From a bacterium (GTDB lineage: Bacteria > Bacillota_I > Bacilli_A > RF39 > UBA660), in NCBI GenBank assembly GCA_029012525.1, contig JAQXMG010000017.1:1-34805 (forward strand): 34,805 bases of DNA, read 5' to 3'. Below, in pieces: positions 1 to 34,805 of this stretch (position 1 is the stretch's first letter; every line of letters starts with the position of its first letter). A program made the position numbers and the translations under genes. The notes below the pieces were generated by a model. The model was given only the letters and a program-made list of their open reading frames with translations, did no database searches and had not been told where the DNA came from.

Positions 1-179
1 ATTATTCTTTATATAAAAATAATAATAAAATATCTTCAGGAGTGTTGTCTAATTTAGTAGATAATGTTTTAACAACAACAACAACTTTATCCAATTCAAA
101 AGATTTGTATGAGTTAAGATTATGGAGTAATGAAATAACAAAAGATGGTTTTAAATATATGATTGAGGTGACTGATTAA
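1..179 (+). CDS. C-terminal end of an unidentified protein (5' truncated by window edge)
   Basis: An open frame with codons starting at base 3 runs from the window edge to TAA at 177-179 and was too short for the ORF track. It encodes about 58 residues with a Thr run (VLTTTTTLS) and ends in GFKYMIEVTD. The stop overlaps the next ATG as TAATG, and the downstream ribosome binding site (GAGGTGA) lies inside this reading frame, so the two genes are probably translationally coupled. The ending loosely resembles a strand in the surface protein at 16551 (NGYKYTINIL), which might suggest another extracellular beta-rich protein, but the similarity is too short to rely on. Function not recognised. Confidence 0.6.
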   Translation, partial: YSLYKNNNKISSGVLSNLVDNVLTTTTTLSNSKDLYELRLWSNEITKDGFKYMIEVTD

Positions 180-868
180 TGAAAGAAATAAAAGAAATGA
201 TAAGTGAATTTTCATCATTATTTGCTGATAGTTTGTGTATTATTTGTATATTTCTATCTGGATTTCTAATTCTTATTAATATTTATCATTATCAAGAAAT
301 AAGCTATAAAATTAATAATGAATATATTAATTCTGAAGAATATAAAGCTAATAAAAATAATATCATGATTTTAAAAGAAAAAATTAATAATATATCTGAT
401 AACAAAGTTTCTCAATCTGATTATTTTATTTTTAGTCAAACTAAAATAAAATTGAATGCTTGTTTAGAAGCATTAGAAAATAGCAGTTTTTATACTATGA
501 ATATAGATAAAGTAGGTTTATTAGATTTATATAATTTTAATAACGAATTAACAAATAATCTTCAATATAAATGTTTATTTGAAATTGATTATACTATTTC
601 AAGTGGAATTGAAGAGTATAATTCAAGTTTAGATTATGATTTGACTGAAGAAGTAGAAAATGTTAGAAATGACATTATGTTCTATGGAGACTACTTAAAA
701 AATCAATTACTTGCTAATGGAAGTTACTATTATTCAACAGAAAATTCAAAAGTATCAATCTATAATGACACTTTAAGTTATTATAATTTAATTACTCATA
801 ATTATAATAAATTAGCAAATGAAACTGATAAATTAGCAAATTGGTTTTTGGAAGAATTTGGGAGGTAA
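179..868 (+). CDS. Hypothetical protein with one N-terminal membrane anchor
   Basis: I do not recognise this 229-residue protein. A single hydrophobic segment at about residues 17-37 (LCIICIFLSGFLILINIY) follows a short N-terminus, and the rest is polar, rich in Asn, Tyr, Glu and Lys, with predicted helical stretches at about 45-75 and 195-225. This looks like a signal-anchored protein with a large domain outside the membrane. The start is supported by GAGGTGA about 8 bases upstream. It overlaps the preceding stop as TAATG and is followed three bases later by another membrane protein whose GGGAGG site sits in its last codons, so the three genes form one operon. No catalytic motif is visible. 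Confidence 0.7.
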   Translation: MKEIKEMISEFSSLFADSLCIICIFLSGFLILINIYHYQEISYKINNEYINSEEYKANKNNIMILKEKINNISDNKVSQSDYFIFSQTKIKLNACLEALENSSFYTMNIDKVGLLDLYNFNNELTNNLQYKCLFEIDYTISSGIEEYNSSLDYDLTEEVENVRNDIMFYGDYLKNQLLANGSYYYSTENSKVSIYNDTLSYYNLITHNYNKLANETDKLANWFLEEFGR

Positions 869-871
869 TAT

Positions 872-1390
872 ATGAAAAAAATATTATCAAAAATGTTAAA
901 TGTATTAAGTTTTATTTTAATGTTTGCCTCTTTTGCTTTAATTTTAATAGGAATACTTTTTACCTATAAAAGATTAGAAAAAAGTTTAGTTGAAGCAATT
1001 AATATATTTATTCCATTTATTTTAGTTATATTCTTGACAGTTATAAATATGTTTAATAAAAAAGCAAAAACTAGTGAAAATTTACTTTTTAACTTTACTA
1101 AATTTTTAGTATTTATAGTCATAATTATTATTGGATTAAGAGCAAAATTTGATACTAATATGCTGTTGTATCAAAAATATCAAATAAATTATAATCCAAA
1201 CTATTTAGCTGATAATTTATCTACTATTAAAGTATTACTATATTGTTTAAGTGGCGCAAATGTATTTATATTGTTTAACTCATTATTAAAAGAAAAAAAA
1301 TTAATAGTAAAACAAGAAGATATAAAAGAAGAAAAAGCTGTTTTTTTACAGAATAAGGAACAAATTAGTAATAATACGGAAGAATTATAG
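872..1390 (+). CDS. Hypothetical integral membrane protein, about four transmembrane helices
   Basis: This 172-residue protein has four hydrophobic segments at about residues 8-30, 40-60, 72-90 and 118-138. They are followed by a charged cytoplasmic-type tail rich in Lys, Glu and Gln (residues 140-172). No family motif is recognised. It starts three bases after the previous gene with a strong GGGAGG ribosome binding site and is the last gene of the left-edge operon. A new promoter for ksgA begins at its stop codon. It could be a membrane partner of the anchored protein encoded just upstream; that is inference from the operon only. Confidence 0.7.
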   Translation: MKKILSKMLNVLSFILMFASFALILIGILFTYKRLEKSLVEAINIFIPFILVIFLTVINMFNKKAKTSENLLFNFTKFLVFIVIIIIGLRAKFDTNMLLYQKYQINYNPNYLADNLSTIKVLLYCLSGANVFILFNSLLKEKKLIVKQEDIKEEKAVFLQNKEQISNNTEEL

Positions 1391-1416
1391 CAATATGATT
1401 CTTTTTTTGGTATAAT
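1388..1416 (+). promoter_or_regulatory. Putative sigma-A promoter (extended -10) for ksgA
   Basis: A perfect TATAAT at 1411-1416 is preceded by TGG, giving an extended -10. The -35 match (TAGCAA at 1388-1393, 17-base spacing) is weak. It overlaps the stop codon of the upstream gene and would give a leader of about 30 bases before ksgA. Confidence 0.55.
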
Positions 1417-1454
1417 CTATTTTTGTAGAAGTAAAAGAAGGGTGTAGATGTAAA

Positions 1455-2240
1455 ATGGGATTTAGATTTAAAAAAAAATTAGGTCAAAATTTTTTGACAC
1501 AAATAAGTATTACAAGAAAGATTGCTCAGGTTGTAGATGATAAAGAAAATTCTTTAGTAGTTGAAATAGGATGTGGCGATGGTAGACTTACTAAACAACT
1601 ATGTAAATTGTATTCAAGGGTTTTGGGATATGAAATAGATAAAGAAGTTATACCATATTTGTACAATAATTTAAAAACGGTTGATAATTGTATAATAATA
1701 TGCGATGACTTTATGAAAAGAGATTTAAAAAAAGATTTGCTAACGTATCAATATGATAAGCTATATATCTTTGGTAATTTACCTTATTATATAACGACTC
1801 CAATTATTGAAAAATTAATAAATACTAATTTAGATATTAATGAAATGGTATTTATGGTTCAAAAGGAAGTGGGGGATAGATTTGTTGCAAGACCAGGATC
1901 TAAAGATTATGGTTCAATTACAGTTTTCTTAAATTACTATTATGATTTAAAAAAGGAATTTTTTGTTTCTAAAAAAAATTTTGAACCTATGCCAAATGTT
2001 GATAGCGTTGTTATTTCATTTAAAAAGAAAGAAAATCCATGTAAGGTAAAGAATGAAGAATTGTTTTTTAAACTAGTAAAAGATAGTTTTACTCATAAAA
2101 GAAAGACATTAAAAAACAATTTAGAAGGTTATAATTTAGAAAAAGTTTCAGAAGTTTTAAATAAATATGATTTAGATTTATCTGTAAGAGCTGAAAATAT
2201 TCCGTTAGAAATATTTATTGAAATTGCTAATAATTTATAA
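1455..2240 (+). CDS. ksgA: 16S rRNA (adenine1518/1519-N6)-dimethyltransferase KsgA/RsmA
   Basis: KsgA uses S-adenosylmethionine to dimethylate two adjacent adenines near the 3' end of 16S rRNA during late 30S assembly. The 261-residue length is typical. Visible motifs are KKKLGQNFL at residues 6-14, the SAM-binding motif VVEIGCGDGRLTKQL at about 35-50, the acidic end of the nucleotide pocket, the catalytic NLPYYITTPI motif at about 109-118, and MVQKEVGDRF after it. The C-terminal small helical domain is present (FTHKRKTLKNNL). The start codon follows GAAGGG; alternatives just upstream (GTG, ATG) run straight into stops. It lies before yabG and veg as in Bacillus subtilis, which supports orthology. 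Confidence 0.95.
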   Translation: MGFRFKKKLGQNFLTQISITRKIAQVVDDKENSLVVEIGCGDGRLTKQLCKLYSRVLGYEIDKEVIPYLYNNLKTVDNCIIICDDFMKRDLKKDLLTYQYDKLYIFGNLPYYITTPIIEKLINTNLDINEMVFMVQKEVGDRFVARPGSKDYGSITVFLNYYYDLKKEFFVSKKNFEPMPNVDSVVISFKKKENPCKVKNEELFFKLVKDSFTHKRKTLKNNLEGYNLEKVSEVLNKYDLDLSVRAENIPLEIFIEIANNL

Positions 2241-2288
2241 ATTAATAATAATTATAAGTTTAGCATATAATTACTTAGAGGTGATTAT

Positions 2289-3080
2289 ATGCTTTTTAAT
2301 ATTGGAGATTTAGTTACAAGAACGTCTCATAATAATGATACAATTTTTAAAATAATAGATATTAAAAATAATATTGCAATTTTAAAGGGAGTAAATATTC
2401 GTTTGATTGCAGATAGTGATATTAATGATTTAAATCCAGTAAAAAAAGATGAAGCAGATATAACAAAAGACGATAGAACATTAATTAATAATATGGAAGA
2501 ATTTATAAATTTAAACAGAGATGAGTATTTTTATTTGCCTGGAAAAATACTTCATATTGATGCTGACAAAGATTATTTGGAAAGATGTATGAATTTTTAT
2601 AAAGAAATGAATGTTTTATCTTATGGAGTAGTTGAAAAAGAAAGTGATGTTTCAAGTAAAGTAATTAATTATTTAGAAAAAATAAGTCCTGATATTTTAG
2701 TTATAACAGGACATGATGCTTTTTATAATAAAACAGATGATTATAATGATAATTCTAACTATAAAAATAGTACAAATTTTATTAATGCAGTAAAAGCTGC
2801 CAGGGGTTATGAAAAAGATCATGGTAAATTAATAATAATAGCAGGAGCTTGTCAATCAAACTATGAAGAATTAATAAAAGCAGGATCAAATTTTGCCTCA
2901 AGTCCTAAAAGAATAAATATTCATGCTTTAGATCCTGCGATAATTGCAACAAGTGTAAGTTTATCTAGTAAAAGTAAAGATATTGATTTATTAAAAATAT
3001 TAGAAAAGACTAAATATGGTACTGATGGTGTTGGAGGAATAATAACCAGTGGTACTATGTATATAGGGTACCCTAGATAA
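2289..3080 (+). CDS. yabG: Sporulation-specific protease YabG
   Basis: YabG is the late sporulation cysteine protease (peptidase family U57) that trims spore coat proteins in Bacillus and processes coat and germination proteins in Clostridia. The protein is 263 residues, slightly shorter than the B. subtilis form. The N-terminal beta-barrel-like part (IGDLVTRTSHNNDTIFKI) is followed by the conserved core ILHIDADKDYLERC, VITGHDAFY and IIIAGACQSNYEELI. The GHDA His and the GACQS Cys are the likely catalytic dyad. The C-terminal GGIITSGTMYIGYPR is family-typical. The ribosome binding site AGAGGTGAT is strong. CATATAATT just upstream resembles a sigma-E/sigma-K type -10 element, but this is only suggestive. 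The stop overlaps the veg start (TAATG). Confidence 0.92.
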   Translation: MLFNIGDLVTRTSHNNDTIFKIIDIKNNIAILKGVNIRLIADSDINDLNPVKKDEADITKDDRTLINNMEEFINLNRDEYFYLPGKILHIDADKDYLERCMNFYKEMNVLSYGVVEKESDVSSKVINYLEKISPDILVITGHDAFYNKTDDYNDNSNYKNSTNFINAVKAARGYEKDHGKLIIIAGACQSNYEELIKAGSNFASSPKRINIHALDPAIIATSVSLSSKSKDIDLLKILEKTKYGTDGVGGIITSGTMYIGYPR

Positions 3081-3295
3081 TGGAAATAGATAAAACTAGA
3101 TTATTTATAGAGAATAATTTAAATAAACAAATATTTTTTAAATTTAATGGTAATAGAAATATGGTTGAAGAATTTAGTGGTAAAATAGTAAAAACTTACA
3201 AATGCGTTTTTTTAGTTAAAGTTGATAATCAAGATGTTCTAAGATCATTTTCTTATTCTGATGTTTTAATTGGAAGTTTAGAGTTATTTGTTTAA
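3080..3295 (+). CDS. veg: Veg protein (biofilm/sporulation-associated small protein)
   Basis: This 71-residue protein matches the Veg family (DUF1021): a small SH3-like fold described in B. subtilis as stimulating biofilm matrix genes and also linked to spore germination. The conserved pattern is visible as a leading helix ([16 protein letters not shown]), [23 protein letters not shown] and the terminal [16 protein letters not shown]. It is shorter than B. subtilis Veg (86 residues), lacking the acidic tail. It follows yabG with a one-base overlap, exactly the Bacillus order yabG-veg, so translation is probably coupled. Identification rests on motif pattern plus synteny. Confidence 0.85.
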
Positions 3296-3335
3296 CAAAT
3301 TATATACATTTTTATGTAGAATTTTTTTAAAAATA

Positions 3336-3364
3336 TTGACTTTTATGTTAGTTTTACTTAAAAT
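3336..3364 (+). promoter_or_regulatory. Sigma-A type promoter for spoVG
   Basis: TTGACT at 3336-3341, a 17-base spacer and TAAAAT at 3359-3364 give a near-consensus promoter about 55 bases before the true spoVG start. It lies inside the N-terminal extension of the ORF-track entry at 3288, which shows that the extension is not coding. Confidence 0.75.
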
Positions 3365-3419
3365 TATAAGTAAGAAGCAGTTTGCTCTTAATTGCTTTTT
3401 GAAAAAGGAGGAACAGAAG

Positions 3420-3677
3420 ATGAAAATAACATCAGTAAATGTACGTAAAATTGAAAAAGAAGGATCTCGTATGAAAGGAATTGCATCAGTTTTAATAGAC
3501 GACGCATTTGCAGTTCATGATATTCGTATTATTGAAGGAGACAATGGTTTATTTATAGCTATGCCAAGTAGAAAAACTGCAACAGGAGGATATCGCGATA
3601 TAGCTCATCCAATTAATCCTGAAACACGTACAAAATTTGAAGAAGCTATCTTAGAAGCATATAAGACTGCTGAATAA
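3420..3677 (+). CDS. spoVG: SpoVG, RNA-binding regulator
   Basis: SpoVG is a small RNA/DNA-binding regulator; in Bacillus it affects asymmetric septation and spore cortex formation. The 85-residue protein begins [11 protein letters not shown] and contains the family core ([43 protein letters not shown]), ending in a short helix. The ORF-track start at 3288 adds 44 hydrophobic residues that no SpoVG has. The real start at 3420 has AAAGGAGG about 8 bases upstream and a promoter (3336-3364) inside the spurious extension. A strong terminator follows, so this is a monocistronic unit. The gene sits between veg and yabP; in B. subtilis it lies in the same general region. Confidence 0.95.
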
Positions 3678-3687
3678 TATAGTTAAT

Positions 3688-3711
3688 AAATCCCTTTTGG
3701 GATTTTTTTTT
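3688..3711 (+). terminator. Rho-independent terminator of spoVG
   Basis: Perfect hairpin AAATCCC-TTTT-GGGATTT followed by an uninterrupted run of T. Confidence 0.9.
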
Positions 3712-3759
3712 GTTATATAATTTAATTTTTCTCATATATTTTAGTGGAGGATATAAATT

Positions 3760-4059
3760 ATGGACAAAAATATAAATAGTTTAAGCAGTATTAGCCAAAA
3801 TCATGGTATTAGTATTAATGAAAGAAAAAATATGTATATAACTGGTGTTATAAAAATTGATAGTTTTGATGAAGAAGAATTTTTAATTGAAACTACTATG
3901 GGTTACCTTGTTATTAAAGGAACTGATTTAGAAATAGTAAAATTGGATACTAAAGATGGCATTATTTCTATAAAAGGTTCATTAATAAGTTTAAGTTATA
4001 TAGAAGAATTGAAAAAAATGAATAAGGAAAATAGTTTATTCAATAAATTGTTTAAATGA
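3760..4059 (+). CDS. yabP: Sporulation protein YabP
   Basis: YabP is a small sporulation protein of the YabP/YqfC family, needed for normal coat/cortex development in Bacillus. The 99-residue protein shows the family signature: a short N-terminus, NERKNMYITGVIKIDSFDEE, FLIETTMGYLVIKGTDLEI and GIISIKGSLISLSYIEE. Its length is typical (about 100 residues). The ribosome binding site GTGGAGG is good. The stop overlaps the yabQ start (ATGA), so the pair is translationally coupled as in Bacillus. In B. subtilis the pair is followed by divIC, as here. Confidence 0.88.
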   Translation: MDKNINSLSSISQNHGISINERKNMYITGVIKIDSFDEEEFLIETTMGYLVIKGTDLEIVKLDTKDGIISIKGSLISLSYIEELKKMNKENSLFNKLFK

Positions 4060-4334
4060 AGTTAAATACTCAAATAATATCAATATTATTTTGTATGGCA
4101 TATGGTATTTTTTTTGCACTATGTTTTAATCTATTTTATACCTATTTATTTTTTAGTAATAAATATATTAAGATAATAAATAATATTATATTTATGCTAA
4201 TTATGTTTTTTATTTTTACTATTTCAAATACACTTATAAATAGTGGAGTTATCCATATTTATTTTTTAGCAATTTTTATATTTTCTTTTTTCCTTGGAAA
4301 TAAAATATTCAAAAAGATAAGATGTAAACTTTAA
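4056..4334 (+). CDS. yabQ: Spore cortex protein YabQ (short)
   Basis: This 92-residue membrane protein overlaps yabP by four bases (ATGA) and precedes divIC, the exact position of yabQ, whose product is a forespore-surrounding membrane protein required for cortex formation. The N-terminus (QIISILFCMAYGIFFALCFNLFY) matches the YabQ pattern of Gln followed by a first helix with paired small residues. Three hydrophobic segments are visible at about residues 7-32, 38-58 and 65-85. It is shorter than Bacillus YabQ (about 200 residues), lacking most of the C-terminal part, although many family members are short. Sequence signal alone is modest; position carries much of the weight. Confidence 0.72.
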   Translation: MKLNTQIISILFCMAYGIFFALCFNLFYTYLFFSNKYIKIINNIIFMLIMFFIFTISNTLINSGVIHIYFLAIFIFSFFLGNKIFKKIRCKL

Positions 4335-4353
4335 AGATATTTTGTCACATTTA

Positions 4354-4382
4354 TTGAAAAAAAACTTTACTTTTGCTAAAAT
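4354..4382 (+). promoter_or_regulatory. Sigma-A type promoter for divIC
   Basis: TTGAAA at 4354-4359, a 17-base spacer and TAAAAT at 4377-4382, about 25 bases before the preferred divIC start. Confidence 0.7.
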
Positions 4383-4407
4383 TATAATGAATAGGTAGGT
4401 GAAGTTT

Positions 4408-4698
4408 GTGGCAAGAAAAAAATCAAAAAAGTCTATAAGAAGAATGGTTGTTTTTGGTGCGCTTTGTCTTGCTGTAAACAGCACTATTATTTATTCATTA
4501 TTTAATACCTGGACTGAAATATATGAAAAAAGACAAGAAAAAAAAGATTTAAGTGAAAATTTAGTTACTTTAAAAGAAGAAGAAGAAAGTTTAAAAGTTG
4601 AACTTAATAAATTAAAAGATCCTTCTTATGTTGCAAAATATGCAAGAGAAAAGTTGTTTTATTCAGAAAGCGATGAGTATATTATTAAAATCAAATAA
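4408..4698 (+). CDS. divIC: Cell division protein DivIC/FtsB
   Basis: DivIC (FtsB family) is a bitopic divisome protein that forms a coiled coil with FtsL and helps activate septal peptidoglycan synthesis. The protein has a basic cytoplasmic N-terminus (MARKKSKKSIRR), one transmembrane helix at about residues 13-32, a coiled coil with heptad-like Leu and Glu/Lys spacing at about 40-75, and the family motif LKDPSYVAKYAREKLFYS with a final YIIKIK strand. I prefer GTG at 4408 over the track start GTG at 4399, because AGGTAGGTGA sits about 6 bases before 4408. It has its own promoter and terminator. The order yabP-yabQ-divIC matches Bacillus. Confidence 0.88.
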   Translation: MARKKSKKSIRRMVVFGALCLAVNSTIIYSLFNTWTEIYEKRQEKKDLSENLVTLKEEEESLKVELNKLKDPSYVAKYAREKLFYSESDEYIIKIK

Positions 4699-4720
4699 TA
4701 ACTAAAGTTATTATTTTTTT
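4697..4720 (+). terminator. Rho-independent terminator of divIC
   Basis: Hairpin AATAACT-AA-AGTTATT followed by a T run; its first arm overlaps the divIC stop codon. Confidence 0.8.
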
Positions 4721-4784
4721 GCATATAATGTTGCTTTTGTTTTGATTTTAAATTAATATATTATATCAAGGAGAAATTAAATTT

Positions 4785-6104
4785 ATGAATGATGTTTATT
4801 TATATTTAAAAAAATTGTTGAAAAATGATGATGTTATCGTACTTGGTTGTTCTGGAGGACCAGATTCTATGGCTCTTTTAGATTTACTTATTAAAGTACG
4901 ACGTGAAAAAAAAATTAAAATAATTTGTGCTCATGTTAATCATAACGTTAGAAAAGCATCATTTAAAGAAAAAATATTTGTAGAAAACTATTGTAAAGAT
5001 AATGATGTTGTTTTTGAATATATGCTTATCGAAAAATATGGAGATGATAATTTTCATAACGAAGCTAGAACAATCAGATATAAATTTTTTAATAGTTTAA
5101 TAGAAAAATATGACGCAAATTATCTAACAACTGCTCATCATGGTGATGATTTAGTAGAAACTATTCTAATGAGAATAGTAAGGGGATCTACTTTAAATGG
5201 TTATGCTGGATTTGCTAGAGAAATAGATTATGGTAATTATAAATTAATAAGACCACTTATAACACATACTAAAGCTGAAATAGAAGAATATGACAAATTA
5301 AATAATATTCCTTATGCAATTGATAAATCAAATTTTAAAACAAAATATACTAGAAATCGATATCGTAAATATGTTTTACCTTTTTTAAAAAGTGAAGAAA
5401 AAAATGTTCATGAAAAGTTTTTAAAATTTAGTAATGAACTTCTAATGTATGATAATTATATCGAGGAAGAAGTTAAAAATAATTTTGATAAAGTATATCA
5501 TGATAATAAATTGGATATAGAAAAATTTAATTCTCTAAAAGAATTATTAAAAAATAAAATAATTTATCGTATCTTAAAAGAATATTATCAAGATGATTTA
5601 ATGCTTATAACTGATGTTCATGTTTTACTAATAAAAAAACTAATTGCTTCAAAAAAAGCATCTTCATATATTTATCTTCCTAATAATGTTAAAGTGGTAA
5701 AAAGTTACAATGAAATATTTTTTGGTCTTGAAACGGGAGAAATTGATAGTTATGAAATAGAACTTGGGGACTTAGCTAATTTACCAAATGGTAAAACTAT
5801 TGAAAAAGTAGAAGAACAAACATCAAATTCAAATTATTATTGTAGATTAAATAAAAATGATGTTGTATTACCACTTCATGTTAGAACTAGAAAAAGTGGA
5901 GATAAGATGATTGTAAAGGGTATGAATAAACCAAAAAAAGTAAAAGATATTTTCATAAATAGCAAGATTCCAATAAAAGATAGAGATCTGTGGCCAATTG
6001 TTGTTGATTCAAAGGATAGAATAGTTTGGATTCCAGGATTAAAAAAATCACAATTTGATGTTGAGAAAAATGAAAATTGTGATATACTATTAAGGTATTA
6101 TTAA
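4785..6104 (+). CDS. tilS: tRNA(Ile)-lysidine synthetase TilS
   Basis: TilS attaches lysine to C34 of the CAU-anticodon tRNA-Ile using ATP, converting its codon recognition from AUG to AUA. This is essential in a genome so rich in AUA codons. The 439-residue protein has the PP-loop SGGPDSMALL at about residues 23-32, the HVNHNVR motif at about 51-57, HHGDDLVETILMR for tRNA/ATP contacts and NRYRKYVLPFL. The C-terminal TilS domain is present (LHVRTRKSGDKMIVKGMNKPKKVKDIF). The ribosome binding site is AAGGAG. The usual neighbour hpt (hypoxanthine phosphoribosyltransferase) is absent, and ftsH follows after 16-19 bases, so the two are probably co-transcribed. Confidence 0.95.
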   Translation: MNDVYLYLKKLLKNDDVIVLGCSGGPDSMALLDLLIKVRREKKIKIICAHVNHNVRKASFKEKIFVENYCKDNDVVFEYMLIEKYGDDNFHNEARTIRYKFFNSLIEKYDANYLTTAHHGDDLVETILMRIVRGSTLNGYAGFAREIDYGNYKLIRPLITHTKAEIEEYDKLNNIPYAIDKSNFKTKYTRNRYRKYVLPFLKSEEKNVHEKFLKFSNELLMYDNYIEEEVKNNFDKVYHDNKLDIEKFNSLKELLKNKIIYRILKEYYQDDLMLITDVHVLLIKKLIASKKASSYIYLPNNVKVVKSYNEIFFGLETGEIDSYEIELGDLANLPNGKTIEKVEEQTSNSNYYCRLNKNDVVLPLHVRTRKSGDKMIVKGMNKPKKVKDIFINSKIPIKDRDLWPIVVDSKDRIVWIPGLKKSQFDVEKNENCDILLRYY

Positions 6105-6123
6105 AAAACAAGGAGGAAATTTG

Positions 6124-8085
6124 ATGAAAAATAAAAATAATAGTAAAAATTATATATCATATGGAACATTATTTCTATTTTTAATAGGTATTTTTATCTT
6201 AGCCAACCTCTTAAATGTAGTAAAACATGAATTTTCATATGACCAATTTGTTAATTATTTAAATGAAGGAAATATAACTGAATTAAAAATAACACCAAGA
6301 GCTAATTCATCCGTTTATGAATTAACTGGAAAGCTTGATGGATATAAAAATAATGAAACGTTTAAATTAGTAGCACCACTTTCTGATTCAGTTATCTCAA
6401 GTATTTTGGAAAAGAGTGAGACACAGAATTTTAAAATAAATGTAAAACAGGATAATAGCAATATGTTTATGGCTATTATAAATACTCTCCCTATAATTAT
6501 TTTAGGAGTTGGAGCATTCTATTTTTTAAATAAACAACTAAATACTAATGGTAAATCATTTGATTTTGGAAGAAGTAAAGCAAGACTTAATTCTGATCGT
6601 GATAAAAAGACATTTAATGATGTTGCAGGATTAGTCGAAGAAAAAGAAGAAGTAAAAGAAATTATAGATTTCTTAAAAAATCCTAAAAAATTTCAAAAGC
6701 TTGGAGCAAGAATCCCTAAAGGAGTACTTTTAGTAGGTCCTCCAGGAACTGGTAAAACACTTCTTGCTAAAGCAGTTGCAGGAGAAGCTAATGTTCCTTT
6801 CTACTTTATAAGTGGTTCTGACTTTGTTGAATTATTCGTAGGGGTTGGAGCAAGTAGAGTTAGAGATATGTTTAAACAAGCTAAACAAACTGCACCATGT
6901 TTAATATTTATCGATGAAATAGATGCAGTTGGTCGTCAACGTGGAACAGGACTTGGTGGAGGACATGATGAAAGAGAACAGACATTAAACCAATTACTTA
7001 CTGAAATGGATGGGTTTGGCGCTAATGAAGGAATAATAATTATTGCAGCAACCAATAGACCAGATGTATTAGATCCAGCACTTTTAAGACCAGGAAGATT
7101 TGATAGACAAGTTACAGTTTCACTTCCAGATACTAAAGAAAGAGAAGCTATTTTAAAAGTTCATGCTAAAAACAAAGTACTTGCTAAAAACGTAACTTTA
7201 GATTATTTAGCAAAAAGAACTTCAGGTTTTTCTGGAGCAGACTTAGAGAATCTTTTAAATGAAGCTGCACTTCTTGCTGTAAGAAGAAACAAAGATGAAA
7301 TAACAATGGCTGAAATAGATGAAGCACATGATAGAGTATTAATGGGTCCTGCTAAAGTCAGCAGAAAACCAAGTATTGAAGATAAAAAAATTACTGCTTA
7401 CCATGAAGCGGGTCATGTTGTTGCAGGATTAAAGCTTGAAAAATCAAGTATAGTTCAAAAAGTAACAATAATACCTCGTGGTATGGCTGGAGGTTATACA
7501 AATATTCAAGAAGAAGAAGAAAAAATGCATACTACAAAAAGTGAACTCCTTGAAACAATTTCAACCCTTCTTGCAGGAAGAGTAACTGAACAAATTGTAT
7601 TTAATGAAATAACAACCGGAGCATCAAATGATATTGAAAGAGCAACTAAAATTGCAAGAGCTATGGTTACTGAATATGGTATGAGTGATCTAGGACCAAT
7701 TCAGTTAGAACAAAATAACTCAAGTGTCTTTTTAGGAAGAGATTATAATAAATCAAGAAATTCTTCTGATCAAGTTGCCTTTGAAATAGATCAAGAAATA
7801 AGAAAAATAATTGATAATTGTTACAAAAAAACAGAATCAATTATAAAAGAAAATATGGATTCAGTTAAATTAATTGCAGATACTTTAGTAGATAGAGAAA
7901 CTCTTACTAAAGAGCAAATCGATTATTTATTAGAACATAAAAAGTTACCTGATGAAGATTATGATGTTATGGATTTTGATAGCTTAAAATCTGCTGCTAA
8001 AGAAAAAGGTATAAAAGGATATACCAAAATGAGTCAAGAAGAACTTTTAGAAGCTTTGAAATCTTTAAACAAAGAAAATGAATAA
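6124..8085 (+). CDS. ftsH: ATP-dependent zinc metalloprotease FtsH with extra C-terminal Rho_N/SAP-like domain
   Basis: FtsH is the membrane-anchored AAA+ protease that degrades unassembled membrane proteins and regulators. Two transmembrane helices (about residues 15-32 and 113-136) flank an extracytoplasmic domain. Walker A is [18 protein letters not shown], Walker B is [15 protein letters not shown], and the second region of homology is [18 protein letters not shown]. The zinc site is HEAGH. After the usual end of the protease domain (about residue 605) there is an acidic linker and about 35 residues with the pattern [20 protein letters not shown], which fits a Rho_N/SAP-type helix-extended loop-helix. 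ATG at 6124 (7 bases after GGAGG) is preferred to the track start TTG at 6121. It lies directly downstream of tilS. Confidence 0.95.
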
Positions 8086-8109
8086 AAGTATGATTTAATC
8101 ATACTTTTT
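8085..8109 (+). terminator. Rho-independent terminator of tilS-ftsH
   Basis: Hairpin AAAGTATGA-TTTAA-TCATACTTT followed by T residues, starting at the ftsH stop codon. Confidence 0.85.
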
Positions 8110-8128
8110 ATTTGAAGGGAGGATTTTT

Positions 8129-9028
8129 ATGTATCAAGATATTATAAAAGAAATATGTGATGAAAAAGATATATCATATAAATTAATTTCAAATAACTAT
8201 CTTATTATGTTACAAAAAGATAATAAAACAAAATTTATCTGGGGTCATAAATTCGATTTAAATAATCATGCAATTGGTCTTGTTTTAGATGATAAATATG
8301 CTATTTATGATATGTTAAAAAATAATGATATACCAGTTATAGAACATAGTATCATTTACAAAAATGGTAGTAAAATAAAATATGCTAAAAATTTAAACAC
8401 TAAAAAATACTATTATGATTTATTTTTAAAATATAACAAAAACATTGTTTTAAAAATTAATAATGGTAGTTGTGGTAATGGAGTATATCATATTAAAAGT
8501 TTTAATAAGTTTATTGCTATTTCAAATAAATTATTTAAAAAACACATATCTCTTAGTGTATCACCTTTTGTAAAAATAGATTGTGAATATCGCATAATTG
8601 TTTTAAAAAAACGAGTTATGTTAATCTATGGTAAAAAACCTCCAGTGGTTATTGGAGATGGTAAAACTTCATTGAAAGATTTATTGTTAGAATTTAATTA
8701 TAATTACTTTAAAAATAAAAAAGTAAAAAACTATGTTCCTAAAAAAGGTGAATTTTATAATTATAGTTTTAAATTTAATTTATCTAAAGGAGCAATAGTA
8801 ACAGAAGTAAAAGATGAAAAAGAAAAATTATTAGAAATAGTAAATGATATTATTAATAAATTAGATATTAATTTTTGTAGTATTGATATAGTAAAAACAG
8901 AAAATACTTTTAAAGTTTTAGAAATTAATAGTGGAGTTATGATAAATAAATATATTAAATTAGTTCCAAATGGTAGAAATATTGCAAAAGAAATATATAA
9001 ATGTGCTATAATGGAGATGTTTAAATAA
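8129..9028 (+). CDS. ATP-grasp ligase, cyanophycin-synthetase/glutathione-synthetase-like
   Basis: ATP-grasp enzymes join a carboxylate to an amine through an acylphosphate. This 299-residue protein has a short N-terminal lobe, the ATP lysine and flexible loop (VLKINNGSCGNGVYHI at about residues 109-124), and the segment EYRIIVLKKRVMLIYGKKPP followed by VVIGDGKTSLKDLL. That combination is characteristic of cyanophycin synthetase and MurT/GshF-like ATP-grasp domains. It also has the Mg-binding end FCSIDIV...VLEINSGVM. Substrate is unknown; the full cyanophycin synthetase Mur-ligase half is absent, so it is a stand-alone domain. A GNAT acetyltransferase follows after 16 bases. It has a good GGGAGG site and lies between ftsH and dusB, where Bacillus carries coaX, hslO and folate genes. 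Confidence 0.75.
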   Translation: MYQDIIKEICDEKDISYKLISNNYLIMLQKDNKTKFIWGHKFDLNNHAIGLVLDDKYAIYDMLKNNDIPVIEHSIIYKNGSKIKYAKNLNTKKYYYDLFLKYNKNIVLKINNGSCGNGVYHIKSFNKFIAISNKLFKKHISLSVSPFVKIDCEYRIIVLKKRVMLIYGKKPPVVIGDGKTSLKDLLLEFNYNYFKNKKVKNYVPKKGEFYNYSFKFNLSKGAIVTEVKDEKEKLLEIVNDIINKLDINFCSIDIVKTENTFKVLEINSGVMINKYIKLVPNGRNIAKEIYKCAIMEMFK

Positions 9029-9044
9029 AATATTTGAGGTTGAT

Positions 9045-9479
9045 ATGGTAGAAGAAATAAAAAAAGATGAAATATATAAACTAAAAAACATATACAAGTT
9101 TGATATATATAAAATATTAAGAGATAGTTTAGGATCTGATATTGCAAATGGTAAAAAGGTTGTTTTAGCATATATAGATAATTATATAGTAAAAGGAGCA
9201 ATTACTTTAAATATAGATGATTCTTCTATTCATTTAAATAATTTAATAGTATTAAGTGAGTATAGAAAAAAAGGTATTGGAACTATTCTTGTTTCTTCTG
9301 CTATAAAATATGGTTATGAGAATAATTTTAGTAGTATAAATTTATCAGTTAGAGAAGATAATGATGCTGCTATAAAAATATATGATAATGAAGAATTTAT
9401 AGTAACTAGTGTAAAGTCTGACAATATAGGAAAATATTTTGAAATGACAAAAGATTTGGACAAGAAAAAAATAAGATAA
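9045..9479 (+). CDS. GNAT-family N-acetyltransferase (RimI-like)
   Basis: This 144-residue protein is a complete GNAT acetyltransferase, transferring an acetyl group from acetyl-CoA to an amine. Motif A, which binds the CoA pyrophosphate, is seen as LIVLSEYRKKGIGTILVSSA at about residues 68-87. Motif B is present as REDNDAAIKIYDNEEFIVT, with the Asn and Tyr usual in RimI-like members. The substrate cannot be told. It lies 16 bases after the ATP-grasp gene with GAGG before the start and is probably co-transcribed, suggesting that the two enzymes act on one small molecule or peptide. No terminator is obvious after it; the next 370 bases hold the putative toxin-antitoxin locus. Confidence 0.85.
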   Translation: MVEEIKKDEIYKLKNIYKFDIYKILRDSLGSDIANGKKVVLAYIDNYIVKGAITLNIDDSSIHLNNLIVLSEYRKKGIGTILVSSAIKYGYENNFSSINLSVREDNDAAIKIYDNEEFIVTSVKSDNIGKYFEMTKDLDKKKIR

Positions 9480-9506
9480 TTAAAATAAAATTAAAAAAAT
9501 ATTTAC

Positions 9507-9534
9507 TTGAATTTTTGTTAATTAATATTATAAT
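9507..9534 (+). promoter_or_regulatory. Promoter of the putative toxin mRNA
   Basis: TTGAAT at 9507-9512, a 16-base spacer and a perfect TATAAT at 9529-9534. The predicted transcript starts near 9541, giving a leader of about 60 bases before the small ORF. Confidence 0.7.
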
Positions 9535-9554
9535 TATGCATATGAAATATCAGT

Positions 9555-9749
9555 TATTGAAGTGTCTACCTCTATTTTTTTACAAAATTGGAGGTGATGT
9601 AATGAAAACAAAAACTTTTATTATAAAGTTCCTAAAACTCATTTGCATCATTTTATTGCTCCTTACTTTATTAGTATTAGTAATAAAAAAATGACACTTA
9701 AGTCAATGACTTAAATGTCTTCAAAAACAATTTTGGTAGACATTCAATA
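9555..9749. repeat. Imperfect inverted repeat flanking the small toxin ORF
   Basis: TATTGAAGTGTCTACC at 9555-9570 is complementary to GGTAGACATTCAATA at 9735-9749 except for one bulged base. In a transcript spanning both, the 5' leader could pair with the 3' region (long-distance interaction). The left arm also contains ACCTC (9568-9572), which can pair with GAGGT of the ribosome binding site (9591-9595). The alternative reading, a MITE with terminal inverted repeats, is considered and disfavoured elsewhere in this report. Confidence 0.6.
9602..9694 (+). CDS. 30-residue hydrophobic peptide, putative type I toxin
   Basis: This small ORF, missed by the track, encodes a peptide starting MKTKTFIIKFLK, continuing as an uninterrupted hydrophobic helix of about 16-18 residues and ending in two lysines. 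A short basic N-terminus, one membrane helix and a basic C-terminus are the hallmarks of small membrane toxins such as Fst, TxpA and BsrG, but I see no specific family match. A very strong ribosome binding site (GGAGGTGAT, 9590-9598) precedes ATG and can be masked by ACCTC in the leader. The ORF has its own promoter. The codons for the last two lysines are also the T-tract of an antisense terminator on the minus strand. A short regulatory peptide or a membrane protein unrelated to toxicity remains possible. Confidence 0.6.
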   Translation: MKTKTFIIKFLKLICIILLLLTLLVLVIKK

Positions 9750-9797
9750 TAGCAAAATTGAATATTCCCTATTTAATATATACAAGAAATCCTTGAT
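9685..9797 (-). ncRNA. Putative antisense antitoxin RNA
   Basis: A minus-strand promoter (9804-9832) predicts a start near 9797. About 110 bases later comes a strong terminator on the same strand: a stem of GACATTTAAGTCA with TGACTTAAGTGTC (12 of 13 pairs, bases 9693-9719) followed by A and seven T. The RNA would be complementary to the 3' part of the toxin transcript, as in the convergent TxpA/RatA and BsrG/SR4 systems. It also contains CAATTTTG, complementary to CAAAATTG next to the toxin ribosome binding site, and an internal ATTCAA/TTGAAT hairpin. No ORF of note lies within it. Expression is predicted, not shown. Confidence 0.6.
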
Positions 9798-9803
9798 GTA
9801 TAC

Positions 9804-9832
9804 ATAATAACATAAAAATAGAAATTTATCAA
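9804..9832 (-). promoter_or_regulatory. Promoter of the antisense RNA
   Basis: Read on the minus strand: TTGATA, a 17-base spacer ending in TGT, then TATTAT. This is a good -35 and an extended -10. It points away from dusB and has no protein-coding gene downstream on that strand. Confidence 0.7.
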
Positions 9833-9857
9833 GGGTTTTATAAATGGAGGTATTAAA

Positions 9858-10841
9858 GTGAGCATAAAAATTGGAAATGTAAAAATAAATGGAAAAACTG
9901 TTATGGCACCTATGGCTGGTATATCAAATAGTGCTTATAGAACAATATGTAAAAGTATGGGTTGCTCATTAATTTATGCAGAAATGGTAAGCGATAAAGC
10001 AATTTATTATAATAATGCTAAAACAATAGATATGTTATATATGACAGATTATGAAAGACCAATAGCTCAACAAATATTTGGTAGTGATGAAAAATCTTTC
10101 GTTGAAGCTGCAAAATATATTGAAAAAGTAATGAAACCAGATATTATTGATATAAATATGGGTTGTCCTGTTCCAAAAATAGCTATAAGATCTCAAGCAG
10201 GAAGTGCTCTTTTAAAAGATCCCCAAAAAATAAAAGAAATAGTATCAAGTGTTGTAAAAAGTGTTAGTTGTCCTGTTACAGTTAAAATAAGAAGTGGTTG
10301 GGATAGCAATAGTATTAATGCAGTAGAAGTTGCCAAAATAGTTGAAGAAGCAGGAGCAAGTGCTATAACAATTCATCCAAGAACAAGGGCACAAGGTTAT
10401 TCAGGAAATGCTGATTGGAATATTATAAAACAAGTAAAAGAAGCAGTAAAAATTCCAGTAATTGGTAATGGTGATATAAAAAGTTGTTTTGATGCTAAAA
10501 AAATGATAGATGAAACAGGATGCGATTTAGTTATGGTAGGAAGAGCATGTCTTGGTAATCCTTGGATATTTAAAGAAATAAATGCCTATTTAGAAGATGG
10601 TACTATAATAGATAAACCAACACCTATAGAAAAAATAGATATGTGTCTAAAACATTTTAATTTATTACTTGAAACGCAAAACAAAAAACAAGCAGTACTT
10701 GAAATTAGAAGTCATATTGCTTGGTATTTAAAAGGAATTGAAGGATCAAAAGAAATAAAAGATAAAATATTTAAAACCAAAGATGAAGAAGAAATAAAAA
10801 ACATTTTATATGATTTTAAAAAATTAATTAGTAAAAATTGA
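9858..10841 (+). CDS. dusB: tRNA-dihydrouridine synthase DusB
   Basis: DusB is an FMN enzyme that reduces specific uridines of tRNA to dihydrouridine. The 327-residue TIM-barrel protein shows APMAGISNSAYR at about residues 17-28, the catalytic-cysteine region INMGCPVPKI at about 99-108, VKIRSGW, ITIHPRTRAQGYSG, VIGNGDI and LVMVGRACLGNPWIF with the phosphate-binding residues. A small helical C-terminal domain follows. It starts with GTG, 6 bases after GGAGG. It precedes lysS as in Bacillus (yacF-lysS). No clear promoter of its own is visible; transcription may come from the upstream toxin promoter or one I missed. Confidence 0.93.
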   Translation: MSIKIGNVKINGKTVMAPMAGISNSAYRTICKSMGCSLIYAEMVSDKAIYYNNAKTIDMLYMTDYERPIAQQIFGSDEKSFVEAAKYIEKVMKPDIIDINMGCPVPKIAIRSQAGSALLKDPQKIKEIVSSVVKSVSCPVTVKIRSGWDSNSINAVEVAKIVEEAGASAITIHPRTRAQGYSGNADWNIIKQVKEAVKIPVIGNGDIKSCFDAKKMIDETGCDLVMVGRACLGNPWIFKEINAYLEDGTIIDKPTPIEKIDMCLKHFNLLLETQNKKQAVLEIRSHIAWYLKGIEGSKEIKDKIFKTKDEEEIKNILYDFKKLISKN

Positions 10842-11017
10842 AAGTGTTTACCAATATAAGTGGGGTTTCCGATTTAATAAAAAATGATATTTACGATGAA
10901 AAAAATTGTTTATAAATATATATTGTAAGTATGAATAGTTAGTAATATGAGCACTAATAAATAAAATTATTAAAAAATATTTTAATAACTTTAATTTAAC
11001 AATATTTTTTAAAAATG

Positions 11018-11047
11018 TTATGACTTTTTAACAATTTGTGTTAAAAT
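11018..11047 (+). promoter_or_regulatory. Putative extended -10 promoter for lysS
   Basis: TGT-TAAAAT at 11039-11047 with a weak -35 (TTATGA at 11018-11023). The 233-base gap between dusB and lysS also holds an A/T-only hairpin at 10967-10988 (TTATTAAAA-AATA-TTTTAATAA). I see no T-box element (no GGTGGNACCGCG-like antiterminator) and no ORF with a ribosome binding site. Confidence 0.5.
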
Positions 11048-11074
11048 ATACCTATAAAAAGGAAGTGTTAATTT

Positions 11075-12559
11075 ATGAGAGAAATTACAGAACAAGAACA
11101 AGTAAGACGTGATAAGTTAAAAGAAATAAAAAATCCTTATCCAGAAAGATATGAAGTAAATTATAGTTTAAAAGAAGCAAGTAAATTAGAAGATGGTACA
11201 ACTGATGTAAAAGTCGCAGGTCGTATTGTTTTAATGAGAAAAATGGGTAAATTATCATTTTTAACTATTCAAGATATTGAAGGTAGAATTCAAGCATGTA
11301 TGAAATTAGATTTGCTTGGTGAAGAAAAATATCAAGAATTTAAACATAATTTTGATCTTGGGGACTTTATTGGTATAAATGGTGAAGTATTTACAACTCA
11401 AACTGGTGAAAAAACAATAAGAGTTCATGATTTTACATTTTTAGGTAAGGCTTTAAAGCCTCTTCCTGAAAAATTTCATGGTTTGGTAGATCAAGAAACT
11501 ATTTATAGAAATAGGTATATTGATTTGATAACAAGTGAAGAATCAAGACGTAAGTTTTTATTTAGGTCAGCATTTATAAGAGAACTTAGGAACTATTTAA
11601 ATAGTATCGGTTATATTGAAATTGAAACACCTATTTTAAATAATAAACCAAGTGGAGCAACAGCAAGACCTTTTGTTACTCATCATAATGCTTTAGATAT
11701 TGATTTGTATTTAAGAATAGCTCCTGAAACATATCTTAAAAGAGCAGTTGTTGGTGGTTTTACTAAAGTATTTGAAATTGCAAGATGCTTTAGAAATGAA
11801 GGAATGGATTCATCTCACTTACAGGATTTTACTATGATCGAAGGATATGGTGCTTATTTAAATTATGAAGATAATATGAAATTATTAAAGGATATGCTTC
11901 AGACAATTATTTATAAAATGTTTGGAACATTAAATGTTATGGTTGGGGATAAAGAAGTAGATTTATCTGGAGATTGGGAAGTTGTTTCATTTAGAGATTT
12001 AATTTTAAGATATTCTGATATTGATATTGATGTTTATAATACTAAAGAAAAATTACTTGATAAAATAAAAGAAGAAAAACTTGAAATTGATAGTGAAACA
12101 CCTCTTGAAGATTTGGGATATGGTAATTTAGTAGATCAATTATATAAGAAAGTTGCAAGATGTCATATCGTAAAACCTATTTATTTAACTAAACATCCAA
12201 TTAGTTTATCACCACTTGCTAGAGCAAATGATGAAAATCCAAATATTACAGATAGATTCCAACTTGTTATAAATGGTGCTGAAATAATTAACGCTTATTC
12301 TGAATTGGTTGATCCAATTGAACAAGAAAAAAGATTGCTTGAGCAAGCTAAGTTAAAAGAAGCTGGAGATGCTGAAGCTATGCCAATGGATTATGATTAT
12401 ATCGATGCTATGAGTTATGGTATGCCACCTATATCAGGTTGGGGTATGGGAATAGACAGAATAGTTCAACTTTTAACAAATAGTGAAAACATTAAAGATT
12501 GTGTTATGTTCCCACTTATGAAACCATTAAATGAGAATAAAACAACAGAAAATGAATAA
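11075..12559 (+). CDS. lysS: Lysyl-tRNA synthetase, class II
   Basis: LysS charges tRNA-Lys. The 494-residue length is normal. An N-terminal OB-fold anticodon-binding domain (VKVAGRIVLMRKMGKLSFLT at about residues 45-64) is followed by the class II core: motif 1 around RNRYIDLI and LNSIGYIEIETPIL, motif 2 FEIARCFRNEGMDSSH and QDFTMIEGY, and motif 3 GWGMGIDRIVQLL near the end. The lysine pocket element GAEIINAYSEL is intact. It follows dusB, the Bacillus order, and is ended by a strong terminator. AAGGAAG lies about 10 bases before ATG. Confidence 0.97.
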   Translation: MREITEQEQVRRDKLKEIKNPYPERYEVNYSLKEASKLEDGTTDVKVAGRIVLMRKMGKLSFLTIQDIEGRIQACMKLDLLGEEKYQEFKHNFDLGDFIGINGEVFTTQTGEKTIRVHDFTFLGKALKPLPEKFHGLVDQETIYRNRYIDLITSEESRRKFLFRSAFIRELRNYLNSIGYIEIETPILNNKPSGATARPFVTHHNALDIDLYLRIAPETYLKRAVVGGFTKVFEIARCFRNEGMDSSHLQDFTMIEGYGAYLNYEDNMKLLKDMLQTIIYKMFGTLNVMVGDKEVDLSGDWEVVSFRDLILRYSDIDIDVYNTKEKLLDKIKEEKLEIDSETPLEDLGYGNLVDQLYKKVARCHIVKPIYLTKHPISLSPLARANDENPNITDRFQLVINGAEIINAYSELVDPIEQEKRLLEQAKLKEAGDAEAMPMDYDYIDAMSYGMPPISGWGMGIDRIVQLLTNSENIKDCVMFPLMKPLNENKTTENE

Positions 12560-12572
12560 AATATAACAAAAG

Positions 12573-12594
12573 AAGTGCAAAAATGCACTTTTTT
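12573..12594 (+). terminator. Rho-independent terminator of lysS
   Basis: Hairpin AAGTGCA-AAAA-TGCACTT followed by TTTT. Confidence 0.9.
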
Positions 12595-12644
12595 CTTTAT
12601 TTTTTATATAAAAAGTGTAATAATTAAATATAGGAGGTAAAAAA

Positions 12645-14054
12645 ATGAAAAAACATGATTTATTTAAAATACTTGGGATAGTAATTTTAGTATATGTTGT
12701 ATTAACATGGATTTTTGATGCATCACATTATTCAGGATTTTTACAAGTAGTAGGTAAAGAAGAAGTTGGTCTAGGTTATCTAATTAATGTGCCAATTCAA
12801 ACACTAGGTTATTTTTCTTATTTATTTGTATTTATCTTAGCAATTGGAGCATTCTATGAACTTTTAAATGCCACTGGATTATACAGAAAAACATTGGATG
12901 CTATTGTTAAAAAGATTAAAAAACATAAACAAATTGCTTTAATAACTATTACTGTATTAATTGCTGTAATTTCATCAGTCACAGGACTTGAAGTTGGAAT
13001 GCTATTTATATTCCCATTTGTTATATCTTTAATAATTTTATTAGGATATGATAAACTAACAGCACTTGCTGCAACTGTTGGAGCAACACTTGTTGGTATG
13101 ATGGGCTCAACTTATTCTTATAATTCATATGGTATTGTAAACAGCATTTTAGGTACAACTTATAATGATGGTATAGTTGTAAAACTAATTTTATTAGTTT
13201 TAGGAATACTACTTTTAGTAGGATTTATGTTACTACATATTAGAAAACAAAAGAATCAAAAAGATGTTAACAAAGAAGCATTAGAACTAGTACCTGAAAA
13301 AGGAGAAACAAGAAAAGGAGTTTGTAAACATATTTGGCCAATTATAACTATTCTTGCTGTTATATTTGTAGTATTAATGGTTGGAACAATTAATTGGGCT
13401 AATGTTTATGAAATTGATTTCTTTGATAAAGCTCTAGAAAAAATTAATGAAACTACAATTTTTGGATATCCATTATTTGATAATTTATTAAGTGGAATAA
13501 CTGCATTTGGTTCTTGGAATGGACCTAGTAAGTTCATTTATTTTACTGGAACAATTCTTATTTTTAGCATTGTAATTGCTATAGTATATAAAATTGGTTT
13601 AAATAAATACTTAGAAACAATAGCAAGTGGTGCTAAAAAGAACTTAAAATCAGCAGTAATTATGGTACTTGCTTATGTAGTATTAGTTATTGTTAGTTCA
13701 TTCCCAGTATTCTTGACAATTACTCAAAAAGTTACTGGTGAAACATTTAATGTTGCAACTACTGGTATAATGAATTTATTCGGTAGTGCCCTTTATGTTG
13801 ATATTTATTACTATCCACAATATGTGTTAGAATATTTTGCATCATTTAAAGATGTTAATCCAAATGTTTTAAGTGTTTTATTTGTAAGTATATATAGTGT
13901 TGCAATGCTTATAGCTCCAACAAGTATATTACTTATTACAACATTACAAAATACAGATACAAAATATGTTGATTGGGTTAAATTTATTTGGAAATTATTC
14001 TTAGCACTATTACTTGTAGTATTTATTGTGTTGTTAGTATATTTCTTAATTTAA
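12645..14054 (+). CDS. DcuC/YfcC-like membrane transporter
   Basis: This 469-residue protein has about ten to twelve membrane helices. A first helix (ILGIVILVYVVLTWIF) is followed by a short extracytoplasmic loop, and the body has two similar halves split by a charged cytoplasmic loop at about residues 198-222. SSVTGLEVGMLFIFPFVISL, followed by LGYDKLTALAATVGATLVG, resembles the YfcC/DcuC branch of the ion-transporter superfamily, whose members carry C4-dicarboxylates, amino acids or citrulline-type substrates. The substrate cannot be assigned. It is flanked by terminators and preceded by TAGGAGG, so it forms a single-gene unit. An NhaC- or ArsB-type ion carrier of the same superfamily is the main alternative. 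Confidence 0.6.
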   Translation: MKKHDLFKILGIVILVYVVLTWIFDASHYSGFLQVVGKEEVGLGYLINVPIQTLGYFSYLFVFILAIGAFYELLNATGLYRKTLDAIVKKIKKHKQIALITITVLIAVISSVTGLEVGMLFIFPFVISLIILLGYDKLTALAATVGATLVGMMGSTYSYNSYGIVNSILGTTYNDGIVVKLILLVLGILLLVGFMLLHIRKQKNQKDVNKEALELVPEKGETRKGVCKHIWPIITILAVIFVVLMVGTINWANVYEIDFFDKALEKINETTIFGYPLFDNLLSGITAFGSWNGPSKFIYFTGTILIFSIVIAIVYKIGLNKYLETIASGAKKNLKSAVIMVLAYVVLVIVSSFPVFLTITQKVTGETFNVATTGIMNLFGSALYVDIYYYPQYVLEYFASFKDVNPNVLSVLFVSIYSVAMLIAPTSILLITTLQNTDTKYVDWVKFIWKLFLALLLVVFIVLLVYFLI

Positions 14055-14057
14055 TAA

Positions 14058-14083
14058 AAAGATGCCTTATGGTGTCTTTTTTT
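14058..14083 (+). terminator. Rho-independent terminator of the transporter gene
   Basis: Hairpin AAAGATGCC-TTAT-GGTGTCTTT (two G-T pairs) followed by T residues. Confidence 0.82.
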
Positions 14084-14164
14084 ATTGCTTTTTGTTTTTT
14101 GCTTTTTGACTAGAAAATAAATTTTTTAATCATTATAAACATAGAATATTAAAGGAGGATATTT

Positions 14165-16465
14165 ATGTTTAAAAAATTTGATGAAGAAGCAAAGAAAGTG
14201 TTAGTAAATATGCGAAGTGAAATGGTTAATTTAAGACATCCTTATATAGGAAGTGAACACTTATTTCTATCAATTCTAAAATGTGGCAATAAAGATATAG
14301 TAGAAAAATTAGAAAAGTTTGGAGTAACATATAAATCATTTAAAACAGAATTAATAAATATTGTTGGTTTAGGAAAAGAAAGCAATGATTTCTATTTATA
14401 TACTCCGCTTTTAAGAAATGTATTACAAGTAGCATCAGATAATGCTATAGATAAAGGAAAAGAATATGTTGATGTTAATGATTTATTACTTGCGCTTCTT
14501 GAAGAAGGAGATGGAATAGCAATAAGAATAATGATGGGAATGAACATAAATGTATCTAAAATGTATGAAGAATTTTTAAATAAAAATGTAAAACCCCATA
14601 AAAAAGGTAAAATGTTAATAGATAGTTTTGGAGTTAATTTGAATGAAAAAGTAAAAAACAATGAAATTGATCCTGTTATAGGTCGTGATAAAGAAATAAA
14701 AAGAATGATAGAGATACTATCAAGAAGATGCAAAAATAACCCTTTATTAATTGGAGAAGCAGGAGTTGGAAAAACTGCAATAGTTGAAGAATTAGCAAGA
14801 ATGATAGAAAATGATGAAGTTTACACTCTAAAAAATAAAAAAATTATTTCAATATCAATGGCTAATTTAGTTGCAGGTACAAAATATCGTGGAGAATTTG
14901 AAGAAAGACTCGGGAAAATTATAAAGGAGTTGGAAAAATGTGATGATGTTATAATATTTATTGATGAAATTCATACTCTTGTTGGAGCAGGAGGAGCAGA
15001 AGGAGCAATTGATGCTTCAAATATTTTAAAACCAGCTCTAGCACGAGGTAAAATAAAATTAATTGGTGCAACAACAATTGATGAATACAAAAAATTTATT
15101 GAAAAAGATAAAGCATTAGAAAGAAGATTTCAAGTTTTAGAAGTAAAAGAACCATCTCTTGATGTTGTATCAAACATTTTAAAAAGATTAACACCGATAT
15201 ATGAAGGTTATCATAAAGTAAAATTAAGTGATGCAATAATAAATTCAATTGTAGAATTATCTGATAAATATATTTATGATCGAAAAATGCCAGATAAAGC
15301 AATCGATGTTTTAGATGAAGTATGTTCTAAAGTATCAATTACAACCAGTAAACATGAAGAACAATTGGAAAACTTAAAGAATAAAATTAAAATAACTAAA
15401 AATTTAAAAAATAATTCAATTATAAATAATAATTTTGCTGATGCAGTATCATATAAACAAGAAGAGAATAAATTGTTTGATGAACTAAATAAATTAGAAT
15501 TAAAATATAGTAATGAAGATTCTTTAAAAGTTGTTACAATAAAAGATGTAAAAGAAGTAATTGAAGAAAAAAGCAAAATTCCTGTATTTGAAAAAGAGAA
15601 TAGTCAAGATCTAAAAAGTTTTAGAACTAAGCTAAATAATATTGTAATAGGGCAAGAAAATGCAGTTAATATACTATACAATACAACTAAAAAAATAAGA
15701 TATGGTTATAAAAAAAATAGTGTTCCTTATTCTTATCTTTTTATAGGAAAAACTGGAGTAGGCAAAACACTTCTTGCTAAAGAATATGCCAAGCTTTGTT
15801 ATGGTATGGATAATTTTATAAGAATAGACATGAGTGAATATAAAGAGCCACATTCTATAAGCAAATTAATAGGAAGCCCTGCAGGATACGTTGGCTATGA
15901 TGATAATAAAAATGTTTTTGAAGAAGTTAGAGATAAACCATATTCTGTTATTCTTTTAGATGAAGTCGAAAAGTCTTGTAAAGAAGTGCTTAACTTGTTT
16001 TTACAAATATTAGATGAAGGAAAAATAAAAGATTCTAAAAAAAATACCATTAGATTTGATAATACGATAATTATTATGACCTCTAATTTGGGAACAAGTA
16101 CTAGTAATATTGGATTTAATTCAAAACAAGAAGAAGCAAATTTTAAAGAACTGCAAAATTTTTTTGGCATAGAGTTTTTAAATAGAATAACAAATATCAT
16201 TTATTTTAATAGTTTAACAGAAAAAGATATCGAAAAAATAGTTAATAAAAAAATCTTAGAATTAAAAAAGAATTATCAACAAAGAGATATTAAGTTTACT
16301 ATTAATAAGAAAATTTTGAGTGAAATAATAACTCTTTGTGAATATGAGAAATATGGAGCTAGACAAATTGATAAAGTAATTAGTGATTATCTAGAAAATG
16401 AAATAATAGATAAATTAATCGAAGGAACAAAAGATATTAAAATAAATAAGTTGGTAAAAATATAG
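14165..16465 (+). CDS. clpC: ATP-dependent Clp protease ATPase subunit ClpC
   Basis: ClpC is a Hsp100 unfoldase that feeds ClpP. The 766-residue protein has an N-domain of two Clp_N repeats ([15 protein letters not shown] and [12 protein letters not shown]). D1 carries Walker [16 protein letters not shown] and Walker [17 protein letters not shown] short coiled-coil middle domain of the ClpC type follows at about residues 390-455. D2 carries Walker [17 protein letters not shown], Walker [12 protein letters not shown] and an IGF loop ([10 protein letters not shown]) that should dock ClpP. It is somewhat shorter than B. subtilis ClpC (810). The usual operon partners ctsR, mcsA and mcsB are missing, and I see no complete CtsR operator upstream, only a lone TTTGACT. 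clpP is encoded at 26.6-27.2 kb. Confidence 0.93.
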
Positions 16466-16518
16466 ACAAAATTTATGAAAGTATGTTAAAATCTATTATA
16501 TAGTAGACATACTTTTTT
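16463..16518 (+). promoter_or_regulatory. Terminator of clpC with a nested promoter for the surface-protein gene
   Basis: Hairpin AAAGTATGT (16478-16486) with ACATACTTT (16507-16515), then T residues: a terminator for clpC. Overlapping its 5' arm and loop is a promoter: TAGACA at 16463-16468, an 18-base spacer ending in TGT, and TAAAAT at 16487-16492 (extended -10). A transcript starting in the loop would lack the 5' arm and so could not form the terminator. The same layout occurs at 34370-34428 before the paralogous gene. Confidence 0.7.
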
Positions 16519-16550
16519 GTTGTACTTTTAATTTAATTGGAGATGATTAG

Positions 16551-17762
16551 ATGAAAAAAAGTGATGATGATTGTAAAGAAAATGATACTTTTAGTTCAAA
16601 AATGTATAATTTTTTAATTCAAGATATTGATTTATGGCACAATTATTATCTATTTGGACTTATTTTCTTTGTTTTATTCGTTATTGGTTATACTTCATAT
16701 TCATTATTTAGTTATGAGATAGAACAGGAAAGTAATATAAGAGTTGTTTTTAGTGATATTAATGGACCATCTTGTGTAATTGAAGGACCTAATTCTTCTG
16801 AAATAGGTATAAATAGTAGTACCGCATATATTATGAATTGTACAGATTCATTTGGAGTTGCCTCTTCTACTTTAACAAGTGATAATTTTATGGTAACGGG
16901 AGATATAACTATAGATAGTATTAATAAAGAAGAAATAACAAATGGTTATAAGTACACAATTAATATTTTATCTGGTACAACAGATACAACAGGTAGTATA
17001 AAATTAAATGCCAATGTTATGCAGGATAATAATGGTAATTATAATAAAGAATCAAATATAAGTAATAATGTTAATGTAATTTTATATAAGACATTTTATT
17101 TAACATATAATAGTACTAATTATGAGTATCATTTTGATGAAGGAATGACTTGGACATCTTTTGTAAATAGCAGTTATAATGACGGGAATTTTACTATAAG
17201 CGGTGAAAATATTAAATATTATAATACTAAGGTTGCTTTAAATGATACTGTTGTTAGTAGTACTGCTACTTTATCTGAAACAACTTATCAAACAAAAGCA
17301 ATAGTATATGCTTGGAATAAATACACAACAGATAGTGTAAATAAAGGAAGTGCTGCTACTGAATATTTTGATGTTGTTATATATGACTACAAAGAAAGCG
17401 GAAGTCAACTTCAATATGTAAGATATTATTCAACTCCAGCACCAAGTGAAATTATTGCTAATGGTACGACTCTTTCAGGTACGTATTATACTTATACTAA
17501 TTTTAATCCATTAAAAGGATATTATTACATTTATTCTAAAGTTGATGATAGTTTAGATTCTGGATGGGATACTGATATGATACGTTATATTCCTGGCAAT
17601 GCTACAATCCAAAGAAAAATTGATGGTGATGTTTATTTGGTATATTTTACATATAGTTATGATGTTAATAAAGAATATCTTACAAGTGAGGATAGTAATG
17701 CATATCCAAAAAATGCTTGGTCTGGGTCAACAATTTATTATGAATTTTTAGGAGAAGTATAA
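16551..17762 (+). CDS. Membrane-anchored extracellular protein, Ig-like/beta-rich (paralogue of the gene at 34455)
   Basis: This 403-residue protein has an acidic cytoplasmic N-terminus of about 30 residues, one transmembrane helix at about 33-55, and a long outside part rich in Ser, Thr, Asn and Tyr with alternating strand patterns. The first outside domain contains SCVIEGP...EIGINSS and MNCTDSFGV, then STLTSDNFMVTGDIT, with two cysteines (about residues 75 and 97) that could pair. The membrane-proximal part is roughly two-thirds identical to the frame beginning at 34455. Later segments (IDGDVYLVYFTYSYDVNKEY) suggest further beta domains. No LPXTG motif is present. Likely role: cell-surface adhesin or stalk; this is inference. 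It has its own promoter and a strong terminator. Confidence 0.75.
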   Translation: MKKSDDDCKENDTFSSKMYNFLIQDIDLWHNYYLFGLIFFVLFVIGYTSYSLFSYEIEQESNIRVVFSDINGPSCVIEGPNSSEIGINSSTAYIMNCTDSFGVASSTLTSDNFMVTGDITIDSINKEEITNGYKYTINILSGTTDTTGSIKLNANVMQDNNGNYNKESNISNNVNVILYKTFYLTYNSTNYEYHFDEGMTWTSFVNSSYNDGNFTISGENIKYYNTKVALNDTVVSSTATLSETTYQTKAIVYAWNKYTTDSVNKGSAATEYFDVVIYDYKESGSQLQYVRYYSTPAPSEIIANGTTLSGTYYTYTNFNPLKGYYYIYSKVDDSLDSGWDTDMIRYIPGNATIQRKIDGDVYLVYFTYSYDVNKEYLTSEDSNAYPKNAWSGSTIYYEFLGEV

Positions 17763-17780
17763 AAAATAATAATAAAATGA

Positions 17781-17813
17781 AATAAGATAGAATATATTTT
17801 TCTATCTTATTTA
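17781..17813 (+). terminator. Rho-independent terminator of the surface-protein gene
   Basis: Perfect 12-base stem AAATAAGATAGA / TCTATCTTATTT with an AT-rich loop, followed by a T-rich stretch. Confidence 0.85.
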
Positions 17814-17832
17814 TTGTTATTAAAAAATTTAA

Positions 17833-17861
17833 TTGTTAAATCTTTAATTTTTTGATATCAT
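17833..17861 (+). promoter_or_regulatory. Promoter of the cysS-rlmB-sigH operon
   Basis: TTGTTA at 17833-17838, a 17-base spacer ending TGA, and TATCAT at 17856-17861 (extended -10). It lies only about 23 bases before the cysS start, so there is no room for a T-box leader. Confidence 0.7.
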
Positions 17862-17883
17862 ATCTTTATAAGGGAGGCCTTTT

Positions 17884-19278
17884 ATGAAATTATATAATAC
17901 ATTAACTAAAAAAGTAGAGGAATTTGTACCTAGAAATAAAAATGAAGTATCCATGTATACTTGTGGTCCTACAGTTTATAACTATGCTCATATTGGAAAT
18001 TTGCGTACTTATATTTTTGAAGATATTTTAGAAAAAGGTTTAAAATATTTAGGATATAATGTTAAAAGAGTTATGAATATAACAGATGTAGGACATTTAA
18101 CAAGTGATGGTGATACTGGAGAAGATAAGATGCTTAAGGGCGCCAAAAAGGAAGGAAAAACGCCCCAGGAATTAGCTAAGTTTTATACCGAAGCATTTTT
18201 TAATGATTTGAAAAAACTTAATTTAAAAAAACCTGATTTAGTAGAAAAAGCAACGGATCATATTAATGATTATATTAAAGTAATAGAAGTTTTATTAGAA
18301 AAAGACTATGCTTATAAATCTAATGGTAATATTTATTTTGATATATCTAAAGCAAAAGATTATTATAAATTGTCTGGAAAAACATCTGAAGATTTAATTG
18401 TAGGAGCAAGATCTGATGTTTCTTTTGATAATTTTAAGAAAAATCCTTATGATTTTGTATTGTGGTTTACAAAGAGTAAGTTTGAAGATCAAGATCAAAA
18501 ATGGGATAGTCCATTTGGAGTTGGTTATCCTGGTTGGCATATTGAATGTTCTACTCTTGCTAGTTTATATTTTGGAGAGTATTTAGATATTCATTGTGGT
18601 GGGGTTGATAATATATTTCCTCATCATACTAATGAAATTGCTCAATCTGAAGCATATTTTGGACATAAATGGTGTAATTATTGGTTACATGCAGAACACT
18701 TAAACGATAAAAATGGTAAAATGAGTAAATCAAAAGGAGAGTTTTTAACTTTAAAATTATTGGAAGAAAAGGGTTATAATCCTTTAGTTTATAAGTATTT
18801 TTGTTTAGGATCACATTATCGTAATCAATTATTATTTAGTTATGATTCTTTAAATGTTGCAAAAACTTCTTATGAAAAATTAAGAAAAAAAACATCATCA
18901 TTAAAAGAAGATGGAAAAATAGATACTGAAAAAGTCAAATTCTATAAAGAAAAACTTAAAGAAGCTATATCAAGCGATTTAAACACTTCACAAATGTTAA
19001 CATGTGTTTACGACGCTTTAAAAGATAGTTTATTAAATGATAATACTAAAAGAGAAATAATAAAATCTTATGATGAAGTTTTGGGACTTGATTTATTAGA
19101 AAAAGATGAAAAAGAAAGTGTTTTATCAGAAAAATACATTTTAGATAAAATAAAACAAAGAAGTGAAGCAAAACAAAACAAAAACTATGATGAAGCAGAT
19201 TCAATAAGAGATGAACTTTTAAAACAAGGTGTAAAACTTATTGATAAAGTTGACAAAACTGAATATGAAATAATTTAA
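17884..19278 (+). CDS. cysS: Cysteinyl-tRNA synthetase
   Basis: CysS is the class I enzyme charging tRNA-Cys. The 464-residue protein has the class signature at YNYAHIGNLRTYIFEDIL (about residues 32-49). It has the zinc ligands around MYTCGPTVY and GWHIECSTLASLYF with HCGGVDNIFPHHTNE, and KMSKSKGEFLTL near residue 280. A helical anticodon-binding C-terminus includes the family-typical KQNKNYDEADSIRDELLKQG. GGGAGG precedes ATG. It leads the operon cysS-rlmB-sigH; in Bacillus mrnC and yacP also belong to this cluster but are missing here. The stop overlaps a 16-codon ORF (TAATG), noted separately. Confidence 0.97.
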   Translation: MKLYNTLTKKVEEFVPRNKNEVSMYTCGPTVYNYAHIGNLRTYIFEDILEKGLKYLGYNVKRVMNITDVGHLTSDGDTGEDKMLKGAKKEGKTPQELAKFYTEAFFNDLKKLNLKKPDLVEKATDHINDYIKVIEVLLEKDYAYKSNGNIYFDISKAKDYYKLSGKTSEDLIVGARSDVSFDNFKKNPYDFVLWFTKSKFEDQDQKWDSPFGVGYPGWHIECSTLASLYFGEYLDIHCGGVDNIFPHHTNEIAQSEAYFGHKWCNYWLHAEHLNDKNGKMSKSKGEFLTLKLLEEKGYNPLVYKYFCLGSHYRNQLLFSYDSLNVAKTSYEKLRKKTSSLKEDGKIDTEKVKFYKEKLKEAISSDLNTSQMLTCVYDALKDSLLNDNTKREIIKSYDEVLGLDLLEKDEKESVLSEKYILDKIKQRSEAKQNKNYDEADSIRDELLKQGVKLIDKVDKTEYEII

Positions 19279-19339
19279 TGGCTAAAAAATGGGATGATAA
19301 TACAAAAATAAGAACCATAAATGGATAGAGGTAATAAAT

Positions 19340-20044
19340 ATGTTAGTATATGGAAAAAATAGTTGTTATGAATATTTGCAAAATGAGAGTTCTATTAAAA
19401 AAGTTTATTTAGATAGAAATTTTAGTGATGATAAAATTATATCTTTGATAGATAAGTTAAAACTAAATCCTTATTTTTTAACTAGATCTGAACTTGATAT
19501 ATTAGCTAATGGTAATCATCAAGGAATAGTATTGGATATAGGGGATTATAAATATGTTGATATAGATGAAATTATTCGTGAAAATGGTTTTATTGTAATG
19601 TTAGATCATTTGGAAGATACACATAATTTTGGAGCAATTATAAGAACATGTGAAGCTGCAGGAGTTGATGGTATTATTATTCCAAAAGATAGGAGTGTCT
19701 CTGTTAATTCTACTGTTATGAAAACTAGTAGTGGTGCGGCAGTTGATATGAAAATATGTATGGTTACTAATTTAAATCAAACAATAAAATATTTAAAAGA
19801 TAAAGGATATTGGATTACAACAACTGATATGGATGGCCAAAATTATAGCGATATATCTTATCTTGAAAGTACATGCATTGTAATAGGAAATGAAGGTCAT
19901 GGTGTGTCAAATTTAGTCAAAAAATCATCTGATTTTGTAGCATCAATACCTATGGTTGGAAAAATAAATAGTCTTAATGCTTCAGTTGCTGCAGGAATTA
20001 TGATTTATGAAGTGGTAAGACAGAGAAACAAAAATGGAATATAA
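19340..20044 (+). CDS. rlmB: 23S rRNA (guanosine-2'-O)-methyltransferase RlmB / TrmH family
   Basis: RlmB-type SPOUT enzymes methylate a 2'-OH of 23S rRNA (G2251 in E. coli). The 234-residue protein has an N-terminal substrate-binding domain (MLVYGKNSCYEYL, with NHQGIVLDI as linker), then the knotted SPOUT domain: motif 1 LEDTHNFGAIIRTCEAAGVDG, motif 2 TCIVIGNEGHGVSNLV and motif 3 IPMVGKINSLNASVAAGI. All three SAM/catalytic motifs are complete. The start is preceded by AGAGGT. It is followed by sigH with an 11-base overlap. The position after cysS is that of B. subtilis yacO (rlmB). Confidence 0.93.
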   Translation: MLVYGKNSCYEYLQNESSIKKVYLDRNFSDDKIISLIDKLKLNPYFLTRSELDILANGNHQGIVLDIGDYKYVDIDEIIRENGFIVMLDHLEDTHNFGAIIRTCEAAGVDGIIIPKDRSVSVNSTVMKTSSGAAVDMKICMVTNLNQTIKYLKDKGYWITTTDMDGQNYSDISYLESTCIVIGNEGHGVSNLVKKSSDFVASIPMVGKINSLNASVAAGIMIYEVVRQRNKNGI

Positions 20045-20624
20045 ACAAAACGATTATGAACTTGTTTACATGATTGGTGAACATGATGAAGATGCATTGC
20101 AAATATTATTAGAAAAGTACGATTACGTTATTAAAAACTGGGCTTACTATTATTGGAATAAATTCAGCAAATATAGTATTTCTGTAGATGATTTAATCCA
20201 AGAAGGAAAAATTGGCCTATACATTGCTTCAAAAAAATATACTGAATCTAAAGATGTTAAATTTTATACTTTTGCATTAATATGTATAAAAAGAATTATG
20301 ATGAATTATGTTACTTCACATACTAGAGTTAAAAACTTAGTCTATGCCAATCAAGTTCCAATTGAAAACCATGAAAATGAATTGTTTTATGATGAAAATC
20401 CACTTGATATGATAGAAAATTTTGAATTTCAAAAAAAGATTATTGAATTTAAAAATAGTTTAGATTTTTTAGATGCTAATATTTTTGAACTTAGATATAA
20501 TTTGTTTTCTTATAATGATATAGCAACATTACTTGATATAAATAAAAAGAAAGTTGACAATAGTCTTGTAAAAAGCAAAGCAAAGCTAAAAAAATTTTTA
20601 TTAGAGAATGATTTTTTAATATAA
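20034..20624 (+). CDS. sigH: RNA polymerase sigma factor SigH (Spo0H-like)
   Basis: This 196-residue sigma-70 family protein matches the SigH branch, which turns on early stationary-phase and sporulation genes. Region 2 is visible as HDEDALQILLEKYDYVI, SVDDLIQEGKIGLYIASKKY (region 2.2) and FYTFALICIKRIMMNYV (2.3-2.4). A short linker leads to region 4: LDANIFELRYNLFSYNDIAT followed by KKVDNSLVKSKAKLKKFL. It is slightly shorter and more diverged than Bacillus SigH (218). The gene overlaps rlmB by 11 bases; rlmB-yacP-sigH is the Bacillus order, so synteny supports the name. It ends at a strong terminator. A different alternative sigma factor is possible but less likely. Confidence 0.85.
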   Translation: MEYKQNDYELVYMIGEHDEDALQILLEKYDYVIKNWAYYYWNKFSKYSISVDDLIQEGKIGLYIASKKYTESKDVKFYTFALICIKRIMMNYVTSHTRVKNLVYANQVPIENHENELFYDENPLDMIENFEFQKKIIEFKNSLDFLDANIFELRYNLFSYNDIATLLDINKKKVDNSLVKSKAKLKKFLLENDFLI

Positions 20625-20653
20625 AAAATACTAAAAATATGATAATAATTGAT

Positions 20654-20708
20654 AGTTATTGACAATTTTTAATATTAAATGTACAAAATTAGTCAATAAC
20701 TTTTTTTT
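20654..20708 (+). terminator. Terminator of the cysS-rlmB-sigH operon, with an embedded promoter-like sequence
   Basis: A long hairpin: AGTTATTGACAATTTT pairs with AAAATTAGTCAATAACT (one bulged A), followed by eight T. Inside it, TTGACA (20659-20664), 17 bases and TACAAA (20682-20687) form a promoter-like pair, so this may be another terminator/promoter overlap. Confidence 0.85.
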
Positions 20709-20752
20709 ATGATAAATAAATTATAAAAATAGTTATTATATACTAAATAATA

Positions 20753-20782
20753 TTGCTAAATAACAAAACATTATGCTATAAT
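20753..20782 (+). promoter_or_regulatory. Promoter of the two-gene hypothetical operon
   Basis: TTGCTA at 20753-20758, an 18-base spacer ending TGC, and a perfect TATAAT at 20777-20782 (extended -10). The predicted start (about 20789) lies at or after the ORF-track start codon 20788, so that codon cannot be used. Confidence 0.75.
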
Positions 20783-20805
20783 GTACTATGATAGGTGATG
20801 TTGTT

Positions 20806-21426
20806 ATGGATAGTAATATTGAAACATTAAGAGAATTCCTAAACGATGATACGATTAATAAAACTGAATTAAAATTAAATACTTTTTGCGAACTAATGAG
20901 AAATGTATCAAAAAAAATTGAGGAAGAACAGAGAAATATTATAAAAATCAATCTTGATGAAATAGAAATTAACAAAATAACAGGTGAAGTTATTTTGCCT
21001 GAAAAATTATTTAGTAAAGAAAATGATCTAGATAAAACAATGGCAGGATTTAATACTGGCGTAAGTTTAATCGCAGATAGAAAATCAACTAAAGAACATA
21101 AAAGGATTTCTTTTGCTTTAATGGTTTTAGGTTGGTATTGTAATCCTAATAAAGATGCTATATCTAATGATTTAGATGTTTTAGAAAATTTTTCTTATTA
21201 TATGTCTAAAGTACCAGAATGGTTGAGACCATTTTTTATAAATATATTTAGAAAAATGGAATATGAAACCTCTTTTGAAGAGTATTATGATCAAAACTTT
21301 ACAGAAAAAATAAAAAATGAAGTAAAAAAATCATTTTCTGGTTATAATTTAAACGATGAACAAATAAATAGAATATGTAATGTTGTAATAAATAAAGGAA
21401 TAAGAGAAGGTGCACAAAATGAGTAA
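20806..21426 (+). CDS. Hypothetical cytoplasmic protein
   Basis: I do not recognise this 206-residue protein. It is acidic, has no membrane segment, and looks mostly helical, with a compact middle section (MAGFNTGVSLIADRKSTKEH, then FALMVLGWYCNP) that looks like a conserved core, and a C-terminal helical part (LNDEQINRICNVVINKGIRE). The start was moved from 20788 to ATG 20806: AGGTGATG lies 7 bases before it and the promoter -10 ends at 20782. The stop overlaps the next gene by eight bases, so the two are translationally coupled. It lies between sigH and rpsF and has no known role from context. Confidence 0.75.
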   Translation: MDSNIETLREFLNDDTINKTELKLNTFCELMRNVSKKIEEEQRNIIKINLDEIEINKITGEVILPEKLFSKENDLDKTMAGFNTGVSLIADRKSTKEHKRISFALMVLGWYCNPNKDAISNDLDVLENFSYYMSKVPEWLRPFFINIFRKMEYETSFEEYYDQNFTEKIKNEVKKSFSGYNLNDEQINRICNVVINKGIREGAQNE

Positions 21427-21781
21427 TGGATTTGAAGAACAAAATGCGATAAATAGTTGTGGAAAAAATATTGAAGATACTAAAAAAAGGTTAAATTTAG
21501 AGGAAGTAGTTCAACGAGATAGTTTAGAAACATCAAATTCAGGAATAGATAAATCTAATGTAAGAGTAAGAACTGATGGAATGCCTCATACCTTACCAAA
21601 TTTGGAAAATAATAATTCTAACCAAAATCAAACAAGCTATTATACTGGAATGCCAATTTATCAAACAACAGAAAGCAGTAATAATAAAGCTTTTGCAGCA
21701 GTTTTAGTTGTAATGGAAGTTGTATCTCTTATTTTTTTAGTATCATTAATAACATTTGTCGTACTTAAAGGAATTTCTTAA
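21419..21781 (+). CDS. Hypothetical tail-anchored membrane protein
   Basis: This 120-residue protein is not recognised. The first 85 residues are polar and low in complexity, with an Asn/Gln/Ser-rich stretch (ENNNSNQNQTSYY). They are followed by one hydrophobic helix at about residues 90-115 (AAVLVVMEVVSLIFLVSL) and a very short tail, so it is probably anchored by its C-terminus. ATG 21419, with GAGAAGG 8 bases upstream, is preferred to the track start GTG 21410. It overlaps the upstream gene by eight bases and is the second gene of that operon. The pairing suggests that the soluble upstream protein may be recruited to the membrane by this one; this is inference. Confidence 0.7.
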   Translation: MSNGFEEQNAINSCGKNIEDTKKRLNLEEVVQRDSLETSNSGIDKSNVRVRTDGMPHTLPNLENNNSNQNQTSYYTGMPIYQTTESSNNKAFAAVLVVMEVVSLIFLVSLITFVVLKGIS

Positions 21782-21788
21782 AAAAAGC

Positions 21789-21817
21789 TTGTAAAATTTA
21801 ATAAATATTGATATAAT
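21789..21817 (+). promoter_or_regulatory. Promoter of rpsF-ssb-rpsR
   Basis: TTGTAA at 21789-21794, a 17-base spacer ending TGA, and a perfect TATAAT at 21812-21817 (extended -10). One of the best promoters in the window, as expected for a ribosomal protein operon. Confidence 0.85.
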
Positions 21818-21823
21818 ACCAAT

Positions 21824-21885
21824 CGAGTAATTAATTTACTCCTTGCTTCGATAGAAGCCTTATGTCCAAAAGGAGGTGTAAAAAT
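21824..21885 (+). promoter_or_regulatory. Structured 5' leader of rpsF, possible S6:S18 autoregulatory RNA
   Basis: Between the predicted start and the rpsF ribosome binding site lie two tandem hairpins: GAGTAA-TTAAT-TTACTC (21825-21841) and GCTTC-GATA-GAAGC (21845-21858). An alternative pairing, ATCGA with TCGAT, would bridge them. Bacterial rpsF leaders often bind the S6:S18 complex to control translation. Position and structure fit, but I cannot confirm the known consensus by eye. Confidence 0.45.
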
Positions 21886-22173
21886 ATGAATAAATATGAA
21901 ATTATGTTTATTGTTAATCCTACTTTAGATGAAGCATCAATCAAAAAAGTTGCTGAAGATATGAAAGATATTATCGTAAAAGCTAAAGGAGAAATAACAG
22001 AAGAACAAGAAATGGGCCAAAGAGATTTAGCTTATGAAATTAATAAACATAAAAAAGGATATTATTTCTTTTATGCAGTTAATACAACACCAGATGTTAT
22101 AAAAGAATTTAATCGTCTTGCAAACGTTAATGAAAACGTTATTCGTCATTTAATTGTAAAAGTAGAAAAATAA
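21886..22173 (+). CDS. rpsF: 30S ribosomal protein S6
   Basis: S6 binds the central domain of 16S rRNA together with S18. The 95-residue protein begins MNKYEIMFIVNPTLDEASIK and contains MGQRDLAYEINKHKKGYYFF and the terminal NENVIRHLIVKVEK, all typical of S6. The track start at 21862 adds eight residues, reading through the AAAGGAGGTG ribosome binding site; the proper start is ATG 21886. It is first in the conserved operon rpsF-ssb-rpsR, with ssb following after ten bases. Confidence 0.96.
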   Translation: MNKYEIMFIVNPTLDEASIKKVAEDMKDIIVKAKGEITEEQEMGQRDLAYEINKHKKGYYFFYAVNTTPDVIKEFNRLANVNENVIRHLIVKVEK

Positions 22174-22183
22174 GAGGTATAAA

Positions 22184-22666
22184 ATGAATAAAGTATTTCT
22201 AATTGGAAGACTTACTCGTGATCCTGAACTTAGATACACTGGAAGTAATATTCCAGTTGCAACTTTTACGATAGCAGTAAATCGTAATTATACAAGTCAA
22301 AATGGAGAAAGAGAAGCAGATTTTATTCCTGTAGTTGTTTGGAGAAAACAAGCAGAGAATGTTAAAAATTATACAAATCAAGGTAGTTTAGTGGCAATAG
22401 ATGGACGTATTCAAGTGAGAAACTATGATGATAAAGATGGCGTTAAAAGATACGTTACAGAAGTTATTGCAGATAATATTCAATTTTTAGATACTAAAGC
22501 TAGTCGTGAAAAAAATAACTCTAATCCAAGTCCTTATGATATGCCAGCTTATATTGATAATGCTGCAGGAGTTGATATGGATGTTAGAGGTGAAGATTTA
22601 AAAGATGATCCTTTTAAAGACTTTGGTGAAGAAATAAAGATTGAAGATAGTGAATTACCATTTTAA
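22184..22666 (+). CDS. ssb: Single-stranded DNA-binding protein
   Basis: SSB coats single-stranded DNA during replication, repair and recombination. The 160-residue protein has the OB-fold in residues 1-105 (MNKVFLIGRLTRDPELRYT, TIAVNR, DFIPVVVWRKQAENV, GSLVAIDGRIQVRNY, IADNIQFLD). A flexible linker follows, then the acidic C-terminal tip IEDSELPF used to recruit partner proteins. The acidic tail is intact. It is encoded between the two genes whose products form the S6:S18 complex, the standard Bacillota arrangement, with AGAGGT before its start. Confidence 0.97.
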   Translation: MNKVFLIGRLTRDPELRYTGSNIPVATFTIAVNRNYTSQNGEREADFIPVVVWRKQAENVKNYTNQGSLVAIDGRIQVRNYDDKDGVKRYVTEVIADNIQFLDTKASREKNNSNPSPYDMPAYIDNAAGVDMDVRGEDLKDDPFKDFGEEIKIEDSELPF

Positions 22667-22684
22667 TCAGAAAGGAAGAATATT

Positions 22685-22900
22685 ATGGCAGAATTTTTTA
22701 GAAAAAAGAAAAAAGTTTGTTATATGTGTGCTGGAAAAGATATTAATTATAAAAATGTTGAAATCTTAAAAAAGTACGTTAATGATAAAGGTAAAATTTT
22801 ACCAAGACGTGTAACTGGAGCTTGTGCTAAACATCAAAGATATATAGCAGAACAAGTAAAAAGAGCAAGAGCAATTGCCTTATTACCATATACAAAATAA
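22685..22900 (+). CDS. rpsR: 30S ribosomal protein S18, cysteine-bearing (C+) form
   Basis: S18 partners S6 in the 30S platform. The 71-residue protein contains [20 protein letters not shown], the hallmark PRRVTG and [11 protein letters not shown] near the end. Unlike B. subtilis S18, it keeps CYMC near the N-terminus and CAKH after RRVTG, giving a CxxC...CxxH arrangement able to hold zinc, as in the C+ paralogues of several ribosomal proteins. It is the last gene of the operon, with AAAGGAAG before the start and a terminator after the stop. Confidence 0.96.
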
Positions 22901-22927
22901 AGTTTGTGATTACTTCACAAATTTTTT
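22901..22927 (+). terminator. Rho-independent terminator of rpsF-ssb-rpsR
   Basis: Hairpin AGTTTGTGA-TTACT-TCACAAATT (one G-T pair) running into a T tract. Confidence 0.85.
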
Positions 22928-22934
22928 ATTTTAT

Positions 22935-22964
22935 TTGCTAATAATATTATAAATAGGTTATAAT
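22935..22964 (+). promoter_or_regulatory. Promoter for the Ig-like protein-yvcK-whiA unit
   Basis: TTGCTA at 22935-22940, an 18-base spacer and a perfect TATAAT at 22959-22964. Confidence 0.75.
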
Positions 22965-22983
22965 ACTTATAAGGGTGATAATT

Positions 22984-23754
22984 ATGAGAAGTAGTGATAT
23001 AAAAAAGAAAAAAGCAGATGAAGAAGTGTATGAAGAAGTTGGTGAAGAAGTTTTTGGAAGTGATACTTATGAATCGCCATTTGTAATTTATATTAATAAT
23101 TTTGTCTATAAATTTAATCAATTTAAGAAGAAAAAAATATTTATTCCAGTAATGTGTTTAGCAGCCTTTTTGTTATTTGTAATCATTGTAGTTATTTCAT
23201 TTAATGCATCAGGAAGTAGCAAAAAAACAGGAATAACAGATATAACTATAAAAACTCCTAAAGTAGTTTATCTAGAAGAAGAAACTGATTTTAGTGTTAA
23301 TGTTTATGGAGTTGGTGATTTAGAAAAAACTAAATTGAATTTCACTATATCTGGGACTAAGGTTGCTGATTTGAAAAATGAAAGTTTAACTGGTAGTAAT
23401 GTTACTAACACAATTATTCCTAAGACAACTGGAACATTTTATATAAATGTCAAAGTTGAAGGTGGTAAACAAAGCGAAGCCGCAGTAAGTGATAAAATAG
23501 CAGTATGTAAAAAATTAAGTAGTGATTTGTTTGATAGTACTATAATTAATGTTGAAAAAGATAGTACAACACGTTTACGATTTGATATCGGAACCCCAGA
23601 TGCTTGTTATGAAAATTTAAAATATGTGATAGAAGATCCTAGCATTGCAGCATTTACAACAGGCGATAAAATTCTTGGCATTAAATCTGGAACCACTAAA
23701 TTAATAATAACCGCTGGTACTCAAAAACTTGAGTTAACAATAAAGGTTTTGTAA
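22984..23754 (+). CDS. Membrane-anchored protein with Ig-like (Big_2-type) extracellular domain
   Basis: This 256-residue protein has a charged cytoplasmic N-terminus of about 50 residues, a transmembrane helix at about residues 54-74 (MCLAAFLLFVIIVVISF), then two beta-rich domains. The last (KYVIEDPSIAAFTTGDKILG, then IKSGTTKLIITAGTQKLELT) has the Big_2 pattern of bacterial Ig-like repeats. Two cysteines (about 172 and 204) could form a disulphide. Function is unknown; surface adhesion or wall association is plausible. ATG 22984 after AAGGGTGAT is preferred to the track start GTG 22975, which lies inside that site. yvcK starts three bases after its stop, so it probably shares a transcript with yvcK and whiA, where rapZ would normally be. 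Confidence 0.78.
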   Translation: MRSSDIKKKKADEEVYEEVGEEVFGSDTYESPFVIYINNFVYKFNQFKKKKIFIPVMCLAAFLLFVIIVVISFNASGSSKKTGITDITIKTPKVVYLEEETDFSVNVYGVGDLEKTKLNFTISGTKVADLKNESLTGSNVTNTIIPKTTGTFYINVKVEGGKQSEAAVSDKIAVCKKLSSDLFDSTIINVEKDSTTRLRFDIGTPDACYENLKYVIEDPSIAAFTTGDKILGIKSGTTKLIITAGTQKLELTIKVL

Positions 23755-23757
23755 TAT

Positions 23758-24693
23758 ATGAAAAAAAAGATTGTAGTTTTTGGTGGAGGAACAGGATCAA
23801 ATATTCTTTTATCAGGACTTAAAGATTATGATTATGATTTAACTGCGGTTGTTTGTGTATCTGATGATGGTAGATCAACTGGAAAATTAAGAAAAGAATT
23901 TAACATGCCTGCGGTTGGAGATATCAGAAATGTTATTGTAAGTCTTGCTGATACGGATTCTAAAATTAAAGATTTATTATCTTATCGTTTTGATACTTAT
24001 AGTGACTTAGATGGACATCCAATTGGTAATTTAATACTTGTTGCTATGTATAATTTAACTGGTAGTCTAAAAGAATCAATTGAGGTATTAAGTAAATTTT
24101 TAAATATTAAAAGTAAAGTATTTCCAATAAGTGAAGATAATCTAACTTTAGTGGGAGAAACTAAAACAGGTAGAAAAATATTTGGTGAAGAAAATATAAC
24201 GATGGCAAATTTAAATTTTGATAAAATATCATATTTAGAAGAGCCGCATGTTTTAAATGAAGTAAAAGATGCTGTTATTGATGCTGATTTAATAATCTTT
24301 AGCATGGGTAGTTTGATAACAAGTATCTTACCGCATTTGTTATGTAAAGAGTTAATTAATGTATTAGATAAATCAAGAGCTAAGATATTGTATTGTTGTA
24401 ATGCAATGACAGAAAAAGGAGAAACAGATTGTTTCAACGTATCTGATCATATTAATTTATTAAATAAATATTTAGGAAAAAGAAAAATAGATGTAGTTAT
24501 TGCTTCAAATACACAATTATCTGATGATATCCTAAAAAAATATGCCACTGAATTTAAAAATATGGTAAAAATAGATAAAGAAAAAATAAGTTGTGAATTA
24601 ATTGAGGATGATCTTTTGACTATCAAAGATAATTTTATTCGTCATGATAGTAAAAAACTAGCTCAAATAATCAACACTTATTTAATGAGGTAA
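23758..24693 (+). CDS. yvcK: YvcK/CofD-like gluconeogenesis and cell-wall factor
   Basis: YvcK (CofD-like fold, UPF0052) binds UDP-sugars and in Bacillus is needed for growth on gluconeogenic carbon sources and for correct placement of PBP1. The 311-residue protein begins KKIVVFGGGTGSNILLSGLK, then has VVCVSDDGRSTGKLRKEF, PAVGDIRNVIVSLAD, DGHPIGNLILVAMYNLTGS and FSMGSLITSILPHLL, the complete YvcK signature set. It is close-packed with whiA (two bases apart; the whiA GAGG site is inside the yvcK end), the conserved yvcK-whiA pair. The usual third partner rapZ is missing. Confidence 0.93.
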   Translation: MKKKIVVFGGGTGSNILLSGLKDYDYDLTAVVCVSDDGRSTGKLRKEFNMPAVGDIRNVIVSLADTDSKIKDLLSYRFDTYSDLDGHPIGNLILVAMYNLTGSLKESIEVLSKFLNIKSKVFPISEDNLTLVGETKTGRKIFGEENITMANLNFDKISYLEEPHVLNEVKDAVIDADLIIFSMGSLITSILPHLLCKELINVLDKSRAKILYCCNAMTEKGETDCFNVSDHINLLNKYLGKRKIDVVIASNTQLSDDILKKYATEFKNMVKIDKEKISCELIEDDLLTIKDNFIRHDSKKLAQIINTYLMR

Positions 24694-24695
24694 AT

Positions 24696-25625
24696 ATGTC
24701 TTTTAGTACTGAAGTTAAAACTGAAATATGTATGTTAAAAAATAGTAGACCAGAGTATATTTCTGAACTTTGCGCTTTTGTTAGGAATAATAGGTTAAAA
24801 GAAAACAATGTCATTTTAATGATGACTGAAAATCCTAAGGTTGCAAGAAGAGTATTTACTTTATTTAGAGATATTTACGAAGTAAATGCTATTATTGAAC
24901 AAAAAAAGGGTGTTAATTTTTCTAAAAAGAATTTCTACTATTTAACGATAAATGAAAAGGTGGAAGAAATAACTGAAGATTTGATGCTTCCATATGATAC
25001 TCCTAAAGATTATATAATTGATTCGGATGATCTTAAAAAATCTTATTTAAGAGGGGCATTTTTAGCATCAGGAAGTATAAATGATCCTAAAACATCAAGA
25101 TATCATTTGGAATTTTTAATAGAAAAAATAGAAGAGGCAAATTTTATATCAAAAATATTAACTTATTTTAATATAAATAATAAAATAATAAATAGAGAAA
25201 ATGGATTTATGATATATGTTAAAGAAGCTGATAAAATAGGAGATTTTTTAAGAATAGTAAATGCCAATAAAGCTGTTTTATACTATGAGGATATAAGAAT
25301 ATACAGAGACCATAAAAATATGACTAATAGATTAAATAATTGTGAACAAGCTAATATGAATAAAACAATCAATTCATCACTTATTCAAATTGAAGATATC
25401 GATAGAATTATAGAACTTATTGGACTTGATGCTATTCCTGAAAAATTAAAGGAAGTAATTGTTTATCGTAAAAAATATCCAGAGGTTTCTTTAAAAGAGC
25501 TTAGTGAGATTATGTCTTATGAAACAGGAGTTCCTATTACAAAATCAGGACTTAATCATAGAATGAGAAAAATAAAAGAGTTAAGGCAAAAACTTGAAGG
25601 ATTTAAAAAAAATACTAGTGATTAG
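24696..25625 (+). CDS. whiA: DNA-binding protein WhiA
   Basis: WhiA is a nucleoid-associated protein with a degenerate LAGLIDADG homing-endonuclease fold plus a helix-turn-helix, linked to cell division and chromosome segregation in Bacillus and to sporulation in Streptomyces. The 309-residue protein shows MSFSTEVKTEICMLK at the start, the LAGLIDADG-like SYLRGAFLASGSINDPKTS at about residues 108-126, and a C-terminal HTH (KYPEVSLKELSEIM followed by PITKSGLNHRMRKIKEL). Length is typical. It is the last gene of its operon; the stop codon lies within a bidirectional terminator. Confidence 0.95.
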   Translation: MSFSTEVKTEICMLKNSRPEYISELCAFVRNNRLKENNVILMMTENPKVARRVFTLFRDIYEVNAIIEQKKGVNFSKKNFYYLTINEKVEEITEDLMLPYDTPKDYIIDSDDLKKSYLRGAFLASGSINDPKTSRYHLEFLIEKIEEANFISKILTYFNINNKIINRENGFMIYVKEADKIGDFLRIVNANKAVLYYEDIRIYRDHKNMTNRLNNCEQANMNKTINSSLIQIEDIDRIIELIGLDAIPEKLKEVIVYRKKYPEVSLKELSEIMSYETGVPITKSGLNHRMRKIKELRQKLEGFKKNTSD

Positions 25626-25633
25626 TATTTTTT
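25607..25633. terminator. Bidirectional terminator between whiA and the lipid kinase gene
   Basis: Stem AAAAAATACTA / TAGTATTTTTT with loop GTGAT. A run of A on one side and T on the other serves both strands. The stop codons of both convergent genes lie within the hairpin. Confidence 0.85.
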
Positions 25634-26549
25634 AATTTTTAAATAAATTGTTTAAATTCTTTTTAGGTAAAAGCATTTTTATATTTTTATTAACAGTAAT
25701 ATGATAAACTAATTTCTCATCTTTTAATTTTTCACCATCTATAGTCCAATGAAGTTTGTTTCGTTTTTTAAATTTTATTGTTATTTCATTAGTTCTATGA
25801 CAATAAATACCTGGGATAGTTGTAATATCATGAGTAAGTAACATAATTATTGATTTTGCTAAATCACCACGTCTTGTTAAGTTACAAAAAGTAACTTCTA
25901 ATTTATTATCGTCAAGTTTTACATCTTTATAAATGTTGTTAAATCCTGCGATTCTAGTGGCATTAGAAATTAAAATTAAAGAATAAAGCCCATGGTAAGT
26001 TTTGCCATCTATTTCATATTCAAGTTCATAAAGCCTTGTTTTTTGAAAAAATTCTTTAGCGCCATTTATAAGATAAGCCAAGTGTCCAAATTTTTTCTTA
26101 AATTTTCTATTTGTCTCATAAGGAACATTGATAAACTTTCCAAAACCAGCGACATAGACAAATGGATTATTGTTAATAAGTCCAATGTCTACTTGTTTTA
26201 TTTCACCATTTAAAATATCTTGTACATTTTTTATAATATTTTTACTCATTCCAAGCATATTACCAATATCATTTGTAGTACCGACAGGAATATGGGATAA
26301 AACAAGTTTTTCTTTTCTTTTAAAGTTTCCAGTTACAACTTCGTTAAATGTTCCATCTCCTCCGATTGATAAAACAAGATCACAATAAGGCATGTTTTGT
26401 ACAAAAATTGTAGCATCATTTTCTTTTTTTGTTATGTGAAGTTTTACTTTATAACCATTTTTAGTTATTAAATTTTTAATAAGTTCAATATCTTTTTCTT
26501 TTATTCCTTTTCCACTTTCCAAATTGCATATAAGGACACAACTTTTCAT
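25632..26549 (-). CDS. Diacylglycerol/lipid kinase (DagK/YegS family)
   Basis: This family phosphorylates diacylglycerol or related lipids, recycling them into phospholipid or lipoteichoic-acid metabolism at the membrane. The protein has NLESGKGIKEKDIELIKNLI, the catalytic glycine-rich motif VLSIGGDGTFNEVVTG, HIPVGTTNDIGNMLG, and a C-terminal beta-sandwich domain ending in the family-typical HWTIDGEKL. Exact lipid substrate unknown. The track start (26567) overlaps the promoter -10 element; ATG 26549, with GGTGAT about 5 bases upstream, is the real start and gives 305 residues. It is convergent with whiA and lies downstream of clpP on the same strand, but has its own promoter. Confidence 0.88.
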   Translation of the reverse strand: MKSCVLICNLESGKGIKEKDIELIKNLITKNGYKVKLHITKKENDATIFVQNMPYCDLVLSIGGDGTFNEVVTGNFKRKEKLVLSHIPVGTTNDIGNMLGMSKNIIKNVQDILNGEIKQVDIGLINNNPFVYVAGFGKFINVPYETNRKFKKKFGHLAYLINGAKEFFQKTRLYELEYEIDGKTYHGLYSLILISNATRIAGFNNIYKDVKLDDNKLEVTFCNLTRRGDLAKSIIMLLTHDITTIPGIYCHRTNEITIKFKKRNKLHWTIDGEKLKDEKLVYHITVNKNIKMLLPKKNLNNLFKN

Positions 26550-26565
26550 ATGAATCACCGACTTC

Positions 26566-26594
26566 ATTATACTATATAACTAATAAAAAATCAA
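26566..26594 (-). promoter_or_regulatory. Promoter of the lipid kinase gene
   Basis: Minus strand: TTGATT, a 17-base spacer, perfect TATAAT. The -10 overlaps the upstream ATG at 26567, ruling that codon out as the translation start from this promoter. Confidence 0.8.
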
Positions 26595-26603
26595 AATCAG
26601 TTC

Positions 26604-27179
26604 TTATTTTGTAATAACTTTATCAATTAATCCATAATCTTTTGCTTCTTTGGCACTTAGAAAATGGTCTCTTTCCGTATCCTCTTCTATTTTTTTTATA
26701 TCTTGACCAGTATTAATTGATAAAAGTTCATTCATTTTTTGTTTTAATTTAAGGATTCTTTCTGCGGCAATTTTAATTTCAGTTGCTTGGCCTTGAACTC
26801 CTCCAAGAGGTTGATGAATCATGACTTCAGAATTAGGAAGAGCATATCTTTTGCCCTTTTTGCCACTAGATAAAATAAAAGCAGCCATAGAAGCACACAT
26901 TCCAATACAAATTGTAGACACATCACTTTTAATAAAATTCATAGTATCATAAATTGCCATACCAGATGTTACTGATCCTCCATTAGAATTAATATATAAA
27001 CTAATATCATTATGATTTTGACTATCTAAATAAAGAAGTTCTGCTACGACAATATTTGATGTATTATCATCAATTTCTCCATTTAAGATTATTATTCTAT
27101 CTTGAAGTAATCTAGAATAAATATCATAACTTCTTTCTCCATTACTGCATCTTTCAACTACTGATGGAATTAAATTCAT
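26604..27179 (-). CDS. clpP: ATP-dependent Clp protease proteolytic subunit ClpP
   Basis: ClpP forms the tetradecameric serine peptidase chamber used by ClpC/ClpX. The 191-residue protein has the N-terminal axial region ([20 protein letters not shown]), the catalytic serine in [14 protein letters not shown] (about residue 97), the histidine in [13 protein letters not shown] (about 122) and the aspartate in [12 protein letters not shown] (about 171); all three triad residues are intact. AGGTGAT precedes the start. It is divergently transcribed from the nucleoside kinase gene across a 109-base AT-rich gap. ClpC at 14.2-16.5 kb, with its IGF loop, is the likely partner. Confidence 0.97.
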
Positions 27180-27288
27180 TATTTTATCACCTATTAATAA
27201 AATAGTTAAAAAAAATAAAATTATTCATTCTAAAATATTACAATATATGATAAAATAGTATTATATAGTAAAAAGGGTAAGTGATAAT

Positions 27289-28950
27289 ATGGATAATATA
27301 GACAAAATAAATTGTATAGTTAATGGGGAAAGTTATAGTTTTTCTAAAAATACTACACTTTTAGGTATATCAAAACAAGTAGATACAGGACTTTTAAATC
27401 ATCCGCTTGTTGCATATGTTGATAATGTCATTACAGAATTAGACTATAAAGTAAAAAATGATTGTCATATTACATTCATTGATTGTAATGACAGAGTAGG
27501 AAATAGAATATATCAAAAAGGATTAATATTTTTGCTTTTAGCAGCAATTAATGAATTATATGGAAAAGATTATCGCATTAAAGTATGTCATTCTATAGAT
27601 AAAGCAATTAGCATTAAAACTTATTTTTCATTAACTGAAGAAATACTAAATAATATAAAATTGAAGATGCAAGAGATGGTTGCCTTAAATTTACCTATTT
27701 CTAAATGTTTGAGTTTAAAAAAAGATGCTGTTAAGTATTTTGATAATATGTTAGATAATAAAAAAGCTGATACATATCTTTATCAGACATCACTTTATGT
27801 AACACTTTACAGATTAGGTAATATTTATAATTATTTTTATAGTTGTTTACCTATTAGTACCTCATGTCTAAATAGCTTTGATTTAAAATACATTGATAAT
27901 AGGGATTTTGTTTTACAGTTTCCAACACCATCAAGTAATGGTTTGATTCCTAGTTATAATAATCATCCAAAAATTATTGATGCATTTAATAAAAATTATA
28001 AGTATGCTAAACAATTAGATATATTCACATCATCTGATATTAATAAAAAAGTAGCAAGTGGTAAAATTAGCGATATTATAAAATTAGATGAGACTTTGGC
28101 AAATAATAATTTATTTGAAATAGCAAAGGATATTTATGAAAGAAAAGATAAGATTAAAATAGTTTTAATGGCTGGCCCATCATCTAGTGGAAAAACAACA
28201 ACTTCTAAAAAGTTATCATTATATCTTAATAGTTTTGGTTTAAATCCTAAGCCTATTTCTATTGATGATTATTTTTTGCCAAGAGAACAAACCCCAAAAT
28301 TACCAAATGGAGAATATGATTTTGAATCTTTAAATGCTTTAAACATACCACTATTTAATGAACATTTAGAGAAACTTTTAAATCATGAAGAAGTTTATCT
28401 TCCTAAGTTTGATTTTATAACTGGAGTACCTACCATAAGTGATAAACCATTTAATTTAGAAGAAAATGATATAATTATAATTGAAGGATTACATGGTTTA
28501 AATGAAGAATTAACTGGTCATATAAAAAAGGAGAACAAATATAAAATATATATTTCACCACTTACTGATTTAAATATTGATAATCATAATATTGTTTCAA
28601 CTAGTGATGTTAGACTTTTAAGAAGAATAGTAAGAGATAATAGAACTAGAGGCTATAAGGCAGAAGAAACAATTAGAAAATGGAATTTAGTAAGAGAAGG
28701 TGAGGAAAATTATATATTTCCTTATCAAGATGAAGCAGATAAAATCTATAATACTGCTTTAACTTATGAAATAGGAGTTTTAAAATTATATGCAGAGCCA
28801 CTTCTTTATGAAGTTGATTCTAGTAGTATATATTATGAAGAAGCTAGAAGATTACTTGATTTTTTAGATATGTTTTTAGCAATTCCAACTGAAGTAATTC
28901 CAAGTGATTCTATTTTAAGAGAATTTATTGGAAATAGTTATTTTGAATAG
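27289..28950 (+). CDS. Nucleoside (uridine-type) kinase with N-terminal TGS/ThrRS-like domain
   Basis: This 553-residue protein joins an N-terminal TGS-like region (INCIVNGESYSFSKNTTLLG) and a ThrRS second-domain-like segment to a C-terminal P-loop kinase of the phosphoribulokinase/uridine kinase family. Walker A is MAGPSSSGKTTTSKKLSLYL (about residues 300-319). SIDDYFLPREQTP and IIIEGLHGLNEEL are the substrate-binding and Walker-B-like motifs, with RRIVRDNRTRGYKAEETI as lid. This architecture is common in Clostridia and other anaerobes, where it is annotated as nucleoside kinase; the substrate is usually taken as uridine/cytidine. It is the first gene of a pair with gap, eleven bases downstream. 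Confidence 0.85.
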   Translation: MDNIDKINCIVNGESYSFSKNTTLLGISKQVDTGLLNHPLVAYVDNVITELDYKVKNDCHITFIDCNDRVGNRIYQKGLIFLLLAAINELYGKDYRIKVCHSIDKAISIKTYFSLTEEILNNIKLKMQEMVALNLPISKCLSLKKDAVKYFDNMLDNKKADTYLYQTSLYVTLYRLGNIYNYFYSCLPISTSCLNSFDLKYIDNRDFVLQFPTPSSNGLIPSYNNHPKIIDAFNKNYKYAKQLDIFTSSDINKKVASGKISDIIKLDETLANNNLFEIAKDIYERKDKIKIVLMAGPSSSGKTTTSKKLSLYLNSFGLNPKPISIDDYFLPREQTPKLPNGEYDFESLNALNIPLFNEHLEKLLNHEEVYLPKFDFITGVPTISDKPFNLEENDIIIIEGLHGLNEELTGHIKKENKYKIYISPLTDLNIDNHNIVSTSDVRLLRRIVRDNRTRGYKAEETIRKWNLVREGEENYIFPYQDEADKIYNTALTYEIGVLKLYAEPLLYEVDSSSIYYEEARRLLDFLDMFLAIPTEVIPSDSILREFIGNSYFE

Positions 28951-28960
28951 GAGATGAATT

Positions 28961-29962
28961 ATGAAAGTAGCAATTAATGGATTTGGGAGAATAGGCAGAT
29001 TAGTATTTAAATTACTTTGTGATGACAAAGATTTTGATGTTGTAGCAATTAATGATTTGGGGGATTCATCTGAACTTGCTTATTTACTAAAGTATGATAC
29101 AAATTATGGTAGTTATAAGGTAAATGAGATTAGTTTTGATGAAAATAGTTTATATGTAGGTAATAAAAAGGTTAATATTTTTAGGTGCATGGATCCTAAA
29201 GATTTGCCATGGAAAGATCTAGGTATTGATTTAGTTTTTGAATGTAGTGGTAAGTTTACTAAATATGAAGATTCTTATAAACACATTGAAGCTGGTTGTA
29301 AAAAGGTTATAATATCAGCACCAGGTAAGGGTAATATGAAGACAATTGTTTATAATGTTAATCACGAAATCTTAGATGGAAGTGAAGAGGTTATAAGTGC
29401 TGCTAGTTGTACTACAAATTGTTTAGCACCAGTTCTTAAATTAATTGAAGATAATTTTAAAATAGAAAAAGGATTTATGACAACAGTTCATGCTTATACT
29501 AATGATCAAGTAATTCTTGATGTAAGTCATAAAAAAGGAATTAAAGAAAGAAGAGGAAGAGCTGGAGCATTAAATATAATTCCAACATCAACTGGAGCAG
29601 CATCTGCCATAGGAAAAGTAATTCCTAGTTTGGAGGGGAAACTTGAAGGTTATGCACTTCGTGTTCCAGTACAAGATGGATCAGTAGTTGACTTGGTATT
29701 AGAACTTGATAAAAATGTCAGTGTTGATGAAATTAACAATTTGTTTGTTAATAATAAAAATGAAACTATTAATATAACATTTGATCCAATAGTATCAAGC
29801 GATGTTATTGGATGTACATCAGGATGCTTAGTAGATGGCAGTTTAACAAAAGTTGTTGAAAATGATGGTAAACAACTTGTAAAAGTAGTATGTTGGTACG
29901 ATAATGAAATTGGTTATACTGCACAAATGATTAGAACTGCTAAATATTTAATGAAAAGATAA
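28961..29962 (+). CDS. gap: Glyceraldehyde-3-phosphate dehydrogenase
   Basis: GAPDH converts glyceraldehyde-3-phosphate to 1,3-bisphosphoglycerate with NAD and phosphate. The 333-residue protein has the Rossmann start MKVAINGFGRIGRLVFKLL, the catalytic cysteine in SAASCTTNCLAPVLKL (about residue 150), TTVHAYTNDQ with the catalytic histidine, the phosphate-site region RRGRAGALNIIPTSTGAASA, and WYDNEIGYTAQMI near the end. A GGAG site precedes ATG. It follows the nucleoside kinase with an eleven-base gap and ends at a strong bidirectional terminator. Eno, the later glycolytic enzyme, is encoded about 1.6 kb away, but there is no pgk/tpi/pgm cluster between them. Confidence 0.97.
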   Translation: MKVAINGFGRIGRLVFKLLCDDKDFDVVAINDLGDSSELAYLLKYDTNYGSYKVNEISFDENSLYVGNKKVNIFRCMDPKDLPWKDLGIDLVFECSGKFTKYEDSYKHIEAGCKKVIISAPGKGNMKTIVYNVNHEILDGSEEVISAASCTTNCLAPVLKLIEDNFKIEKGFMTTVHAYTNDQVILDVSHKKGIKERRGRAGALNIIPTSTGAASAIGKVIPSLEGKLEGYALRVPVQDGSVVDLVLELDKNVSVDEINNLFVNNKNETINITFDPIVSSDVIGCTSGCLVDGSLTKVVENDGKQLVKVVCWYDNEIGYTAQMIRTAKYLMKR

Positions 29963-29982
29963 AAATAATTTTAGTTTATTTT

Positions 29983-30013
29983 AAAAAGATTCAGATTAAA
30001 GCTGAATCTTTTT
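29983..30013. terminator. Bidirectional terminator between gap and the minus-strand genes
   Basis: Perfect 12-base stem AAAAAGATTCAG / CTGAATCTTTTT with a seven-base loop; A and T runs serve both strands. Confidence 0.9.
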
Positions 30014-30150
30014 AATTATTTTGGTCATCAAATGTTTACTTATATCTATTTCCAATGCATTGGAAAATTTTCTAATAATTTCTAGTGTTGTAATTTTATC
30101 AATACTTAGACATTATAAATTTCTTACATAGCCATGAGTTAAAGATGTAT
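30012..30150 (-). pseudogene. Remnant of an XRE-type helix-turn-helix regulator (C-terminal part)
   Basis: Reading the minus strand from about 30148 gives SLTHGYVRNL, an in-frame TAA, then CLSIDKITTLEIIRKFSNAL and EIDISK. This resembles the end of an XRE/HTH_3 domain, in which a recognition helix of the type HRSYISxIERG is followed by ISLxTLEKIANALxIDI. A frame change then gives FDDQNN followed by TAA at 30012-30014, a typical XRE ending. The piece thus carries one stop and one frameshift and lacks an N-terminal half, start codon and ribosome binding site. It lies just downstream of the FemAB-type gene on the same strand. The match is by eye and short. Confidence 0.45.
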
Positions 30151-30187
30151 ATGTTATAATATAAAAAACATATAAATTAAAAATTAA

Positions 30188-31453
30188 TTATTGTTTTGTT
30201 TTCTTCTTCATAAGCTTTCTAAAGAATTTACTTTCACAATACCACTTATAAATAGTAGGCTTTATAACTAAATCAAATTCACCGATATATTCTGTAACAT
30301 CGGCATTAAATCCTAATTTTGATTCATTTAAACCACGATATTTACTATTATCTCCAAAGTATCCTGTTATAGCATTCATATCAAAATAAATTGCACCTTG
30401 TTTTGCATATTTATCAATAATATGCCATTTAAGTAAATATATTGGATAAAAAAGACCATAAGTTGGATTTTGACCATCAATTAAAAATTCAACACCATTT
30501 CTATCTAATACAACAGCACATGATGCTATAACAATGCCTTCAGGATGTTTTTCAAACAATTTTGATGCTTCTTGTAATTCATTTTTGTAAGTTGCCACTA
30601 ATTTATCTGATTCTAATTTTAAATTCATTAATTTATCAGAAATGCTATTAGTTAAACTCTTTTCTTGAATTTCATTATTTAATTTTTCTAGATTAAGCAT
30701 CTCAATTTCATATAATTTTTTAACATTAGTTAAGTATTTTTCAGTATTAAGTCTTGCAAAATATATTTCAAAGTTTTTCCCAAAACATGAGGCAAAATTT
30801 TTATAGTAAGCAAGGTTATGACTTTGTTTTCTAGCTATAAAACTATAAAATAATTTAATATTATTTTCCGTTCCTTGAAATATTTCAACTCCTCTACTTT
30901 GAGCTTTTCTAATTTTATTTCTAGTTGAATCATCAAAGTTTTTAAATAGAGTTACACTAGATCCTGTTACCTTTAAAATAGCATTCCAACGTGGCTTCAG
31001 TGTTCCAAAATATTTATTTTCTCCATAATATTTATAACCGATACTTTGTAAAAAAGGAACTAAATCACTTGAATAAGGACTAGGAATAATATTTCCTTCT
31101 TTATCCCTCTTATTATTTATAACAAGTGGATCCATTTTTAAAAATAAATAATTTTTTTTATCTAAATAATTTTTAAATTTAGTTGTTATTTCCTTTAATA
31201 ATTCTTTATTATCATAATCTATTAAAAATCCTCTAGGACAATAAGCATATTTAAAATTTCCTAAAATATTTTGGCTAATCATCATAGTTGCACCGATTAG
31301 TTTTCCTTCATTATCAACAAATCCATAATAAGATGGAACATAGTTATAATTTGACATTAAATTAGCATACATACTTGTCTGGTAAAATGAATGCATATGG
31401 TGATTATAAGAAAAAAAATCAAATTGTTGTGGAGTTAAACTGACTATTTTCAC
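30188..31453 (-). CDS. FemAB/MurM-type peptidoglycan cross-bridge aminoacyltransferase
   Basis: FemABX proteins use aminoacyl-tRNA to add amino acids to the lysine side chain of lipid II, building peptidoglycan cross-bridges. This protein shows two GNAT-like lobes: YQTSMYANLMSNYNYVPSYY, YAYCPRGFLIDYDNKELL and FLKMDPLV in the first; RNKIRKAQSRGVEI, FEIYFARL, VEFLIDGQNP and AIYFDMNAITGYF in the second. An antiparallel coiled-coil arm between them (about residues 250-300, rich in Leu/Glu/Lys) matches the tRNA-contacting arm of FemA. GTG 31453 (12 bases after AAAGGA) is preferred to GTG 31462, which is only three bases from it. A TATAAT (31479-31484, minus strand) lies just upstream. The amino acid added is unknown. 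Confidence 0.88.
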   Translation of the reverse strand: MKIVSLTPQQFDFFSYNHHMHSFYQTSMYANLMSNYNYVPSYYGFVDNEGKLIGATMMISQNILGNFKYAYCPRGFLIDYDNKELLKEITTKFKNYLDKKNYLFLKMDPLVINNKRDKEGNIIPSPYSSDLVPFLQSIGYKYYGENKYFGTLKPRWNAILKVTGSSVTLFKNFDDSTRNKIRKAQSRGVEIFQGTENNIKLFYSFIARKQSHNLAYYKNFASCFGKNFEIYFARLNTEKYLTNVKKLYEIEMLNLEKLNNEIQEKSLTNSISDKLMNLKLESDKLVATYKNELQEASKLFEKHPEGIVIASCAVVLDRNGVEFLIDGQNPTYGLFYPIYLLKWHIIDKYAKQGAIYFDMNAITGYFGDNSKYRGLNESKLGFNADVTEYIGEFDLVIKPTIYKWYCESKFFRKLMKKKTKQ

Positions 31454-31577
31454 AAAAACCACGTTCCTTTCTCTTTTTATTATACCTTAATAATATAATT
31501 TTTTTTACTAAAAATCAATAATTATCTTTTAATTGATTTTAAAATTAGCTATAATTATTATATAAGGAGGTTAATCT

Positions 31578-32792
31578 ATGAAAATAGTTGATATAAAATG
31601 TCGTGAAATATTAGATTCAAGAGGATTTCCTACAGTTGAAACTGATGTTATTTTAGATGGTGGTATAATTGGACGCGCAAGCATTCCAAGTGGTGCTTCA
31701 AAAGGTTTTAATGAAGCACTTGAACTTCGCGATAATGAAAAAAGATTTATGGGAAAAGGAGTAAAAAAAGCTGTATCTAATGTTTTAGATATTATAAAAC
31801 CAAATATTGTTAATCTTAATATAAAAGACCAAAAGGAACTTGATGATTTATTAATAAAACTAGATGGTACAGAAAATAAAACTAATCTTGGTGCTAATGC
31901 AATTCTTTCAGTATCTTTGGCATATTTAAAAGCATGTGCTAAATTTTATGGTAAAGAGTTATATGAATATGTTGGAAATTCCTATTCAATACCAAAGTGT
32001 ATGTTTAATATATTAAATGGTGGCATGCATTCAGATAATAATGTTGATTTTCAAGAACTTATGATAACAGTAAATAGAGAATCTATAAAAGATCAATTAG
32101 AAGTGGCAGGTTTAGTTTTTCATACTTTGAAAGAATTACTAAAAGAAAATAATCTTGCAACAAGTGTTGGTGATGAAGGAGGTTTTGCTCCAGATTTAAA
32201 AGATAATGAAGAAGCTTTAAAGTTTGTTTGTGAAGCAATAAATAAAGCTGGATACAAATTAAAAGAAGATGTAAGTATTTGTTTAGATGTTGCTGCCACA
32301 AGTTTTTATGATGAAGAAAAAAGTATATATCATGTAAATAATAACAATTTAACTAAAGAAGAACTTCTAAATTATTATAAATATTTAATTGCAACTTATC
32401 CAATTATTTCTATCGAAGATCCTTTTAATGAAAATGATTTTGAAAGTTTTCATAAATTAAAAGAAGAAACAGATATTATGGTAGTAGGTGATGACTTATT
32501 TACTACTAATAAAAAACTTCTTCAAAAAGGGATAGAGCTTGATAGTTGTAATGCAATTCTTTTAAAGGCAAATCAAATAGGTACAATTACTGAGATGATT
32601 GAAACAATTGAATTAGCAAAAAATAACAATTACAAAACTATTATTTCTCATAGAAGTGGTGAAACAGAAGATACTTTTATATCAGATTTAGCTGTTGGTC
32701 TTAATTTATCTTGGATGAAGTCAGGTTCATTATCAAGAGGAGAAAGAATTTGTAAATATAATAGATTAATAAGAATAGAAGAAAACTTATAA
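31578..32792 (+). CDS. eno: Enolase
   Basis: Enolase interconverts 2-phosphoglycerate and phosphoenolpyruvate. The 404-residue protein is shorter than usual (about 430). It retains the N-terminal EILDSRGFPTVETDV, the loop SIPSGASKGFNEALELRD, NILNGGMHSDNNVDFQE with the loop histidine, VGDEGGFAPDL with the catalytic glutamate, Mg ligands in CLDVAA, SIEDPF and GDDLF, the catalytic lysine in LLKANQIGT and SHRSGETEDTFISDLAVG. The C-terminal stretch SGSLSRGERICKYNRLIRIE is somewhat diverged from the usual GAPxRxxRxAKYN form. It has a strong AAGGAGG site and a TATAAT about 28 bases before the start. A CaCA exchanger gene follows after 43 bases. Confidence 0.95.
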   Translation: MKIVDIKCREILDSRGFPTVETDVILDGGIIGRASIPSGASKGFNEALELRDNEKRFMGKGVKKAVSNVLDIIKPNIVNLNIKDQKELDDLLIKLDGTENKTNLGANAILSVSLAYLKACAKFYGKELYEYVGNSYSIPKCMFNILNGGMHSDNNVDFQELMITVNRESIKDQLEVAGLVFHTLKELLKENNLATSVGDEGGFAPDLKDNEEALKFVCEAINKAGYKLKEDVSICLDVAATSFYDEEKSIYHVNNNNLTKEELLNYYKYLIATYPIISIEDPFNENDFESFHKLKEETDIMVVGDDLFTTNKKLLQKGIELDSCNAILLKANQIGTITEMIETIELAKNNNYKTIISHRSGETEDTFISDLAVGLNLSWMKSGSLSRGERICKYNRLIRIEENL

Positions 32793-32835
32793 TAATACTT
32801 AGAATCATATCATATATTTTACAAGGAGAAAAGTT

Positions 32836-33783
32836 ATGATTCTAGTATTTTTTTTATTCCTTTCAATTTTGACAATTTTTTTAAGTATTAAAATGTCTTA
32901 CTATGCTGATGTATTATCTAAAACTACAAAAGCAAGTATCGAAGCAATAGGAGGTATTCTTTTAGCAGGAATTACTAGTTTACCTGAACTTATTACTTGT
33001 TTTTCATCAATTTATTTAGATAATATCTATTTAGCTGTAGGAGATATAATAGGAAGTAACTTATTTAATATAACTATAATTTGTTTTTTTGATATTATCT
33101 TTGTAAAAAAAATGATGTTTAATAAAACAACGTCTAAAGCATTAGTTTATATTATTTTGTTAATAAACTATTTTTTTATTTATTTATCACTAAATGGTAA
33201 TATAAGTTTATCTTTGTTTAATATAGGATTTCCAACCTTTATTGTGTTGTTTACTTATACTTTTTATATAAAAAAACAATTAAAAACGCAAAATGAAAGT
33301 TCTAATGATATAGTTAAAAAAGAAAAATTTATTGTTTTAAAATTTATTTTAACAGCAATTTTTTTAGTTTTAATAAGTACATTATTAACAATAATTGTTA
33401 ATAAGATATCTATTATGTATCCAAGTTTTTCATCTAGTTTTATTGGAGCAATATTTCTTGGTATTACGACAAGTCTTCCCGAAGTTATAACTTTTATTTC
33501 TCTTATTAAGTTGGAAAATTATGATATGGCTTTATCTGATATAATTGGAAGTAATTTATTTAATTTACTTGTTTTATCAATCGGTGATATTATTTTTAGA
33601 CATAATCAAATTTATTATTATGCTGATTTTTCTAGTGTTTTAATGTTAAAACTTTGCATTATAACAACTTTTATTAGTTTTGTTCAAAATAAAAGAAATA
33701 AAAGTTTCTGTAAGATAACTTATATAATACCATCAATTATTGTAGTTTTATTGTATTTTATGTTTTGGCTTTTAAATATTTAA
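32836..33783 (+). CDS. Sodium/calcium exchanger family (CaCA) membrane protein
   Basis: CaCA transporters swap Ca2+ for Na+ or H+ across the membrane. The 315-residue protein has about ten helices and the two inverted alpha-repeats of the family: GGILLAGITSLPELITCFSS with GDIIGSNLFNITII in the first half, and GAIFLGITTSLPEVITFISL with SDIIGSNLFNLLVL in the second. The repeats keep the acidic residue (SLPE) and the GSNxFN motif that line the ion site. It resembles the YrbG group. It lies 43 bases after eno with AAGGAG before ATG, so co-transcription is possible. spoIIR follows after a short gap. Confidence 0.9.
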   Translation: MILVFFLFLSILTIFLSIKMSYYADVLSKTTKASIEAIGGILLAGITSLPELITCFSSIYLDNIYLAVGDIIGSNLFNITIICFFDIIFVKKMMFNKTTSKALVYIILLINYFFIYLSLNGNISLSLFNIGFPTFIVLFTYTFYIKKQLKTQNESSNDIVKKEKFIVLKFILTAIFLVLISTLLTIIVNKISIMYPSFSSSFIGAIFLGITTSLPEVITFISLIKLENYDMALSDIIGSNLFNLLVLSIGDIIFRHNQIYYYADFSSVLMLKLCIITTFISFVQNKRNKSFCKITYIIPSIIVVLLYFMFWLLNI

Positions 33784-33835
33784 ATTTTTGCATAAAATTT
33801 TTTAAAAATAATCATTATTACTTTGGGTGATAGTA

Positions 33836-34366
33836 ATGAAAAAAGTTTTAATTGTTCTAGCAATTTTAGTTTTAGGATATGTCTTTATAAGTAAAAAACA
33901 AGATTATTATATAATTCCAGATGATTCAATTAGATTTAGAGTTATTGCAAATAGTAATAGTGTCTATGATAAATATGTAAAAATTAAAGTTAAAGAAAGT
34001 TTGGAACAAAGTTTTTATGATGATTTAAGTAATTCTACTTCCATTGAAGAATCAAGACAAATTATTACGAATAATATTGAAGACTATAAAAGTATAGTTC
34101 AAGAAACTTTAAATGATTTATCTTATGATGAAGGTTTTACTATTAATTATGGTCTTAATTATTTTCCAGAAAAAGAATATAAAGGAGTTATTTATGAAGA
34201 GGGAAATTATGGGTCATTAGTTATAACAATTGGAAAAGGTGAAGGTGAAAACTTCTGGTGCGTTCTATTTCCACCAATTTGTACTTTAGAAGCAGAAGAA
34301 ACTGATGATATTGAATATAGATTTTTAATTAAAGATTTGTTTGATAAGTATATTTTAAATAAATAG
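33836..34366 (+). CDS. spoIIR: Stage II sporulation protein R (SpoIIR)
   Basis: SpoIIR is secreted from the forespore into the intermembrane space, where it activates SpoIIGA, which cleaves pro-sigma-E in the mother cell. The protein has an N-terminal signal/anchor (KKVLIVLAILVLGYVFI) and the family core: SIRFRVIANSNSVYDKYVKI, the SpoIIR ending NYFPEKEYKGVIYEEGNYGS, and LVITIGKGEGENFWCVLFPP followed by ICTLE. The usual long signal region is compact. ATG 33836 (after GGGTGAT) is preferred to the track start GTG 33827 inside that site, giving 176 residues. A terminator with nested promoter follows immediately. Confidence 0.93.
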   Translation: MKKVLIVLAILVLGYVFISKKQDYYIIPDDSIRFRVIANSNSVYDKYVKIKVKESLEQSFYDDLSNSTSIEESRQIITNNIEDYKSIVQETLNDLSYDEGFTINYGLNYFPEKEYKGVIYEEGNYGSLVITIGKGEGENFWCVLFPPICTLEAEETDDIEYRFLIKDLFDKYILNK

Positions 34367-34369
34367 TAA

Positions 34370-34428
34370 TAGACAAAAAATATAAAAATGTGTTAGAATT
34401 AATTCATAAGAATATAACACATTTTTTT
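34370..34428 (+). promoter_or_regulatory. Terminator of spoIIR with a nested promoter for the phase-variable surface gene
   Basis: Twelve-base stem AAAAATGTGTTA (34384-34395) with TAACACATTTTT (34415-34426), then T residues. Overlapping it: TAGACA at 34370-34375, an 18-base spacer ending TGT, and TAGAAT at 34394-34399 (extended -10). The layout and even the -35 sequence match those at 16463-16518. Confidence 0.72.
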
Positions 34429-34454
34429 GTGTTAAAAAATGGAGGCATAAAAAA

Positions 34455-34805
34455 ATGCAAACAAAAATTCAATATGGGGGGGGCAAGTTAAAAAACTAAG
34501 AAGCTTCCTCTTAACCGATGTGAAAATAATAAATAAATATTTATTAATAACGATAATACTTGTAATACTATCATGTGTAGGACTAACATCTTATGCATTA
34601 TTTAGTTATGAAGTTGAACAAGAAGGTAATATTAAAATAGTATATAGTGATTTAAAAGGACCAATATGTGTAATAGATGGACCAGATACTTCTGAAATAG
34701 GAGCAAATAGTAATGTAAATTATACTATGAATTGTATAGATAATTTTGGTGTAGTTGATACTACTTTAACAAGTGATAATTTTATTGTAACTGGTGATAT
34801 AACGA
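34455..34805 (+). CDS. Membrane-anchored surface protein, out of frame at a G8 tract, 3' end beyond window
   Basis: ATG 34455, with GGAGG nine bases upstream, opens a frame that passes through eight G (34476-34483) and stops at TAA 34497-34499 after 14 codons. One extra G (or two fewer) would join MQTKIQYGGG to a frame that stays open to the window end. That frame has a short basic stretch, a transmembrane helix (KYLLITIILVILSCVGLTSY) and LFSYEVEQEGNI, CVIDGP, MNCIDNFGV and TLTSDNFIVTGDIT. From the end of the helix onward this is roughly two-thirds identical to the protein at 16551. The most likely meaning is an OFF state of a phase-variable gene; a sequencing error in the run is the main alternative. 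GTG 34520 could start the second frame but has no ribosome binding site. Confidence 0.75.
34476..34483 (+). repeat. Homopolymeric G8 tract, candidate slippage site
   Basis: Eight consecutive G at codons 8-10 of the surface-protein gene. No other G or C run in the window exceeds about five bases. Run-length changes would switch the reading frame. Confidence 0.9.

Follow-up and report, generated by a model that had tools for sequence, protein, structure and literature searches.

The G-run locus and a run-less paralogue

The window, by which we mean the whole 34,805-bp stretch of DNA that was analysed (GC content 25%), is one entire contig (C17). The genome, 957 kb in 106 contigs, is assigned to the GTDB order RF39, whose members live in the gut and are all uncultured (PMC9606305). 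Near its end, downstream of a clear spoIIR gene (stage II sporulation protein R; 33827-34366; Pfam Spore_II_R, 6.8e-36) that is present despite a genome of roughly 1 Mb, lies a leader of ~130 bp, found once in the window, that is made up of a promoter, a 5′ stem-loop, a ribosome binding site, codons for MQTKIRY and a run of Gs. The predicted sigma-70 promoter on the plus strand (34370..34399) has a TAGACA hexamer, an 18-nt spacer and a TG-extended TAGAAT, and is conserved in an alignment of leaders, in which other copies carry TATGAT or TAAAAT as the -10 box. A ribosome binding site, GGAGG (34441-34445, plus strand), is followed by an ATG at 34455 that opens seven codons, here reading MQTKIQY, directly before a run of eight Gs (34476-34483, plus strand), the proposed switch. 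Beyond the run this frame encodes GGGKLKN and ends at a TAA (34497-34499) that is codon 15, giving the short product MQTKIQYGGGKLKN* (34455..34499, plus strand). The post-run frame that would be reached with nine Gs is open for 107 codons up to the end of the window, and this plus-strand coding region (34484..34805) specifies a signal-anchor helix followed by the first part of a probable Ig-like domain before the contig end cuts the gene. Both the series of elements from ribosome binding site to early stop (34441-34499) and the intact frame with one extra G had been claimed in the sequence-only reading that prompted this analysis, and both are present. As judged from its sequence, the locus in its assembled G8 state is OFF.

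Upstream of the coding region, an inverted repeat AAAAATGTGTTA...TAACACATTTTTTT (34384..34426, plus strand; -9.1 kcal/mol, z -2.7) forms a putative terminator-like element for read-through from spoIIR, and the 5′ stem-loop of the leader transcript, TAACACA-TTTTTT-TGTGTTA (34415..34434, plus strand), is found in 9 of 10 aligned copies. We note that the repeats TGTGTTA, TAACACA and TGTGTTA between 34384 and 34434 allow two alternative hairpins, the terminator-like one in spoIIR transcripts or the 5′ stem-loop in transcripts from the leader promoter.

C17 stops where it does because its final 141 bp (window 34665-34805; L128, L129) are identical to those of another contig, C22; this stretch is a short-read assembly junction between paralogues. 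A further contig, C101, begins near the point at which these two end and has an open frame of 308 aa; it is probably the continuation of the window gene, that is, its downstream half. A Pfam search with the window protein gave no match, and proteins of the family show a hydrophobic helix followed by weak Big_12, Gly-rich or FGE-like matches under the curated cut-offs. PDB sequence searches with these proteins found no solved homologue, and AlphaFold models of two members were of low confidence (mean pLDDT 42 and 37) and were not used. We infer from the sequence that the product is located at the cell surface.

A paralogue of 403 aa is encoded at 16551..17762 on the plus strand. Its description as closely similar to the window protein is fair, given 57% identity over 104 aa, and, as had also been claimed, it has no G-run; neither the run nor a coding leader of the window type was found there, and the paralogue is presumably expressed constantly. 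The region upstream of it (16460-16555) is a diverged version of the promoter and inverted-repeat layout of the window locus, again without the run, with TAGACA-18-TAAAAT and an inverted repeat AAAGTATGT...ACATACTTTTTT.

Run length in copies of the leader

A DNA search with the 130-bp leader gave 8 matches in the source genome and 15 in one congener (the metagenome-assembled genome CAMEXD01, deposited as ‘uncultured Mycoplasma sp.’), some of them partial. Thirteen leaders in these two genomes bear a run, of eight Gs in one, nine in four, ten in six and eleven in two, and in the alignment of the leaders, which is a close one, the run is essentially the only part of the early codons that varies in length among them. 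Nine of the 13 are out of frame, where about two-thirds would be expected if length wandered freely. Orthologous loci also differ: the window gene has G8 and its orthologue in the congener (L012; leader identity 96%) G11, and the leader on contig C50 of the source genome has G9 and L015, which shares its upstream flank, G11. The two assembled copies of the window locus, being three Gs apart, are in one and the same OFF phase, and the ON form is seen in neither.

Several types of protein stand behind the leader, each with its own membrane segment, and most leader copies are without any downstream start, GTG being replaced by GTA. In two copies, L014 and L021, TAT GGT GGG TAT GCT AAA AAA stands in place of a run and the reading frame is kept (over 386 aa in L021); tract-less and in frame, they look constitutive. 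The C50 copy (L006, G000:C50; 4642-4760) is a G9 leader ORF of 31 codons that terminates within an ATGA shared with the start of a surface gene of 812 aa, an arrangement which suggests that the run controls this gene through translational coupling. No viral contig searched carries the leader.

Poly-G runs across the family

To place the locus in context we considered 193 genomes of uncultured Bacilli, roughly 1 Mb each, from 148 sampled genera of the family. Runs of at least nine Gs are present in 106 of them and take two positions family-wide, after start codons and in promoter spacers abutting the -10 box. The pattern of ribosome binding site, ATG, short stretch and G8 occurs in 28 of the 193 genomes, and the reversed pattern gives few matches. 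Several genera have multi-copy leaders of their own that are unrelated to the window leader (G063, G074, G094, G135, G031 and G043). In each of ten copies from other genera (L036, L137, L138, L140, L141, L142, L145, L147, L150 and L155) one frame is open, for 112 to 504 aa, and nearly all of these frames begin with a strong hydrophobic helix.

The second type, a TTGACA hexamer followed by a G-run, occurs in 51 of the 193 genomes, with as many as 84 overlapping matches in a single genome, and its reversal is almost absent. The -10 box directly abuts the run in 21 of 34 fetched cases, and a hexamer with at most one mismatch from TATAAT stands at the run end in 27 of the 34, versus 4 to 7 at shifted positions; in 30 of these cases the spacing is usually between 16 and 21, most often 19. 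In many of the genomes, tracts of 8 to 16 Gs separate TTGACA from TATAAT, for example near position 1500 in L073, L067, L075 and L105. Genes behind spacer runs include prepilins and anchored surface proteins and, family-wide, lipoproteins. Judging by this arrangement, the spacer runs are a probable case of transcriptional phase variation. A few further families of the same class have the spacer type too, and it was not found in the window organism's own genus; the window locus itself is not a spacer switch, its run lying about 77 bp downstream of the -10 box. Instability through a missing MutS was considered and rejected: the source genome and the congener both have MutS, as do 55 of 60 genomes searched. 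Since MutS is present, slippage may be less frequent than in species that are poor in repair.

A candidate translational switch and its relation to known systems

That a G8 run would be improbable by chance in such AT-rich DNA had been part of the sequence-only reading, and the count bears this out: apart from this one, G or C runs in the window reach 5 at most, and a first-order Markov model predicts 0.018 G8 or C8 runs for the window and 0.5 for the whole genome. Runs of at least eight occur at three places in the genome, namely the window, the homologous leader on C50 (G9) and the suf operon on C71. The last of these (L007, G000:C71; 5234-5241) lies where a sufD-like gene and sufS overlap and may double as the ribosome binding site. 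A chance origin is disfavoured most strongly by the fact that 13 homologous leaders carry the run at one and the same codon. These leaders also bear on whether the window run is really G9, misassembled, so that the gene is permanently on. Both genomes look like metagenome assemblies, homopolymers are prone to error, and C17 stops 322 bp past the run, in the 141-bp repeat common to C22; an error of one G in any single run is possible. However, lengths of 8, 9, 10 and 11 recur over the 13 copies in two independent assemblies, comparable runs are spread across the 106 family genomes, and a permanently-on gene would gain nothing from keeping an unstable run in AT-rich DNA. We therefore regard an assembly error as unlikely. 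Decay of the out-of-frame copies into pseudogenes seems to us more improbable still, and is largely refuted. Degenerate copies do exist (L018, L020 and L026), but run-bearing OFF copies continue for hundreds of codons without a further stop or frameshift. Leaving C50 aside, the G9 frame is the open one in all copies that extend far enough downstream to tell, and OFF copies have intact ORFs of 371 aa (L012), 390 aa (L017), 504 aa (L027), 505 aa (L031) and at least 510 aa (L019 and L028), the four above 500 aa being open to the end of the stretch fetched. Moreover, dN/dS among close relatives is far under 1: in the G9 frame the window gene gives 0.30 with its orthologue (107 codons, no indels) and 0.25 to 0.33 with its nearest paralogues, and L019 and L028, which are both OFF, give 0.42 (478 codons). 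Such values mark purifying selection in this frame; gene conversion among paralogues could account for part of the low dN/dS. Intact ORFs and low dN/dS in genes that are OFF in the assembly indicate that these genes are still used, which is the signature of a switch and not of decay. A downstream frame broken by other mutations in relatives had been named as evidence against a switch; the opposite was found, with the orthologue and paralogues keeping long G9-frame ORFs.

The run might instead act in RNA, either by pairing with the downstream CTTCCTC as a hairpin that controls translation or through programmed frameshifting or polymerase slippage, in which case the frame would not be set genetically. 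In the window copy the run does pair with GCUUCCUC (z -3.5). However, the C-rich partner is missing in L023, L027 and L031, although the run is kept there, a consensus fold of the leaders shows neither pairing of the run nor covariation, and in other genera runs sit in leaders with unrelated flanks. We rejected the hairpin role since the pairing is not conserved across leader copies, and we hold an RNA-level role of any of these kinds to be very unlikely.

Taken together, these comparisons make it highly probable that the window locus is a translational phase-variation (contingency) locus that works by poly-G slippage, and they support the earlier reading of a switchable surface protein. As at contingency loci, the repeat lies in the 5′ coding region, where a change of one unit leads to an early stop, its length differs among related copies with conserved flanks, and the downstream ORF is intact in OFF copies; the comparison with relatives that had been proposed thus finds a run that varies from 8 to 11 and an ORF that is otherwise intact. 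We propose that replication slippage would lengthen or shorten the G-run that follows codon 7 in the gene for a membrane-anchored surface protein. Runs divisible by three (nine Gs) would place the ribosome in the protein frame (ON), and at other lengths translation would end within a few codons (OFF). Given runs of other lengths at the same site before surface genes of relatives, on/off flipping by copying slips is probable, and slippage would presumably occur inside a population. The conserved leader would carry the run ahead of several surface-protein families in the genus, and each cell would therefore express a random subset of them. The benefit may lie in selection by host immunity, phage or adhesion.

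Family-wide, we think it likely that these genomes hold a poly-G phase-variation repertoire that ranks among the largest known and operates by two mechanisms: post-start frame switches, with genus-specific leaders copied before different surface proteins, and spacer-length switches that abut the -10 box. If so, single cells would display combinatorial surface coats. Gram-negative pathogens provide the best-known poly-G contingency genes, and the scale of such genes in an uncultured Bacilli lineage suggests a surface built for bet-hedging, which would affect encounters with host immunity and phages and would explain why assemblies of this lineage break at surface genes.

In the porA and opc promoters of Neisseria and in the poly-A spacers of the Mycoplasma hyorhinis vlp genes, a run between the -35 and -10 boxes tunes transcription. 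These systems resemble the spacer runs in other genera of the family, and the window locus differs from them in being of the translational type. The mechanism is already known; what appear to be new are the clade, the scale and the portable shared leader, and a literature search with subscription journals and preprints mostly outside its reach found no paper on poly-G phase variation in the lineage. Helicobacter canadensis resembles the family in having poly-G at promoter and 5′ coding positions, there within one genome; its genes and lineage are unrelated, and a shared multi-copy leader is not described in the portion of that report used here (PMC2823697). The window locus is also reminiscent of the contingency genes of Campylobacter jejuni, in which poly-G toggles the frame of surface-related genes over a similar range of lengths, runs of G8 to G11 slip, and strain NCTC11168 has 29 loci with poly-G of seven or more in reading frames (PMC4965091). 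Most of the C. jejuni tracts are situated in the body of reading frames, mostly of genes for surface-modifying enzymes, whereas here one common leader puts the run directly behind codon 7, before anchored surface proteins, in a Bacilli lineage that possesses MutS.
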